DNA from: an uncultured Flavobacteriales bacterium
GTDB lineage: Bacteria; Bacteroidota; Bacteroidia; Flavobacteriales_G; Salibacteraceae
DNA length: 64,000 bases
Assembly (NCBI GenBank): GCA_905479105.1
Contig: CAJQLE010000002.1
Location: 310,001 to 374,000, forward strand
Direction of reading: 5' to 3'
Part shown: positions 1 to 64,000 of the stretch, piece by piece
Layout: each line of letters begins with the position of its first letter
How positions within the stretch are numbered: position 1 is the first letter of the stretch
The notes under the pieces: model-generated
The model's input: the letters and a program-made list of their open reading frames with translations, nothing else
Database searches by the model: none
Told to the model about the DNA's origin: nothing
Program-made: the position numbers and the translations under genes

Positions 1-621
1 AGCGCAGACATTGTTGATTCACTCTACTTGCCAGAAAAAAAAGGTGGTGAAATAGTTGATCAAGAGCCTATCGGTGGTTCATTCGTTAAAACTGGCCGGA
101 AAATATATTTGACGATATCTCGTTATGGAGCTCCTATGGTTAAGCTGCCAAACATTATTGATCAAACTCTGCCCTTGGCTATGGCGAAATTGAAATCATA
201 TGACATTAATGTGGATCAAATAATAAATAAGCCAAGTGATTGCACAGACTGCGTAATTGGAGTGGAAATGAATGGAAAAAAACTTGTCGCAGGATCTAAA
301 CTCTCCAAGGGTTCTAAAATTAACCTAATCGTTGGTGAAGGTGCTACCGGAGAAAAAATATCCATTCCTATGCTTTATGGACTGTCATTAGACGAAGCTC
401 AAAAGCTGTTAAACTTAGATGGCCTTAACATTGGTGCTACTCCATATATAGATTGTGAAAATTCTGAAGACAGCTTAAATGCCAAAGTGTTTCGTCAAAA
501 CCCTGCACCATCTGAAAACACTATGACAACCAGAGGCTCTTCCATTGACTTGTATTTAACCTCAGATTATTCGCAAATACCCGAAGTTAATCTTGACTCC
601 ATAAAATCATTATTGAAGTGA
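1..621 (+). CDS. PASTA-domain protein, C-terminal part (5' end outside window)
   Basis: The reading frame is open to the first base of the window, so the gene starts upstream; a TTG at 28 is only an internal codon. At least two PASTA repeats are visible, one around the residues VKLPNIIDQTLPLAMAKLKS and one around IPMLYGLSLDEAQKLLN, ending in a short tail. PASTA repeats bind peptidoglycan or muropeptides on the outer face of the inner membrane; an N-terminal membrane anchor is probably in the missing part. The stop overlaps the start of the next gene by four bases, and rluD follows, a grouping often seen in Bacteroidota. The exact role is not known. Confidence 0.85.
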   Translation, partial: SADIVDSLYLPEKKGGEIVDQEPIGGSFVKTGRKIYLTISRYGAPMVKLPNIIDQTLPLAMAKLKSYDINVDQIINKPSDCTDCVIGVEMNGKKLVAGSKLSKGSKINLIVGEGATGEKISIPMLYGLSLDEAQKLLNLDGLNIGATPYIDCENSEDSLNAKVFRQNPAPSENTMTTRGSSIDLYLTSDYSQIPEVNLDSIKSLLK

Positions 622-2828
622 AGAACTTGAATCATTTAGCACTATTTCTTCTCCTATTTTGGATAGCCTGTGATTCAGGTGCCCAAGAAACACTTCGCGA
701 TTTAACCTACAGTTTACCTCAATCTTCAACTGCTAAAGAAGTATCAAAAAATACTGAAAGAATAAACCTCGTAAAACATCCATTCATATATGTTATTGAC
801 ACACTATCCCTCCCTTTTTTCGATGATTTCACAAGGGATAAGGTTAAAAAGTACGAGGCTAAAAAGAATGATAATAATGTTTCGTTGAAGATCAATTATG
901 ACTTTTCTGTGAACGGTCAAACTCCAAAAACACTTGAATATCGAACCGAGCCCACCTTTTCAATTTTAAGAACTTTATCTGGGGACATCATTGAATCGGA
1001 GAATCCAACACTTTACATCAATCTATTTGAAGAAGGGAAATTAGTAGCTAGAGACACTGGTTGGACCAACTTAATTACTGAGTTTGACCAAAGTAGTGGC
1101 ATAGTAACGTATGATACCCTTTTAGCAGAACGAACCTTGATCAATACTCCTGACACTTTTTATCGGGTGGCTGATGACTTTACGCTTTGGACACCTGCTA
1201 TTGATTCTTTTGACTCTGCCCGTGCCGCGCCACTGATTAACAACACATTCGCTAAGAACCCAATAACTCAAGGTGTGGCGACTTTTGATGGAACAAATAG
1301 ATTGGGAAACCCATATGACCAAACATCCGAGACAACATATGGTATCTGTGATATGCTTCTTTCTAAGCCTATATACCTTGATTCGAACATGGAGGATGTG
1401 TATTTGAGCTTCTTTTATCAAGCTGGTGGAAATGGAAACCTTCCAGAAGAGGAAGATTCGCTCGTTTTAGAGTTTTTTGATTTAGCTGATTCAACATGGA
1501 GGTTTGCTTGGAAAGCTCAAGGCCCCGAGGAAGAAGACAGTCTGTTCTCAGATCAGGTATTTCTAAAAATTGATGGTCGAAAATATTTGCAAACTGGATT
1601 CAGATTCAGATTCAAAAATTACGGCACTCAGTCAGGAAGTTTAGATCACTGGCATATCGATTACGTGCGACTGGATAAAAATCGCGACACACTAGCGGAT
1701 GACACAACACTGAACGATGTAGCCTTTATAAGTGGGATAAAATCCTTTCTTAGCCCCTATGTCTCGGTCCCATACTCTCACTATAACGCTGACCCTAATT
1801 TTTTTGACGCCTCTTCTGTTTCAGTTGTCAACTCAAATTTGAGTGCCCTCAACCTAGTTCTTGGCGGCTTGCGTTATGAAATTTTTGATGAATCTGGCAG
1901 CCTAATCCTATCCGAGATTACAGTAGATCCTAATATTTCTCCGAGAACCGTGCGTAAAACTAATTACCCCATTTCCGTTTCTCCAATTTTTCCTGACCTA
2001 GGAACAAAATTTGCCGAGTTTCCTTATCTCTCGAGATTTACATCAACGGGAGTAGGTAATAATTTCAACATCAATGATACCATACACGGCTCTCAATATT
2101 TTGGAGATTACTATGCCTATGATGATGGTTCTGCCGAAAAAGCTTACGCTCTAACTGGCGCGGGTGTTAGACTTGCTTGCGAGTTTAACAGTCCCACAGA
2201 AGACTCGTTAAAGGGGTTTCTTTTCAACTTCCCTAGGATGCTTCACAACGATAATGAAGACCTGACTATTGAACTTCTTATATGGACAGACCTATTTGAC
2301 GATCCGATTTATACTGCAGAATTATCAGTGGAACCTCTTTACACGAATGCAAATGAGTTTATTAGAATACCGCTCGATCAACCAGTAAATGTAGAAGGTC
2401 AATTTTTCATCGGATACAGACAAATCGAGGCAACAAAAATTTACATTGGTTTTGATGTAAACACAAATAACGTTCAAAAGCTAAACTACCAAATAGGAGA
2501 AACTTGGTATACAAGCTCATTTCAAGGTTCGTTGATGCTTCGTCCTGATTTTGGGGATGGTCAAATACTTGGAAACCAAGAACAAACTGCAAGAAACGAA
2601 AGCTTCACAGTATATCCCAACCCCGCTCAAAATGAGGTTACAATTAATATTGAAGCTTCTACAGTGAAGTCAGTAAACGTATATGATATTTCTGGTAGGA
2701 TATTCAATATTTCTAGAACGGACTTGAATAAGCTCAATGTTTCTAATTTATCGAACGGAGCATATTTTATCCAAATAATTACAACTGACAATCGATCTCT
2801 TACTCAAAAGCTAATAGTAAGCCATTAA
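618..2828 (+). CDS. Secreted protein with T9SS type A C-terminal sorting domain
   Basis: The protein has 736 residues, starts at GTG overlapping the upstream stop (GTGA), and begins with a signal peptide ending near the residues DSGAQ. The large middle part has no motif I recognise; it is rich in Asp, Asn, Ser and Thr, as in many exported Bacteroidota proteins. The last 80 or so residues form a clear T9SS type A sorting domain: VYPNPAQNEVTI, then VYDISGR, then LSNGAYFIQI and a basic C-terminus. It should be exported by Sec, carried over the outer membrane by T9SS and attached to the surface or released. It sits between the PASTA gene (4-bp overlap) and rluD (5-bp gap), so all three are probably cotranscribed. 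Confidence 0.85.
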   Translation: MKNLNHLALFLLLFWIACDSGAQETLRDLTYSLPQSSTAKEVSKNTERINLVKHPFIYVIDTLSLPFFDDFTRDKVKKYEAKKNDNNVSLKINYDFSVNGQTPKTLEYRTEPTFSILRTLSGDIIESENPTLYINLFEEGKLVARDTGWTNLITEFDQSSGIVTYDTLLAERTLINTPDTFYRVADDFTLWTPAIDSFDSARAAPLINNTFAKNPITQGVATFDGTNRLGNPYDQTSETTYGICDMLLSKPIYLDSNMEDVYLSFFYQAGGNGNLPEEEDSLVLEFFDLADSTWRFAWKAQGPEEEDSLFSDQVFLKIDGRKYLQTGFRFRFKNYGTQSGSLDHWHIDYVRLDKNRDTLADDTTLNDVAFISGIKSFLSPYVSVPYSHYNADPNFFDASSVSVVNSNLSALNLVLGGLRYEIFDESGSLILSEITVDPNISPRTVRKTNYPISVSPIFPDLGTKFAEFPYLSRFTSTGVGNNFNINDTIHGSQYFGDYYAYDDGSAEKAYALTGAGVRLACEFNSPTEDSLKGFLFNFPRMLHNDNEDLTIELLIWTDLFDDPIYTAELSVEPLYTNANEFIRIPLDQPVNVEGQFFIGYRQIEATKIYIGFDVNTNNVQKLNYQIGETWYTSSFQGSLMLRPDFGDGQILGNQEQTARNESFTVYPNPAQNEVTINIEASTVKSVNVYDISGRIFNISRTDLNKLNVSNLSNGAYFIQIITTDNRSLTQKLIVSH

Positions 2829-2833
2829 TAATT

Positions 2834-3883
2834 ATGACCAACTATTACTCCGAAGATGAAGAGCAAGATGAAGAAGACAGTTTCGAACACTTCAAAGTCG
2901 TTGCTGACCCGGGACAAACTCCTCTGAGAGTTGACAAGTTTCTTATTGATCGAATTCCTCAACTATCAAGAAGCCGAATATCTGCTGCATCGAAAAACGG
3001 CAATGTTGTTGTAAACGGGGTTTCAGTAAAGCAGAACTATAAAGTGAAGCCTAATGACTCGGTTTCACTCGTTTTCGCCCATCCAAAAAGAGAACTTAAG
3101 TTAATATCTCAAGACATACCGCTGGACATCGTCTACGAAGACGATTTCCTTCTGGTGATTAATAAACCAGCAAACTTTGTCGTACACCCTGGACATGGGA
3201 ATTATTCTGGAACCCTTGTAAACGCTCTTATTTTCCACTTCGGGAACCTTCCGACAAATCAAAAAAGTGAAACCGCCTATCCAGGCCTGGTTCATAGAAT
3301 TGATAAAGACACCACTGGGCTTCTTGTAATCGCGAAACAAGAAGAAACTTTGACCAATCTAGCTGCCCAGTTTTTTGACAGAACTACAGCCAGGTATTAC
3401 TATGCTATCGTATGGGGCGATATGGAAGAAGATGAAGGAACTATTGTAGGTAATATTGGTAGATCTCATTACGATAGAAAGCAAATGACCGTCTATCCTA
3501 ATGGCGAAGAAGGGAAGCATGCTATCACCCATTTCAAAGTCCTTGAGCGCTTAGGATATGTAACACTAATACGTTGCAAACTCGATACGGGAAGAACACA
3601 TCAAATTAGAGCTCACCTAAAATATATTGGACATACACTTTTTGGTGACGAACGCTACGGTGGAAATAAGATTCTAAAGGGTACAACCTTTTCTAAGTAC
3701 CGTCAATTTGTGGAAAACTGCTTTCAGATCCTTCCTCGTCAAGCTTTACATGCGAAATCTTTAGGATTTACGCATCCCATAACTCAAAAATGGATGGAGT
3801 TTGAATCTGAGCTACCTCAGGACATGGTCGAAGTTTTAGAAAAATGGAGAACCTATGTTAAAGCAAAGACAGTTAATGGCTAG
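2834..3883 (+). CDS. rluD: Large-subunit rRNA pseudouridine synthase, RluA/RluD family
   Basis: The protein has 349 residues. It converts uridines of 23S rRNA to pseudouridine; RluD proper modifies helix 69 (positions 1911/1915/1917 in E. coli). An acidic leader of about 20 residues is followed by an S4 RNA-binding domain (about 30-90) and the catalytic domain with HRIDKDTTGLLVIAK, which holds the essential Asp, then GRTHQIRAHL and GDERYGG. The gene lies 5 bp behind the T9SS protein gene and shares its operon. Its stop codon interlocks with that of the decayed porP/sprF remnant on the other strand. Family assignment is secure; the exact target uridines are inferred. Confidence 0.93.
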   Translation: MTNYYSEDEEQDEEDSFEHFKVVADPGQTPLRVDKFLIDRIPQLSRSRISAASKNGNVVVNGVSVKQNYKVKPNDSVSLVFAHPKRELKLISQDIPLDIVYEDDFLLVINKPANFVVHPGHGNYSGTLVNALIFHFGNLPTNQKSETAYPGLVHRIDKDTTGLLVIAKQEETLTNLAAQFFDRTTARYYYAIVWGDMEEDEGTIVGNIGRSHYDRKQMTVYPNGEEGKHAITHFKVLERLGYVTLIRCKLDTGRTHQIRAHLKYIGHTLFGDERYGGNKILKGTTFSKYRQFVENCFQILPRQALHAKSLGFTHPITQKWMEFESELPQDMVEVLEKWRTYVKAKTVNG

Positions 3884-4241
3884 AATTTTGCACAAGGAAT
3901 AATAAACCTGCTGCGCCTTCTTTTACGCTTTTTTCTGTCGCTGGCTATTTCGTAGATAACAGATATTTCATGCGCGCCTCCAGAGTTGGTGATCAATTTT
4001 GAAACTGATAAGTCATACGTATAGCCAAAGACCAAATCTTATACTTAAAATAAGCTCCTGCATCAAGTTGATCCCATTTGCCTTGAGCCTTATAATTATC
4101 AACAAATGTCACCGTTGAAATATCTTTCTTCTTTACGCTCTTCTTTATCGTGACATTATAACCGCCACGCAAGGAAAACCTCATTGGAAGCCTGCTCTCT
4201 AATCCAAGATGATAATGCTTGATTATCAGATAAAAAAATAA
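3880..4241 (-). pseudogene. porP/sprF-like T9SS outer-membrane protein remnant, frameshifted
   Basis: Two reading frames on the minus strand together give the C-terminal part of a PorP/SprF-family barrel. The first frame (about 4241 down to 3993) holds FSLRGGYNVTIKKSVKKK and NYKAQGKWDQLDAGAYFKY, the family's typical 'QGK.DQLD.G' strand. A second frame (about 4060 down to 3880) holds FGYTYDLSVSKL, GGAHEIS and a basic tail ending in PCAKF, the typical C-terminus, with stop TAG at 3882-3880. The strand normally containing WYRGIP between these parts is absent, so an out-of-frame internal deletion joins them near 4060-4050. The N-terminal half, about 150 or more residues, is missing. The stop interlocks with that of rluD. 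Such proteins work with T9SS cargo; this copy cannot be functional. Confidence 0.8.
4220..4238. repeat. 19-bp motif shared with 22447-22465, copy 1
   Basis: TGATTATCAGATAAAAAAA occurs here and again at 22447-22465. Its core TCTGATTATCAGA (complete at the second copy) is nearly palindromic and followed by an A run. This copy marks the upstream end of the porP/sprF remnant. Confidence 0.5.
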
Positions 4242-4266
4242 TTACCTTAGCTCAAATCCTTTTAGT

Positions 4267-5760
4267 TTGGAACACTACAATATTTGTGTAATTGGAGGTG
4301 GCCCCTCAGGTTACGCTGCAGCCATGAGAGCTATAGACTTTGGAAAGAAAGTCGTACTAATAGAAAAAGGAAAGGTAGGAGGAGCCGCCATCTATGATGG
4401 GGCATTAACTTCTAAAACTACTTGGGAGCTTTCCACCAAAATATCATCCATCAACGAAATGTTATCGGCTCATGACAGACCGCTCTTCGAGATGCAATGG
4501 GATGACGTGCAGCAAACAGTGAAGGAGGCAATTTTCGACAGGAAGCAGCAATACTCTGCTCACATCAAACTATTACAAGAAGAAACTTCCACTGTCAGAT
4601 TTAGATATGCACGCGGAAAAGCCAAATTTTTGAGCCCTTATGAAATTGAAATCACAAGTAAGAAAGGGGTTGAAGTCATCCATGCAGATCATACGATCAT
4701 TGCTACTGGAAGTCGCCCTAGAAAACTTCCAACGATAGAAGTTGATGAAAAAATTATCATGACTTCCGATGGCATTCATCACATTGACCGATATCCAAAG
4801 AGTCTCGTTATTTTAGGTGCTGGAGTTATTGGTTGTGAATATGCAACCATCTTTTCAAATTTCAATAAGACCAAGGTTTACCTCATTGACCGTGCCGACC
4901 GAATCTTACCTTTTGAAGATGAGGATATTGCGAAAATGGTGGGTGACAATCTTAAAGAAAAAGGTGTGACCATTCACAGCACAGCCAAGCTTGAACGCAT
5001 GGAAATTATTGATGGTGAAGTCGAATATGAAATCAGTAATAATGATGGCACACGAGAAGTGATTCGGGTTGAAAAAGCGCTCTTATCCGTTGGAAGAATA
5101 CCAAATACCGAATCACTAGGACTTGAAAACGCAGGCGTTACAGTAACAGACAGAAACTACATCACTGAAAAAGACACCAAAACCAATGTTCCAAACATCT
5201 ATGCTGTAGGTGACGTCTCCGGGCATATTGCTCTTGTAAACATGGGGGAAATTGAAGCTAGACATGCCGTGGAAAGAATAGTCGACTATAAAGAATTAGA
5301 CACTTCTGTTTCTTACGACAATATCTGTACAATAATGTTTCTCAATCCTGAAGTGGCAGCCGTGGGATTAAACGAGCAGCAATGCGTGGAAAAAGGACTA
5401 CCTATAAAAGTAGTGAAACTTGATTTTAGCTGCATTGCCAGAGCCATCGCCATGAGAAAGACTCAAGGCTTTTTCAAGATTATAGTCACAGACGATGATG
5501 AAATGAAAATTTTAGGCATGAGAGCTATTGGTGAGCATGCATCAAGTGCCATCCAAGCCATCGGACTATTAATTAAAATGGATGAGTCAATCGAAGTGCT
5601 TGCAGATTTAGTGCACCCTCATCCATCAATTATTGAAGGCATTCAGGAATGCGTGAGGATGCTTTTGAATAAATCAATCTTTAAATCCGCAGTGTTTAAA
5701 GATGCGATGCAATGTTACCGCAGAAAAGCTGAATTAATTGAGGACCTCCAAGAGCTTTAA
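4267..5760 (+). CDS. Pyridine nucleotide-disulfide oxidoreductase-family flavoprotein lacking the active disulfide
   Basis: The protein has 497 residues and starts at TTG; no ATG precedes the FAD motif, and only the TTG start keeps CVIGGGPSGYAAAMRA intact. The fold order is that of dihydrolipoamide dehydrogenase and soluble transhydrogenase: FAD motif (residues 6-20), ATGSRPR (about 148), second dinucleotide-binding motif LGAGVIGCEYA (about 182), the FAD-contact motif IYAVGDVSG (about 315), and a dimerisation domain with HPHPSIIEG that keeps the His...Glu pair. The CxxxxC disulfide site is replaced by VGGAAIYDGALTSK, so classical disulfide chemistry is impossible. A transhydrogenase-like or NAD(P)H:acceptor activity is an inference. 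It converges with the next gene, with stops interlocked in TTAA. Confidence 0.82.
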   Translation: MEHYNICVIGGGPSGYAAAMRAIDFGKKVVLIEKGKVGGAAIYDGALTSKTTWELSTKISSINEMLSAHDRPLFEMQWDDVQQTVKEAIFDRKQQYSAHIKLLQEETSTVRFRYARGKAKFLSPYEIEITSKKGVEVIHADHTIIATGSRPRKLPTIEVDEKIIMTSDGIHHIDRYPKSLVILGAGVIGCEYATIFSNFNKTKVYLIDRADRILPFEDEDIAKMVGDNLKEKGVTIHSTAKLERMEIIDGEVEYEISNNDGTREVIRVEKALLSVGRIPNTESLGLENAGVTVTDRNYITEKDTKTNVPNIYAVGDVSGHIALVNMGEIEARHAVERIVDYKELDTSVSYDNICTIMFLNPEVAAVGLNEQQCVEKGLPIKVVKLDFSCIARAIAMRKTQGFFKIIVTDDDEMKILGMRAIGEHASSAIQAIGLLIKMDESIEVLADLVHPHPSIIEGIQECVRMLLNKSIFKSAVFKDAMQCYRRKAELIEDLQEL

Positions 5761-6815
5761 GGCACAAGAACAGGATTCCTTGTAAAGGAGCTATCGGTCA
5801 TGGTTAGCATAAATGCAATCAGAGCATTTTTTTCAGAACTATTTAGTCCAAGCCCACCGCTATTGGCTTTCTTCATCAAGACATCTACATTCCTATTGTT
5901 CTGCACACTATCGCTATAGAAGTCTACAACTTGCTCAAGGGTTTGAAATCTGCCATCATGCATATAAGGTGAAGTAAAAGCCAGATTTCGAATTGTTGGA
6001 GTCTTAAACTTGCCGAAATCTGATTGATCATTGGTAACGCTATATAAACCCGATTTTAAATCAGCATCTCCATCAAGGCCATTATTATGGAATGAATTGT
6101 CCGTGGCCAGAATAGAACCATGGCAATGAAAACAATCACCACGTTCAGAGTTAAAAATTATTCTTCCCATTTCTTCCTCTGGTGTAAAAGAAGCCTGCCC
6201 CTTAAGCCACGCATCAAACTTGGTTTCCGAACTTACTAATGTCATCTCGTATTGTACCATCGCTTGAGCGGCCAAATTTGAATCAATGACACTCGTTCCA
6301 AAAGCGGCTTTAAACATCCTTGGATAATCTGAATCGGCTGAAAGTCTTTTGACAGCCTCAATCCATCCCAAATCCATTTCCAATGGATTATTCACAGGTT
6401 GCAAGGCTTGATCTTCTCTAGATTTAGCACGTCCATCCCAAAAAAATTCATTCATCCACGCTATATTGAATATCGGCATAGAATGAAAAGTAGTTGCTGT
6501 GCCATTTGTACCGATACTAAGGGCTCGAGGATCAGAAAATGAGCTTGACTGCAAGTGACAAGAAGCACAAGAAACGTCACGGTTTTTAGATAAAATAGGA
6601 TCAAAAAATAATTTTCTCCCCAATTCCACCCCTTCATTAGTTAAGGCGTTTTGTTGTTCTAGAAAATAATCTGGAAAACCTTGAGGCACCTTCAAATAAT
6701 AGGGCGTTGGCTCAATAGAGTCCGCACTCGAAGGAGAAACATATTTATCCTTTTCGCATTGCGCTAAAGCAAGAATGACAAATGTAAAAACTCCAAACAC
6801 TACAACTTTTTTCAC
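5757..6815 (-). CDS. Di-haem cytochrome c peroxidase, MauG/CcpA family, lipoprotein
   Basis: The protein has 352 residues. A signal peptide ends in a probable lipobox around Cys20 (LALAQC), so it is likely a periplasm-facing lipoprotein. Two c-type haem attachment motifs are visible, CASCH (about 83-87) and CFHCH (about 228-232), together with DPRALS, NNPLEM and YMHDGRF, which are typical of bacterial di-haem peroxidases. These enzymes reduce hydrogen peroxide with electrons from small cytochromes or copper proteins; MauG-like members instead oxidise protein or organic substrates. The gene overlaps the upstream subtilase by four bases (ATGA), showing translational coupling. The peroxide substrate is an inference from the family. 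Confidence 0.88.
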   Translation of the reverse strand: MKKVVVFGVFTFVILALAQCEKDKYVSPSSADSIEPTPYYLKVPQGFPDYFLEQQNALTNEGVELGRKLFFDPILSKNRDVSCASCHLQSSSFSDPRALSIGTNGTATTFHSMPIFNIAWMNEFFWDGRAKSREDQALQPVNNPLEMDLGWIEAVKRLSADSDYPRMFKAAFGTSVIDSNLAAQAMVQYEMTLVSSETKFDAWLKGQASFTPEEEMGRIIFNSERGDCFHCHGSILATDNSFHNNGLDGDADLKSGLYSVTNDQSDFGKFKTPTIRNLAFTSPYMHDGRFQTLEQVVDFYSDSVQNNRNVDVLMKKANSGGLGLNSSEKNALIAFMLTMTDSSFTRNPVLVP

Positions 6816-9103
6816 TTCACGAGCTGAATTAAGCGTTGATCAAGAATTTGAGAATTCTCAATTCTTACTAAATAATTTCCCTGATCAAATCGAGAAAGGT
6901 CAACCTGCTCAGTCTCTCCATTCATCCATGTTTTCAATAGTATCCTACCCGATAAGTCAAAAACGGTGATGTGTGTGTCAGATCCATTAAGTCCAGAAAT
7001 AAATATTGTGCCATTCGAAGGGTTTGGAAAAACCTGAATAGAATTAATCACCACATTCTTACTTCCTACAGGGAATCCCAGAAACACTGACTCAGAATAA
7101 TCGCATCCAATTGCATCCTCAATGGTCAAAGTATAGCTTCCTGATGTCAAAGAAATTAATTGGGCTGTATTATCCCCATTGCTCCAATCATAAATATATG
7201 GTGCTGTACCTCCATTTACTTCGGCTAAAACCGTCCCGTTCGATGCAGTTGAAGGCTGTGGATTAGTAATACTAAAATCTATTGATATCGCATTTGGTTC
7301 AACTATATATATTTCAACTATCGTAGTACATGACGATGTTTGATTAATAGCAGAGACATAATAATAGCCGGAACTCAAATCTGTCTTTGTATTTCCTTGA
7401 CTACCGTCATCCCAAACATATAAATCAGCTCCATTAAGAATAACTGACCCATCTGAACCTCCAGGACAAGTTACATTAGTAGATGATTGCGAAACTATTG
7501 GTCCGGTAATATCGGAAACAGTAAAACTTTTTACAACCGTTTCCGATGAAGCATCTGTTGCCGTTAAAGTGTAAAACCCAGGACATAAATCCGTGATTAG
7601 TGAGGTTGACTCTCCTCCTGACCATAAAAATGAATAAGGTGGAATTCCACCTATAACATTGGCTTGAATAGAGCCATTACATGCACCACAAGCGGAGGCG
7701 TTGATATCGGCCTGGACTGCCAAACATGAATCTAATACACTAGAAACAGCTTTATAAAGATTTAATCTACCCGAAGTTGCTACAAGCCCATCCAAACTCA
7801 TTAATTCGTCAACCCCTTCGTCAAGCAGTTTTGATCTGACATAAAGAGCGAGGCCACCTGGAGAAGCTGAGTATTCGTTCAAAGTCTCTGAACATATAGC
7901 ACTATACATCAAACCGACAGTGCCTGCAACGTGCGGTGTAGCCATTGAAGTGCCGGTAAGCCGGCCATAACCAGAAGGCAATGTTGAGTAAACCTGAGTT
8001 CCAGGTGCGGCTAGATCGATAGTTTGAATGCCAAAAGCAGCGCCATTATTCTTGACATCAGAACTAGTAGAGTTTGTAACACTTAGCAAGAAATCACTAT
8101 CACAAGCAGTAGGAACATCGCCTGCCTGATCGATGTTAATATTCAAGTTTGCGGTAGCTGCTGCACTCAAAACGCCTTCATATCCGAGCGAATCATACAT
8201 TGCGCACCACAACGGATACTCCGCTGGATCGCCATAATCAACACCAAAAGAAGAATTCGTAGCAACAACATATGCACCTTTTTGACCATTGGTTTGGTTG
8301 TAAAGTCTTCGCATGTCAAGGATATAACCATATGCACTAACTACCGTAGATTCAACTGAAGATGCTCCAGAAACAGGCATCACTTTCACATCCCAATTCA
8401 CACCTGTTACACCAATTCCATTATTTCCTTTGGCACCTACTGTGCCAGCAACGTGAGTTCCATGATTATCATTAAAATGAACACCACTATTTAAATATGC
8501 ATTCCACCCTTGAACATCATCTATGTATCCATTCTGATCATCATCGATACCATTAGCGGGGATTTCTAAATAGTTTTTGTAAAAATTTTCTTCGAGATCT
8601 TCTTGTGTGAGCATAAACCCTCCGTCAACTACTGCCACAACAATGGTGTCGCCATATTGAGTCACGCCTCCTGTGGTTAAATCCCATGCTTCTGAAGCGC
8701 TGATATCAGCTGCACCGGAACCACCATTAGAACCATTATTATCGAACGCCCATTGTTCAAAGAATAGAGAGTCATTCGGAAGACTGCGGATGGTTAAATC
8801 AGTATGGTTCAATTGAGCGATATTGACTTTTCTGTTTTTTTCAATTAACAGCAGTGCATCGGCAGTAGAAAGAATACCATCGTCAAAACCAAGCAACCAT
8901 AAATTCAATGATTGGCTTAGTCTCTGCCTAACAATAAAATTCCCATCAGATGATGCATTTTGCGAGGTCAGCCATCCCTCAATTTCCACATCATTTTGAA
9001 ATAAGACCATCAACTCACCTTCAATGTAGTTGATGTCCGAATTTTGGCAAACGGCCAATGTCGAAATGATGAATGCCGCAGCTAGTGTAATTATTGTTTT
9101 CAA
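6812..9103 (-). CDS. Subtilisin-like (S8) serine peptidase with SprB-type repeats and T9SS sorting domain
   Basis: The protein has 763 residues. A signal peptide (residues 1-19) and a propeptide-like stretch to about 115 precede an S8 catalytic domain with all three catalytic residues: Asp160 in VVAVVDGGF, His214 in NDNHGTHVAG and Ser386 in GTSMATPHVAG; Asn283 is the likely oxyanion residue. After about residue 460 come three short Cys/Gly-rich modules (for example GGIPPYSFLWSGG and GGTAPYIYDWSNG), like the SprB repeats of surface proteins. The C-terminus is a T9SS type A domain (VFPNPSNGTIFI, VFDLSGRI, GNYLVRIE). It is probably a cell-surface or secreted protease. It heads a two-gene operon with the di-haem peroxidase. 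Confidence 0.92.
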   Translation of the reverse strand: MKTIITLAAAFIISTLAVCQNSDINYIEGELMVLFQNDVEIEGWLTSQNASSDGNFIVRQRLSQSLNLWLLGFDDGILSTADALLLIEKNRKVNIAQLNHTDLTIRSLPNDSLFFEQWAFDNNGSNGGSGAADISASEAWDLTTGGVTQYGDTIVVAVVDGGFMLTQEDLEENFYKNYLEIPANGIDDDQNGYIDDVQGWNAYLNSGVHFNDNHGTHVAGTVGAKGNNGIGVTGVNWDVKVMPVSGASSVESTVVSAYGYILDMRRLYNQTNGQKGAYVVATNSSFGVDYGDPAEYPLWCAMYDSLGYEGVLSAAATANLNINIDQAGDVPTACDSDFLLSVTNSTSSDVKNNGAAFGIQTIDLAAPGTQVYSTLPSGYGRLTGTSMATPHVAGTVGLMYSAICSETLNEYSASPGGLALYVRSKLLDEGVDELMSLDGLVATSGRLNLYKAVSSVLDSCLAVQADINASACGACNGSIQANVIGGIPPYSFLWSGGESTSLITDLCPGFYTLTATDASSETVVKSFTVSDITGPIVSQSSTNVTCPGGSDGSVILNGADLYVWDDGSQGNTKTDLSSGYYYVSAINQTSSCTTIVEIYIVEPNAISIDFSITNPQPSTASNGTVLAEVNGGTAPYIYDWSNGDNTAQLISLTSGSYTLTIEDAIGCDYSESVFLGFPVGSKNVVINSIQVFPNPSNGTIFISGLNGSDTHITVFDLSGRILLKTWMNGETEQVDLSRFDQGNYLVRIENSQILDQRLIQLVK

Positions 9104-9159
9104 ATCAATTCTTTAATTAATAAGACGAAAATCGTTTAATAAAGTTGAATTTTGGCAAT

Positions 9160-11697
9160 ATGTTGCAACCAAGACCCTTTTTAGTGTACAAAAGTTCAGC
9201 CGGTTCGGGCAAAACATTTACACTATCAAAAGTCTTTTTGAGTATAGCTTTACGTTCACAAGACCCTCTTTACTTCAAGAAGATTTTAGCGATCACATTT
9301 ACAGTGAAAGCTGCAAATGAGATGAAAGAGCGCATCGTTAATTATCTATCTAGTATCAGTGGTAACCATAACTCAACACGAAAAGACGCCTCCTTCATGA
9401 AGGCTGCTTTAATGGAAGAGCTGGGCCTTAGTAATGAAGAAATAGAAAACAAATGCGGTATTATTCTTCACAGCATTCTTCATAATTATGGAGATCTCTC
9501 GGTCCTAACTATCGATAAGTTTATTACGCGTCTCGTGAAGTTATTTGCCAGTGAACTTTCCTTATCACCAGATTTTGAAATTGAAATCGATCAAAGTTTA
9601 TTTCTTGATCAAATCATTGACCTACTTTATGATAAGATTGGCGAGGACAAAGAATTAACTGATCTCGTTCTTAAGTTTTTACGATTCAGGCTAAATGATG
9701 AAAAGTCTGGAAAACTGGATGACGCCATAAAACGCACGGCCTTTTCACTACTCAGCGAAGAATTCTTCTATATCCAAGAAAATTTCAGAGAATACACCCC
9801 GAAAGAAATTTTCAAACTCAAAGATCAGTTAGATGAAGACACCGCTAAAATTGAAGGCTCAATAAAAATTATGTCTCAAAAAGCGCTGGATCTTATCGCG
9901 GTTTCAGGAGTTGAAGAGAAAGACCTTTACTACGGAAAGTCCGGTATTCTATCTTTCTTCAAAAAAACAGCCTCAGGTGATATGAGCGCAATACTTGACC
10001 CAGGTATAAGGGCCATTAAAACATTAGAAGAAGATAAATGGCATTCAAAAACCAATCATCCCGCAATTCAAAGCATTAGCACAGAACTCGGGCAGATCGC
10101 TAAGAACCTACTTAATCAAAAGGATGAAGCACAAAAGTTTTTTCTAATCACCGCAGCACGCAATGAGCTGTTTCGACTAGGATTCATAGGGGAATTAAGC
10201 AGGTTGATTGAAGAATTCAAGGAAAGTGAAAACATTCGACTGTTAAGTGACTTTAACCGTATGATTTCTGATAAATTTCTCGGTGAACAGGCTCCGTTTA
10301 TCTATGAAAGACTAGGCAATCAATTTGACAACATACTAATAGATGAGTTTCAAGACACATCAAATTTACAATGGCAAAATCTGATCCCTCTTGTCGAAAA
10401 CAGCTTGGCCGAAGCCAAAACCAATTTAATCGTTGGGGATGCAAAACAATCGATCTATCGCTTCAGGGGAAGCGAACCTCAACAATTCACAAACCTGCCT
10501 GAAGTTAATCACCCAGCACAAGAGCTTTTCAAATCTTCATATGAAGAATTTGTGCTGAATTCAAACTTTCGATCCGCAAGTAATATTGTGGAATTCAACA
10601 ATCGCTTTTTTTCACAATTCAGCACCAACATTTTATCAAGCGACTTTCAAAACACTTATACCAACCTAAAACAACAGCACATTTCGAAGGAACTTGGAAC
10701 GGTAAGATGGTGGTTTACTTCCACTGAAAGCAAAGCGAAAAAAGAAGATGCACTTCAATTGATGATTAATAGAGCGTTGGATCTTGTATCGAAAGAAAAC
10801 CTTTCTTCTGGTGATATTTGCTGCCTATTTAGAGCAAACAATGACGCTGCTACTTTTGCTTCAGCGATGCTGAAACATGATCTAGGCGTAATAAGTGAAG
10901 AAAGTTTATTGCTTAAAAACAACCCTGCAGTAGCGCTTCTGATTTCAACCTTATCAGCATCTAGATATTCCAAAGATCCTTTTCACCTCCAAAAGTGGCT
11001 CTCTAAGTTTCATCATGTAAAAAGAATCGATGAATACCATAAACTAGCTCAGCAGCTTAAAAAAGAAAAGTGGAATTTCAAGGACTTAATGAATGCTGTA
11101 GGTCTAAATTTTGATCCTCAATTATTACTGCAAGGTGAAATGTTCTCAAAAACATTCAGACTTGTTGATCTTTTCGAACTAGATATATCAGATCCTTTCG
11201 TTTTGAAGTTCATGGATTTTTGCACAGAATATGAATCGTCTGCAGCATACCTCAAAACATCGTTTCTCGACTTTTGGGATAAATGGTCAGATTCGCTTAG
11301 TATTCAGCTACCAGAGGATAAAAATGCGATTAGAGTTATGAGTATTCATAAATCTAAAGGTTTAGAATTCCCCGTGGTGATGGTCTTTTTACCGGAATTA
11401 GCAAAGGGGAGAAATACAAATGATGAGAGCTGGGTGAGTCTTAAAGAAGAACTTGGGATTGAACAAATGCCTTTAAAAACAAGTGCTCTGAAAAACACCC
11501 AATTTGAACATATCCTAAATCTCGAAGAAGAAAAATCCTCCCTTGATTTCATCAATCTTCTATATGTCGCATTTACTCGAGCCGAAACAAAGCTTGAAAT
11601 TTTTTCAAACCCTCCTAGTTCCAAAAATGATAGTACTGACTTTATCAAATCATGGGATCAATGGAATGAGGAAGAAAATTGCCTCAAGTTCTCCTAA
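9160..11697 (+). CDS. AddA/RecB-like UvrD helicase, no nuclease domain
   Basis: The ATG at 9160 gives 845 residues beginning just before Walker A; a TTG at 9145 would add five. Superfamily 1 helicase motifs are present: SSAGSGKTFTL (motif I), ILIDEFQDT (II), GDAKQSIYRFRG (III), LNSNFRS (IV), RVMSIHKSKGLEFPVVMVF (V) and LLYVAFTRA (VI). In AddA-type enzymes of Bacteroidota, of about 1050 residues, a PD-(D/E)XK nuclease domain follows motif VI. Here the protein ends about 30 residues after motif VI, at the interlocked stop of a convergent gene. The family unwinds broken DNA ends for recombination repair; this copy should be helicase-only. No AddB partner is in the window. Confidence 0.87.
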   Translation: MLQPRPFLVYKSSAGSGKTFTLSKVFLSIALRSQDPLYFKKILAITFTVKAANEMKERIVNYLSSISGNHNSTRKDASFMKAALMEELGLSNEEIENKCGIILHSILHNYGDLSVLTIDKFITRLVKLFASELSLSPDFEIEIDQSLFLDQIIDLLYDKIGEDKELTDLVLKFLRFRLNDEKSGKLDDAIKRTAFSLLSEEFFYIQENFREYTPKEIFKLKDQLDEDTAKIEGSIKIMSQKALDLIAVSGVEEKDLYYGKSGILSFFKKTASGDMSAILDPGIRAIKTLEEDKWHSKTNHPAIQSISTELGQIAKNLLNQKDEAQKFFLITAARNELFRLGFIGELSRLIEEFKESENIRLLSDFNRMISDKFLGEQAPFIYERLGNQFDNILIDEFQDTSNLQWQNLIPLVENSLAEAKTNLIVGDAKQSIYRFRGSEPQQFTNLPEVNHPAQELFKSSYEEFVLNSNFRSASNIVEFNNRFFSQFSTNILSSDFQNTYTNLKQQHISKELGTVRWWFTSTESKAKKEDALQLMINRALDLVSKENLSSGDICCLFRANNDAATFASAMLKHDLGVISEESLLLKNNPAVALLISTLSASRYSKDPFHLQKWLSKFHHVKRIDEYHKLAQQLKKEKWNFKDLMNAVGLNFDPQLLLQGEMFSKTFRLVDLFELDISDPFVLKFMDFCTEYESSAAYLKTSFLDFWDKWSDSLSIQLPEDKNAIRVMSIHKSKGLEFPVVMVFLPELAKGRNTNDESWVSLKEELGIEQMPLKTSALKNTQFEHILNLEEEKSSLDFINLLYVAFTRAETKLEIFSNPPSSKNDSTDFIKSWDQWNEEENCLKFS

Positions 11698-12158
11698 ATT
11701 GTGCCGAACATTTGTTCTAACTTTTGAGACCGATACCTGAATATTGACTCTAACTGTCTCCTCACAAAAAGCCAATGCGCAAAACGGCCAAGCGGACCTA
11801 AAGGAAGTGCATAATCGACTATATCCATTAGCTCTACTCCTCCATCAACTGCTTTAAAAAAATGCTTGTGATGCCAGAGAGCATAAGGACCAAAGCGCTG
11901 CTCATCAACAAAATACACCCCTTCTTCGACATGCTTTATCTCCGTGGTCCATCGCATTGGAATATTCAATAAAGGAGTTACGATGTAATTGATGATTTGT
12001 CCAGAATACATTTTATCCTCTAAGATATCCGTCAGAATTCTAAATTTCAGGTCATCAGGTGTAATCTCTTGCAGGTTCTTGGGAGAAGAAAAATAAGACC
12101 ATGCATCTTCCAGTGATAACGGAATTTTTTGTGTTCGAGATAATCGATATACTTTCAT
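11694..12158 (-). CDS. SRPBCC-family (START-like) protein
   Basis: The protein has 154 residues with no signal peptide, so it is cytoplasmic. The N-terminus SRTQKIPLSLEDAWSYFSSPKNLQEITP is the usual first strand and helix of SRPBCC ligand-binding proteins, and the middle (MRWTTEIKHVEEGVYFVDEQRFGPYALWHHKH) and the long C-terminal helix fit the fold. It resembles the group often labelled ligand-binding SRPBCC or cell-division-inhibitor-like proteins. Ligand and role are unknown. The stop codon interlocks with that of the helicase gene (CTAA), and the start lies 24 bp from the divergent GNAT gene, leaving little room for two promoters. Confidence 0.75.
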   Translation of the reverse strand: MKVYRLSRTQKIPLSLEDAWSYFSSPKNLQEITPDDLKFRILTDILEDKMYSGQIINYIVTPLLNIPMRWTTEIKHVEEGVYFVDEQRFGPYALWHHKHFFKAVDGGVELMDIVDYALPLGPLGRFAHWLFVRRQLESIFRYRSQKLEQMFGTI

Positions 12159-12182
12159 GGATACATAAACAAACCAAATCCA

Positions 12183-12641
12183 ATGAAGTTCTCCAACGAC
12201 ATCACTTTTAAGATCAATCGTTTCAAAGATTTAACCTCAACCGAAGCATTTGAGTTACTAAAACTTAGAAGCAAGGTATTTGTAGAGGAACAGATTTGCG
12301 TCTATTTGGATCCAGATAAAAACGATTTAGGCTCTGATCACGTCAGAGGACTTTCGAAAAGCGGAGAACTGTTGACATATTGCCGAATCTATAAAAGTGA
12401 ATGTTGGCATATAGGAAGAATAGCAACTAAGAACTCCGCAAGAGGCGGTGGACTTGGCGCTCAAATGGTGGTTGAGTCAATAAAGTATTGTCATTCCAAG
12501 CAATCGAGTCTAAGCATAGAAATGTCTGCACAAGTTTATCTTACTGATTTTTACAAAAATCTCGGATTCACACCTCAGGGTAGAATGTACCTCGAAGATG
12601 GAATACCTCACATAAAAATGTCTTATCAAAACAACCTTTAA
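12183..12641 (+). CDS. GNAT-family N-acetyltransferase, ElaA-like
   Basis: The protein has 152 residues. The N-terminal LLKLRSKVFVEEQICVYLDPDKNDLGSDH matches the ElaA group, and the acetyl-CoA motif follows as RIATKNSARGGGLGAQMV, then an SAQVYLTDFYKNLGF segment typical of the C-terminal half of GNAT domains. It should transfer acetyl from acetyl-CoA to an unidentified amine. It is a single gene; a 58-bp inverted repeat and the dnaB start follow it. The substrate cannot be deduced. Confidence 0.82.
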   Translation: MKFSNDITFKINRFKDLTSTEAFELLKLRSKVFVEEQICVYLDPDKNDLGSDHVRGLSKSGELLTYCRIYKSECWHIGRIATKNSARGGGLGAQMVVESIKYCHSKQSSLSIEMSAQVYLTDFYKNLGFTPQGRMYLEDGIPHIKMSYQNNL

Positions 12642-12658
12642 TTCATTGTTGATTAGTG

Positions 12659-12716
12659 GTGTACAACTATTGCATAACTCTCATAATGCTCATCACTCTA
12701 GCAATGCGTTGTACAC
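12659..12716. repeat. 58-bp inverted repeat between the GNAT gene and dnaB
   Basis: The outer arms GTGTACAAC (12659-12667) and GTTGTACAC (12708-12716) are perfect inverted copies. Shorter inner arms ATTGC (12669-12673) and GCAAT (12701-12705) are offset by one base on the two sides. Such a long imperfect hairpin with bulged asymmetry resembles a short attC site, but the outer boxes do not fit the RYYYAAC/GTTRRRY consensus. It could also be an operator or structured leader linked to dnaB. Confidence 0.55.
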
Positions 12717-12780
12717 TTCAAAAGATAACGCAAGGTGAATAAGTTTGAACCCAAATCGCAGTGTTGCCGTAAGCGTTATT

Positions 12781-12792
12781 TACCTTTGAAAC
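12781..12792 (+). promoter_or_regulatory. Probable -7 element of dnaB promoter
   Basis: TACCTTTG at 12781-12788 is a perfect match to the Bacteroidota -7 element TAnnTTTG and ends four bases before the dnaB ATG. A convincing TTG at the standard -33 spacing is not seen. If this element is used, the transcript would begin at or very near the start codon, so dnaB would be nearly leaderless. Confidence 0.4.
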
Positions 12793-14325
12793 ATGGAAGA
12801 GCCTAAAGCTTCGCAAGAACAGAAGAATAGCGGATTAAGCGTTGTAAGAAACAAAGTTAACAGTCCTGAATACGGTAAATTACCACCTCAAGCTACCGAT
12901 TTAGAAGAGGCCGTTCTTGGTGCCCTAATGCTAGATAAAGAGGCGTTAACAGACGTTATTGATGTTCTGAAAAAGGAAAGCTTCTACAAAGAAGATAACC
13001 AACTTATCTACGAATCAATACTAAGCCTATTCGAAAAATCAGAGCCCATTGATATTCTTACTGTTACCCAAGAACTAAAGAAACAAGGAAACCTGGAAAT
13101 TGTAGGAGGTGCTTTTTATATAGCTCAATTAACAAACCGCGTAGCCTCTAGCGCCAATGTTGAATACCATGCAAGAATAATTGCCCAAAAGCATATTCAA
13201 CGAGAATTAATTAAAATCTCTAGCGACACTATTAAAGAAGCTTATGATGAAACTGTCGATGTTTTTGATCTTCTAGACAGCGCAGAGTCCAGACTTTTCG
13301 AAGTTGCCGAAGGTAATATCCGGAAAAGTTATGAAGGAATGAACAAGCTGCTTCATAAGGCTATCAAAAAATTAGAGGATATCAGCAAAAAGGATGGAAC
13401 AAGCGGAGTACCTACTGGTTTTGGAGCTCTAGACAGAGTAACTGGAGGCTTTCAGCCTTCTGATATGATTGTTATTGCTGCACGACCAGGTATGGGTAAA
13501 ACAGCCTTCGTACTTTCTTTAGCGAGAAATGCAGCTGTAGACTTTAAAAAAGGTGTAGCTGTTTTTTCTTTGGAAATGTCTTCTCTTCAGCTAGTAAATC
13601 GTCTAATCGCATCTGAAACCCAAATCTCAGCCGAGAAACTAAAAAAAGGCACATTGGAACCTTATGAATGGGAACAATTAAACTCGAGAATAGGTAAACT
13701 TACGAATGCTCCTATTTTTATTAATGACACACCTGGATTGACCGTATTTGAACTTCGCGCCCAATGCCGAAGATTAAAAGCCGAAAAAGACATCCAGATG
13801 GTAATCATTGACTATCTCCAATTAATGAGTGGTTCGAGCGAAACAAAAGGAAATCGAGAACAAGAAATCAGTACCATTTCAAGAGCAATTAAAGGAATTG
13901 CAAAAGAATTAAGTATTCCAATTCTTGCTCTGAGTCAATTGAGCCGAGCAGTGGAAACACGAGGAGGAGATAAAAGACCACAATTAAGTGACCTGCGAGA
14001 ATCTGGAGCAATCGAGCAGGATGCCGATATGGTAATGTTTATTTACCGCCCTGAATATTACAACATACTTCAGGATGCTGATGGTAATAGCACCCAAGGT
14101 TTGGGAGAACTTATTATCGCAAAGCATAGAAATGGCTCTACCGAAGACGTCAAAATCAAATTCGAAAACCATCTCGCTAAATTTGTTGAGTGGGAAGAGA
14201 ATACTTTCGGACTAAATACTCCTCCAGAAGGCAAAGTTCAGGTGGATGATCAATATGACCGCCAAATTCTTCAATCCAAAAAATGGGACGCAGCAGACGA
14301 TGACAATGATGAACCTCCTTTCTAA
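12793..14325 (+). CDS. dnaB: Replicative DNA helicase DnaB
   Basis: The protein has 510 residues. It is the hexameric ring helicase that unwinds DNA ahead of the replication fork and recruits primase. The N-terminal domain starts with LPPQATDLEEAVLGALMLDKEA (about 33-55), followed by the linker and the RecA-like ATPase domain: ARPGMGKTAF (Walker A, about 231-241), VIIDYLQLMSG (Walker B, about 337) and LSDLRESGAIEQDADMVMFI. The C-terminus is acidic (DAADDDNDEPPF). No intein interrupts it. The next gene starts about 20 bases before the dnaB stop, so the two may be translationally coupled. Confidence 0.97.
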   Translation: MEEPKASQEQKNSGLSVVRNKVNSPEYGKLPPQATDLEEAVLGALMLDKEALTDVIDVLKKESFYKEDNQLIYESILSLFEKSEPIDILTVTQELKKQGNLEIVGGAFYIAQLTNRVASSANVEYHARIIAQKHIQRELIKISSDTIKEAYDETVDVFDLLDSAESRLFEVAEGNIRKSYEGMNKLLHKAIKKLEDISKKDGTSGVPTGFGALDRVTGGFQPSDMIVIAARPGMGKTAFVLSLARNAAVDFKKGVAVFSLEMSSLQLVNRLIASETQISAEKLKKGTLEPYEWEQLNSRIGKLTNAPIFINDTPGLTVFELRAQCRRLKAEKDIQMVIIDYLQLMSGSSETKGNREQEISTISRAIKGIAKELSIPILALSQLSRAVETRGGDKRPQLSDLRESGAIEQDADMVMFIYRPEYYNILQDADGNSTQGLGELIIAKHRNGSTEDVKIKFENHLAKFVEWEENTFGLNTPPEGKVQVDDQYDRQILQSKKWDAADDDNDEPPF

Positions 14326-15574
14326 TATCTTTCTTGTTGTATTTATGTTTCTTGCAAACGCTTCTTTTGCAAGACATATTCTTATCCCTATGGATGATGC
14401 TCAAAGCAATCATCTTAAATCATATGGAATAGCATATTGGTCATTAGAGCGAGAAGTTGAAGTTCAATGGCTTTTAAATTATCGAGGAGGCAGTTTTCTG
14501 ATTGAATTCTATGAAAACATCGAAAAAGAACTGATAATTCGAGGCGTTACTTATGAATTAATTCCTGACGCGAAAGCTGCAGCTATCCTACTTGACATAT
14601 CAAACCCTCAAGTAAATATGGATGCGGTGAAACTAGAAACAGTTCCAAAAATCGCAGTCTATTCACCTAAAAGCGCTCAACCTTGGGATGATGCCGTTAC
14701 TTTAGTGCTAGAGTATGCAGAGATTCCTTATGAAGTTATTTATGATGACGAAATCATAAATGGAAACCTTCATTTGTTTGATTGGCTTCACCTTCATCAT
14801 GAAGATTTCACTGGTCAATATGGAAAGTTTTACGGTTCCTATAGAAATCATAAGTGGTACAAGGATCAAGTATCTGAATTTGAAGAAACTGCATCCAGAC
14901 TAGGTTTCTCAAAAGTTTCCGAATTGAAACTAGCGGTCGCATTAAGGATAAAAGAATATACAGCCGGAGGTGGTTTTCTATTTTCAATGTGTTCAGGTAC
15001 CGACTCCTATGACATAGCATTAGCAGCCGAAAATGTGGATATATGTGAAAAAATGTTTGATGGAGATCCTGCTGATCCCATATCCCAAAAAAAATTGGAC
15101 TTTACTCGATCATTTGCATTCGAAGATTACAATATCAGCATGAATCCCATGGAATATGAATTCTCTGAAATTGACGGTACTCAAATTCACGCTAGAACTC
15201 CACCTACTGAAGATTTCATTACAATATTTGATTTCTCTGCTAAATGGGATCCTATTCCAACTATGCTCTGTCAAAATCATCAGCAAATAATCAAAGGGTT
15301 CATGGGACAGACAACCTCCTATAAAACCCAATTTATAAAACCTGAGGTTCTTGTTCTTGCTGAAAACAAAGGTTTAGGAGTGGCAAAATATATTCATGGT
15401 GAATTCGGAAAAGGTCAATGGACATTCTACGGAGGGCACGACCCTGAAGATTATCAGCACTTTGTAGGAGACCCTCCCACGGATCTTAATTTACATCCCA
15501 ATTCACCAGGATATCGATTGATCTTGAATAATGTTCTGTTTCCTGCGGCTAAGAAAAAGAAGCAAAAAACTTAG
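14306..15574 (+). CDS. Secreted conserved Bacteroidota protein (family sometimes labelled asparagine synthetase B)
   Basis: An ATG at 14306 or 14309, overlapping the end of dnaB, gives a good signal peptide (NLLSNIFLVVFMFLANASFA). The rest, about 400 residues, includes MDDAQSNHLKSYGIAYW and WLLNYRGGSFLIEF, sequences I associate with a Bacteroidota family that databases sometimes call asparagine synthetase B. No glutaminase-type N-terminal Cys and no SGGxDS ATP-binding loop is seen, so that name is not supported. The middle has GGGFLFSMCSGTDSYDIAL, similar in form to a glutamine-amidotransferase-like or ThuA-like nucleophile elbow. It probably acts in the periplasm or outside the cell; its function is unknown. 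It converges with the barrel gene, with interlocked stops. Confidence 0.72.
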   Translation: MMNLLSNIFLVVFMFLANASFARHILIPMDDAQSNHLKSYGIAYWSLEREVEVQWLLNYRGGSFLIEFYENIEKELIIRGVTYELIPDAKAAAILLDISNPQVNMDAVKLETVPKIAVYSPKSAQPWDDAVTLVLEYAEIPYEVIYDDEIINGNLHLFDWLHLHHEDFTGQYGKFYGSYRNHKWYKDQVSEFEETASRLGFSKVSELKLAVALRIKEYTAGGGFLFSMCSGTDSYDIALAAENVDICEKMFDGDPADPISQKKLDFTRSFAFEDYNISMNPMEYEFSEIDGTQIHARTPPTEDFITIFDFSAKWDPIPTMLCQNHQQIIKGFMGQTTSYKTQFIKPEVLVLAENKGLGVAKYIHGEFGKGQWTFYGGHDPEDYQHFVGDPPTDLNLHPNSPGYRLILNNVLFPAAKKKKQKT

Positions 15575-17319
15575 TTTTTAAACTTCCAGTCAATTGTTAT
15601 TTGCAGATAACGCGGAAGAATCGGGTATCCAGGCGCAATCAAAGGATCATCACTAAACAAGCCATAAGTGACATTAATATAACTAAAACTAATGTCTACA
15701 CTTTGAATCTGAGCTCGCGCAAATGGATCTATCTGAATATACTCTCCATACCTTTTATCATTCTGAATATACATTTGATCAACCATAGGATGATAGCCTC
15801 TCGCATAATAGTCAGAGAAGAACAAACCTTGGACCCCAATCTCCAAACCGACCTTCTTTTTAAATAATCGAAATAACACTGAAAAATCAGAATTTGCTAT
15901 CCAATTTGGAAGGCTATACAGCGTATCAAGATTATTAAATTGATAGGTAACTTTAGAGTGCGACCTGAACCTTTCTCCATCAAATCTATATCCTATAGAA
16001 GGAGAGATCAAGTTAATCGACTTATTTGACTGTACACTTGTGAAATCCCCAAGATAAAATACAGCATTCTTCAATGACTCAGTTTCAACTCCCAACTGTA
16101 TAGAACTCAGTTTTGAACCGTAAACTATTGTACCACCCGCCTTAAGCGATCTCGTTTTTTCATAATCTATTCTAACGCTCCCGAATTGACCATCATAAAG
16201 CTGATAAATCATCAATGGTTCGACTAGTGAATAATTTCCAAATAGCTTAAACCCAAAACCAACAGAAAATGCTGAAGGCTTGCCTAAACTGCCCAATCCA
16301 AGACTTGTTCCTAACAGTATGTCACCCACATTAAATCCAGAAAAATAGTACGTGCTCTTTGCTTTAAATTCATAAGAATCTGTTGTATAACCGAACTCCT
16401 CTTCAATGGAAGCATTAATAAAGTTCCTAGACAAGCTATTTGATGAATAATCAACAATATCGAATGAAACACTTGTCCTCGCATTCAGGGTCTTATTTGA
16501 ATCAACCTGTCGCGAATAATCTAAAAATAACGAAGTGCCCGCAGAAATAGATCTTATAGAATCTCGAAAAGACTCAACACTATTGACACTTTTAAAAACT
16601 GAATAAAAAACACTATCGGGACTTTCGTCAGTATAGACAAACTTCAAACTATGCAGATTTCCAGTAAGTCCAGTTAGAATTTTAGAGCGTGAAGTGTTAG
16701 ATATCAATCTTTTAATAGAAACACCTCCATTAATTGATGTTCTTCTCCAATAAGCTTGATTCAAAAAGACATCAGAGGATATACTACCAAAATCTCTTTG
16801 ACTCTGGTCGCCTGAAATAGAATATAAATCACCCTTTAGACCACCATTCATTTCATTATCCTTGATAAATGCATCTATTGATGTTTCTATTATAAAACCA
16901 CCAATATCGAGATTTGAGTACTTTCCTCCTATGTCAGTTCCTCGAGAAAAGGAACGTGCCATCCATCCTGGATACGCTAACCTATTGAAGTAAACTAAAA
17001 AGTTCTGATCATCGGATATCGGTCGGGCTAATAAGGCAGTTAGTTTCTGATTCGCATTAGCACCCAACATATAACTAATGCGTGAAAATGAACTAGTGTC
17101 ATCGTCTAACGAATCTCGTTGGACAAGATTATAGTAACCAATAGCATCTTCATTTAGAAAATCCATTGCCCTAAATCCACTAAAATGAGAACTATGAAAG
17201 CCTTGGAGGCTATCATCCACCCAATTTAAATTACCATATTTAGATACAATCTGCCCAAAAGAAGAGGAGCCTATTAATATTAAATACAAAAATATGATAT
17301 AGGTAAAAAGTGATTTCAA
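15571..17319 (-). CDS. Putative porin, outer-membrane beta-barrel
   Basis: The protein has 582 residues with a signal peptide (FTYIIFLYLILIGSSSFG). The mature part consists of alternating polar and aromatic strand segments and ends in a strand with YLQITIDWKFKN, as expected for an outer-membrane barrel. The early segment YGNLNWVDDSLQGFHSS...GFRAMDFLNEDAIGYYNLVQ fits the Bacteroidota 'putative porin' family. Substrate is unknown. The start lies about 22 bp downstream of the rRNA terminator and the gene is co-oriented with the rRNA operon, so leaky read-through is possible. Confidence 0.8.
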   Translation of the reverse strand: MKSLFTYIIFLYLILIGSSSFGQIVSKYGNLNWVDDSLQGFHSSHFSGFRAMDFLNEDAIGYYNLVQRDSLDDDTSSFSRISYMLGANANQKLTALLARPISDDQNFLVYFNRLAYPGWMARSFSRGTDIGGKYSNLDIGGFIIETSIDAFIKDNEMNGGLKGDLYSISGDQSQRDFGSISSDVFLNQAYWRRTSINGGVSIKRLISNTSRSKILTGLTGNLHSLKFVYTDESPDSVFYSVFKSVNSVESFRDSIRSISAGTSLFLDYSRQVDSNKTLNARTSVSFDIVDYSSNSLSRNFINASIEEEFGYTTDSYEFKAKSTYYFSGFNVGDILLGTSLGLGSLGKPSAFSVGFGFKLFGNYSLVEPLMIYQLYDGQFGSVRIDYEKTRSLKAGGTIVYGSKLSSIQLGVETESLKNAVFYLGDFTSVQSNKSINLISPSIGYRFDGERFRSHSKVTYQFNNLDTLYSLPNWIANSDFSVLFRLFKKKVGLEIGVQGLFFSDYYARGYHPMVDQMYIQNDKRYGEYIQIDPFARAQIQSVDISFSYINVTYGLFSDDPLIAPGYPILPRYLQITIDWKFKN

Positions 17320-17340
17320 ACTATTGTATTAAACTAATGC

Positions 17341-17378
17341 AAAAAAAAAGCCTCGCACTAAAAGTACGAGGCTTTTTA
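17341..17378 (-). terminator. Rho-independent terminator of the rRNA operon
   Basis: Read on the minus strand, GCCTCG, a mismatch, ACT, loop, AGT and CGAGGC form a strong hairpin (17350-17372) followed by a run of nine T. It lies immediately after the 5S gene. Confidence 0.9.
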
Positions 17379-17381
17379 AAA

Positions 17382-17490
<109 letters not shown>

Positions 17491-17534
17491 AAAATCATAA
17501 ATATTATAAAATCTCGGATAATATAGAATGTGTA

Positions 17535-20335
<2,801 letters not shown>

Positions 20336-20457
20336 CTCTATATTATCCAAGATTTCAAAGAACTACACTCATCACTTTTGATGAGTTTGTGTTGGAGATG
20401 GATTTGCACCATCAAAATACTATTCCAACAATTTAAAAAGATAGAAAACCTGACTAG

Positions 20458-20534
<77 letters not shown>

Positions 20535-20541
20535 ATTTGGG

Positions 20542-20615
20542 TAGTCCCGCGCGGACTTGAACCGCGGACCTCTACATTATCAGTGTAGCGCTCTAACCAG
20601 CTGAGCTACGGGACT
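20542..20615 (-). tRNA. tRNA-Ile (anticodon GAT)
   Basis: The minus strand gives a 74-nt cloverleaf: acceptor AGTCCCG paired with CGGGACT, D-arm TAGCTCAGCTGG, anticodon stem CTACA/TGTAG around CTGATAA (anticodon GAT), and T-arm CCGCGGTTCAAGTCCGCG. CCA is not encoded. It is the first spacer tRNA after 16S. Confidence 0.97.
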
Positions 20616-20730
20616 ATACATGAGCCCGAGCCCTTCTGGAATCCCTGAATGGGATTCGGGACGCACAACTCAGTTTTCTATTTTATAATAGATGAAAAGA
20701 TAGCCAGCATATACCGATTGTTTTCTCTAA

Positions 20731-22255
<1,525 letters not shown>

Positions 22256-22354
22256 AAAAACTAATAATACAATCAGATCAAAATCCCATGGATACATGCT
22301 GGCTTTTCTATCTTTTCAATCTTTTCAAAGAACATCCTTCTTTCAAAGGGAGCG

Positions 22355-22384
22355 CAAAGATAAAACCATATTTGATTTGCGCAA
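22355..22384 (-). promoter_or_regulatory. rRNA operon promoter
   Basis: On the minus strand TTG (22384-22382), a 19-base spacer and TATCTTTG (22362-22355) match the Bacteroidota primary sigma factor consensus (TTG at -33, TAnnTTTG at -7). It lies about 100 bases upstream of the 16S 5' end. The ribosomal protein promoter at 46578-46607 has the same -7 sequence and spacing. Confidence 0.75.
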
Positions 22385-22446
22385 GCCTATGCCATAAAAA
22401 AGATGAAGAAAACAGACCTCAAACAGCTCATTCATGATTAAACCTC

Positions 22447-22465
22447 TGATTATCAGATAAAAAAA
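22447..22465. repeat. 19-bp motif shared with 4220-4238, copy 2
   Basis: The same 19 bases as at 4220-4238, here directly following the stop of the minus-strand SDR gene. It may be part of a transcription end signal, but the T run precedes the palindrome in the sense of transcription, which is not the usual terminator order. Confidence 0.5.
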
Positions 22466-22466
22466 A

Positions 22467-23165
22467 TTAGCCTTTAGGGTCAACTTTTGACACCTGAATG
22501 ATCTTCCCACTCATTAATTGTCCAGAAGTCAATGAAAAAGCAACTATGTATTTCGCCATATTTTCAGGATTGACTTGTGAAATGTATCCAGGAAATGCCT
22601 CTTTGAGCATCTCTGTATTCACCGCGCCAAGTGCTAAGTAATTGAAAGAAAGTGACTTACCTCCATGTTCAGCATCTAAACACTCAGTTAGGGTCGCTAA
22701 AGCGGCTTTGCTTGCAGAGTATGAAAACAGTCCTTCAAACTTTAAACTGCCCTGAACCCCACCCATACTGCCAATATTCACAACATGAGCCCCCTCGCCC
22801 AGCATACCTTTCGTTATAAGAAGTCTTGTTATCTCTAATACATTCCAAACGTTCACCTTCATATGATTATTGAAACCCTCAATCTTATCATCTGTGATAT
22901 TCCCTTTACTTAAATATCCGGCATTATTAATGACAATATCGAATTTACAACCTTGCATCACCTTTATAAGAGTTGCCGAAAGATCATCGAAATCGATCCA
23001 ATCAAATTGAATATGGTGATATGATGGAGACTCGGTTGCATTACGGTCATCTTCCCTGCTAATACCCCAGACATGATGGCCTTGAGATATAAATTCATTT
23101 CGGAGTGCTTTACCAATTCCCTTGGAGACTCCTGTGATTAATACATTCATATATTTCATTGACAA
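22467..23165 (-). CDS. Short-chain dehydrogenase/reductase
   Basis: The longest frame has 232 residues; starts at the third or sixth residue (MKYMNVLITG or MNVLITG) are equally possible. The Rossmann motif TGVSKGIG opens the protein, NNAGYLSKG follows at about 85, and the active site has Ser in NIGSMGG and YSASKAAL (Tyr-x-x-x-Lys). It is a classical SDR oxidoreductase using NAD(H) or NADP(H). The substrate is unknown. It lies alone upstream of the rRNA promoter on the same strand; its stop is followed directly by T8 and a short palindrome that also occurs at 4220-4238. Confidence 0.88.
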   Translation of the reverse strand: MSMKYMNVLITGVSKGIGKALRNEFISQGHHVWGISREDDRNATESPSYHHIQFDWIDFDDLSATLIKVMQGCKFDIVINNAGYLSKGNITDDKIEGFNNHMKVNVWNVLEITRLLITKGMLGEGAHVVNIGSMGGVQGSLKFEGLFSYSASKAALATLTECLDAEHGGKSLSFNYLALGAVNTEMLKEAFPGYISQVNPENMAKYIVAFSLTSGQLMSGKIIQVSKVDPKG

Positions 23166-23274
23166 AGTGAAACTCGCTTCGAATACAATATTCTTTAAAT
23201 TTACCGACTTTATAAGTCAACTTTAAACATATTATAAGCGTCTAGCAATACATATTTATTATATACCCAGTTTT

Positions 23275-25848
23275 ATGACCAAAGGATACTCACTGTTTTT
23301 GATAGTAATGTTTGCTGTTTTAGGCTCCTCAGTTGCCCAAACCGTTACTTGTCAATTAGACACCCTGAAATACACTTATTCCAAATCAAGCAACTTCGAC
23401 ACTCTTAGTTTAAATCCGCTTTTAACTAGTGCTGTATATCAATACTATGAAGCTCCTCAAGACATATCTATTAGTGGTGTCAAATTCTATGGCTTCAAAA
23501 CTGATTCATTTGACGCCAATTTGAACTACAGTGATTCTATGTCTGTGATAATAGAAATTAGGAATGCGACAGTAGACAGTGTTCCAGGTAATATTCTTTT
23601 AGCATCTGATACAATCAATATTGGCTATATAGATACAACGGATACAGTATACTCTTTTGATTACTACTCTAACGTTTCATTATTCAACACAATAACAACA
23701 GGTAATTCATATACAGTGGTCATAAGGACTGAGAATGATTCTAACTCCTTTTCATTTCTTCATAATGAATATGATCAAGTTCTAGGCGGTGGAGATGGAG
23801 ATCAAGAATGGCTATCAGGGGCATACCAAGGCAGCGGATGGGTGAAGTCAGATGTTTTCTCTCCGAATCCAAACGGGATAGCCTTTGACGCAGACTTCTT
23901 TATTGAGCCGCTTGTAACTTATAGCTTAACAGCGAGCTTCATAAATGATCCTGAGTGTTTGTTTGATGAATTGGGAGATACTGTGGAGTTTTTCAATGAT
24001 GCTTCCATCCTTGTTGACCATAGAATGTATAACAGGTACGCCTTCTTCAATCAGCCAGGAGCTCAAACTTGGAATTATGGGGATGGTTCTCCCGTTCAAC
24101 AAACCTCTAACCCTTTGCACTTTTATCCTACTAATGGACCTTTTGCAGCAACTTTAACAGCTCGGATATTTAGCTGGTCGCAACTTAATTGCCAAAGTTC
24201 AAGAACTCAAATTATCGATGAAAAGCCAGAACAAGGGTTCTCTTATATAACCAGCAACCTAGATGTTGATTTCACAAATGAAACCCCTGCAAGTTCCATC
24301 TTCACGAATATTTCATATGATTTTGGAGATGGTAATACTAGTCAATCTGAGGATCCTTCACATAAATATTTACAACCCGGAACATACTGGGTTTGTCAGA
24401 CTATGATGACGTCATGTGGCGAAATAACCGAATGTCAAAATGTTGCCGTTGCAACCAACACAGCCCTCAATTGCGGAAAAGATAGTGTAAGATATACAGC
24501 TGCGAGAGGAACCGACACAAGAACACTTGCCATCAAGGCTCCACTTGGATCTCAGAGACTTGTAGGGTTAGGTCAGCGTTTTGACGCACCTCAATCAATG
24601 ATCGTGCATGGGTTTTCATTCTACGCAAATCATGAAGGTTTGTACAGAGATAATTTCGAAGTGCTTGGTAAAATTTGGCTTGAAGGGCCAGGAAATGTAC
24701 CTGACACTGCGATCGGAGCTCTTGCTTCCTCTAGCGTTCGCATCAACAAATATGATGTTGACACCAACTATACAGGAAGGCTGCGTTACACGGCTATTTT
24801 CAACGAGCCTGTCAATCTATTAAGAGATGATGATTACGTTTTAACCTTGGAGTACTTCGGAGAGACCCCAGTGCTTATAAGCACAACAGACTGGGAAGAA
24901 GGTGATGGAGATCAAGATTTACTTGCTGTGGGTCAAGTTGTAGCGGGAGGCGATACATTTTGGGTTACTCCAGCATCGGTGTCCTTGTTTAATGCAAATG
25001 GTTTGCCATTCGATGCAGATGTATTAATTGAACCCTTAATTGAATACAACTTCAATGCGAATTTCAGCTATGGTTTTGAGTGCCTTACCTTTAATGAAGA
25101 TGGAGAAAAAATCGTTGATTTCTCTAATAGTTCGTCAAGAATAGCGTCAAGTACTATGTATAATTCTGGTGTGTTCTATAATTCAACCTTGAGCGCTTAT
25201 GATTGGGATTTTGGCGACAGTACCGCTATTAGCAACCTTACCAACCCTCAACATTTATTTCAAGCTCCTGGACCTTTTGACGTTGAGTTAACTATTATAA
25301 TGGACGGATGGACTAACGACTGTCAAAACTCACAAGTATATAACATCCCTGTTGCGCCTACTGGAGGCTTCTCATATGAGCAAGTGACTTCGACCGTCAA
25401 GTTTATTGACGAGTCTTTTAATGCTGATGAATATTGGTGGACATTCTCTGATTCAACTTATAGTTCTCTAAGCGATCCCAGACACTTCTTCTTGAGGTTA
25501 GGTGAGTTCGAGGTTTGTCAATATGTTTCGAATGTTTGCGGTTCAGACACCACTTGTGAATTGATTACAATAAATGTATTGGGTATTCCTGAGGCTTTCA
25601 TGGAACAGATCAGCATTTACCCAAACCCTGCTTCCGACCACATAAATATAGATGCTAATTTAACGTCTATGAAGTCTTTGGAATTAATTCTTCTTGATTA
25701 CAGCGGGAGAATCGTGAAAAAGGCAAGCTACAATGATTCAATGGTGAATGAATCGATATATGTTGGCGATCTAGCGAAAGGTGCTTATATACTAGAAGTT
25801 AAGGCTGGAGAGTACAAAGGCACTCAAAAGCTGATTATCACCAACTAG
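23275..25848 (+). CDS. Secreted PKD-domain protein with T9SS sorting domain
   Basis: The protein has 857 residues with a signal peptide (residues 1-21). It contains an internal duplication: two modules (about 24-300 and 400-680) share the same order of motifs, for example GGGDGDQEWLSG / EGDGDQDLLAVG, FDADFFIEPLVTY / FDADVLIEPLIEY, and MYN...FFN.PGAQTWNYGDGS / MYN...FYNSTLSAYDWDFGDST. PKD signatures (YDFGDGNTSQSEDPSHKY, WDFGDS) are clear. The C-terminus is a T9SS type A domain (IYPNPASDHINID, LLDYSGRIVKK, KGAYILEVKAG). It is probably an adhesive or scaffold surface protein. A strong terminator follows. Confidence 0.88.
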   Translation: MTKGYSLFLIVMFAVLGSSVAQTVTCQLDTLKYTYSKSSNFDTLSLNPLLTSAVYQYYEAPQDISISGVKFYGFKTDSFDANLNYSDSMSVIIEIRNATVDSVPGNILLASDTINIGYIDTTDTVYSFDYYSNVSLFNTITTGNSYTVVIRTENDSNSFSFLHNEYDQVLGGGDGDQEWLSGAYQGSGWVKSDVFSPNPNGIAFDADFFIEPLVTYSLTASFINDPECLFDELGDTVEFFNDASILVDHRMYNRYAFFNQPGAQTWNYGDGSPVQQTSNPLHFYPTNGPFAATLTARIFSWSQLNCQSSRTQIIDEKPEQGFSYITSNLDVDFTNETPASSIFTNISYDFGDGNTSQSEDPSHKYLQPGTYWVCQTMMTSCGEITECQNVAVATNTALNCGKDSVRYTAARGTDTRTLAIKAPLGSQRLVGLGQRFDAPQSMIVHGFSFYANHEGLYRDNFEVLGKIWLEGPGNVPDTAIGALASSSVRINKYDVDTNYTGRLRYTAIFNEPVNLLRDDDYVLTLEYFGETPVLISTTDWEEGDGDQDLLAVGQVVAGGDTFWVTPASVSLFNANGLPFDADVLIEPLIEYNFNANFSYGFECLTFNEDGEKIVDFSNSSSRIASSTMYNSGVFYNSTLSAYDWDFGDSTAISNLTNPQHLFQAPGPFDVELTIIMDGWTNDCQNSQVYNIPVAPTGGFSYEQVTSTVKFIDESFNADEYWWTFSDSTYSSLSDPRHFFLRLGEFEVCQYVSNVCGSDTTCELITINVLGIPEAFMEQISIYPNPASDHINIDANLTSMKSLELILLDYSGRIVKKASYNDSMVNESIYVGDLAKGAYILEVKAGEYKGTQKLIITN

Positions 25849-25862
25849 AAAATTTAATACAC

Positions 25863-25896
25863 AAAAAAAAAGCCGCTTATTAGCGGCTTTTTTTTT
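25863..25896. terminator. Bidirectional rho-independent terminator
   Basis: AGCCGCT, loop TATT and AGCGGCT form a GC-rich stem flanked by A9 on the left and T9 on the right, so it can stop both the PKD-protein transcript (+) and the purL transcript (-). Confidence 0.9.
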
Positions 25897-25912
25897 GAAA
25901 CAACATCTTCTA

Positions 25913-28144
25913 TTAACTCATCATTTTATGCAAAGCATTGCTGTATGTGTCATAAAGGTTGGAAATAGTACCGAAGTTAATATCATTGATTTTAATACTA
26001 TCACCTTTAGACTTACCAAGCATTGAAAAAGGAACTGTAGCTTTTTCCATCTCCTTCTTGAATTGATCAAGTTTATCATCTTCTATCGCCACCATGACTC
26101 TTGACTGAGATTCACCGAACAAGAAACCATCTAACCTTCCTTCAGCGCTTATATTGACCTCTACCCCTATTCCGTATGTAGTGGTCATTTCAAGCAATGT
26201 TGTAAAAAGACCCCCATCTGAAACATCATGTGCCGCTGAGACCAGTCCAGATTGAATTATAGCCAAAAGCGCACTTTGCATTTGAACCTCCTTATCTAGA
26301 TCAAAGTTTGGCGATTTAGACAATTGCTCTTTGTGATACTGAATTAGATACTGCGAACTCGAAATATCATCAGAATGCTCCCCAACTAAAATCAAATTCA
26401 ATCCTGTCTTGGCAATCGCCAGTGAGGTGATATGCTCTTTGGATTCAATCAATCCAATCATTCCTATCGTTGGAGTCGGGAGAACTGGCACTGTTTTACC
26501 GTCAATTGTAGATTGATTGTAAAAACTAACATTCCCGCCAGTAACTGGAGTTTTAAAAGCCAGGCAAGCCTTGCTCATTCCTTTAATTGCTCCAACAAAT
26601 TGCCAATATGCCTCTGGACTATATGGATTACCAAAGTTCAAGCAATTCGTAATAGCGGCTGGTTTACCTCCAGAGCATACAATATTTCGGGCAGCTTCTG
26701 CAACGGCCATAGCACATCCTTCTTCAGGGTTTGCATAAACGTATCTAGCATTGCAATCAACCGTAGCCGCAATTGCCTTATTGGTTCCTTTTATACTGAT
26801 GATTCCTGCATCACTCAGCTTGTTGGTAGACATATTAATTGTCCCCACCATAGAATCATATTGGTCTGTTACCCATCTTTTAGATGCGATATTAACATGC
26901 CCAATTAGGAATTGAGCAACTTCTTTAAGGTCAGTTGGCTGTTTAACTATAGACTGATCAAATGCCTGAGCCTTTGCAAAATAAGCTGGCTCGGTATATT
27001 CTCTTTCATAAACTGGAGCTCCTCCACCTAAAACTAATGAGTCTGCAGGAGCCTCGGCTACCAGCTTATCATCCATAAAATATCGAAGCTGATTACCTTC
27101 TGTTACAACGCCAATTTCAACGCAGTTCAAGTCCCATTTATCGAAAATATTCAGAACCTCTTGCTCTCTGCCCTTCTTAACCACAACAAGCATTCGTTCT
27201 TGTGACTCACTCAATAAGATTTCAAAAGGCAACATATTCTTTTGACGAGTTGGAACTCGATCTAAATATATATCCATACCACATTCACCTTTAGCGGACA
27301 TCTCGGAAGTAGAGCATGTAATGCCCGCTGCGCCCATATCCTGCATACCAATAATACAATCCGTATCAGCAATTTCTAATGAGGCTTCAAGCAACAACTT
27401 CTCTTGAAATGGATCGCCAACCTGAACTGACGGCAAGTCATCCGCACTATCATCAGATAAATCACCTGAAGCAAATGTTGCTCCATGAATTCCATCCTTT
27501 CCTGTGCTCGAGCCAACAATAAATACTGGATTACCAGGTCCTTCAGAAATTGCAGAGATCGTTTTATGTGTTTCAACAATTCCAATCGACATCGCATTTA
27601 CCAATGGGTTTTGATTGTAGGATTCATCGAAGTAGACTTCACCACCAATCACTGGAATTCCAAAACTGTTGCCGTAGTCCCCAATTCCTTTTACAACGCC
27701 TTTAAGCAACCATTTTGTTCTTTCAGAATTAGGATCACCGAATCGAAGACTGTTCAACTGACCGACTGGCCGCGCGCCCATTGTAAAAATATCTCGATTG
27801 ATACCTCCAACTCCTGTTGCAGCTCCTTGATAAGGTTCAATTGCTGACGGATGATTATGCGACTCTATTTTAAAGGCACAGGCTAAACCATCACCAATGT
27901 CTACTAAACCCGCATTCTCTTCTCCAGCCTCCGCTAGAATTGCCGGTCCTTTTTTTGGCAGAGTCTTTAGCCACTTGATACTATTCTTATAAGAACAGTG
28001 CTCTGACCACATTACTGAATAAATAGAAAGCTCAGTGAAGTTGGGTATTCTACCTAAATACTTAACAACTTGACTGTATTCTTCCGGCAATAAACCAAGT
28101 GTTTTTGCTGTTTCTTCTGGACTGTAGTCTGTTGGTTGACTCAT
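25913..28144 (-). CDS. purL: Phosphoribosylformylglycinamidine synthase, large subunit PurL
   Basis: The protein has 743 residues, the size of the small-type PurL that works with separate PurQ and PurS. It catalyses ATP-dependent conversion of FGAR to FGAM in purine synthesis. Motifs seen: [17 protein letters not shown] (catalytic His region), [63 protein letters not shown] and AHDVSDGGL. No glutaminase domain is fused. purQ and purS are not in the window. TAATTTTG at 28169-28162 on the minus strand is a possible -7 promoter element. Confidence 0.96.
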
Positions 28145-28232
28145 GATTCAAATTTGAGCGCCAAAATTAACTTTTCATAGCTGGTATTCATTTCTAAAGT
28201 CTGATTTGTTTTAAGAAGATTTACTTTGAAGT

Positions 28233-29273
28233 GTGCAAATCGAAGGAATAATTTTCAGTGGAATTTGGTATTTAATCTTTATATGGTTTCTTCTGAAATG
28301 GAGAGGCGGTATGTCGAGCACGCGTATTCTTGGATTATTCACTGCAAAAGTACTAGGGACTTTCGCCCTTCAATGGCTATTCACTTATTATTATACCGAT
28401 CGATCCACTGCTGATATTTATCGTTTTTTTGATGATGGAATACTTCTCAATCAGGTGTTTTATGAAAATCCAATTCATTTTTTTAAAATCATTTTCAATT
28501 TGTATTCCGATCAAGAAGCTTTCAGATTACTCTATTTTGAGCAAATGAATGCATGGATTAAACCTTTTGATTCAGGCATTTATAACGATAATCATTTTAT
28601 GATTAAAGTGAATGCGCTTTTAGCTTTTCTAAGCTTTGGATACTATGAAGTGCACGGACTTTTCTTCAGCTTCTTAGCATTCATTGGCATAAAATGGTGT
28701 GCAGAGTCATTAATCGACAGTGATAATGATAAAAACCTTGCCATTACACTAGCCGTTCTTTTCCCATCAAGCTTAGTATGGATGTCGGGTGGATTGAAAG
28801 AGGCTCTCTTAATCTTCGGAATTGGGGCGTTTTTGAAAGTCAATTTTGCACACTTCAAACCTAAACTCACATCTCTAACCTTAGCTGCTGTATCCCTGCT
28901 TATTCTATTCTCTTTAAAAATCTACTTTATTGCGGCTTTAATTCCTGCTTTTGCAGTTCATGTATTGAGAGAAAAACAGAACATCAAGCGACTTAATCAA
29001 GTATTGATTTGGACGGGAATTCTATTAACAGGATCATACATGGGTTATCTCGCAGGATTCGACCTCATCGAGTATATAGTGCGCAAACAGAATGACTTTC
29101 TAAATCATGTCCAGGTTATTTCTCCTGGCAGCTCATTTGATATGCCCTATTTAAAAGAAAGTATTCTATCGGTAATCGCATCAATACCTCAAGCTTTGGC
29201 CAATGTGTTATTTAGACCTTATATATATGAAGTAAACACATTGCCAGAAAGCCTCATGTTTTTGGAGCTATAA
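28233..29273 (+). CDS. Multi-pass membrane protein of unknown function
   Basis: The GTG start at 28233 gives 346 residues. About eight hydrophobic segments are visible, for example IFSGIWYLIFIWFLL, FTAKVLGTFALQWLFTYYY, LFFSFLAFIGIKW, LAITLAVLFPSSLVWMSGG and LLILFSLKIYFIAALIPAFAV, so it is an inner-membrane protein. The PSSLVWMSGGLKEA segment recalls hypothetical membrane proteins near polysaccharide genes in Bacteroidota, but I recognise no family. The protein stops at MFLEL*; a hydrophobic 31-residue frame starts immediately in another phase (29273-29368) and may be its lost C-terminal helix. Confidence 0.68.
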   Translation: MQIEGIIFSGIWYLIFIWFLLKWRGGMSSTRILGLFTAKVLGTFALQWLFTYYYTDRSTADIYRFFDDGILLNQVFYENPIHFFKIIFNLYSDQEAFRLLYFEQMNAWIKPFDSGIYNDNHFMIKVNALLAFLSFGYYEVHGLFFSFLAFIGIKWCAESLIDSDNDKNLAITLAVLFPSSLVWMSGGLKEALLIFGIGAFLKVNFAHFKPKLTSLTLAAVSLLILFSLKIYFIAALIPAFAVHVLREKQNIKRLNQVLIWTGILLTGSYMGYLAGFDLIEYIVRKQNDFLNHVQVISPGSSFDMPYLKESILSVIASIPQALANVLFRPYIYEVNTLPESLMFLEL

Positions 29274-29368
29274 TGAGATATAGATCTCCTGCCATAGTTT
29301 TGCTGCTTATAATACTTATTCCTTATCTAAGGTCCTTTTGGTTACAACATAATTACAATCGTTCATGA
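29273..29368 (+). CDS. 31-residue hydrophobic ORF, possible frameshifted C-terminus of the preceding protein
   Basis: An ATG overlaps the upstream stop (TAATG), and the stop overlaps the next start (ATGA). The translation has one strong hydrophobic segment (IVLLLIILIPYLRSFW). A one-base shift before the upstream stop, in the G pair of TTTTTGGAG, would fuse it to the 346-residue membrane protein. It may therefore be a frameshifted end rather than an independent microprotein. Confidence 0.4.
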   Translation: MRYRSPAIVLLLIILIPYLRSFWLQHNYNRS

Positions 29369-30987
29369 GAATTACCCCTTTTATATTGGTCTTTATATTA
29401 CTAAACGCTTGTACTTCAAGCACTCAGGTAGATCTAATAATTCATAACGCAATTATTTACACCATTGATGACTCCTTTTCCAAGGCACAAGCCATTGCAG
29501 TAAATCAAGGCAAAATTGTGGCTATTGGTGCTGAGCATCAAATCCTCAATGGATATAAGGGCAAGCAAAAAATTGATGCAGCCGGTCGCTATATTTATCC
29601 TGGATTTATTGATGCGCATTCTCATTTTTTAGGCTATGGAAATGAAAAACATCAATTGAACTTGGTAGAAACCACTTCTTTTAATGAGGTGGTGTCAAAA
29701 ATATCGAGCTACATATCCAATTATGAGGGCAAGTGGATTAGAGGTAGAGGTTGGGATCAGAACGATTGGGAAGTAAAGGAGTTTCCTAGGAATGATACGT
29801 TGAGCAAGCTTTTCCCTGATCATTACATAGTTTTAAAACGAGTGGATGGTCATGCAGTTTTGGCTAGTGAGAACGTATTGAACCTTGCTGGTATAACAAG
29901 CGAAAGCAAAATAGCAGGCGGAGAAATAGTCCTTTTCAATGGCAAGCCGACTGGTGTTTTGATTGATGAAGCGGAAAGTTTAATCCAGCCTGTAATTCCA
30001 AAATATTCTAAAGAGTTCAAATTGAACTCTTTAAAAATAGCCCAAGAAGATTGCTTCGCGCTAGGTCTAACAACTGTTTGCGATGGAGGATTGAGTAAAG
30101 AAGAAATTGACCTTATAAATGAAAGTCATGAGTCATTTTTAAAAATGCGGGTATATGCTATGTACAGTGCAAACAACGATTTAATTGATAGTCTTAAAAC
30201 CTTAGGATATAAAACCGAGCGTTTAACGGCTAAGTCAATCAAGCTATATGCTGATGGCGCTCTCGGATCAAGAGGTGCGGCATTGCTGGCTCCCTATTCT
30301 GATGACAGCTTGAACAGTGGTCTGATCATCGCACCAGAGGACTCAATTCGAAAGTGGGCTAAGGCTTGTTTTGAAAACAACTTCCAATTAAATGTTCATT
30401 GCATAGGAGATCGAGCTAACCGAATCACCTTAGATGCGATGGGGTCAGTATTGAAAACAGCCAACGACAGAAGATGGAGGGTTGAACATGCGCAAGTCGT
30501 GCATGAAGATGATCAAGACAAGTTTGGAGCATATACAGTGATTCCATCTATGCAGCCTACTCATGCTACTTCAGATATGTATTGGGCTGAAGACCGATTA
30601 GGGTCAGAAAGGATTGGTCAAGCATATGCCCTCAAAACCATGATGAATCAAAATGGTCTAATCGCACTAGGCACCGACTTTCCTCTAGAGGATATATCAC
30701 CAATCAAAACATTCTATGCAGCAACTGTTCGTAAAGACCTATCTGGTTTTCCAGAAGATGGTTTTGCCATAGGAGAATCACTTTCAAGACAAGAAGCGTT
30801 AAGAGGCATCACAATTTGGCCTGCAGTAGCTAATTTTGAGGATTCTGTAAAAGGAAGTTTAGAAATTGGGAAATATGCAGATATGGTGATGTTGGATCAA
30901 GATTTGATGAACTGCAGCGATCAGGCATTGAAAGAGGTTAGTGTATTAAAAACATGGGTAAACGGTGAATTGGTTTTTGAGAAATAG
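29365..30987 (+). CDS. Amidohydrolase family 3 (YtcJ-like), lipoprotein
   Basis: The protein has 540 residues. A lipoprotein signal (VFILLNACTSS) precedes the metal-dependent hydrolase domain: N-terminal beta part (VDLIIHNAIIYTIDD), metal site IDAHSHFLGYG, RGRGWDQNDW, KLYADGALGSRGAALL, HCIGDRANR, VEHAQVVH and ALGTDFPLEDISPIKTF. This order is typical of YtcJ-like exoenzymes, which hydrolyse amide or ester bonds of unknown substrates. It is probably anchored in the periplasm or at the surface. The start overlaps the upstream small ORF and the end overlaps the CAP-domain gene, indicating an operon. Confidence 0.87.
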   Translation: MRITPFILVFILLNACTSSTQVDLIIHNAIIYTIDDSFSKAQAIAVNQGKIVAIGAEHQILNGYKGKQKIDAAGRYIYPGFIDAHSHFLGYGNEKHQLNLVETTSFNEVVSKISSYISNYEGKWIRGRGWDQNDWEVKEFPRNDTLSKLFPDHYIVLKRVDGHAVLASENVLNLAGITSESKIAGGEIVLFNGKPTGVLIDEAESLIQPVIPKYSKEFKLNSLKIAQEDCFALGLTTVCDGGLSKEEIDLINESHESFLKMRVYAMYSANNDLIDSLKTLGYKTERLTAKSIKLYADGALGSRGAALLAPYSDDSLNSGLIIAPEDSIRKWAKACFENNFQLNVHCIGDRANRITLDAMGSVLKTANDRRWRVEHAQVVHEDDQDKFGAYTVIPSMQPTHATSDMYWAEDRLGSERIGQAYALKTMMNQNGLIALGTDFPLEDISPIKTFYAATVRKDLSGFPEDGFAIGESLSRQEALRGITIWPAVANFEDSVKGSLEIGKYADMVMLDQDLMNCSDQALKEVSVLKTWVNGELVFEK

Positions 30988-31621
30988 AATTGCGCTAGTA
31001 TCGGCTTTGACTTTCATGTTGAGTTTGAATCTGCATGCTCAAGATAATGACATATTTAAGCTATGGCCGGATTCTACCCTAGCCAAAGCGAATTCAGCAT
31101 CACATGTTGACTTCTTGTCTGAAACAGAAAAGGAGTCCATTTTCTATATGAACCTTTTGAGGATTAATCCCCGTCTTTTTACGGAAACATATTTTGCTGA
31201 TTATATTAAGTCTAAGGATATTAAAAAGGACAAATTGGTAAAAGATCTTATCAAAGAGTTAGAAGAAACTCCTAAAATGAATCCTCTCTTGCCCGATAAA
31301 CAGTTGAGTGATTTTGCCAAAGCTCATGCTATAGATATGGGTCAATCTGGCAGAACCGGTCATAATTCTTCAAAAGGAAAGCCGTTTAGAGATCGTATTT
31401 CTGACCTCGAACATCATTTTATGGCTATTAACGAAAACTGTAATTATGGCAATGAGGACGCGGTTGATGCTTTTATTGATCTATTAATAGATAGAAATGT
31501 CCCCAATTTCGGTCATCGAAAAAACATACTTGACCCTGAAATGAAGCTGGTTGGCGTGTCATTAGAGCCTCATGAAAGATGGCGCTTCAACTATGTACAG
31601 GACTTTGGTATTGCAAAATAA
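30965..31621 (+). CDS. Secreted CAP (SCP/PR-1) domain protein
   Basis: The GTG start at 30965, inside the end of the amidohydrolase gene, gives 218 residues with a signal peptide ending at LNLHAQ. The CAP domain has NLLRINPRLF, FAKAHAIDMGQSGRTGHNSSKG, NENCNYG and GHRKNILDPEMKLVGVS; the two His residues and nearby acidic residues form the usual CAP cavity. Members are extracellular or periplasmic, and bacterial functions are mostly unknown. It is the last gene of the small operon starting at 28233. Confidence 0.85.
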   Translation: MNWFLRNRIALVSALTFMLSLNLHAQDNDIFKLWPDSTLAKANSASHVDFLSETEKESIFYMNLLRINPRLFTETYFADYIKSKDIKKDKLVKDLIKELEETPKMNPLLPDKQLSDFAKAHAIDMGQSGRTGHNSSKGKPFRDRISDLEHHFMAINENCNYGNEDAVDAFIDLLIDRNVPNFGHRKNILDPEMKLVGVSLEPHERWRFNYVQDFGIAK

Positions 31622-31629
31622 AATATTTC

Positions 31630-31660
31630 TTGCGACCTAGGAGGTCAGGAGTTAAATTTG
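31630..31660 (+). promoter_or_regulatory. Promoter of the acyl-CoA synthetase gene
   Basis: TTG (31630-31632), a 20-base spacer and TAAATTTG (31653-31660) match the Bacteroidota consensus. The spacer contains the short hairpin GACCT-AGG-AGGTC. The start codon is 23 bases downstream. Confidence 0.55.
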
Positions 31661-31683
31661 GGTGCTAACCAAAACACTGACCC

Positions 31684-33444
31684 ATGGAAGTTACTAGGCT
31701 TTTCGATATACCATACTTTCAATTAGAAAAATTTCCTCAAGATGATTCACTTGCTGCCAAGGTTGATGGCAAATGGGTTAAAACATCTACTAAAAGCTTT
31801 GTTGACCAAGCAATGATGGTGAGCAAAGCATTAGTCGAAGCTGGTATTAAACCAAACGATAAGGTCTCGATGATTTCTAACAATAGACCTGAGTGGAATA
31901 TCGTAGATGTTGGAATTCAAATGAGCGGAGCCATAAGTGTCCCAATCTATCCGACTATATCTCCAAAAGATTATGAGTATATACTTAATGACGCAGAGGT
32001 CAAGATTTGTTTTGTCAGTAGCACTGACTTATTAGATAAAGTAAATGAGGTAAAAGACAATGTTCCTTCCCTGAGGTTAATCGTCTCGTTTGAAAAAATT
32101 AATGGCACGGAACATTTTTCAGACTTCAAAGCTAGAGGTGAGAAAACTTCTACAGAAGACATAGAATCAAGAAAAGCTGCAATTAAAGCAAGTGATCTAG
32201 CTACTCTTATATATACTAGTGGAACAACTGGTAATCCGAAAGGAGTAATGCTTTCTCATAATAACATCGTATCAAATGTTATTGGCAGCAGAGAGCGTAT
32301 TCCATGTGATGAAAATGCAAAGGCAGTAAGTTTCCTTCCACTTTGTCATGTATATGAGCGGATGGTACTTTATCTTTTAATGTACACTGGCGTTTCGGTC
32401 TATTATGCTGAATCAATGGACACTATTGGAGATAATATTAGAGAAGTACAACCCCAAGTTTTCACGGCTGTTCCTCGATTACTAGAAAAGGTATTTGATA
32501 AAATTATGACCAAGGGGTCAGAACTTACTGGTATTAAAAGATCTCTATTTTTCTGGGCTGTGGCCTTAGCTGAAAACTGGAAACCTTATGGTGAAAATGG
32601 TGCTTGGTACGAATTTAAGCTTGGTATTGCCAATAAATTGATCTTCAATAAATGGCGAGAAGCACTAGGGGGTAATGTAGAAGTAATAGCTAGCGGTAGT
32701 GCCGCCCTTCAGCCTCGTTTGGCATCCATTTTCTGTGCTGCTCAAATTCCAATATTAGAAGGTTATGGACTTACTGAAACATCTCCTGTCGCATCCGTAA
32801 ATTCCTTTGTTGATCGCGGTTTCATGCTTGGCACAACCGGACGGAAGTTACATAACGTTGAAATTAAAATTGCTGAAGACGGTGAAATTCTAATCAAAGG
32901 TCCTAACGTGATGATGGGATATTACAATCAACCAGAATTGACGCGTCAAGTCTTGTCAGAAGACGGATGGTTCAGCACTGGCGATATAGGCACATTAGTA
33001 GATGGCCAATATCTAAAAATCACCGACCGTAAAAAAGAAATTTTCAAAACCTCAGGAGGAAAGTATGTTGCTCCACAACCGATGGAAAACACCTATAAAT
33101 CCTCCCGATTCATTGATCAAATCATGGTGATTGGTGAAAATCAAAAACATCCAGCTGCATTGATTGTGCCAGATTTAGACTTCTGCAAGGATTGGTGTAA
33201 CAGGAAAGGATATAACTGTCAGAGCCAAGCAGACCTTTCAACGAATGAAAAACTAAAGCAGCGTATTTGGGAGGAAATTGATAAGATGAATCAGGGTTAT
33301 GGTAAGTTCGAACAAGTCAAGAAGATTGAACTTTGTGAATCTGCATGGGCCATTGATTCTGGTGAACTCACACCCTCTCTAAAACTGAAAAGGAAATTTA
33401 TAATGGCAAAATATGCCCATTTGGTTGATGAAATCTACACCTAA
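31684..33444 (+). CDS. Long-chain fatty acid-CoA ligase, AMP-binding family
   Basis: The protein has 586 residues. It activates fatty acids to acyl-CoA through an acyl-adenylate. Motifs: LIYTSGTTGNPKGVMLSHNN (P-loop, about 172-190), LPLCHVYERM, EGYGLTETSPV, DGWFSTGDIG and ITDRKKEIFKTSGGKYVAP (adenylation and linker motifs). The arrangement is that of Bacteroidota FadD/FAA1-type synthetases. It is cytosolic or peripheral on the membrane. The following barrel-protein gene overlaps its 3' end. Confidence 0.92.
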   Translation: MEVTRLFDIPYFQLEKFPQDDSLAAKVDGKWVKTSTKSFVDQAMMVSKALVEAGIKPNDKVSMISNNRPEWNIVDVGIQMSGAISVPIYPTISPKDYEYILNDAEVKICFVSSTDLLDKVNEVKDNVPSLRLIVSFEKINGTEHFSDFKARGEKTSTEDIESRKAAIKASDLATLIYTSGTTGNPKGVMLSHNNIVSNVIGSRERIPCDENAKAVSFLPLCHVYERMVLYLLMYTGVSVYYAESMDTIGDNIREVQPQVFTAVPRLLEKVFDKIMTKGSELTGIKRSLFFWAVALAENWKPYGENGAWYEFKLGIANKLIFNKWREALGGNVEVIASGSAALQPRLASIFCAAQIPILEGYGLTETSPVASVNSFVDRGFMLGTTGRKLHNVEIKIAEDGEILIKGPNVMMGYYNQPELTRQVLSEDGWFSTGDIGTLVDGQYLKITDRKKEIFKTSGGKYVAPQPMENTYKSSRFIDQIMVIGENQKHPAALIVPDLDFCKDWCNRKGYNCQSQADLSTNEKLKQRIWEEIDKMNQGYGKFEQVKKIELCESAWAIDSGELTPSLKLKRKFIMAKYAHLVDEIYT

Positions 33445-34060
33445 CTCATTAACGACCCATCTTGATTGGGTATTAGTCATAATCATCTTTCTTTTTGCGC
33501 TGACGAATATCAAAGGACAAGAGCAGGTGAAGGAGTCAGCGCCATTCGTCAATATAAGTGGAGGTTTTGGAAATATTTATGGTGGCTATGGAACCAATGC
33601 AGAGTTGGGATCAGGCCATTTCGCACTCTACGGTACATTTGGATATGCTAATGAACGAGTGATTGACACCATTAGATTAAACTCTTCCTTCAACTATCAA
33701 CTGGGTCTTCGTTACTACTTTAATGTTGGCAGTGAGGTCTTGTTTCCTAGAATTGGCTTTGGATATGGCTGGGTTACCAACTATTACAACGAACAAATCG
33801 GGAATGTCAAATACGATCAAACAGTTTTCGGGATCAATATGCACGTTGGAACTCAAGTATATTCTGCAGAAGGGTTTATCTTCAGTTTTGACATTAACGT
33901 GGCAAGTAAGTATACCATATCAAACGAAAATAGACACCCCTTTTTCTACAGTCTATACGTTAGACCGAACATAGGGATTGGTTATGATTTAACTCGATTA
34001 TTCAGCCAGTCAAAACGCAAACGACATATTAAAAATAAGGCAATTAACCCTTTTGAATAA
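33428..34060 (+). CDS. Small outer-membrane beta-barrel protein, unknown function
   Basis: Start at ATG 33428 (an alternative at 33413 adds five residues). A signal peptide (LVIIIFLFALTNIKGQ) is followed by about eight alternating strands such as FVNISGGFGNIYGGYGTNAELG, FALYGTFGYANERV, YQLGLRYYFNVG and FPRIGFGYGWVTNYY, typical of an 8-stranded barrel. The basic C-terminal tail (QSKRKRHIKNK) after the last strand is unusual. The gene overlaps the acyl-CoA ligase gene at its start and converges with the response-regulator gene with a 17-base overlap. Confidence 0.7.
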   Translation: MKSTPNSLTTHLDWVLVIIIFLFALTNIKGQEQVKESAPFVNISGGFGNIYGGYGTNAELGSGHFALYGTFGYANERVIDTIRLNSSFNYQLGLRYYFNVGSEVLFPRIGFGYGWVTNYYNEQIGNVKYDQTVFGINMHVGTQVYSAEGFIFSFDINVASKYTISNENRHPFFYSLYVRPNIGIGYDLTRLFSQSKRKRHIKNKAINPFE

Positions 34061-34538
34061 AAAGGTATAGTGCTAGTAGAAAAAAGATGATTAGTGATAT
34101 TAAACCAATAATCGCACTGATTGACAAACGTGATTTCCCAGAATTACCATACGATTGATCGCGACTTAAAATTGTCTCTATAACCTGAATCAAATCATAT
34201 AGACTTTCATTAGACTTGGGAACAAATTTCTCAATACCCATTTCCATTACTTCATCCTTTTCCGCTTGATCTTTTATAGAGGACAACAGCACCACACTAG
34301 GACGAACATCCATAGAATTAATAACTCTCATGACATCCTTTGCTGACAGGTCATTTTCGAGGTAATAATCCAAAATAACGATTGTTGGTTTTAGCCTTTT
34401 TATAGATTCAATGGCACGAGCTCCCGAATTCTCAACATAAACCTGAACATTTCCCAAGTTATTTTTGAGGTAATGGGTTACTAGCAATGAAAATGTTTCA
34501 TTGTCTTCGATGATGATTATATTCTTTGCTTTAGCCAT
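34044..34538 (-). CDS. Response-regulator receiver domain with C-terminal membrane anchor
   Basis: The protein has 164 residues. Residues 1-125 are a CheY-like receiver: acidic pair Glu11-Asp12, phospho-acceptor Asp57 in VILDYYLEN, Ser86/87 and Lys108 in KFVPKS. No DNA-binding or enzymatic output domain follows; instead residues 139-161 (LSISAIIGLISLIIFFLLALYLF) form one transmembrane helix ending in QKG. The receiver would lie at the cytosolic face of the inner membrane as a tail-anchored protein. It is 15 bp downstream of ppx and probably in the ppk-ppx operon. The partner kinase is not in the window. Confidence 0.83.
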   Translation of the reverse strand: MAKAKNIIIIEDNETFSLLVTHYLKNNLGNVQVYVENSGARAIESIKRLKPTIVILDYYLENDLSAKDVMRVINSMDVRPSVVLLSSIKDQAEKDEVMEMGIEKFVPKSNESLYDLIQVIETILSRDQSYGNSGKSRLSISAIIGLISLIIFFLLALYLFIQKG

Positions 34539-34552
34539 ACTACGCCTGCAAA

Positions 34553-35458
34553 TTACAAAAATGCATTTTCAAGTTTGTGCTCTTTATAAAGCATTTTGAT
34601 CACTCCATCAGAAACACCAATCTTTGGGATATAAGCACTCTTTGCTTTGCTCCAGCGCATTACACTGGTGAATATTTTTCCAGCAGGTACAATTACATCC
34701 GCTCTATCAGGATTTAAGTAGAGTTCTTGAATGCGGTCTTCTGATGACATACCTCTCAATCGTTTATATAAATTATATAGCTCATCATATGAAACGGATT
34801 CACCATAATCCCTCATCAATAATTTACAATACTTATTGATATTTCCTCCGGATCCAATAATTGCTATCTCCTTATCTACTGTAGATTGAATATCCTTGAC
34901 CCAAGTTTTCATTTCATCCCAATCCCGATCGGGAACCATACCTAGCAACAATCTAATAGAACCAATATTGAAGGATCGAGAAGTTACCGCTTCATGATTA
35001 TTGAAAAGGGTGAGCTCTGTACTTCCACCCCCAACATCCATATACAAATATGTCTTATCGACATCCATATTCTCTCTCAAACCATTGGCATAGACCACTT
35101 CTGCTTCTTCTTTTCCAGAGACGATTTCTATTTTAATACCAGTTTCATTATAAACCTGATTAACTATTTCCACACCATTATCGGCCTCACGAAATGCGGA
35201 AGTAGCCAAGGCACGGACTTTCTGCGGACGATAAACATTCAACAAATGCTTAAACGCATGCATTGTATCAATAAAATCTCTGACTTTTTCTTCTGGGAAA
35301 TGTTGTTTTAAAAAAGCATCAGCGCCTAATCTTATTGGCACTCTAATAAGCGATTGCTTTTTATAAGTGACTTTAGCTCCATCTTCAAAGACATTGCTCA
35401 CCAAAAGACGCACAGCATTAGAACCGATATCAATAGCTGCGAATTGGTATGCTTTCAT
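34553..35458 (-). CDS. ppx: Exopolyphosphatase / guanosine pentaphosphatase family (Ppx/GppA)
   Basis: The protein has 301 residues, the short form without the C-terminal HD-like domain. The actin-like ATPase fold shows AAIDIGSNAVRLLVSN (phosphate loop 1), ALATSAFREADNG, KEEAEVVYANG, YLYMDVGGGSTELTLF (loop 2) and IGSGGNINKY. It removes terminal phosphates from polyphosphate or acts on pppGpp. The start overlaps the ppk stop by four bases (ATGA), so synthesis and breakdown enzymes are translationally coupled. Confidence 0.92.
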   Translation of the reverse strand: MKAYQFAAIDIGSNAVRLLVSNVFEDGAKVTYKKQSLIRVPIRLGADAFLKQHFPEEKVRDFIDTMHAFKHLLNVYRPQKVRALATSAFREADNGVEIVNQVYNETGIKIEIVSGKEEAEVVYANGLRENMDVDKTYLYMDVGGGSTELTLFNNHEAVTSRSFNIGSIRLLLGMVPDRDWDEMKTWVKDIQSTVDKEIAIIGSGGNINKYCKLLMRDYGESVSYDELYNLYKRLRGMSSEDRIQELYLNPDRADVIVPAGKIFTSVMRWSKAKSAYIPKIGVSDGVIKMLYKEHKLENAFL

Positions 35459-37524
35459 CCTTGTTTGCTCTTCTTTTTATAATACTCGTGCAACACGTAC
35501 TGAGAGCGAATATCCTTTTTCTTATCGGCTTTATCAACTATATATTTCCCGTCTGGCATGAGCATCCTAGCCTTTGTATTATCTGAAAATTGAATAGTTA
35601 ATACATCATCAATTTCCTTCTTTAGAGATGAATCGTAAATTGGACATGTAACTTCAATTCTTCTATCGAGGTTCCGAACCATCCAATCAGCACTGCTAAT
35701 GAAGTAAAGCGGATCATTATCATTACAAAAAACATAAATCCGAGCATGTTCTAAGAAACGATCGATGATACTAATAACCTGAATATTTTCACTTAAACCT
35801 GGAATACCCGGAACTAAGGAACAAATACCTCTGATAATCAAACGGACTTTCACTCCGGCCTTACTTGCTTGATATAACTTATTGATCAAATTATTATCCA
35901 CCAGGCTATTTAGCTTTAGCGTCACATAAGCGGGTTTTCCTGCTTTTGCATTCCTAATCTCAACATTAATAAGTCTAATAAGTCTATTCCTCAAGTAAAA
36001 AGGAGAAAGCACCAAATGCTTAAACCGGTAATTGGGCCAAATGGCATTTTCGAATAAGTCAAAAACCTTATGAATTTCACTTGTAATATCCTTTCTTGCT
36101 GTCATTAAAGAAAGGTCTCCGTATAAAGCGGATGTCCCTTCATGAAAATTTCCAGTTCCAACTTTAGCGTAATACTGATTAGCCCCATTCTCTTTTCGTG
36201 TGACGAGACAAATTTTTCCGTGCACCTTCATTCCAGGAAAACCGAAATATACTTTCACACCTTCATCCTCCAAAATATTGGACCAGTAGATATTATTCTC
36301 CTCATCAAAACGAGCCTGAAGTTCAAAAACTACGACTACTTTTTTACCATTTCTAGCAGCATTTATAAGTGCATTAATAACCTTGCTTCTGCCAGCAACG
36401 CGGTACAAGCAAATTCTAATCGATCTCACATCTGGATCCAATGCTGCTTCTTTTAAGAATTCAATCACATGATTGAAACTTTGATACGGATAGTGCAATA
36501 GCACATCCTTCTTTTTGATAGCTGTGAAATAGCTATCATACTTCTCAAGATGAGGGTGCTTATTGGGAGATAATTTTGTATAGTATGCTTTAGGGAGATT
36601 AATCTTAGGGAAAGACATCAAATCCTTCAAATTGTGATATCGTGCTCCGGGGATAAAGGCATCTTCATCCGTGGTCAAAGACATTTTTTTTGCTAAATAA
36701 CGCTGCATTTCCTTTGGCATAGCTGCATCAAACACGAATCGAACAGGAGCTCCCCTTCTTCGCTGCTTGAGACTCTTTTTCATTTTCTCTAGGAAACTTT
36801 TGGAAATATCGTTATCCAGATCCAATTCAGCGTCTCGAGTAATCTTAAAAGCATAAGCGTCAACTTTTGATGGCTTAAACACTTCAAAGACAGAATTCAA
36901 ATTATGACGGATTACGTCATCAAGGATAATTATTGACTTTTTACCTTCTTCTTCAGGAAGAACAATAAATCGAGGTAAAGAGGCAGGGACTTCGACCAAC
37001 GAATACTGATGCGTAGGCTTCTTGCCTTCCTTATTAATTGTTAACCATGCGGCCAAATAGATCGCTTTATCTCGCAGATGGGGGAAACCCTTAACCTGAT
37101 CAAGCATTATTGGTGAAATGACTGGATCAACTTTCTCATTGTAATATTCCTCTACAAAACGTTTTTGAGATGCATTCAACTGTTTCTCGCTTAGAATAAA
37201 GACATTCTTTGCTCTTAACTCTTCAATTATCTCTTGGTAAATCCGCTCATATTTTTGTTGTTGACCAATAGTGATTCGTTGAATCTGCGCAAGAATATCT
37301 CTAGGATCATCGTGTGTAGCTTCTATTTTTTCATTCAGGGCAGCCCATCTTTTCACAGAAGCTACTCTGACCCTAAAAAACTCATCTCGATTATTGGAGA
37401 AAATTCCAAGAAACTTAAGCCGTTCTAATAAAGGCACACTGCTATCTTCTGCCTCAGAAAGAACCCTTTCATTGAAAGCCAACCAACTGATTTCTCTGTT
37501 TATTATCTTAGGTTTTATCGCCAT
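35455..37524 (-). CDS. ppk1: Polyphosphate kinase 1
   Basis: The protein has 689 residues, full length for PPK1. It transfers the ATP gamma-phosphate to growing polyphosphate and can work in reverse. Domains in order: N-terminal helical domain (REISWLAFNERVLSEAEDSSVPLLERLKF), head domain, then two phospholipase-D-like catalytic domains with the phosphorylated His in GMKVHGKICLV and the second His in RFLEHARIYVF; ADWMVRNLDRRIEV is conserved near the C-terminus. It is the first gene of the ppk-ppx-receiver operon. Confidence 0.96.
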   Translation of the reverse strand: MAIKPKIINREISWLAFNERVLSEAEDSSVPLLERLKFLGIFSNNRDEFFRVRVASVKRWAALNEKIEATHDDPRDILAQIQRITIGQQQKYERIYQEIIEELRAKNVFILSEKQLNASQKRFVEEYYNEKVDPVISPIMLDQVKGFPHLRDKAIYLAAWLTINKEGKKPTHQYSLVEVPASLPRFIVLPEEEGKKSIIILDDVIRHNLNSVFEVFKPSKVDAYAFKITRDAELDLDNDISKSFLEKMKKSLKQRRRGAPVRFVFDAAMPKEMQRYLAKKMSLTTDEDAFIPGARYHNLKDLMSFPKINLPKAYYTKLSPNKHPHLEKYDSYFTAIKKKDVLLHYPYQSFNHVIEFLKEAALDPDVRSIRICLYRVAGRSKVINALINAARNGKKVVVVFELQARFDEENNIYWSNILEDEGVKVYFGFPGMKVHGKICLVTRKENGANQYYAKVGTGNFHEGTSALYGDLSLMTARKDITSEIHKVFDLFENAIWPNYRFKHLVLSPFYLRNRLIRLINVEIRNAKAGKPAYVTLKLNSLVDNNLINKLYQASKAGVKVRLIIRGICSLVPGIPGLSENIQVISIIDRFLEHARIYVFCNDNDPLYFISSADWMVRNLDRRIEVTCPIYDSSLKKEIDDVLTIQFSDNTKARMLMPDGKYIVDKADKKKDIRSQYVLHEYYKKKSKQG

Positions 37525-37746
37525 TGTATTCTATTACAAACGAAGGTAACTCTGAGTCATCACCGAAGCAACACCTACTCGAGCTCATTTAACGATCTGA
37601 TGATATTATGGACATCAAGAAATAACCAAACACCCTAAATCATCGTTGAAAACTCTGTTGATAAGCAAGGGACGAAGCGACTCAAAGCCGCGTTTAATAA
37701 GGTCTACATTTGGTCTAGTTAAAGAACCAACCTCTCGAAAGAATAG

Positions 37747-38289
37747 ATGTTTACTATATTTAAAAAGAAAAAGCTCACAGAAGACCAGCTGGCCAACTTC
37801 TTTGTAAACTCTATTGTAAATCTCGTGGAACAAGGATTTCAGGATGTAGTCGAAATCATTAATAACGACCCTGAGTTCGTTACCACACCAAATATTTCAA
37901 AAGAAGACTATGACAAGTTCCTTCTTGTTGTGGTTGCAGGAAATATTAAGTTAATGAGCGAGCACTTCGACTCCGTCAAGGATGTTCGAATAACTGAAAA
38001 GATATATCGCAAGCTTGGTTCAGCTCTTTCAGTTGAACCAATGACTCTAAAAGAAACTATTGCAAAATATCAATCTTGGATGTCCCGAATCAATCATCCA
38101 TCCAAGAACACGAGATATGCAATGTCAAAAGGTGTGTTTTTCAAGTATGAATTGAATCAGTTCCAATCTGACTATTTCCGAAACATGAACACTCCTAATC
38201 CAATTTTCCTTAAGCGATTAGATGAAGTCATTTCTCAGTTTCTATTTAATTGGAATGACATTAAGGAAAACTATAGAATTTCAAGCTAG
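37747..38289 (+). CDS. Hypothetical cytoplasmic protein
   Basis: The protein has 180 residues, without signal peptide or membrane segment. It starts FTIFKKKKLTEDQLANFFVNSIVNLVEQGF and looks fully alpha-helical, with a conserved-looking aromatic tract SKGVFFKYELNQFQSDYFRN. I recognise no family. The upstream 220 bases carry no gene; TACATTTG at 37705-37712 matches the -7 promoter element. The stop codon interlocks with that of lhgO (CTAG). Confidence 0.6.
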   Translation: MFTIFKKKKLTEDQLANFFVNSIVNLVEQGFQDVVEIINNDPEFVTTPNISKEDYDKFLLVVVAGNIKLMSEHFDSVKDVRITEKIYRKLGSALSVEPMTLKETIAKYQSWMSRINHPSKNTRYAMSKGVFFKYELNQFQSDYFRNMNTPNPIFLKRLDEVISQFLFNWNDIKENYRISS

Positions 38290-39503
38290 TCAAGCTTAAA
38301 GTAGTCCGAAGCCATTTTTCTTACTTCTTCACCAATAGCTAAACAAGCAGTTGCTGCCGGACTTGGCGCATTCAACACATGGATACAGTTGTCTTTGTAC
38401 TCGATTTTAAAGTCATCAATCATATCACCTGTTTTACTCAGAGCCATAGCACGAACACCTGCCCTCTCCTCATCTAAATCTTCCATTTTTAAATCAGGGA
38501 TCAATCGTTGAAGTGTACCCAAAAACAATTTCTTCGAAAATGCTCTGCGGTACTCCTCAATACCATAACGCCAATGCTTCGCAAAGAACTTCCAAGTCCC
38601 AGCATACTCCAAAGCATCAGCCGTATCTTTTAAATCAAAATCAGTCTTCTTATACCCTTCTCTCTTAAACACAAAAACTGCATTAGGCCCGCACTCCACA
38701 TCACCATCAATCATTCTGGTAAAATGCACACCTAAAAATGGGAATTCAGGATTCGGCACTGGATAGATAAGATTCTTCACTTTGTGTTTTGCCTTCTCAG
38801 ATAAGACAAAATAATCTCCACGGAATCCCAGAACAGTCATATCAAGTTTGACATCGGCTTTTTTAGCCAATCGATCAGCCTGAAGACCTCCGCAAAAAAT
38901 GACATATTTTGCTCGAATGTCACCGCGGTTTGTCTTTAGGACGGTCGCATTTGTTTCATGCTCAACTTCTTTTACTTCATGATTTAGCAGAATTCGACTT
39001 TTAGCTTGTGCATTCTCTAGCAATTCACCCAGCTTTTCTGTTACAGCTCGATAATCGATGATTCCCGTGCATGCCACACGAATACCAGCAATACCTTTAC
39101 AATACGGTTCAATTTCTGTGATTTGTTCAGCTGTTATCCGTTCTACGCCTTCAACTCCATTTTGAATACCCCGATCATAAATAAAATCCAAGTGCGGTAA
39201 TTCGCTTTCTTCTGTAGCCACAACAATTTTCCCGCATATATCATGAGCAATTTTGTGCTCTTGAGCGAAGCCAACCAGTTCACGTCTGCCATCCACGCAA
39301 AGCTTTGCTTTATAAGATCCTGGTTTATAATATATGCCTGAGTGAATAACACCAGAGTTATTCCCGGTTTGGTGATTGGCCAACTTGGGCTCTTTCTCAA
39401 TCACCGAAATACTGGCATTCGGATAAGCTTTTTGCAGCTTATAAGCTGTTGCCACTCCAACTATCCCACCACCAACTATTGCAATATCAAATTCTGCTAT
39501 CAC
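38286..39503 (-). CDS. lhgO: L-2-hydroxyglutarate oxidase
   Basis: The protein has 405 residues of the FAD-dependent DAO family. The FAD motif is DIAIVGGGIVGVATAYKL at the N-terminus, and HQTGNNSGVIHSGIYYKPGS is the specific LhgO/L2HGDH signature. The C-terminal segment ERAGVRAMALSKTGDMIDDF is also typical. It oxidises L-2-hydroxyglutarate, a side product of central metabolism, to 2-oxoglutarate and passes electrons to the membrane quinone pool or oxygen. It follows the UMF1 transporter gene by 10 bp, so both may form an operon. Confidence 0.93.
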   Translation of the reverse strand: MIAEFDIAIVGGGIVGVATAYKLQKAYPNASISVIEKEPKLANHQTGNNSGVIHSGIYYKPGSYKAKLCVDGRRELVGFAQEHKIAHDICGKIVVATEESELPHLDFIYDRGIQNGVEGVERITAEQITEIEPYCKGIAGIRVACTGIIDYRAVTEKLGELLENAQAKSRILLNHEVKEVEHETNATVLKTNRGDIRAKYVIFCGGLQADRLAKKADVKLDMTVLGFRGDYFVLSEKAKHKVKNLIYPVPNPEFPFLGVHFTRMIDGDVECGPNAVFVFKREGYKKTDFDLKDTADALEYAGTWKFFAKHWRYGIEEYRRAFSKKLFLGTLQRLIPDLKMEDLDEERAGVRAMALSKTGDMIDDFKIEYKDNCIHVLNAPSPAATACLAIGEEVRKMASDYFKLD

Positions 39504-39513
39504 GTAAAATAAA

Positions 39514-40815
39514 TTAATCTGTTAAAGGTGATATACTCTTTTGAGGCTTCACCATGAAAAGTAGAAACAAACCTATAATGAAAAATGCCATCAAGACCAA
39601 GGCAGAATTCCTCATACTTGAAGTCATTCCTTCAATAAATCCAAAAAGAAATGTACCCACGACAATTCCTAGTTTTTCCAGCACATCATAAAAGCTAAAA
39701 TACGATGCATGGTCCTGTGTTTCGGGCAACATTTTAGAATAAGTAGATCGCGATAAGGCTTGAATTCCTCCCATTACCAATCCAACCAATGCTGCCAGCA
39801 AATAAAAGTGAGTAGGGGTTTTAATAAAATATGCGGTAAAACAGATAAACACCCAAATAACTAAAGCAATTCCTATCACTTTAATATTCCCCAATTTCTT
39901 TGATAATCCTGCAAATGCGTAGGCTCCGAAAACTGCAATGAACTGAATAATAAGAACACTTATAATAAGCCCAGATTCTCCTTGATCACTCCACTCTATT
40001 TCTTTATTGGCAAAAAGCACTGCCATAATTACGACAGTTTGAACGCCCATGCTATAAACGAAAAATGAACGGAGGAACCTTCTTAGATTAATTTGATCTG
40101 CTAGCTCAAACCAAACCTTTCTCAATTCTTCGTATCCTTTCCAAATAATTACTTTTTCTTTTGGCTGTCGACCATAAACATTGTCTGGAAGGTAGTGATA
40201 GGTTATTTGTGCAAATCCAGCCCACCATAAAGCAACAAGCGGAAAGGCAAACTTGGCAGGCATAATATTCGTTTGAATCAGTATCAAAATCGCAACCAAT
40301 AAAATGGAACTTCCCACATAGCCATAAGCAAAACCTTGAGCACTCACTTTATCGTGATGAACATTATCAGCAACCTCTGGTAAGAATGCATTATAAAACA
40401 CCAAACTACCCCAAAACCCGATACTAGCGATCATTACAAATAGCATAGAAAGCTCCAGATATTCAACATCGAAGAAGAATAAAAGTGCACAACCTAGCGA
40501 CCCTAGATAGCAGAAGAATTTAAGAAACGATTTTTTGCTTCCAGAGTAATCGGCAATACCAGAAAGAATTGGAGAAATAGCGCTAACAATTAAAAAAGAA
40601 AAAGAAACAACATAGCTGTAGATCTCTGTATTGATAAATTCATAACCAAAAAATTGAACCTTCTCATTTAACACACCTTCAACATCAGTGCTGGAAGTCA
40701 TCTTTTGATAAAAGATTGGAAATATGGCCGTACTGATAACAAGGTTATATGCTGAGTTAGCCCAATCATAAAAGGCCCATGCTCTAATCGTTTGACGGTC
40801 GTTCTTCTTTATCAT
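39514..40815 (-). CDS. MFS transporter, UMF1 (Atg22-like) family
   Basis: The protein has 433 residues with about 12 hydrophobic segments. The N-terminal IRAWAFYDWANSAYNLVISTAIFPIFYQKM is the hallmark of the UMF1 family (bacterial relatives of vacuolar Atg22), and GGIQALSRSTYSKMLPE is the matching motif in the second half. The family is thought to export small molecules, with amino acids the cargo in yeast Atg22; the bacterial substrate is unknown. It is cotranscribed with lhgO by position. Confidence 0.88.
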   Translation of the reverse strand: MIKKNDRQTIRAWAFYDWANSAYNLVISTAIFPIFYQKMTSSTDVEGVLNEKVQFFGYEFINTEIYSYVVSFSFLIVSAISPILSGIADYSGSKKSFLKFFCYLGSLGCALLFFFDVEYLELSMLFVMIASIGFWGSLVFYNAFLPEVADNVHHDKVSAQGFAYGYVGSSILLVAILILIQTNIMPAKFAFPLVALWWAGFAQITYHYLPDNVYGRQPKEKVIIWKGYEELRKVWFELADQINLRRFLRSFFVYSMGVQTVVIMAVLFANKEIEWSDQGESGLIISVLIIQFIAVFGAYAFAGLSKKLGNIKVIGIALVIWVFICFTAYFIKTPTHFYLLAALVGLVMGGIQALSRSTYSKMLPETQDHASYFSFYDVLEKLGIVVGTFLFGFIEGMTSSMRNSALVLMAFFIIGLFLLFMVKPQKSISPLTD

Positions 40816-40836
40816 TTGATCTTAGCGAAAATAGAG

Positions 40837-40862
40837 AAGCCTCGATCTCTCGAGGCTTTTTC
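40837..40862 (-). terminator. Hairpin terminator between ompA-like gene and UMF1 gene
   Basis: AAGCCTCGA, loop TCTC and TCGAGGCTT form a perfect 9-bp stem. The better T run is on the plus strand, while on the minus strand only TTCTCTATTTTC follows. Placement directly after the OmpA-family gene suggests it ends that minus-strand transcript, less efficiently than the other terminators here. Confidence 0.6.
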
Positions 40863-40882
40863 TTTGAATTTATTCTTAAGAC

Positions 40883-42025
40883 CTATTCTTTGCTGATCAC
40901 TTCAAAGACTACTCTTCTATTTTGCGCTTGACCTGCAACAGATGCATCTTCAGTAGATGGGTCAAAGTCCTGGAGTCCAACAATCAAAAGCTTATTCTCA
41001 TATGCTCCCAACTTTACCAGCTGATCTTTGACTGTTTGAGCGCGTTGCAATGACACATCACCGGTTACTTTCACCTCTTCCACTGGATCTGTATGTCCAG
41101 TAATCTTGACCTTGTACTTTGGATGCTGCTGTAAAAGAGTGGCCACTTTTTGCATATCAACTTTTGCGTCTTCCTTGATAACTGAACTTGCCTCATCAAA
41201 ATATATTCTGGTCATTTCAATATCTTCAGTGACATCCAGTTCCATTTCTGAACTTATTTCCTTTGAATATTTCACTTGAAGAGAGCTTCCACTTGCATCA
41301 ACTTCACAATCACAAGATTCAACACCAGCCATATTCATTACTGAAACATCGTCAATATAATAGTATCCTGTTCGTGCTTGTGAACCGATTATTCCTTTTG
41401 GCTTCCTGATTTTTTCTTCTTGCGTTTCAGATGAAGGCGCAAAGTTTCCAATGGTCAAGTATTTCTCATTTCCATTTGCAATAAAAGTGTGACAAATATC
41501 TTCCCAATCAAATTGCTCCATGAAAATCTTATTCTGAGAGTGAATTATCTGAGGTGTTATCGCTCCGGCTTGCAGGGCCTCAATATCCATCGGCTTTTCA
41601 CTCAAATACATTCCTAGGTTATTGCAAGCATACTTAGATAGCAAACCGAGCATCACACTCATTTTAACGCAATAAACTTTTTCTTCTTCAAGACCCGAGC
41701 TTAATTTAATTTGAAGGTAAGTTTTCGGCTCGGCATCTTTGTATGAATACATCACAATTCCAGCATATCCTTCACCATCCTTTGGAGCACCATCACCATA
41801 AAGATTCATAGGAACCCCCCAATCTTCACCTTTAGATTTCGGGTTGAAAAGATCAGCCTTAGCCTCTGTGCCAGAATTCCAAGGGTATGCGTAAACAATA
41901 GAACCTTGCTCTTTAATCTTTTTAGAAACAGATTCAAAACTTCCGTTTTGCACCAAATTTCCTTGAGCAAAAGCTGATCCTGCAGCAATTGACAATAGGG
42001 TTATGAAAGAAAATAATCTCTTCAT
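40883..42025 (-). CDS. OmpA-family outer-membrane protein
   Basis: The protein has 380 residues with a signal peptide (FSFITLLSIAAGSAFAQ). Residues about 20-235 (LVQNGSFESVSKKIKEQG ... GYYYIDDVSV) form a carbohydrate-binding-like jelly-roll as found in many Bacteroidota OmpA proteins. The C-terminal OmpA domain has IYFDEASSVIKEDAKVDM, ITGHTDPVEEV, LQRAQTVKDQL and NRRVVFEV; it binds peptidoglycan. It likely links outer membrane and cell wall. hemE ends 10 bp upstream on the same strand. Confidence 0.88.
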   Translation of the reverse strand: MKRLFSFITLLSIAAGSAFAQGNLVQNGSFESVSKKIKEQGSIVYAYPWNSGTEAKADLFNPKSKGEDWGVPMNLYGDGAPKDGEGYAGIVMYSYKDAEPKTYLQIKLSSGLEEEKVYCVKMSVMLGLLSKYACNNLGMYLSEKPMDIEALQAGAITPQIIHSQNKIFMEQFDWEDICHTFIANGNEKYLTIGNFAPSSETQEEKIRKPKGIIGSQARTGYYYIDDVSVMNMAGVESCDCEVDASGSSLQVKYSKEISSEMELDVTEDIEMTRIYFDEASSVIKEDAKVDMQKVATLLQQHPKYKVKITGHTDPVEEVKVTGDVSLQRAQTVKDQLVKLGAYENKLLIVGLQDFDPSTEDASVAGQAQNRRVVFEVISKE

Positions 42026-42035
42026 TTTTATGATT

Positions 42036-43052
42036 TTAATTCTTGCTTGATTTTATAGTATCGATAAACAATTTCACTTTTCTCCAGTCCGTATCTGGAT
42101 AAACACCATGGCCTAAATTAGCAATGTGTCCTCCACCAGCAAATGATCTTAACATCTCATTAGTCTTTTGAACGACAACATCATCGCTAGCATATAGCAA
42201 CGTTGGATCCAAATTTCCTTGCAAAACTTTTGAAGGGTTAATGGCTCTAATAAACTTAGGATCCATTGTCCAATCTAGGCCCACAGCATTATAGGAACTT
42301 GACATTAAATCTTCCATTGCAAAATGAGCCCCTTTGGCAAAAACAATATTCGGAACGCTATTCACTTCTTGAGCAATTCGATTTAAATATGGCATACAAA
42401 ACTCTCTGTAGAGTTCTTCGCTCAGCACACCAGCCCATGAATCAAACACTTGATAGAGAGAAACTCCAGCTTCAATCTGAAGCTTCAAATAATTGATTGT
42501 TGATGTTGTAATCTTCTCCAATAACATATGCGACTCCTTCGGATTGGCATGCAACCATTTTCGTGCATTAGAAAAAGTCTTACTTCCCTGCCCTTCGATC
42601 ATATAGCACAAAATCGTAAAAGGTGCACCGGCAAATCCAATGACAGGAACACGACCATTCAGACGTTTCACTGTCTCACGTATGGCATCATAAACGTAGG
42701 TCAACTCTTCACCATTAATAACGTTAAGCTTCTCAATATCGGACTTTCTTTTAACTACTTCAGGAAAGTGAGGACCTTTGCCTTTTATCATCTCATAAGG
42801 AAGACCCATCGCATCGGGAATCACCAAAATATCAGAGAAAATTATAGCCGCGTCTACCCCAAGGATATCAACCGGCTGAACCGTAACTTCTGCCGCTAAA
42901 TCAGGAGTTTCAACTAACTCCTTGAATCCTGATAGACTAGCGCGTAGCTCACGATATTCAGGAAGAATACGTCCTGCTTGACGCATAACCCACACTGGAC
43001 TTCGCTCGGTTTTCTCACCTCGAGCTGCTCTAATGATTAAATCGTTCTGCAC
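42036..43052 (-). CDS. hemE: Uroporphyrinogen decarboxylase HemE
   Basis: The protein has 338 residues, standard for the family. It decarboxylates the four acetate groups of uroporphyrinogen III to give coproporphyrinogen III in haem synthesis. The N-terminal signature [21 protein letters not shown] and the second signature [16 protein letters not shown] are clear, as is the C-terminal [10 protein letters not shown] and [10 protein letters not shown]. It follows aconitase by 26 bp and precedes the OmpA-family gene by 10 bp, so it may be cotranscribed with both. Confidence 0.96.
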
Positions 43053-43078
43053 TTATTAGTTTATATCTATAAATCTGA

Positions 43079-45349
43079 TTAGTTTGAAGACGCTTGTCTC
43101 TTGATTAAATTCAGTGCACTTCCGGCCTTATACCAATCTATTTGAGCTTGGTTATAAGTGTGAGCCAAAGAAATAAGATCCTTACTCCCGTCTGTGTGCA
43201 AGACCTCAAGTGTTAAGTTCTTGTCTGGAGAAAAGCTTTCAAGATCAATAAAATTGAAGGTGTCATCTTCTAATATTCTATCGTAGTCGGCTTCATTCAC
43301 AAACGTCAAGCCAAGCATTCCTTGCTTTTTTAAGTTGGTTTCGTGGATTCTAGCGAAAGACTTCACAACAACCGCTATCACTCCAAGATGTCTTGGCTCC
43401 ATAGCCGCGTGCTCTCTAGAAGAGCCTTCTCCATAATTGTGATCTCCAACGACTATCGAAGGCACATTAGCTGCTTTGTAAGCTCTTGCAGAAGCAGGAA
43501 CCTCCATTTTATCGCCAGACAATTGGTTCACTACTTCGTTGGTAGCTCCTCCAAATGCATTGACTGCACCAATAAGAAGGTTGTTTGAAATATTATCTAA
43601 ATGACCTCTATATCTCAACCAAGGACCTGCCATTGAAATATGATCGGTTGTGCATTTACCAAAAGCTTTAATGAGAAGTTTTAATCCATTGATATTACCT
43701 CCATCCCATGGAGCAAAAGGCTCAAGCAATTGAAGTCGAGAAGACTCTGGATTTACCTTGATCTCAATTCCACCGCCATTTTCTGCTGGAGCTTGATATC
43801 CTGGATCTTCAACATCAAAACCTTTTGGAGGAAGTTCAAACCCCGTTGGATCATCAAACTTCACCTCTTCACCTTTATCGTTGGTTAAAGTATCCGTAAG
43901 TGGATTAAAGTCAAGTCTACCACTAATTGCAACAGCCGCAACCATTTCTGGTGACGTCACAAAAGCATGAGTGTTTGGATTGCCATCTGCGCGCTTAGAG
44001 AAGTTCCTATTAAATGAGTGAATAATAGAGTTCTTCTTTTCATCACCTGCTCCCGCTCTATCCCATTGACCAATGCACGGTCCACAAGCATTGGTAAACA
44101 CCATTGCTCCTAGCTGCTCGAATATGTCAATAAAACCATCACGAGCGATCGTATAACGCACTTGCTCTGACCCAGGATTAATACCAAACTCGGCTTTTGG
44201 CTTCAGACCTCTATCCACAGCTTGCTTAGCTATAGATGCCGCACGACTAATATCTTCATATGAACTATTTGTGCATGATCCTATCAATCCCCACTCTATA
44301 TCTTTCGGCCAATCTTTTCCACTAAGCACTTCTTTCATTTTAGATACTGGAGTAGCCAAATCTGGAGTAAATGGACCATTGATATGTGGCTCCAACTCAT
44401 TTAGGTTGATTTCGATTACTTGATCAAAATATTTTTCTGGGTTTGCGTACACCTCATCATCACCAGTCAGGTGCTCAGCAACTTGATCAGCCAATTCAAC
44501 TACTTCTTTGCGTCCAGTAGCAGTAAGGTATCGCCTCATGCTATCATCATATCCAAATGTTGATGTGGTAGCTCCAATTTCAGCACCCATATTGCAAATG
44601 GTTCCCTTACCCGTGCATGAGAGAGATAACGCTCCTTCACCGAAATATTCTACGATGCATCCGGTTCCACCTTTTACTGTAAGAATGCCCGCTACCTTAA
44701 GAATAATATCTTTTGGTGATGTCCATCCACTTAGCTTACCAGTTAGTTTAATTCCAATAAGTTTTGGAAATTTAAGCTCCCATGCCATTCCAGCCATTAC
44801 ATCTACAGCATCAGCACCACCAACACCAATTGCGACCATTCCAAGACCACCAGCATTCACTGTGTGGCTATCTGTTCCGATCATCATTCCGCCCGGAAAA
44901 GCATAGTTTTCCAAAACTACTTGATGTATAATTCCTGCACCTGGCTTCCAGAAACCAATTCCGTATTTACTAGAAACCGAAGACAGGAAATTGAAAACCT
45001 CGTTGTTCTTATTGATTGCTTCTTGAAGATCCTTATCAGCGCCAATTCTAGCTTGAATAAGGTGGTCAGCATGCACTGTAGAAGGCACAGCAGCCGTTGG
45101 CTTTCCTGCTTGCATAAATTGCAAAAGAGCCATTTGAGCCGTGGCATCTTGCATCGCTACTCTATCTGGCGCGAAATCAACATAACTTTTACCTCGAGCA
45201 AACTCTTCATTTGCAGCTCCATCCCAAAGGTGAGTATAGAGAATTTTCTCAGAAAGAGTTAGTGGTTTATTTAATAGTTTTCTGGCGGCAGCAATGCGTT
45301 CTGGGTACTTTGCATAAACTGCTTTTATCATGTCCAAATCAAAGATCAT
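43079..45349 (-). CDS. acn: Aconitate hydratase
   Basis: The protein has 756 residues, of the mitochondrial-type aconitase group used by many Bacteroidota. It interconverts citrate and isocitrate in the TCA cycle. The iron-sulfur cluster ligands are in [10 protein letters not shown] and [10 protein letters not shown]. Substrate and swivel-domain motifs include [26 protein letters not shown] and [22 protein letters not shown]. Monomeric isocitrate dehydrogenase, the next TCA enzyme, is encoded separately at 51652. Confidence 0.96.
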
Positions 45350-45411
45350 TTCTATTTCTTTTTAGATTAGCAATATTAATAGATAGTAAGCTTTTAGAAT
45401 GACTTAAACAA

Positions 45412-45442
45412 ACAAAAAAAGGGAAGCCAATGGCTTCCCTTT
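45412..45442 (-). terminator. Rho-independent terminator of the rpsF-rpsR-rplI operon
   Basis: On the minus strand GGGAAGCC, loop and GGCTTCCC form an 8-bp stem followed by seven T, 25 bases after the rplI stop. Confidence 0.9.
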
Positions 45443-45466
45443 AATTCTATGTGTAAGAAGAATCAA

Positions 45467-45913
45467 TTATTCTCCTACTACTTCAAATGAAATGGTTTCA
45501 ACCACATCGCGGTGGAATGCAACCTCTGCTTCATATTGACCAACTGTTTTGATAGTTTCTCCTTTGATTTTGATGTTCTTACGATCAATTTCAAAACCAA
45601 GTTTTGTTATCTCTTCAGCTAGTTGAATATTGTTTACAGAACCAAAAATCTTTCCAGACTCTCCAACTTTAGCACCTACGGTGATGGACATGTCTTTCAT
45701 TTTATCAGCCATTTTCTGAGCTGCTGCTCTGACTTTCTCGATTTTCTTAGCTCTTTGACGTACTGTTTCAGCGTGCATCTTCTTCACAGATAGAGTTGCT
45801 AAAATTGCGTGGCCTTGCGGTATAAGATAATTACGACCGAAACCATCCTTCACTTCCACTAGATCATCTTTGTAACCTAGCTTCTCAATGTCTGTTTTTA
45901 ATATAACTTCCAT
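45467..45913 (-). CDS. rplI: 50S ribosomal protein L9
   Basis: The protein has 148 residues. It starts MEVILKTDIEKLGYKDDLVEVKDGFGRNYLIPQG, the N-terminal L9 domain that binds 23S rRNA; a long helix (about 45-75) and the C-terminal domain (KVGESGKIFGSVNNIQLAEEI) follow. It is the last gene of the S6-S18-L9 operon and is followed by a strong terminator. Confidence 0.98.
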   Translation of the reverse strand: MEVILKTDIEKLGYKDDLVEVKDGFGRNYLIPQGHAILATLSVKKMHAETVRQRAKKIEKVRAAAQKMADKMKDMSITVGAKVGESGKIFGSVNNIQLAEEITKLGFEIDRKNIKIKGETIKTVGQYEAEVAFHRDVVETISFEVVGE

Positions 45914-45925
45914 ATCGATCTATAA

Positions 45926-46186
45926 TTATTTCATCATATCAGTAACATAAGGCATTAACGCCAAATGTCTTGATCTCTTAACTGCTTGAGACACTTTTCT
46001 TTGGTACTTCACAGAAGTTCCTGTAATTCTTCTTGGAAGAAGTTTACCCTGTTCGTTTACGAATCGTAGTAAGAAATCTGCATCCTTATAATCTACGTAT
46101 TTGATACCCGCTTTCTTGAACCAGCAGAATTTCTCCTTCTGTGTTTCAATAAGTATTGGGGTTAAATATCTAATATCATCAGCCAT
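45926..46186 (-). CDS. rpsR: 30S ribosomal protein S18
   Basis: The protein has 86 residues. The core YVDYKDADFLLRFVNEQGKLLPRRITGTSVKYQRKVSQAVKRSRHLALMPY is the S18 signature. S18 binds 16S rRNA as a heterodimer with S6, whose gene is 12 bp upstream. Many S18 proteins have Cys zinc ligands near the N-terminus; here one Cys is seen (KFCWFKK). Confidence 0.98.
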   Translation of the reverse strand: MADDIRYLTPILIETQKEKFCWFKKAGIKYVDYKDADFLLRFVNEQGKLLPRRITGTSVKYQRKVSQAVKRSRHLALMPYVTDMMK

Positions 46187-46197
46187 TTTTTCTCTTA

Positions 46198-46545
46198 TTA
46201 AGCGTTAGCAGTTTTCTTTGACTTGTCTCTTCTACCTTCAGCAAATGCCAAATGATCTTTGTCCATCTTCACGGTTAAGAAACGCATTATTCTTTCTTCA
46301 CGAATGAATTCCGTTTCGAGTGGTCCGATGAATTCAGGCTCAGCCTCGTATTCAACCAAATAGTAGAATCCAGTGGACTTCTTCTGGATAGGATAGGCCA
46401 ATTTCTTTAGGCCCCAGTTTTCCTCATGGGTGATTTTTGCACCACCATTTTTGAGGAAAGCCATAAATTTCTTCACTGTTTCCTTTGTCTGGTCCTCAGA
46501 CAAAACGGGAGTTAGAATGAAAACAGTTTCATAACGATTTGTCAT
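46198..46545 (-). CDS. rpsF: 30S ribosomal protein S6
   Basis: The protein has 115 residues. It begins [25 protein letters not shown] and contains [25 protein letters not shown], typical of S6, with a basic tail. In the 30S subunit it pairs with S18. It is the first gene of the operon and is preceded by a well-formed promoter. Confidence 0.98.
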
Positions 46546-46577
46546 AAACTTTCTATTTACTTTTTAAAAATGGGCCG

Positions 46578-46607
46578 CAAAGATACGAACTAGTTCTTTG
46601 TTTACAA
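46578..46607 (-). promoter_or_regulatory. Promoter of the rpsF-rpsR-rplI operon
   Basis: On the minus strand TTG (46607-46605), a 19-base spacer and TATCTTTG (46585-46578) match the Bacteroidota consensus. Spacing and -7 sequence equal those of the rRNA promoter at 22355-22384, which fits joint control of ribosome synthesis. Confidence 0.75.
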
Positions 46608-46723
46608 GCATTATATCCATTCATCGCAGAACAAAGAATAAATGCAGGTTTATCTTCTGGGCCAATTTACTGGATGGCTTAATTACTGAATACATAAAGT
46701 ACTAAGAATTAATTCAAGAAATA

Positions 46724-46736
46724 TACTTTTGACGCG
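46724..46736 (+). promoter_or_regulatory. Probable -7 element of dnaX promoter
   Basis: TACTTTTG at 46724-46731 matches TAnnTTTG and ends five bases before the dnaX ATG, so the transcript would be nearly leaderless. No good TTG is found at the -33 position. Confidence 0.4.
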
Positions 46737-48596
46737 ATGTCAAACGGTCAAGAAAAATTCATTGTTTCTGCGAGAAAGTATCGTCCAGAGAGCTGGAAAG
46801 AGGTAATAGGTCAAGAGTCTATCACCGAAACCCTGCTTAATTCGATTCAGCAAGATCACATGGCCCATGCCTATTTGTTCTGCGGACCGCGAGGAGTTGG
46901 CAAGACTACTTGCGCTCGAATTTTCGCAAAAGAAATTAACCGAAGCGAGGATCATGGGGAAGATGAAGACTTCTCATTTAACATATTTGAACTAGATGCT
47001 GCATCTAATAATAGTGTAGATGACATAAGGTCTCTGACGGACCAAGTTCGCATTCCACCGCAAGTAGGTAAGTACAAGGTCTATATCATTGATGAGGTTC
47101 ATATGCTGTCCAAGCAAGCTTTTAACGCTTTCTTAAAGACTTTAGAAGAACCACCTAAACACGCCATCTTCATATTAGCAACAACTGAAAAGCACAAAAT
47201 CATTCCAACGATTTTGAGTCGTTGCCAGATTTACGATTTCAACCGAATTGGAATAGAAGATATTGTGATGCAATTGAAGGGCATTGCTGAAAAGGAAAAC
47301 ATCAAATACGAAGAAGAAGCATTGCATGTAGTAGCTCAAAAAGCAGATGGAGCCATGCGTGATGCTCTTTCTATCTTCGATCAGCTATCAAGCTTTACCA
47401 ACGAGAATTTGACCTATGAAGCGGTTTTAAAAAACCTTCATGTTCTCGATTATGACTACTACTTTAAAGTCACAGACTTTCTTTATAAATCGGACTTTGC
47501 AGAGGTATTGGTAATCCTTGATTCGATTTTAAAACAAGGTTTTGACGGTAGTCATTTTATCAGCGGTTTAGCGGGTCACTTTAGAGATTTACTTGTGTGC
47601 AAGGACCCGCGTACGCTCGGGTTACTCGAAGTAGGTGATTCTGTAAAAGCGAAGTATAGAGACCAAGCTCAAAATATTGACAGTGCGTGGATATTAAGTG
47701 CGCTCACCCTAGCATCGGAAACAGACTTTAAATATCGCAACGCCAGTAATCAGCGATTACTACTCGAGACATCTATGCTGAACATCGCAAGTTTAGACCT
47801 AGAAAAAAAAAACTCTCAACCTGAAGTAAAAATTCTTCCAGCGCCAACCGAAAAGAAGAAGCTAGAAGAGTCTCCCAAAAAAGAAGCCGCTACCATACAA
47901 GAGAAACAACCTGCTGCTGATGAAGTAAAAACCGAAGTGCAGGAAGAGGCAGAAGAACCATTAGAATCTAAAGACCCATCAGACTTAGAAGATTTTGAAG
48001 ATTCGGTAGAACCGCATGAAGAAAATCTAGAAGAATCAGAAGAACCTTTAGTAAAAATTCAGCAAGAGTCTACTCCTCCTGAAGACGCTCCGATATCTCG
48101 CAGAACCAGGAGAAAACCGAGTACGGTTTCGTTGAAATTGGAAAATACGCTTGAAGAAAAGGCTCCCGCAGTCAAAGAAATCATCGAAGATCAAGTTGAC
48201 GAAATCAAAGAGCAAGCAATCGAATCTTCCGAGGAAAAATTAGAATTAGAATCGGCATGGAAAAAACTAAGCACCGAATCTTTTGAAGAAGGAAAAAGTG
48301 CTCTTTACAGCATCATGGCAAAGCAAAAAATTGCCGAACAAATTGAAGACGAGGTAATAACGGTAATCCTTTCTCACGAAGTAGATCAGGAAGAATTTAT
48401 ACAGCACAGTGCCCATGTTTTAATGAAGCTGCGCCAATACATGCAAACACCTTCATTAGGATTAAAAACCTTGGTTCAAGAAACAAAACATGAAACCAAA
48501 TTATTCACCGCTCAAGATAAATTTGAATATTTAGCCAGTCAAAATCCTGTATTACGGAAACTCAAGCAAGATTTGGACCTTGACATTTCTCATTAA
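46737..48596 (+). CDS. dnaX: DNA polymerase III subunit gamma/tau
   Basis: The protein has 619 residues. It is the clamp-loader ATPase. The AAA+ module has CGPRGVGKTTCARIFAKE (Walker A), IIDEVHMLSKQAFNAFLKTLEEPP (Walker B region) and ATTEKHKIIPTILSRCQIYDF (sensor 1). The four-Cys zinc site common in DnaX is absent; after KEIN comes an acidic stretch instead, as in some Bacteroidota DnaX. A long Glu/Lys-rich linker (about 360-510) joins to a tau-like C-terminal domain. I see no obvious A-rich slippery site for a separate gamma form. The M16 peptidase gene follows by 15 bp. Confidence 0.94.
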   Translation: MSNGQEKFIVSARKYRPESWKEVIGQESITETLLNSIQQDHMAHAYLFCGPRGVGKTTCARIFAKEINRSEDHGEDEDFSFNIFELDAASNNSVDDIRSLTDQVRIPPQVGKYKVYIIDEVHMLSKQAFNAFLKTLEEPPKHAIFILATTEKHKIIPTILSRCQIYDFNRIGIEDIVMQLKGIAEKENIKYEEEALHVVAQKADGAMRDALSIFDQLSSFTNENLTYEAVLKNLHVLDYDYYFKVTDFLYKSDFAEVLVILDSILKQGFDGSHFISGLAGHFRDLLVCKDPRTLGLLEVGDSVKAKYRDQAQNIDSAWILSALTLASETDFKYRNASNQRLLLETSMLNIASLDLEKKNSQPEVKILPAPTEKKKLEESPKKEAATIQEKQPAADEVKTEVQEEAEEPLESKDPSDLEDFEDSVEPHEENLEESEEPLVKIQQESTPPEDAPISRRTRRKPSTVSLKLENTLEEKAPAVKEIIEDQVDEIKEQAIESSEEKLELESAWKKLSTESFEEGKSALYSIMAKQKIAEQIEDEVITVILSHEVDQEEFIQHSAHVLMKLRQYMQTPSLGLKTLVQETKHETKLFTAQDKFEYLASQNPVLRKLKQDLDLDISH

Positions 48597-48611
48597 ATCA
48601 ACTTAAAATAC

Positions 48612-51542
48612 ATGAAAATTAAATCGCTCATTTTAGTGCTTGGCATTGCATCAATAGCCTTCACCTCATGCTCAAATTCAAGTCAAGAACCAGCAGCAGA
48701 AGCCTCAAAATACTCCTATGAGAGTGTAGAGAACGATCCGTTTGGATTGCGCATTTACACCTTAGATAATGGACTTAAAGTGTACATATCTGAGAACCAT
48801 GCCGAGCCGCGTATTCAAACGAACATTGCTGTGAGAACGGGAAGTAAGCAAGATCCAAAAGACGCTACTGGATTGGCTCATTATCTGGAGCACATGTTGT
48901 TTAAGGGAACATCTGACATAGGTTCTTTAAACTGGGATGAAGAAAAGAAACATCTTAAAATGATTTCTGATCTCTATGAAGAGCATAGAAATACAGAGGA
49001 TATGGATGCTCGAAAAACCATCTATGGCAAGATCGATAGCCTATCTCAAATCGCAGCCACTTTTGTTTCTACCAATGAGTATGACAAAATGATCAGCGGA
49101 TTGGGCGCACAGGGAACGAATGCATACACGAGTAACGAACGCACGGTTTACATCAACGATATTCCGAGCACTGAATTGGAAAAATGGTTAACCATTGAAT
49201 CCGAAAGATTCAGTGAATTAGTGCTACGCCTTTTTCACACAGAACTTGAAGCTGTTTATGAAGAGTTCAATCGCGGTCAAGACAGCGACCGTAGACAAGG
49301 ATATTATAAGTCATTAGAGCTGTTGTTTCCAAATCACCCTTATGGACAGCAAACTACAATTGGCACGAGCGATCATTTGAAGAGCCCGAGCATGGAGAAA
49401 ATTCATGATTATTTCAGCAGAAGATATGTGCCGAATAACATGGCCATCATATTGGCTGGAGATTTAGATCCTGACAAGACCATAGAAATGATTGACAATC
49501 ACTTTGGTGGTATGAAGTCTCAACCAATCGAAGAAATCGCAATGCCAACGGAGAAACCAATTTCCGAACCAGTTATTGCTGATGTGATGGGCAGTGAAGC
49601 AGAATTTGAAATGGTATCATTTCGTTTAGGAGGAATTCACACTAAAGATGCTATGTATGCTGAATTATTGGATGGGATTCTTAGTAATGGCAATGCCGGT
49701 TTAATTGACTTAAATCTCAATCAGAAACAAAAAGTTCTTCGTGCCTACGCCTCTGCTTCTGTAAATGAAGATTATTCATGGTTTATGCTTACTGGCTATG
49801 CCAGAAACGGCCAAAAATTGGAAGAAGTCCGAGAACTTCTATTGGCGCAATTGGACAGTGTGAAAAATGGAAATTTTGAAGATTGGATGATTGACGCTGT
49901 TGTTCGTTCTTTCAAAAAAGACTTAATGAGTCAAATGGAAGCCAACTGGATTAGAGCCTATATCATTTCTGACGCCTTCATTCTGAATGAAGATTGGAAA
50001 TCGGTTGTGAGCAAGTATGACGATATGGCCAAAGTCTCAAAGGATGAATTGATCGCTTGGACGAATGAGAATTTCACCAATAACTATGTGGCCATGAACA
50101 AGCGTATTGGAGAAAAGAATGTCTCTAAAGTAGACAAACCGCAAATCACTCCAATTGACATTAACCGCGAGGATAATTCAGACTTCTTTACCATGATCGA
50201 TACCATGGAATCAATGCGTTTAGAGCCTCAGTTTATTGACTTTGCATCTGCCATTCAAAAATCAACCATTGGTGGAAAAGTACCATTGCATTATGTGAAG
50301 AATGAGATGAATGAGCTTTTTACAATGAATTACTTACTTGACATGGGTAAGAACCATGACCAAAAAGTAGCATTGGCAGTTGACTATCTTCCTTACTTGG
50401 GAACAGATGAATTATCTCCTGCTGAGGTTCAAAAAGAATTGTTCAAGCTTGGAGTGAGCTTCGATGTTTACACCTCTGCCGACAAATCTTACATCACGCT
50501 TACCGGATTGGAAGAAACCTTTGAAGAAGGCGTTCAGCTTTTCGAAAAGATTTTAGCTTCTGTGGTTGCTGACGAAAACAGCTACAAGGAAATGGTTATG
50601 GGTGAGTTGAAAAAGCGCTCTGACAAGAAGTTAGACAAAGGTCAAATCCTATTCAGAGGAATGGCAGACTATGCCAAGTATGGGGCTGAAAATCCTTTCA
50701 ACGATTTGATCTCTGCAGATGAGCTGAAAGCAATTGACCCTAACGAATTAACCGACCTCTTGCATCAACTCACAAGCTTTGAACACCGCATTTTATATTA
50801 CGGTCCGCAAGACATTAATGCAGTAAGCACTGTGCTTGAGGCCAATCACAAGATGCCAGAAACATTGATGGCGTTGCCTGCTGAAAAGGAATACCCTGAA
50901 TTGGCAACAGACAAGAATGTTGTTTACTTCTGTGAGTATGACATGGTACAAACTGAGTTAATGATGTATCACCGCGGTGGAACTTTTGATGAAGGCATTC
51001 TACCTGAGTCCAAAATTTTCAATGAATATTTTGGTGGAGGACTTTCCTCCATTGTTTTCCAAGAAATTAGAGAATCTAAAGCATTGGCCTATTCAGCTTA
51101 TGCTGGTTATTCCATACCAAGTGAAGCGGATGATCATAATTATGTGCGCGGTTACATTGGAACTCAAGCCAACAAATTAGGTGATGCTACCAATGCATTG
51201 CTTGAATTGATGAGCAACATCCCACGTGCCGACAAGCAATTTGAAGGAGCGAAGTTGAGTGCGATGAAGCAAATTGAAACCAACAGAACAACAGGAAGCA
51301 GCATTCTGTGGAGCTATGAGCGCGCTCAAAAACTGGGTATTGATTATGATCTCAATCAAAAAATATATCCTCAATTGGAAGGAATGACTTTCGAAGCACT
51401 TCAGGCATTCTTTGATCAAAACATAAAAGGTAAAACATATACCTACGTTATGATTGGCAAGAAGAGTGAAACAGATTTTGAGGCGCTGAAAAAACTTGGC
51501 CCGGTAAAAGAACTTTCATTGAAAGAAGTATTCGGATACTAA
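48612..51542 (+). CDS. M16-family zinc metallopeptidase, lipoprotein
   Basis: The protein has 976 residues. A lipoprotein signal (LVLGIASIAFTSCSN) precedes a pitrilysin-type double M16 unit. The first half has the inverted zinc motif HYLEHMLFKGT (His-x-x-Glu-His) and the third ligand in AVYEEFNRGQD. The second half (about 530-976) has no HxxEH and is the structural partner, with YFGGGLSSIVFQEIRESKALAYSAYAGY as substrate-binding motif. It degrades peptides in the periplasm or at the outer membrane. It is cotranscribed with dnaX by position and ends at a terminator. Confidence 0.93.
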   Translation: MKIKSLILVLGIASIAFTSCSNSSQEPAAEASKYSYESVENDPFGLRIYTLDNGLKVYISENHAEPRIQTNIAVRTGSKQDPKDATGLAHYLEHMLFKGTSDIGSLNWDEEKKHLKMISDLYEEHRNTEDMDARKTIYGKIDSLSQIAATFVSTNEYDKMISGLGAQGTNAYTSNERTVYINDIPSTELEKWLTIESERFSELVLRLFHTELEAVYEEFNRGQDSDRRQGYYKSLELLFPNHPYGQQTTIGTSDHLKSPSMEKIHDYFSRRYVPNNMAIILAGDLDPDKTIEMIDNHFGGMKSQPIEEIAMPTEKPISEPVIADVMGSEAEFEMVSFRLGGIHTKDAMYAELLDGILSNGNAGLIDLNLNQKQKVLRAYASASVNEDYSWFMLTGYARNGQKLEEVRELLLAQLDSVKNGNFEDWMIDAVVRSFKKDLMSQMEANWIRAYIISDAFILNEDWKSVVSKYDDMAKVSKDELIAWTNENFTNNYVAMNKRIGEKNVSKVDKPQITPIDINREDNSDFFTMIDTMESMRLEPQFIDFASAIQKSTIGGKVPLHYVKNEMNELFTMNYLLDMGKNHDQKVALAVDYLPYLGTDELSPAEVQKELFKLGVSFDVYTSADKSYITLTGLEETFEEGVQLFEKILASVVADENSYKEMVMGELKKRSDKKLDKGQILFRGMADYAKYGAENPFNDLISADELKAIDPNELTDLLHQLTSFEHRILYYGPQDINAVSTVLEANHKMPETLMALPAEKEYPELATDKNVVYFCEYDMVQTELMMYHRGGTFDEGILPESKIFNEYFGGGLSSIVFQEIRESKALAYSAYAGYSIPSEADDHNYVRGYIGTQANKLGDATNALLELMSNIPRADKQFEGAKLSAMKQIETNRTTGSSILWSYERAQKLGIDYDLNQKIYPQLEGMTFEALQAFFDQNIKGKTYTYVMIGKKSETDFEALKKLGPVKELSLKEVFGY

Positions 51543-51585
51543 GCCAAATTTTATTGATGACCTAAATCATTAAAGCACATTTCAT

Positions 51586-51624
51586 AAAGGGGAGCAGAAG
51601 TCTAACTTGGCTCCTCTTTTTTTA
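51586..51624 (+). terminator. Rho-independent terminator after the M16 peptidase gene
   Basis: AAAGGGGAGC and GCTCCTCTTT form a stem of about ten pairs, including one G-T, around a 14-base loop, followed by T7. Confidence 0.8.
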
Positions 51625-51633
51625 GAACAATAA

Positions 51634-53877
<2,244 letters not shown>

Positions 53878-53900
53878 GCATCACGCTGAAAATGATTTGG

Positions 53901-53938
53901 AAAGTGCTTTTACATTCATTTGTAAAGGCACTTTTCTA
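53901..53938 (+). terminator. Terminator after icd
   Basis: AAAGTGC-TTTTACA and TGTAAAG-GCACTTTT form a stem of about 14 pairs with a TTCATT loop, followed by a short T-rich tail. Confidence 0.75.
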
Positions 53939-54101
53939 TTTTAGTAGAACGCTAATGAAAAAATGAGGAAATCAATTTACACTATTTTGGCTGCAATCAA
54001 CCTTTCAGAACATAATAAACATCTCTACAACTCAACAAAAATGGTTGGTTTAGGCTTTGACAACTAAAAAATATATTAGTGACTATCACTATTTACAATT
54101 G

Positions 54102-55146
54102 TTAGGCACAATAAAAAGAAACAAAAACGTTAGACAAGAATGACGAAAAGAAACTTTGTGATATTAATGGCTCTCGGGTTTACCTCTATGCTGATAATCC
54201 TTGAATCCTGTGAAAAGGATGATGATATTATTGACTCAGGCAGAACTGCACTTGACCATGCTTATGAATGTGAAGAAGTTTTGGGGCCACTGCCAAAATT
54301 CAGTTGTGCAGATGCCATAGAAGTACCTACAACAAAAAATGGAATCCCAGTAACTTTTCCATCGGGTGAAGAAGGTAATGGTAGCACAAATCCAAATGAC
54401 TGTGACCATCCATGGGCTTTTGGAATGGCTTGTCAAACAGGAAATAAGGTAGGTCGTTATCAAGGCTTAAACTCGGATGGTTCTGAAAACCCTGATGTCG
54501 TATTTATAACGTTTTGCCGTGATGGTGGATTAGGCGTTATTGGACATAAACTGTCGACAGGTGAAACTTGTTTTTTTTCAATCGTTGACGATGGTAACCC
54601 GAATAATTCTCCGAAACCAGGGGAGAATGGATACAATGAAGCATGGATGACTCCAAGCGTTGTAGCTGCTGATAAATGTCAAAATTGTCATATGGCAAGC
54701 CCGTTTTTGCATACACCAGCGGTTGACCAACTAAGAAATCCTGCAGACACATCAGAGTCACTTGTACCATTTACAGGAAACAATCCTTATTCAATTATCG
54801 GACAAGAATTTGATCAGCCACATACTACAAATATTCAGAACTCTTGTACATCTTGTCACCGACCTCAATGCACCCAACACTTTGAGAATTATCCTTTGGA
54901 TGAATTAACTATGCCACCACCATTTCAAAATGCAACTGATTTTGATCATAGTTCAATTTCGGATGCGGACAGACAAGCGATTAGAGATTGGTGTAATACT
55001 TTCAACCTTAAATAAATACTGTGCCTAACAATGGGTATAAAACATAGGGCGGACAGTGGTTTCCGCAAGTTTTCGGCACTTAGCAAGATTGGTTTCGGGC
55101 GGACAGAATTGTACTTCGAAATGCCCTACGTTTCATACCCGAGCCG
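54102..55146 (+). mobile_element. Integron-like gene cassette 1 (lipoprotein gene plus attC-like site)
   Basis: The left boundary is GTTAGGC (54101-54107, fits GTTRRRY). The 12 bases TTGTTAGGCACA (54099-54110) are the perfect reverse complement of TGTGCCTAACAA (55020-55031), which contains the R''-like box GCCTAAC of the hairpin at the right end. In integron cassettes the first six bases are by mechanism complementary to the cassette's own R'' box, as seen here. One ORF fills the segment, starting 38 bases from the boundary and ending just before the hairpin. No integrase is in the window. Confidence 0.65.
54140..55015 (+). CDS. Di-haem c-type cytochrome lipoprotein, cassette-borne
   Basis: The protein has 291 residues. 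The N-terminus has a hydrophobic segment and a probable lipidated Cys24 (LESCEKDDD). Two c-type haem motifs are seen, CQNCH (180-184) and CTSCH (236-240), with Met and His residues around them that could be distal ligands (HMASPFLHTP, HRPQCTQHFENYP, LTMPPPF). At least eight further Cys in the first half may form disulfides. The fold before residue 170 is not recognised. It would be anchored in the periplasm or at the surface and could pass electrons. It is the only ORF in cassette 1. Confidence 0.75.
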   Translation: MTKRNFVILMALGFTSMLIILESCEKDDDIIDSGRTALDHAYECEEVLGPLPKFSCADAIEVPTTKNGIPVTFPSGEEGNGSTNPNDCDHPWAFGMACQTGNKVGRYQGLNSDGSENPDVVFITFCRDGGLGVIGHKLSTGETCFFSIVDDGNPNNSPKPGENGYNEAWMTPSVVAADKCQNCHMASPFLHTPAVDQLRNPADTSESLVPFTGNNPYSIIGQEFDQPHTTNIQNSCTSCHRPQCTQHFENYPLDELTMPPPFQNATDFDHSSISDADRQAIRDWCNTFNLK

Positions 55147-55152
55147 TTGGCG
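55023..55152. repeat. attC-like site 1 (130 bp)
   Basis: The site starts with GCCTAAC (RYYYAAC, 55023-55029) and ends with GTTGGCG (55146-55152), a variant of GTTRRRY. Inside, GGGTATAAAACATAGGGC (55033-55050) and GCCCTACGTTTCATACCC (55123-55140) pair in 16 of 18 positions, with unequal spacers of 3 and 5 bases next to the outer boxes. GGGCGGACAG occurs twice as a direct repeat (55047, 55098). Length, nested arms and asymmetry fit an attC recombination site. Confidence 0.65.
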
Positions 55153-55535
55153 TGCATTTAAAATGAAAAAATTTCTGCTCATATTTCTAGTTGGGATTTC
55201 AATGGGATTTTCTGTTCACGGACAGAACTATCCTCTCTTTGGTAAGATTGAAATTTTTCCAGAAAACCCAAGTACCATAGACTCAGTTGAACTAAGAACA
55301 TGGATGGCAACTCCTAATCATGGCTGGTCGATTGATTTACCGAATTAATGAAGTTCAAATCTGGATATTGAAATGTCGTTTTCATTACGACTAAAAATAA
55401 TAAAAACGTTCGCCAACAACATCTCAAAAAAACAAACTGCGAGAACGTTCAAATAGACCATTTATCTTCCAAGCCAAATTTCTTATGGCTAAGACATTTA
55501 CGGTTTTAAAGCCGCACTAGCCATAGCCAGGAACG
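55147..55535 (+). mobile_element. Integron-like gene cassette 2 (small secreted ORF plus weak attC-like site)
   Basis: The segment begins TTGGCG at 55147 and contains the complementary box CGCCAAC at 55411-55417, as cassette logic demands. The next boundary, GTTAGCA (55535-55541), gives a site of 131 bases, almost the same length as attC-like site 1. The ORF begins 16 bases after the left boundary. The inner arms are weaker than in site 1, so this call is less certain. Confidence 0.5.
55163..55348 (+). CDS. Small secreted protein, probably truncated, cassette-borne
   Basis: The start at ATG 55163 gives 61 residues: a signal peptide (FLLIFLVGISMGFSVHGQ) and a 43-residue mature part with IEIFPENPSTIDSVELRTWMATPNHGWSIDLPN. 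A frame open further upstream only reads through the attC-like hairpin. The mature part looks like the first strands of a larger beta-rich exported protein, so this may be a truncated gene. Function unknown. Confidence 0.45.
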   Translation: MKKFLLIFLVGISMGFSVHGQNYPLFGKIEIFPENPSTIDSVELRTWMATPNHGWSIDLPN

Positions 55536-55541
55536 TTAGCA
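55411..55541. repeat. attC-like site 2 (131 bp, weaker)
   Basis: Boxes CGCCAAC (55411-55417) and GTTAGCA (55535-55541) bound the site. AACGTTCGCCAAC (55405-55417) and AACGTTAGCAAAC (55532-55544) are near-identical at both ends. An 8-bp perfect inverted pair TATGGCTA (55484-55491) and TAGCCATA (55518-55525) lies inside. No long stem next to the outer boxes is seen. Confidence 0.4.
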
Positions 55542-55564
55542 AACATTTAAAAAACTCTCCATGA

Positions 55565-56239
55565 ATGCAGTTTAACTTCAGAATCAGTGTTTTAACAGCC
55601 ATTGCTTTTTTGATCGTCCCTTGCTCCTTCGCTCAAGAGATGAGCAAATTTTTAAGCCTTGGAGACTCTTACACGTATGGAGAATCAGTGCCAAGTAATG
55701 AAAAGTTTCACGTTCAGCTTTATGAGGCCATCAATGATGATTACACATGGACCGAACCCACAGATATTGCACAAACGGGTTGGAGAACTGATGATCTTCT
55801 CAATGCCATTTCTGAAGCGAAACTTGATTACAACTATGATTTTGTAACACTGTTAATCGGTGTCAACAATCAGTATCAAGGCAGGCCATTTTCTCAGTAT
55901 GAAAAAGAGTTTATAACCTTATTGGATTCCTCCATTCTATTTGCCCAAAGCGACCCAAACCATGTATTCGTCTTAAGCATTCCTGATTATTACTTCACTC
56001 CTTTTGGCCAAGAGCAAAAAGGCGAATGGGTTTCAGAAGAAATTGATAGGTACAATGCTTATGCAAAAAGTGTTTGTGACTCTCTCCACGTATCATTCAT
56101 TGATATCACACCGATTTCGCGCAGAGGCATTGAAGAACCTGAGTTAATCGCAAATGACGGCTTGCACCCTTCTGGGGTTCAGTATAAACTTTGGGTAGAA
56201 AAGCTGTTGATGGAAATGGAAAGTCAACAACTGCGCTAA
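55565..56239 (+). CDS. Secreted SGNH/GDSL hydrolase
   Basis: The protein has 224 residues with a signal peptide ending at CSFAQ. The GDSL block is FLSLGDSYTYGESV with nucleophile Ser35; the Asn block is LLIGVNNQYQG, and the C-terminal Asp-His pair is in NDGLHPSGVQY. It is an extracytoplasmic esterase or lipase-like enzyme with unknown substrate. The start lies 29 bases after the right boundary of cassette 2, so it could be the cargo of a third, decayed cassette; no box complementary to TTAGCA was found downstream of it. Confidence 0.88.
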   Translation: MQFNFRISVLTAIAFLIVPCSFAQEMSKFLSLGDSYTYGESVPSNEKFHVQLYEAINDDYTWTEPTDIAQTGWRTDDLLNAISEAKLDYNYDFVTLLIGVNNQYQGRPFSQYEKEFITLLDSSILFAQSDPNHVFVLSIPDYYFTPFGQEQKGEWVSEEIDRYNAYAKSVCDSLHVSFIDITPISRRGIEEPELIANDGLHPSGVQYKLWVEKLLMEMESQQLR

Positions 56240-56297
56240 TACGCTTCCAAAATAATTTAATAACCGTAGCTTTCGGCCCGTTTGAAAGGAGAATACT

Positions 56298-58142
56298 ATG
56301 CAAGAAAACACAATGCTCGATTACGTCAAAAAAGTTTTAGAAAACATGCCAATTGGTTGGTTGAACCTAACAACCCATCGCTTAGATATTTACGATGAAA
56401 GTTTGGCTAAAACTCAATTCCTAGAGCAGTTCGAAAACCTTTTCAACGCCAACAATGCATCGGCATCAGTACTTAATGAATTACCCACTGCGTATGATTA
56501 CATTCGGTTGGGTCATCCTCTATCTTGCGTTCTGGAATGGGCAATTGCTCGGCTGCATAATTTAACGCCAGAAAATGTAATCAGCTTTTCGTCTGCAACT
56601 ATGCCTTTGTTGGCTATTCTGAGAACTAACTTATTGTCAAATAAAGATACTCGCATCGTTTATACCGATGCCCTGCCCCACTCTTTTGATGAAGCTTTGC
56701 TAAAAGAAGTATATGGGTATAAATTTGAGTTAGAAAAGGTTCAGCACGCACATGATCTTTCTACTTTTAACGGAAGCACGGTTTTCTTTTCAGAAGAAGC
56801 TATCGTTGGCAAAACTGATTTAATTGAGAACGTTGACTTTTTCGTTCATACACACGTTGACCTAGGTAGCCTGCTTCTTATCGCAGGCAAAAACAACAAC
56901 AGCTACGTCTCGGCAATTCAGCATGTAAGAAGAAGAGAAACGATCGCAATGACTCCGGCCAATTGTCTTCCTGCGTTAAAATCTCTTGTTGAACGATCTG
57001 CTATAGTCACTCCAAAAAGTAATCTAGCCGCAGATAAGACATCGGTTATCAATTCAATCAAAACCATTACAGGTTCTAGTACAAAGGCTTTAGTAGGTTC
57101 CAGTGGACTTTCTGTGCAGTATGCCATAATGATGGGACTGATTAATGATGCACAAGAAAATCATCAAAGAAAAGCCATCAAGTTTATTGTTCCACCGAAT
57201 TGCTATGGTGGAACGAATGATCAGGCAAGACGCGTTGTTGCCAGCGTTGCCAATGTGGAGGTGATAGATCTGCCAGTAGATGGCCACAACGATATGGTTC
57301 AAAGCGTTGAAAGCATCTTAGCCAAAATCGCTCTAGAAGATGCTGTGCCCTATATCATTGCTGAAGTCCCAACCAACCCTAGGGTTGAAGTTCCAGATCT
57401 GAAAAAACTAAGAGATGCATTGAGTAAAGAGCGGAAAACTGCAAAAGGTGAAACCGCTATCGATCCCGTTTTTATTCTAGATCAAACATTTTGTCCAAAC
57501 GTTCTTTTCTTAGGTGATGGTGAAATTCTCTCAACAGTAAGAACCATCTCTTATGTTAGTGGATCGAAATTTCCGAGTGGCGGAAAATGCACTGCTGGAT
57601 ATTGTGTAGGAAACAGAAAAACAGATGCATTGATGAACAGTATAGAAAAACACCTTATCCTCTGCGATAACGAAGCAACCAAACTTCAATATGAGCTATT
57701 AGCCAAGCAACTGCCATCTATGGTTCAACGCATTGCCGATGCCTATAAGAATACACGCGCGTTTGTCAACTTCATAAAGGATAAATTACCTACAGCCAAA
57801 ATCAACTTCGTTTCAGAAGAGCTGGCGCAACAAGGATTCACCCCTTCCGTATTTTCACTAGATCTTCCAACGAAAGGAAACAGTGATGAAGAAAGAGAAA
57901 CTTATAAAAGAGCATTGAATTTGAAACTGATAGATTTAATGATCACAGAAATTCCTGAAGAAAGCAAATATTGCGTGAGCTACGGGCAATTAAAAGGATG
58001 CTATTGGACTATACCAGCAACGTCTACTCAAGGCACAACCAAAGAAGGCGATAAAGATTACATCGCCCGTGTTGCACTCTCTGCGAATATGGATCTCGAG
58101 CGTCACAAACAGGTGTTTCAAGATTTCGTAAGATCAATATAA
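56298..58142 (+). CDS. PLP-dependent Cys/Met-metabolism-family enzyme with long N-terminal extension
   Basis: The protein has 614 residues, about 200 more than usual cystathionine gamma-synthase or lyase. The C-terminal part shows the family fold: ALVGSSGLSVQYAIMMGLI, IKFIVPPNCYGGTNDQARR, YIIAEVPTNPRVEVPDLKKL, DPVFILDQTFCPNV and the PLP lysine in SYVSGSKFPSGGKCTAGYCVG. Residues 1-230 have no motif I know but include a decayed-looking second alpha/beta unit. Large members of this family exist in fungi as cystathionine gamma-synthase. A GGAG-type sequence (AAAGGAGAA) lies 9 bases before the ATG, unusual for this genome. Confidence 0.8.
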   Translation: MQENTMLDYVKKVLENMPIGWLNLTTHRLDIYDESLAKTQFLEQFENLFNANNASASVLNELPTAYDYIRLGHPLSCVLEWAIARLHNLTPENVISFSSATMPLLAILRTNLLSNKDTRIVYTDALPHSFDEALLKEVYGYKFELEKVQHAHDLSTFNGSTVFFSEEAIVGKTDLIENVDFFVHTHVDLGSLLLIAGKNNNSYVSAIQHVRRRETIAMTPANCLPALKSLVERSAIVTPKSNLAADKTSVINSIKTITGSSTKALVGSSGLSVQYAIMMGLINDAQENHQRKAIKFIVPPNCYGGTNDQARRVVASVANVEVIDLPVDGHNDMVQSVESILAKIALEDAVPYIIAEVPTNPRVEVPDLKKLRDALSKERKTAKGETAIDPVFILDQTFCPNVLFLGDGEILSTVRTISYVSGSKFPSGGKCTAGYCVGNRKTDALMNSIEKHLILCDNEATKLQYELLAKQLPSMVQRIADAYKNTRAFVNFIKDKLPTAKINFVSEELAQQGFTPSVFSLDLPTKGNSDEERETYKRALNLKLIDLMITEIPEESKYCVSYGQLKGCYWTIPATSTQGTTKEGDKDYIARVALSANMDLERHKQVFQDFVRSI

Positions 58143-58164
58143 CCCTGCTTATCATTTTAGCTAA

Positions 58165-58319
58165 AAGAATAAAGCAGAATTCAACGAACTTGGTTTAGGA
58201 ACAAAAACGCCTTCTAGCGGCTACCGCTTGTTGAATAAAGACGGATCGCTCAACGTAAAAAAGGCGAACATCGCTTTTTTTCAATCGAGCAGGGAACATT
58301 ATTTTAAACTTTTTAGATG
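58165..58319 (+). pseudogene. Inward-rectifier K+ channel (Kir) fragment
   Basis: The frame opening after a stop at 58162 reads FNELGLGTKTPSSGYRLLNKDGSLNVKKANIAFFQSS and so on (checked in blocks of up to 20 residues). ELGLGTK followed by RLLNKDGSLNVKK is the characteristic N-terminal segment of prokaryotic Kir channels before the slide helix. It has no start codon and stops at 58317-58319, before any transmembrane helix. It is a broken remnant, joined in another frame to an aminotransferase fragment. Confidence 0.6.
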
Positions 58320-58606
58320 ATCAAGGGAATGTCATTCCTTTTCAAAGCATTGAAGAAAAGGCAAACGAAATGATGATTTCAATTCGTTCGGGTTATTTTT
58401 GCAATCCAGGTATTGATGAGATCAATAATCACATCACCGATTCTGAAATGAGCGGCTATTTCTCAAGTGAAAAGAGCGTTGACTACTATGACATGGTTAC
58501 ACATCTAGGGAAAATGCGCGGAGCGATTAGGGTTTCTGTCGGAATCGGAACAAATACGAAAGATTTAGATCGCTTTATTCAATTTGCCAAAGCAGTGGAA
58601 ATCTAA
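58286..58606 (+). pseudogene. Class V aminotransferase C-terminal fragment
   Basis: The frame reads AGNIILNFLDDQGNVIPFQ, IEEKANEMMISIRSGYFCNP, GIDEINN and, near the end, MRGAIRVSVGIGTNTKDLDR FIQFAKAVEI. This matches the C-terminal domain of cysteine-desulfurase-like class V aminotransferases, where ISLRTGCFCNPG is the conserved Cys loop. The PLP-binding domain is missing. An internal ATG at 58370 gives a 78-residue ORF that should not be taken for a gene. The 5' part overlaps the Kir fragment in a different frame, showing a junction of two remnants. Confidence 0.65.
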
Positions 58607-58706
58607 CTTAACCTTTCCAAAGACAAAAACCAAGTTCAAACCTAGCTCGTAGTAGCAGTTTCGAGCAGGTCAAATAACTAAATCGCAATTAAATTGTTAT
58701 ACGTTC

Positions 58707-59297
58707 ATGAAAACAATCATCATCATATTAAGTGCTGCAGCACTCATCTTTTTCATAGCTCAAGCCTTTATTATGCAATCAACTCAAAAAACGGAAAAAC
58801 ACAAGTATTCTGTGCTCAAAGATTTCGGTTCATTTGAAATTAGAAAGTATGAACCTGCCTTATTTTCCTACGTTGTTATGCAGGCTGATTCTTACAAATC
58901 AGTTTCTAGTAAAGGATTTGGCAAGCTGGCAGGATACATTTTTGGAGGAAACGAAAAAGATCAGAAAATTGCCATGACCACACCGGTCGCAATGTCCATG
59001 GACGACTCTGTAACAATGAAGTTCAAAATTCCCGAAGGCATGACGTTGGATGAGATGCCCAAGCCAACTAATTCTGAAGTTCGGTTTCAATCAGAACCAG
59101 AGAAAATTGTGGCTACCATTCGATTTGATGGCTGGTCATCAGATGAAAGCATTGAAAAAAATACACAGAAATTACTCCAGCTATTGGCGGAAAACAACAT
59201 AGATCACAACGGAAACATTAGCTATTTGGGTTATAATCCTCCTTTTGAATTAATAAATAGAAGGAATGAGATTATTGTTGAGGTCACTTATCCATAG
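58707..59297 (+). CDS. SOUL haem-binding family protein
   Basis: The protein has 196 residues with an N-terminal hydrophobic anchor or signal peptide (IIIILSAAALIFFIAQAFIM). The SOUL domain shows YSVLKDFGSFEIRKYEP, SSKGFGKLAGYIFGGNEKDQKIAMTTPVAM and the C-terminal YLGYNPPFELINRRNEIIVEV. SOUL proteins bind haem in eukaryotes; bacterial roles are unclear. It is probably membrane-anchored and exposed to the periplasm. The 100 bases upstream contain no recognised site. Confidence 0.9.
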   Translation: MKTIIIILSAAALIFFIAQAFIMQSTQKTEKHKYSVLKDFGSFEIRKYEPALFSYVVMQADSYKSVSSKGFGKLAGYIFGGNEKDQKIAMTTPVAMSMDDSVTMKFKIPEGMTLDEMPKPTNSEVRFQSEPEKIVATIRFDGWSSDESIEKNTQKLLQLLAENNIDHNGNISYLGYNPPFELINRRNEIIVEVTYP

Positions 59298-59362
59298 GGG
59301 TTAAATTACATTTGAAGGCTAGCCAAAACTCCTTTAAGTTTACAGCCTTACGTTATCATATT

Positions 59363-59740
59363 ATGCGCTCAATACAATTTATTCTAGCCTTTATTATTTC
59401 ATCTTTTACCTTAGGAAGTTGCATCCAACGGTCTTCGCTTCCTGATCCTCTTCAAGCAGGTTGGAATGGAGCGTCTGTGTGTCAAGTGATAGAGGATAAT
59501 GAGGAGTTAAGAGTATTGAAGTGCACTTTCCCTCCGGGCGTAGGGCATGAAAGGCACTACCACAGTGCTCATTTTGGGTACACTTTAGCCGGGAGCACAT
59601 TTCGCATCAAAGACACTACTGGAATTAGAGAGGTTCAAGTTCCTACGGGCAGTAATTTTCAAAACGAACGCATTGAATGGCATGAAGTGCTAAACATTGG
59701 AAAAGACACTGCCGTATTTCTAATCATAGAACCTAAATAA
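59363..59740 (+). CDS. Cupin-domain lipoprotein
   Basis: The ATG at 59363 gives a lipoprotein signal (ILAFIISSFTLGSCIQR); an in-frame start at 59312 would only add a non-signal leader. The 125-residue protein has a single cupin barrel with GHERHYHSAHFGYTLAGS (metal ligands His, His and probably His/Glu) and a second motif near EWHEVLNIGKDTAVFLIIEPK. It is probably anchored in the periplasm; metal and substrate are unknown. Confidence 0.8.
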   Translation: MRSIQFILAFIISSFTLGSCIQRSSLPDPLQAGWNGASVCQVIEDNEELRVLKCTFPPGVGHERHYHSAHFGYTLAGSTFRIKDTTGIREVQVPTGSNFQNERIEWHEVLNIGKDTAVFLIIEPK

Positions 59741-59760
59741 AAATTAAATAATTTTGGGAC

Positions 59761-60044
59761 GCGCGATACCAAGCGAGAGAGTTTGCGTTTGGGGAAAAAC
59801 CAAATCAGTATTTCAAAAAACAGATCTCCGATCTTAAGCCAAGAAAGCTTTTAATACCTGCTGAGGGTGAAGGAAGAATTGCAATTTATGCAGTCACTTT
59901 AGGGTGGGACGCTTCTGTTTTTGACATGAGTTTTAAAGGAAAAATGACAGCAGAACAATTGGCGTCTGAAAACAATGTAAAAATTTATTGTAAAATTGAG
60001 GAATTGGCGATGAAGAAGTACCTGCAATCCGAGAATGGATGAAG
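59761..60044 (+). pseudogene. SAM-dependent methyltransferase remnant
   Basis: One frame from about 59761 to the stop at 60042-60044 reads DARYQAREFAFGEKPNQYFK, then KPRKLLIPAEGEGRIAIYAVTLGW, DASVFDMSFKGKMTAEQLA (blocks shown separately), which is the N-terminal half of a TehB-like class I methyltransferase with SAM motif LIPAEGEGR. There is no start codon and the C-terminal half is lost. After a shift at about 60000, another frame continues with GDEEVPAIREWMKYSTELN to a stop near 60158; that part is not recognised. The rest of 59741-60235 holds no intact gene; TAATTTTG at 60196-60203 may be the -7 element of the following gene. Confidence 0.6.
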
Positions 60045-60235
60045 TATTCAACAGAACTTAATATGATTTGCATTGAACGAAATCCAATGTCAGAAAAAAC
60101 TAGGATTCAGTTTCAAAACTTCACACATCTATCCAATAATTTTTCATTATATGTATAAAAGCATCTGTTCTCGAGAGCCAAGATGCAAATAGCCTTAATT
60201 TTGAAAGAAATCATCCTAGAGGTTAGATTGACCGT

Positions 60236-60991
60236 ATGAAAAATCCAGATCCTTTAGAATTATTGAAAAATCTTAAAAGCAAGAATAATTCGAAGAGTCA
60301 ACAAAACACTTTTTCGATTCTTCTTTTTTTAAAGAGGTCACTCATGTTTTTAGGCCTTGTCTTCGGCACTATGCTTTCGCTAGCATTCACAGACATTCCA
60401 TTCTATGCCTATGCCGATTTAGGAACGGTAGAATCAAATTATAGCGAATCTCCTGAAGTGATCATCCTCCTAGGAGGCGAAGGCATGCCAAGCGCAGACG
60501 GGTTAATGCGCTGCTATACTGCGACAGAAAAAGCATTATATTATCCCAAAACAAAAATCATCATTGCCCTCCCTGAAAATAAATTGTCTGATGAACCTTT
60601 GCTAGCTTCAGAACTTATGGCAAACGAACTGACCATACGGGGAATTGAAAAATCACGAATTTCATTTGAAACCCAAGGTACCAACACCCATGAACAAGCC
60701 GAATTAATCTTCAAAAAAACAGAAAGCGCAGCACGCTTATTGATTATCACCTCTCCCGAGCACATGACTAGAGCGGCTGCATGTTTCATAGAGGAAGGAT
60801 TTAAGTCAGTTGGTTGCTCACCAACTTTTGAACACGACCTTTCAGCTGAAAGTCTTTTAGAGAAAAATGGTGAATCATATACTCCAAGTCTGGCTTTGCG
60901 CTACAATATTTGGAGTTACTTACAATATGAAATTCGAGTAGGTAGAGAGTATGTTGCTCTCGCATATTACAAGTTGAGAGGTTGGATTTAA
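60236..60991 (+). CDS. YdcF/ElyC/SanA-family (DUF218) protein
   Basis: The protein has 251 residues. One transmembrane segment (SLMFLGLVFGTMLSLAFTDI, about 35-57) anchors it. The DUF218 domain shows PEVIILLGGEGMPSADG, ALYYPKTKIIIALPENK, RISFETQGTNTHEQAELIF and LLIITSPEHMTRAAACFIEEGF. Relatives act in envelope biogenesis (ElyC, SanA in E. coli), with an unknown enzymatic activity. It is a single gene in front of a convergent aldehyde dehydrogenase. Confidence 0.87.
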   Translation: MKNPDPLELLKNLKSKNNSKSQQNTFSILLFLKRSLMFLGLVFGTMLSLAFTDIPFYAYADLGTVESNYSESPEVIILLGGEGMPSADGLMRCYTATEKALYYPKTKIIIALPENKLSDEPLLASELMANELTIRGIEKSRISFETQGTNTHEQAELIFKKTESAARLLIITSPEHMTRAAACFIEEGFKSVGCSPTFEHDLSAESLLEKNGESYTPSLALRYNIWSYLQYEIRVGREYVALAYYKLRGWI

Positions 60992-61015
60992 ATCAACTCT
61001 TCAGCACCTCTAGTG

Positions 61016-62407
61016 CTAGAAATACTTCATCAAAAATCGCATGATTTTTTGCTTTGAATTGGTGTATGGAGGAGCCAAAAACTCAATACTGCTGAATATT
61101 CTTTGATCCAAAATTGCCCGTTGATTAGAAAATTCTAAGAAACCAAAGTGACCCCTAGACTTGCCAATCCCACTATTATTAACGCCTCCAAACGGCAGAT
61201 TAGAGTTGCCAATATGTAATGCGGAAATATTGATACCTACTCCACCTGAAGCGGTATTCTTTAAAAAGTAATCAATATTTTTTCTGCTTTTTGAATATAC
61301 ATATAGCGCTAAAGGCTTTTCTTTAGATTCAATGAAATCAATGACTTCTTCTTTTTTGCGGTAGGTAATAAGTGGAAGAATAGGTCCAAATATTTCGTTT
61401 TGCATCATCTGCCCGTCCATAGAAACCTGATCGATCAAAGTTGGGCTTATTACTTTTTCGTCTTGCTTCGTGACACCACCATACAGAATGACAGCTCCAT
61501 TAGTGACGGCTTCGTCTAAATAATTCGACAACCGATTAAAGTGCTTTTCATTTATAATGTGAGCATAGCTCTGCGAATCTTCTGGATGCTTGCCGTAATT
61601 TTTCTCAATCTGATCAGACATTTTTCTCACAAAAGCTTCTTTTTGCGACTCATGAATAAGAATGTAGTCTGGTGCGATACACGTTTGTCCGGCATTGATA
61701 AACTTGGCCCATACAATTCTTGGAACTACAGCATCTAAATTGGCAGTTTCGTCAATTATGGTAGGAGACTTCCCTCCCAATTCCAAAGTAACACTGCTTA
61801 AGTTTTTGGCTGCGGCCGTCATCACCACTTTACCAATCTCAGGGGCGCCAGTAAAGAAAATATGATCAAAGTTGAATTGGAGAAGCTCAGTAGAAACATC
61901 TACATCACCCTCAACCATAACCGCTTCATCTGCTTCAAAGCAATCAGCAATTATGCGATTCACAACTACCGAAGTATGTGGAGTATATTCTGACGGCTTC
62001 AAAATGGCCGTGCATCCGGCAGCTATTGCTGAAACCAAAGGCGCGAGCAAAAGTTGAAACGGATAATTCCACGGTGATATTATCAATGAAGTTCCCTTGG
62101 CGTCATACTTAATCTTGGAAGTAGCACCGAGTAAGGTTATAGGAGTTGGAACATGATCATCTTTCATCCATTCCGAAAGATTTTTGACAGCAAATCGAAT
62201 CTCCAATAAAACAGGATAAATCTCCGTAAAATCGACTTCTGTAGCTGGTTTTTGAAAATCCTTCCACATCCCTTCGCAAATAGCATCGCGGTGTTGGAGA
62301 ATAGAACGTTCTAACCTTTTTAACTTTGCCTTGCGCTCCTTAGACGAACTGCCAGCAATTAGTCTTGTTTTCGATTGTTGACTTTTAAAAATCTGTTCTA
62401 AATCCAT
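61016..62407 (-). CDS. Aldehyde dehydrogenase, ALDH3-like
   Basis: The protein has 463 residues, the shorter class 3 size. Catalytic Glu is in VTLELGGKSPTI and catalytic Cys in AGQTCIAPDYILI; ISPWNYPFQLLLAPLVSAIAAG and FGPILPLITYR are also typical. The C-terminal PPYTNSKQKIMRFLMKYF is basic and hydrophobic, as in membrane-associated fatty aldehyde dehydrogenases. It oxidises medium- or long-chain aldehydes with NAD(P). The acyl-CoA synthetase at 31684 could use its product, but the genes are not linked. Confidence 0.92.
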   Translation of the reverse strand: MDLEQIFKSQQSKTRLIAGSSSKERKAKLKRLERSILQHRDAICEGMWKDFQKPATEVDFTEIYPVLLEIRFAVKNLSEWMKDDHVPTPITLLGATSKIKYDAKGTSLIISPWNYPFQLLLAPLVSAIAAGCTAILKPSEYTPHTSVVVNRIIADCFEADEAVMVEGDVDVSTELLQFNFDHIFFTGAPEIGKVVMTAAAKNLSSVTLELGGKSPTIIDETANLDAVVPRIVWAKFINAGQTCIAPDYILIHESQKEAFVRKMSDQIEKNYGKHPEDSQSYAHIINEKHFNRLSNYLDEAVTNGAVILYGGVTKQDEKVISPTLIDQVSMDGQMMQNEIFGPILPLITYRKKEEVIDFIESKEKPLALYVYSKSRKNIDYFLKNTASGGVGINISALHIGNSNLPFGGVNNSGIGKSRGHFGFLEFSNQRAILDQRIFSSIEFLAPPYTNSKQKIMRFLMKYF

Positions 62408-62598
62408 CTAGATGATTTGCTTTAAACTCATTTTAAGTTAGAATTAAATCTAACCTTGATCAATTGTTCTTGGTGCATAAAACTAACGACCTTTGCCGCA
62501 TTAAATCCAAATACAGAAGAAATTATTGCCAATGCTTATTCATTTTGATTTCATGTCCTGCTCAAATAGGCAAATTGTGGGTCACTAATTTTTTAATA

Positions 62599-62823
62599 AT
62601 GACAGATAATACTCAACCCAACAATCCTCTTCATGGAATCAAACTAGCTGCAATTGTTGAATACTTAGTTGAGGAATATGGGTGGGATGAATTAGGCTAT
62701 CAAATTAATATCCGATGTTTCAACGAAAACCCTTCTGTCAAATCAAGTCTTACTTTTTTAAGACGGACACCTTGGGCAAGAGAAAAAGTAGAACAACTCT
62801 ATCTTCGAACAATATCTCGATAA
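62599..62823 (+). CDS. VF530-family small protein
   Basis: The ATG at 62599 gives 74 residues. [27 protein letters not shown] and [30 protein letters not shown] are the family signature (VF530, DUF2132). The structure of the family is a small helical, probably DNA-binding fold; its role is unknown. A longer frame upstream (from 62464) shows no family similarity and is not adopted. The rluF-type gene follows 37 bp later. Confidence 0.88.
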
Positions 62824-62860
62824 AGTGTTGCTTCAAAAAAAAGAACCAGACTAGGATTTC

Positions 62861-63775
62861 ATGAGCACGAACAAAAAGCAAGGCACACGCATTAATAAAT
62901 ACTTGAGTGAAATAGGTTTTTGCTCAAGAAGAGAGGCTGATCGAATGATTGAGCTTGGAAGAGTGCGGCTTAACGGGCGAACGCCTTTAATTGGGGACAA
63001 AGTAGGGAGACGTGATAAAGTTTATATAGACGGCCATCTAATTTCGGAAAACACTGAAGATGACATTTACCTTGTCTTTAATAAGCCTACAGGAATAGTA
63101 ACTACAACTGACACGGCTGGAGAAAGAGACAACATCATTGACTACATTAATTATCCTAAGCGAATATTTCCGATTGGGCGACTAGACAGAGCAAGTGAAG
63201 GTTTGATCTTCCTGACCAATGATGGTGATATCGTCAATAAAATTCTTCGTGCACACAACAATCATGAAAAGGAATATGAAGTAAGCGTGGATAAACCCGT
63301 TACGGCAGATTTCATTCAAAAAATGGCCAACGGAGTTCCTATCATGGGAACTATGACACGCAAATGCAAGGTCGAGCAAACGAGTCCCTACAGCTTTCGA
63401 ATTGTATTGACGCAAGGCTTAAATCGTCAAATAAGGAGGATGTGTGGGCACTTTGAATACGAAGTTCAAAAACTTAAGAGAACGCGGATAATGAATATCA
63501 AATTGGATGTTCCGCCTGGTCAGTTTCGAGACTTCACAGAAACAGAGTTAAATGAGTTGAATACTTTGCTAGCTGAATCCTCGAAGACTCAAAAAACAAG
63601 TTCTCAAGGCTCTTCAGCAAAACCTAAACCAGCCTCCAAGACCAAGCCTCCGAGACCAAAGCAATCTGCGAATCACAAAACAAAACCTGCCGGTAAAAAT
63701 AAATCGAAGCCCAAACCAGGATCTAAAAGTCAGAAACCAAAAAGCAGAAATGCCAGCGGAAGAAAGAGAAGATAG
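62861..63775 (+). CDS. rluF: 23S rRNA pseudouridine synthase, RluF/RsuA family
   Basis: The protein has 304 residues. An S4 domain ([29 protein letters not shown]) is followed by the RsuA-type catalytic domain: [22 protein letters not shown] with the catalytic Asp, [12 protein letters not shown] and [13 protein letters not shown]. In E. coli RluF modifies U2604 of 23S rRNA. The last 60 residues are a very basic Lys/Ser/Pro tail ([27 protein letters not shown]), likely an extra RNA-binding tail. It is distinct from the RluD-type enzyme at 2834. Confidence 0.92.
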
Positions 63776-63781
63776 ATTATC

Positions 63782-64000
63782 CTAAAAAACAGCATTAAAT
63801 CCTTCTGGGTTGCCCGGAGTTTTGTCAGCAAAAAATGCTTCAAACACCTTTTTATCCTCTTCCCAATCTCCAGTTGGATAGAATGGCGCGTGCGTGGTAA
63901 ACTCCTTTTTAGCATAATCTATTCCGTGCATCACAATCGGCAAACCTGCATCAATGGCCACATAATAAAAACCCGTTTTCCATTTCTCAACACGCTTGCG
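63782..64000 (-). CDS. 1-acyl-sn-glycerol-3-phosphate acyltransferase family, C-terminal part (5' end outside window)
   Basis: On the minus strand a frame open to the window edge reads KRVEKWKTGFYYVAIDAGLP, IVMHGIDYAKKEF and FYPTGDWEEDKK, ending GFNAVF at stop 63784-63782. WKTGFYYVA followed by PIV and PTGD is typical of the C-terminal half of Bacteroidota PlsC-like acyltransferases. The catalytic HxxxxD motif would lie in the missing part. The gene converges with the rluF-type gene, with a 6-bp gap. Confidence 0.75.
   Translation of the reverse strand, partial: RKRVEKWKTGFYYVAIDAGLPIVMHGIDYAKKEFTTHAPFYPTGDWEEDKKVFEAFFADKTPGNPEGFNAVF

Follow-up and report, generated by a model that had tools for sequence, protein, structure and literature searches.

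A probable integron-type gene cassette from a capture system native to Bacteroidota, linked to a recombinase without the I2 helix

The 64,000-nucleotide stretch of DNA analysed here (the window) comes from an uncultured Flavobacteriales bacterium, and its segment 54102-55146 is best read as an integron-type gene cassette, part of a capture system that is native to Bacteroidota and employs a recombinase lacking the I2 helix. This reading is assigned a probability of about 0.88. At the level of sequence comparison, the system is shown to comprise an integrase, an attI site, arrays of cassettes, a rule of complementarity between the two ends of each cassette, and a precise left boundary that recurs elsewhere in a sister species. 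That the recombinase catalyses the reaction, and that the folded bottom strand is used, is inferred. The system is functionally integron-like but non-canonical, and is treated as a variant rather than a canonical integron because the I2 helix, membership of the IntI clade and extrahelical bases in the attC site were each tested for and not met.

An earlier note on this DNA had proposed that the ends of the segment follow the logic of an integron cassette, and its description of them proved accurate. At 54099-54110 the window reads TTGTTAGGCACA, and at 55020-55031 its exact reverse complement, TGTGCCTAACAA, with the coordinates as the note gave them. Counted from GTT, the left end and the R'' box share 10 contiguous complementary bases, or 12 with the flank, and the chance of a matching 10-mer is about 0.001 (20 in 20,000 first-order Markov resamples, 1.5 kb upstream). 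The attC site of this first cassette (54102-55146, plus strand, reading TTAGGCACA ... G) spans 55022-55152 and folds on the bottom (minus) strand. It is composed of the R'' box GCCTAAC (55022-55028), a spacer (55030-55032), the L'' arm (55033-55050), the L' arm (55123-55140), a second spacer (55141-55145) and the R' box (55146-55152), the TTGGCG of which is part of the next cassette. The 18-base arms, GGGTATAAAACATAGGGC and GCCCTACGTTTCATACCC, are Watson-Crick paired at 16 positions, as had been claimed, and form a stem without a bulge; at both remaining positions the top strand has A:C, and the bottom strand thus a G.T wobble. Unequal spacers, AAT (3 nt) and GAGCC (5 nt), and a cassette ATG located 38 nt from the boundary at 54101/54102 likewise bear out the earlier description.

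No second site within the 64-kb window reached the score of this hairpin as an attC-like stem. BLAST found the hairpin as a single copy in its own genome, and many relatives within the order, several of which are arranged as tandem arrays. A hairpin pattern search of the own genome returned chance matches only, and no hairpin family matching the site was found in Rfam. The left half of the hairpin pattern of the window was matched exactly in three contigs classed as viral, from a viral contig collection (L056, L057 and L058). Folding of the site with DNA energies gave modest z-scores of -0.5 for the top strand and -1.8 for the bottom strand; such single-sequence folding is weak evidence, and the case is carried instead by the complementarity of cassette ends across whole arrays.

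The gene within the cassette (54140-55015, plus strand) encodes a 291-aa lipoprotein with two CxxCH motifs (CQNCH and CTSCH), which is probably a c-type cytochrome-like protein, and to which no Pfam family could be assigned above cut-off. A second and apparently decayed cassette follows at 55147-55535 on the plus strand, with the left end TTGGCGTGC and an R'' box CGCCAAC at 55411-55417. Its ends retain 7 contiguous matches and 9/12 overall, with the crossover motif G/TT at 55535. The left arm of its attC site is lost, and the right arm, GCCGCACTAGCCATAGCC, resembles the right arm of one attC site in the array on contig C3 of the same genome. A 61-aa secreted-type ORF, probably truncated, lies inside this second cassette (55163-55348, plus strand).

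Contig C3 encodes a tyrosine recombinase of 405 aa (G000:C3:234903-236120, minus strand, equivalent to L009:8904-10121), after which are found, in order, attI and four chained cassettes. The stop codon of the integrase gene opens the sequence TAAAAAATATATTAGTGACTATCACTATTTACAATTG/TTATGCACA, and the first cassette boundary is situated at +33 from it. Judged by eye from their translations, the cassette products are two depolymerase-like secreted proteins, another secreted protein and one Fic-type protein. Each left end pairs with the R'' box of its own cassette, three over 9-10 contiguous matches and the fourth at 9/10. In the window, 40 nt at 54065-54104 (plus strand) are identical to the C3 sequence running from the integrase stop codon through G/TTA, the identity beginning exactly at this TAA codon and the crossover falling between 54101 and 54102. 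This attI copy stands directly before the cassette, so that the cassette of the window occupies a second copy of attI. The locus is not adjacent to any integrase gene, and no integrase remnant was recognised upstream of the attI copy in three frames. A short reading frame of the window (...KMVGLGFDN) terminates at the TAA where the identity begins. Cassettes with a partial attI copy attached are known from class 1 and class 2 integrons; there, such copies replace attC downstream of the gene (PMC12901181), whereas the copy in the window precedes the cassette. Beyond the reach of the earlier note were the presence of a matching integrase in the own genome, the attI copy immediately ahead of the cassette, and the departure of both integrase and attC site from those of classical integrons.

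Comparison with a sister species provides evidence of movement. Of the 42 genomes of the order, two alone encode the cassette protein: the own genome and G018, which belongs to the same genus and has an isocitrate dehydrogenase with 92% identity. In G018 this isocitrate dehydrogenase neighbour is located on contig C16 and the cassette gene, 89% identical, on contig C23. At the DNA level, the two copies match from exactly GTTAGGCACA onwards, with no homology before it, and the match breaks off at the beginning of the attC site, in its arm. The two copies carry different attC sites, that of the window cassette being long (about 122-nt class) and that of the G018 copy (L218:15167-16159) short (about 52-nt class); gene and recombination site have been re-paired between the two genomes. 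At the counterpart locus of G018, from the isocitrate dehydrogenase terminator to a GDSL hydrolase gene, other sequence is found, starting ...TTACAAG/TTAGCCGCAATTAAAAAATG and holding a short ORF. The left boundary at 54101/54102 is accordingly supported by comparison, albeit of sequences alone. The right boundary is supported by site anatomy only, as the attC sites differ and a precise exchange at this end is not shown. The mobility expected of an integron cassette, with the same cassette present elsewhere at a precise boundary, is met between G000 and G018 with an exact left boundary. The earlier note had held that its proposal would fail if relatives kept the segment colinear and if the hairpin were merely a dispersed, non-recombining repeat. 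Neither is the case: the cassette gene and its neighbour are on separate contigs in G018, with homology from exactly 54101/54102, and the hairpins of relatives belong to integrase-attI-cassette arrays with the predicted complementarity. Its proposal of a cassette with integron logic is supported by the relocation in G018, the platform in the own genome and the arrays in relatives.

These arrays were identified by chaining cassettes outward from the integrase stop codon with an author-written script, at loci drawn from the order, from named genomes and from a sample of the class. Among 72 integrase loci, 46 had at least 1.5 kb of sequence downstream, and 29 of these carried at least one chained cassette and 24 at least two. 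The latter 24 loci contain 96 cassettes with 71 different 7-mers after GTT, and at least nine contiguous complementary bases are shared between the left end and its own right end in 93 of the 96. The first boundary lies 8-205 nt past the integrase stop codon at these 24 loci, as required of an integrase beside its attI, and ORFs are in the cassette sense in 91/93, with a median distance of 39 nt between boundary and ATG. Examples include arrays of 10 cassettes in Algibacter onchidii, six in Flavobacteriaceae bacterium S0862, six in Seonamhaeicola aphaedonensis and four in Winogradskyella ursingii. Twenty integrase loci were picked by contig position, irrespective of cassettes, and every one came from among the higher-scoring matches; two or more chained cassettes followed on the 3' side in 11 of them, and the 5' side carried none at any of the 20. 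Control start points yielded chains of at least two in 10/1492 windows, at least some of these inside real arrays. By the same method, classical IntI loci gave no 3' chain and, as expected, 5'-side chains on the other strand. Some integrase matches had no chained cassette. The attC sites in the chained arrays fall mainly into three length classes of about 50-60, 120-129 and 185-190 nt, in steps of ~65 nt. Cassette proteins of 264 aa are 95% identical between G008 and A. onchidii (the second cassette of L104 and the fifth of L142), which represent two lineages, and the homology is limited to the gene.

In their anatomy, the Bacteroidota attC sites meet the requirements of an unpaired central spacer between the R and L boxes (mostly 1-3 and 4-6 nt) and of complementarity between the left end and R'' at the crossover G/TT. 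The extrahelical base or bases in the L box that characterise canonical attC sites are not met, with no consistent extrahelical base in the Bacteroidota stems. Under symmetric scoring, uninterrupted pairing over at least nine positions is seen in 38/50 of these stems versus 3/28 in a classical control set, which itself contains some false sites. The bottom strand folds better in 43/50 Bacteroidota sites, and wobbles favour this strand by 97 to 22, an asymmetry that holds under symmetric scoring; they cluster at stem positions 7-9 and 12-14, with some also at the base of the stem. In classical integrons, strand choice is made mainly by the first extrahelical base (PMC2727003), and the extrahelical bases of attC are docked by the I2 helix (PMC7790495). 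The attI sites of many loci contain a near-perfect palindrome shortly before G/TT; in L118, L249, L254, L257 and L259 it is about 22-31 bp long, ends 3-7 nt before G/TT, as exemplified by ATAACACCACCGGTGGTGTTAT, and is far stronger than in shuffled sequence.

The Bacteroidota integrases are about 375-405 aa in length, with the residues of a tyrosine recombinase and a C-terminal (S/N)PLD-type motif that is also found in IntI. The catalytic K and H motifs are separated by 57-59 residues, versus 100-101 in IntI. The I2 region is missing in the alignment to IntI4 (2a3v), and an AlphaFold model (mean pLDDT 81, pTM 0.54) places no helix there, such that the additional I2 domain of canonical integrons is not met. 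I2 is considered necessary for cassette capture by IntI (PMC7790495), and its absence is a point against the integron reading. The I2 helix and a consistent extrahelical base are absent together; that G.T wobbles, the N-terminal extension or both replace this mode of recognition is inferred. A match to the integron-integrase model TIGR02249 splits around the I2 region and remains under cut-off, and one example passes NF040815, an NCBIfam model of XerA type (L118 integrase, 234.9 bits vs a cut-off of 220). The nearest solved structures are XerA-type recombinases (4a8e and 5hxy) and IntI4. Superposition on 2a3v gave Z 19.9, rmsd 4.5, 254 aligned and 34% identity, and the structure comparison covered residues 103-361 only, excluding the N-terminal extension. 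This extension of ~100 aa (residues 1-100, e.g. in L118:9911-11038) bears a conserved W-Y motif, is weakly DUF5710-like in single members, is predicted as a small α/β domain, and may bind nucleic acid. In a tree built by a quick method, the 30 IntI rows group in one clade (support 100), and the Bacteroidota integrases fall outside it. A single clade of IntI and the Bacteroidota integrases is not rejected (AU p 0.445). Common and separate origins are thus not decided by the AU test, and both an ancestral and a convergent relationship appear possible.

The integrase profile was matched at E <= 1e-70 in 198/395 genomes sampled across the class. Half of Bacteroidia is an upper bound for its prevalence, because 11/20 higher-scoring loci showed at least two cassettes, and matches of low score that lack the N-terminal part may represent different recombinases.

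The chained cassettes might instead belong to classical integrons, mobilised by a canonical IntI that was acquired or resides elsewhere in the community, with the linked recombinase incidental. Cassettes can be moved without a resident integrase, as same-strand hairpin arrays without an integrase match in G029 would illustrate, and IntI1 is able to recombine archaeal attC sites (PMC9668308). This explanation is nevertheless very improbable, as first boundaries follow the stop codon of the Bacteroidota recombinase at 24 loci and never occur on the 5' side at 20, the stems lack the extrahelical base used by IntI, and canonical IntI above cut-off is found in 0/42 genomes of the order and 1/395 of the class, the sole instance being G179:C40:3592-4530 (L269). 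It is scarcely tenable that the hairpins are dispersed repeats, whether palindromic elements or terminators between genes, with arrays built by duplication or homologous recombination. The hairpin cores of ~120 nt are alike between copies, as a repeat would be, but no repeat family would be expected to covary with a gene's opposite end, and 71 different left ends match their own right ends, on which ground a plain repeat family of 120-nt hairpins was rejected. Furthermore, the copy in G018 begins precisely at the predicted cut and has a different hairpin, and arrays begin at the integrase.

An integron-like system might also recombine attI and attC as double strands, in the manner of Xer and with no folded single strand involved, and the missing I2 helix, the XerA-like fold, the dyad symmetry in attI and the double-strand activity retained by the class 1 integrase (PMC4792948) are all compatible with it. 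This mechanism is considered unlikely, although it keeps some weight, as the R boxes and long L stems stay paired across very different sequences, and the wobbles stabilise the bottom strand only, which would be needless in a double-stranded site.

According to the preferred reading, that of an integron-type system acting on folded single strands, a tyrosine recombinase, whose gene lies immediately 5' of its own attI and is oriented toward that site, would insert circular cassettes at the G/TT of attI. The cassette-borne attC site would be a bottom-strand hairpin whose R box is built from the cassette's own two ends. The platform would be that on contig C3, and the window would hold 54102-55146 and the decayed second cassette at the second attI copy. 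The evidence leans, with considerable reserve, towards a second kind of integron across Bacteroidota, in which single-stranded hairpin cassettes are recombined by an I2-less, Xer-like integrase of either pre-I2 ancestral state or independent origin, the strand is chosen by G.T wobbles (perhaps with the N-terminal extension) and not by extrahelical bases, and up to half of Bacteroidia species are involved, this being the upper bound set by the profile.

Integrons are held to have originated with the acquisition, by a Xer-like recombinase, of the I2 helix, which docks extrahelical attC bases (PMC7790495; PMC2727003). Integrons without either feature would be a missing intermediate or a convergent solution, and would make the question testable in the laboratory. 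Gene capture of the integron kind is probably far wider and mechanistically more varied than assumed, because the system is common among Bacteroidia and appears to use an enzyme without a part, I2, that is thought essential in all known integrons. Such integrons would escape surveys that rely on IntI and on classical attC models. Earlier surveys of Bacteroidetes recorded only In0 elements and one complete integron, that of Salinibacter ruber (PMC9024848). No prior description of the Bacteroidota system was found in the open-access literature (without preprints and with few subscription papers), and what was found on Bacteroidota integrons, again without preprints, concerned S. ruber and general statements only. 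If most profile matches are real platforms, a large unread pool of mobile genes exists in Bacteroidota, and it would include lipoproteins, secreted proteins, Fic proteins and metal-related proteins.

Among known systems, the classical integron (IntI1, VchIntIA/IntI4) shares with the Bacteroidota system the G/TT crossover, left ends complementary to their own R'' boxes, R and L boxes separated by unpaired spacers, co-oriented genes in arrays that extend from attI, the recombinase fold (2a3v) and the (S/N)PLD-type C-terminus. It differs in that the Bacteroidota integrase has no I2, carries the N-terminal extension, falls outside the IntI clade and points toward attI, and in that the attC sites have bottom-strand G.T wobbles in place of consistent extrahelical bases. 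In the reverse integron of Treponema the integrase is likewise transcribed toward attI and along the direction of the cassettes (PMC3607928), but the Treponema protein is placed inside the IntI clade in the tree described here. XerA-type recombinases (NF040815; 4a8e, 5hxy) offer the closest solved structures and also have no I2, whereas their archaeal and patescibacterial rows are shorter, without the N-terminal extension, and no 3' cassette chains were found for them. Finally, the CTX-phi type of hairpin integration via host XerCD resembles the present system in its I2-less recombinases and its hairpin without extrahelical bases (PMC4792948); unlike the platforms described here, CTX-phi has no dedicated integrase, attI or cassette arrays.

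Follow-up and report, generated by a model that had tools for sequence, protein, structure and literature searches.

Integrons and Their Integrases

The integrase of canonical integrons, IntI, carries an additional domain that has served as a criterion for recognizing integron integrases (PMC2426708). This domain is called necessary for activity in the title of a 2001 paper by Messier and Roy, cited in both PMC2426708 and PMC4792948. In a published scenario, integrons descend from a Xer-like ancestor through gain of the I2 domain (PMC4792948). Integron surveys report few integrons in Bacteroidota (PMC9024848); with IntegronFinder 2.0, one complete integron is listed in Bacteroidetes proper, in Salinibacter, plus an earlier In0. 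The taxon-specific attC models do not include Bacteroidota.

The window described here is a 64,000-nucleotide stretch of genomic DNA from an uncultured Flavobacteriales bacterium. Positions 55147–55535 are very probably a gene cassette of an integron-like system with a non-IntI tyrosine recombinase and an attI-like site, of which the window copy would be a remnant. An initial annotation, made from the letters of the window, had proposed such a cassette, and this reading is borne out by the covariation of cassette ends, by the presence of the neighboring cassette elsewhere with identical ends, and by a linked recombinase with its attI-like site. The features of the locus are as follows:

53975–54064, plus strand: putative decayed 3′ end of a recombinase gene; its terminal TAA opens the attI copy
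54065–54101, plus strand: attI copy, identical to the site after the recombinase on contig C3, with the predicted crossover point between G54101 and T54102
54102–55146, plus strand: cassette 1, left end TTAGGC, R″ GCCTAAC; the same gene and ends occur on another contig in genome G011
54140–55015, plus strand: gene of cassette 1, a 291-aa lipoprotein-like protein with two CxxCH motifs and no confident family
55023–55152, plus strand: site 1, the attC of cassette 1, intact, hairpin on the bottom strand; fold z −2.69, covariance-model score 114 bits with site 1 itself in the training set
55147–55535, plus strand: cassette 2, left end TTGGCG, R″ CGCCAAC, ends matching at 7/7 positions; its site was located independently by covariance model R1
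55163–55348, plus strand: putative gene remnant of cassette 2, a truncated 61-aa ORF with a signal peptide-like start
55411–55541, plus strand: site 2, the candidate attC of cassette 2, with R″ at 55411–55417 and R′ at 55535–55541; outer arm intact, inner arm apparently decayed

Matching of Cassette Ends

In the mechanism proposed here, the linked tyrosine recombinase would act on the bottom strand of attC folded as a hairpin, cutting between G and TT, and the excised cassette circles would be joined into the attI-like site that lies directly after the recombinase's own gene. Within such a circle, the left end (TTxxxx) and the cassette's own R″ box would form one site; the two should therefore agree with each other in any one cassette and differ from one cassette to the next. 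In the window, the recombinase would have decayed to its last ~90 bp while the attI copy and cassette 1 stayed intact, and cassette 2 would be left with a truncated gene and a degenerate attC.

End matches between neighboring sites are expected if cassettes are excised and inserted at G|TT. Sites were located with a simple finder whose score comes solely from the hairpin arms that lie between AAC and GTT. An initial set of 19 loci gave 27 neighboring site pairs, of which 10 match exactly, and the summed matches (58) exceed the permuted value of 33.4 ± 4.8, with 0 of 10,000 permutations as high. Covariation in related arrays, which the initial annotation had proposed as a check, is present: in a larger set, the left end agrees exactly with the cassette's own R″ box in 31 of 50 neighboring pairs (permuted mean 2.2, maximum 9 in 10,000). 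The boxes within one site show no such matching.

Core sequences are alike across species, as they would be if the hairpins were a dispersed repeat family or a regulatory element instead of recombination sites. This reading is extremely unlikely, given that the ends covary with the neighboring site and not within the site, that a gene has relocated with exact ends, and that the window contains no more than one strong hairpin of this sort. The attC sites are of short (49–76) and long (117–124) types, with R″ and R′ boxes and variable length. The bottom strand folds better in 65 of the 71 sites of known orientation, a count toward which the wobble bonus of the finder leans.

The Second Cassette and Its Site

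The initial annotation placed TTGGCG at 55147, CGCCAAC at 55411–55417, and GTT 124 bases farther on at 55535, and these positions are exact to the base. Its site lengths also agree with the sequence: site 1 (55023–55152) spans 130 nt and site 2 (55411–55541) spans 131 nt, with GTT at 55146 and 55535. The inner arms of site 2, described as weak, are so, since the bottom-strand DNA fold has a z of −1.08 and 31 of 200 shuffles fold as well. A stable bottom-strand hairpin had been expected as well; this expectation fails for site 2 and holds for site 1, whose fold is equaled by 2 of 200 shuffles.

Covariance model R1 was built from 36 long attC-like sites of relatives, with the variable box bases omitted; site 2 was excluded from the training set and site 1 was included. 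In the window, R1 matches sites 1 and 2 only. The match to site 2 runs end to end on the minus strand (24.4 bits, E 0.0017, where R1 E-values are rough and the site finder and R1 were built partly on the same sites), and its ends, 55415 and 55537, are exactly the AAC and GTT of the proposed site. Positions 55510–55537 agree at 25 of 28 bases with the arm of an attC that lies elsewhere in the genome, on contig C3; the next-best place in the window agrees at 19 of 28. The R″ match (CGCCAAC, with AAC 117–124 nt upstream of GTT) stands at the family's usual distance, an arrangement found at 4 of the 2184 GTTs in the window, sites 1 and 2 included. An Rfam search of 50000–62000 gave no match.

If cassette 1 were genuine and 55411–55541 a chance resemblance, the array would end in unrelated intergenic sequence; the lack of a stable hairpin at site 2 and the shortness of the ORF agree with this, and an 8-bp inverted repeat gives another reading at 55473–55541. 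Such a coincidence is nonetheless very unlikely in view of an independent covariance-model match with exact ends, the arm shared with contig C3, and the spacing of the R″ box. The shorter reading of site 2 at 55473–55541 was itself rejected because its fold is no better than that of shuffles, and the full-length covariance-model match is preferred.

The model match, the arm match, and the box spacing, taken with the decayed pairing arm and the 61-aa ORF, thus argue that site 2 is a genuine but degenerate attC closing a broken cassette. As site 2 forms no stable bottom-strand hairpin, cassette 2 would be a cassette in decay whose gene is truncated. The 61-aa ORF has one weak relative, in genome G010 (E 9e-5).

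Relocation of the First Cassette

Among 60 genomes, the gene of cassette 1 occurs only in the genome of the window (G000) and in G011, which belongs to the same genus; DNA homologous to site 1 is present in 22 of 149 relatives. In G011, cassette 1 lies on another contig (87% nucleotide identity) with the same left end TTAGGCACAATA, the same TGTGCCTAACAA, and a different short attC stem, a 17-bp hairpin that forms on the bottom strand only. This genome has the cassette without a close homologue of the recombinase. Its orthologous IDH and GDSL genes flank a different piece, and window 54100–55541 is absent there; an integrase remnant was sought at this IDH–GDSL locus and not found. In other genomes of the genus, the GDSL gene is not kept next to IDH where the synteny is readable, so the empty-site evidence comes from G011 only.

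Comparison of L057 (7606–7665) with window 55023–55152 reveals one cassette gene and one R″ box with two unrelated attC stems in two species, a stem swap that cassette exchange alone does not explain. The IDH–GDSL gap of G011 (L056, 5951–6418) is occupied by another cassette-like piece, which includes a fragment of a SIR2-like gene (MKSISLIIGSGFSVPDG...); the presence of such a piece at the orthologous spot suggests an insertion hotspot.

The attI Copy and Putative Recombinase Remnant

Positions 54065–54104 of the window are identical to the site directly after the 405-aa recombinase on the other contig, C3. The attI sequence has exactly two copies in the genome, one on C3 and one in the window (reversed-pattern control, 0). 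Immediately upstream, 53975–54064 aligns with the final 90 bp of the recombinase gene on C3 with a global alignment score of 15 (z 4.4), a score reached by 0 of 3456 background segments of the window. The same 90 bp give no signal against the recombinase genes of G003 and G010, and the evidence that they are a decayed recombinase gene end is therefore moderate. With the attI copy before cassette 1 and recombinase-like sequence before the attI copy, the window looks like the stump of a second integron: a remnant consisting of a decayed recombinase end, an attI copy, an intact cassette 1, and a decayed cassette 2.

The Complete Copy on Contig C3

What is, as read from its sequence, a complete copy of the system is found on contig C3 of the same genome (G000:C3). 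The 405-aa tyrosine recombinase encoded there is the best TIGR02249 match in the genome. Directly 3′ of its gene lies TAAAAAATATATTAGTGACTATCACTATTTACAATTG, whose first three bases are the stop codon, followed by TTATGC. The first cassette carries an esterase gene and a short attC with R″ GCATAAC; a paralogous esterase gene and further genes follow. In G010, the recombinase is 56% identical and the attI-like site is nearly the same. The complete integron of L106 (4631–8811) contains two esterase paralogues, T9SS-sorted proteins, and a Fic-domain protein.

Type of Recombinase

The cassette-linked recombinases are without the ~42-residue insertion of IntI, which corresponds to the IntI-specific additional domain (the patch and the I2 helix). 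Between the KGxKDR and LRHS motifs, the Bacteroidota recombinases have 59–61 residues (65 in one), compared with about 102 in canonical IntI, and the alignment with the IntI structure 2a3v skips about 43 residues over the same stretch. In a tree of 86 sequences, with its rooting and the placement of XerC/D left unsettled, the insertion-bearing IntI set and the cassette-linked set are split by a branch with 100/100 support.

The C3 recombinase scores 223.6 bits with TIGR02249 and four Bacteroidota recombinases score 207–228 bits, all below the cut-off of 265. The NF040815 (XerA) score of the C3 recombinase, 233.5 bits, is over the cut-off of 220. An AlphaFold model of this recombinase (mean pLDDT 78, with low confidence near the catalytic Tyr and in the linker) best matches archaeal Xer (4a8e, Z 23.2, rmsd 8.3, 254 aligned) and 5hxy (Z 20.0), with IntI 2a3v below them (Z 18.4, rmsd 4.8, 255 aligned). 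Separate XerC- and XerD-like genes are present in the same genome. Judged by these comparisons, the system is one that would work like an integron, but with an integrase that is not IntI. Residues 1–110 of the recombinase (L106, 8904–10121, minus strand) are conserved, have weak similarity to DUF5710, fall outside the IntI alignment, and are barely probed by the fold comparison of the entire protein.

Distribution and Gene Order in Bacteroidota

The order recombinase, attI-like site, and attC cassettes, all on one strand, is common to ~20 Bacteroidota loci on chromosomes and plasmids. Around recombinase homologues, each of the 11 G-numbered loci with sites has its attC-like sites downstream of the recombinase and on the same strand, as do 12 Bacteroidota loci from the named scan; the genera of the latter include Winogradskyella, Seonamhaeicola, Rufibacter, Flavobacterium, Algibacter, and Aquiflexum. 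The G-numbered and named sets overlap slightly, since L148 and L158 are one contig. As a control, the same finder placed the attC sites of four canonical IntI loci (e.g., Pseudoalteromonas, Paraglaciecola) on the opposite strand, upstream of the integrase. Totals for the named scan are 46 downstream on the same strand (two of them from Acidobacteria loci with IntI-type recombinases and one from a divergent Bacteroidota MAG), 3 upstream on the same strand, 1 downstream on the opposite strand, and 10 upstream on the opposite strand. The left end of the first cassette after the recombinase stop codon equals the box of the first attC in 7 of 11 G-numbered and 8 of 12 named loci; that the match is not seen in every locus is probably due to missed sites.

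R1 has matches in 119 of the 149 relatives. For many recombinase homologues, no attC was detected nearby, and the contig often, though not always, ends there; draft genomes often end at arrays. A Chryseobacterium plasmid has the same arrangement with three successive exact end matches. Plasmid-borne versions are the following:

L240, 8974–14776: Chryseobacterium sp. SNU WT5 plasmid, recombinase followed downstream by several attC sites
L241: Rufibacter tibetensis plasmid, recombinase followed downstream by several attC sites

The attC sites have the classical RYYYAAC/GTTRRRY layout, and CALINs served in trans have been described (PMC9668308), so the cassettes might be ordinary integron cassettes moved by a canonical IntI from elsewhere, with the linked Xer-like recombinase a bystander. 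We consider this unlikely. No TIGR02249 match over the cut-off is found in the window's own genome or in 149 relatives, whereas two canonical IntI from the named scan score 441 and 458 bits; moreover, the recombinase gene abuts the attI-like site and the first cassette in many lineages, in constant order and strand.

Phage records contain no close homologue of the recombinase, and 47 Acinetobacter plasmid records match it. In the Acinetobacter baylyi plasmid NZ_CP104735 (L243, 2967–4988), the “xerD” gene, known to precede tet(X3), is a fragment with homology to these recombinases (44.6% identity in the catalytic part). Between this fragment and tet(X3) there is a cassette-start-like GTTATGTGCC, and an attC-arm-like AACAAGCAGTTTTGCAATAGTGGGGC lies after tet(X3); the boxes differ. 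As a lead only, tet(X3) may have left Bacteroidota as the first cassette of such an integron.

Comparison with Known Systems

A description of this Bacteroidota system was not found in open-access papers; because open-access papers only were covered, an earlier description elsewhere is possible. With canonical integrons the system shares the attC layout, the cassette ends, an adjacent attI-like site, the bottom-strand bias, and gene arrays running in one direction. An attI beside the integrase, as expected of IntI-type systems, is seen in the sequence as a conserved site after the stop codon, followed by the first cassette. In contrast to canonical integrons, the Bacteroidota recombinase is without the ~42-aa IntI insertion, groups outside the clade of IntI, reads toward attI, and carries an additional N-terminal region of ~110 aa. 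Transcription of the integrase toward attI, in the direction of the cassettes, is shared with integrons of the Treponema denticola type, which are reported as intI integrons (PMC3607928).

The window locus resembles a CALIN in having two attC sites with no integrase gene nearby, the best integrase candidate being on C3. It differs from a CALIN in keeping an attI copy and a putative recombinase remnant, with a complete copy elsewhere in the genome. XerA is known from dif-type sites. Compared with XerA (NF040815, “site-specific tyrosine recombinase/integron integrase”), the Bacteroidota recombinase has the extra N-terminal region and is linked to cassettes.

There is probably a second, widespread lineage of integrons in Bacteroidota, in which a Xer-like integrase would handle folded single-stranded attC without the IntI-specific domain, either as an independent origin or as a survivor from before the domain was gained. 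The scenario of a Xer-like ancestor would become testable with a Xer-like recombinase that lacks I2 and is found beside attI and attC cassettes across many Bacteroidota. If this reading is true, integron surveys have missed a large gene-capture system of Bacteroidota, its plasmid-borne versions included.
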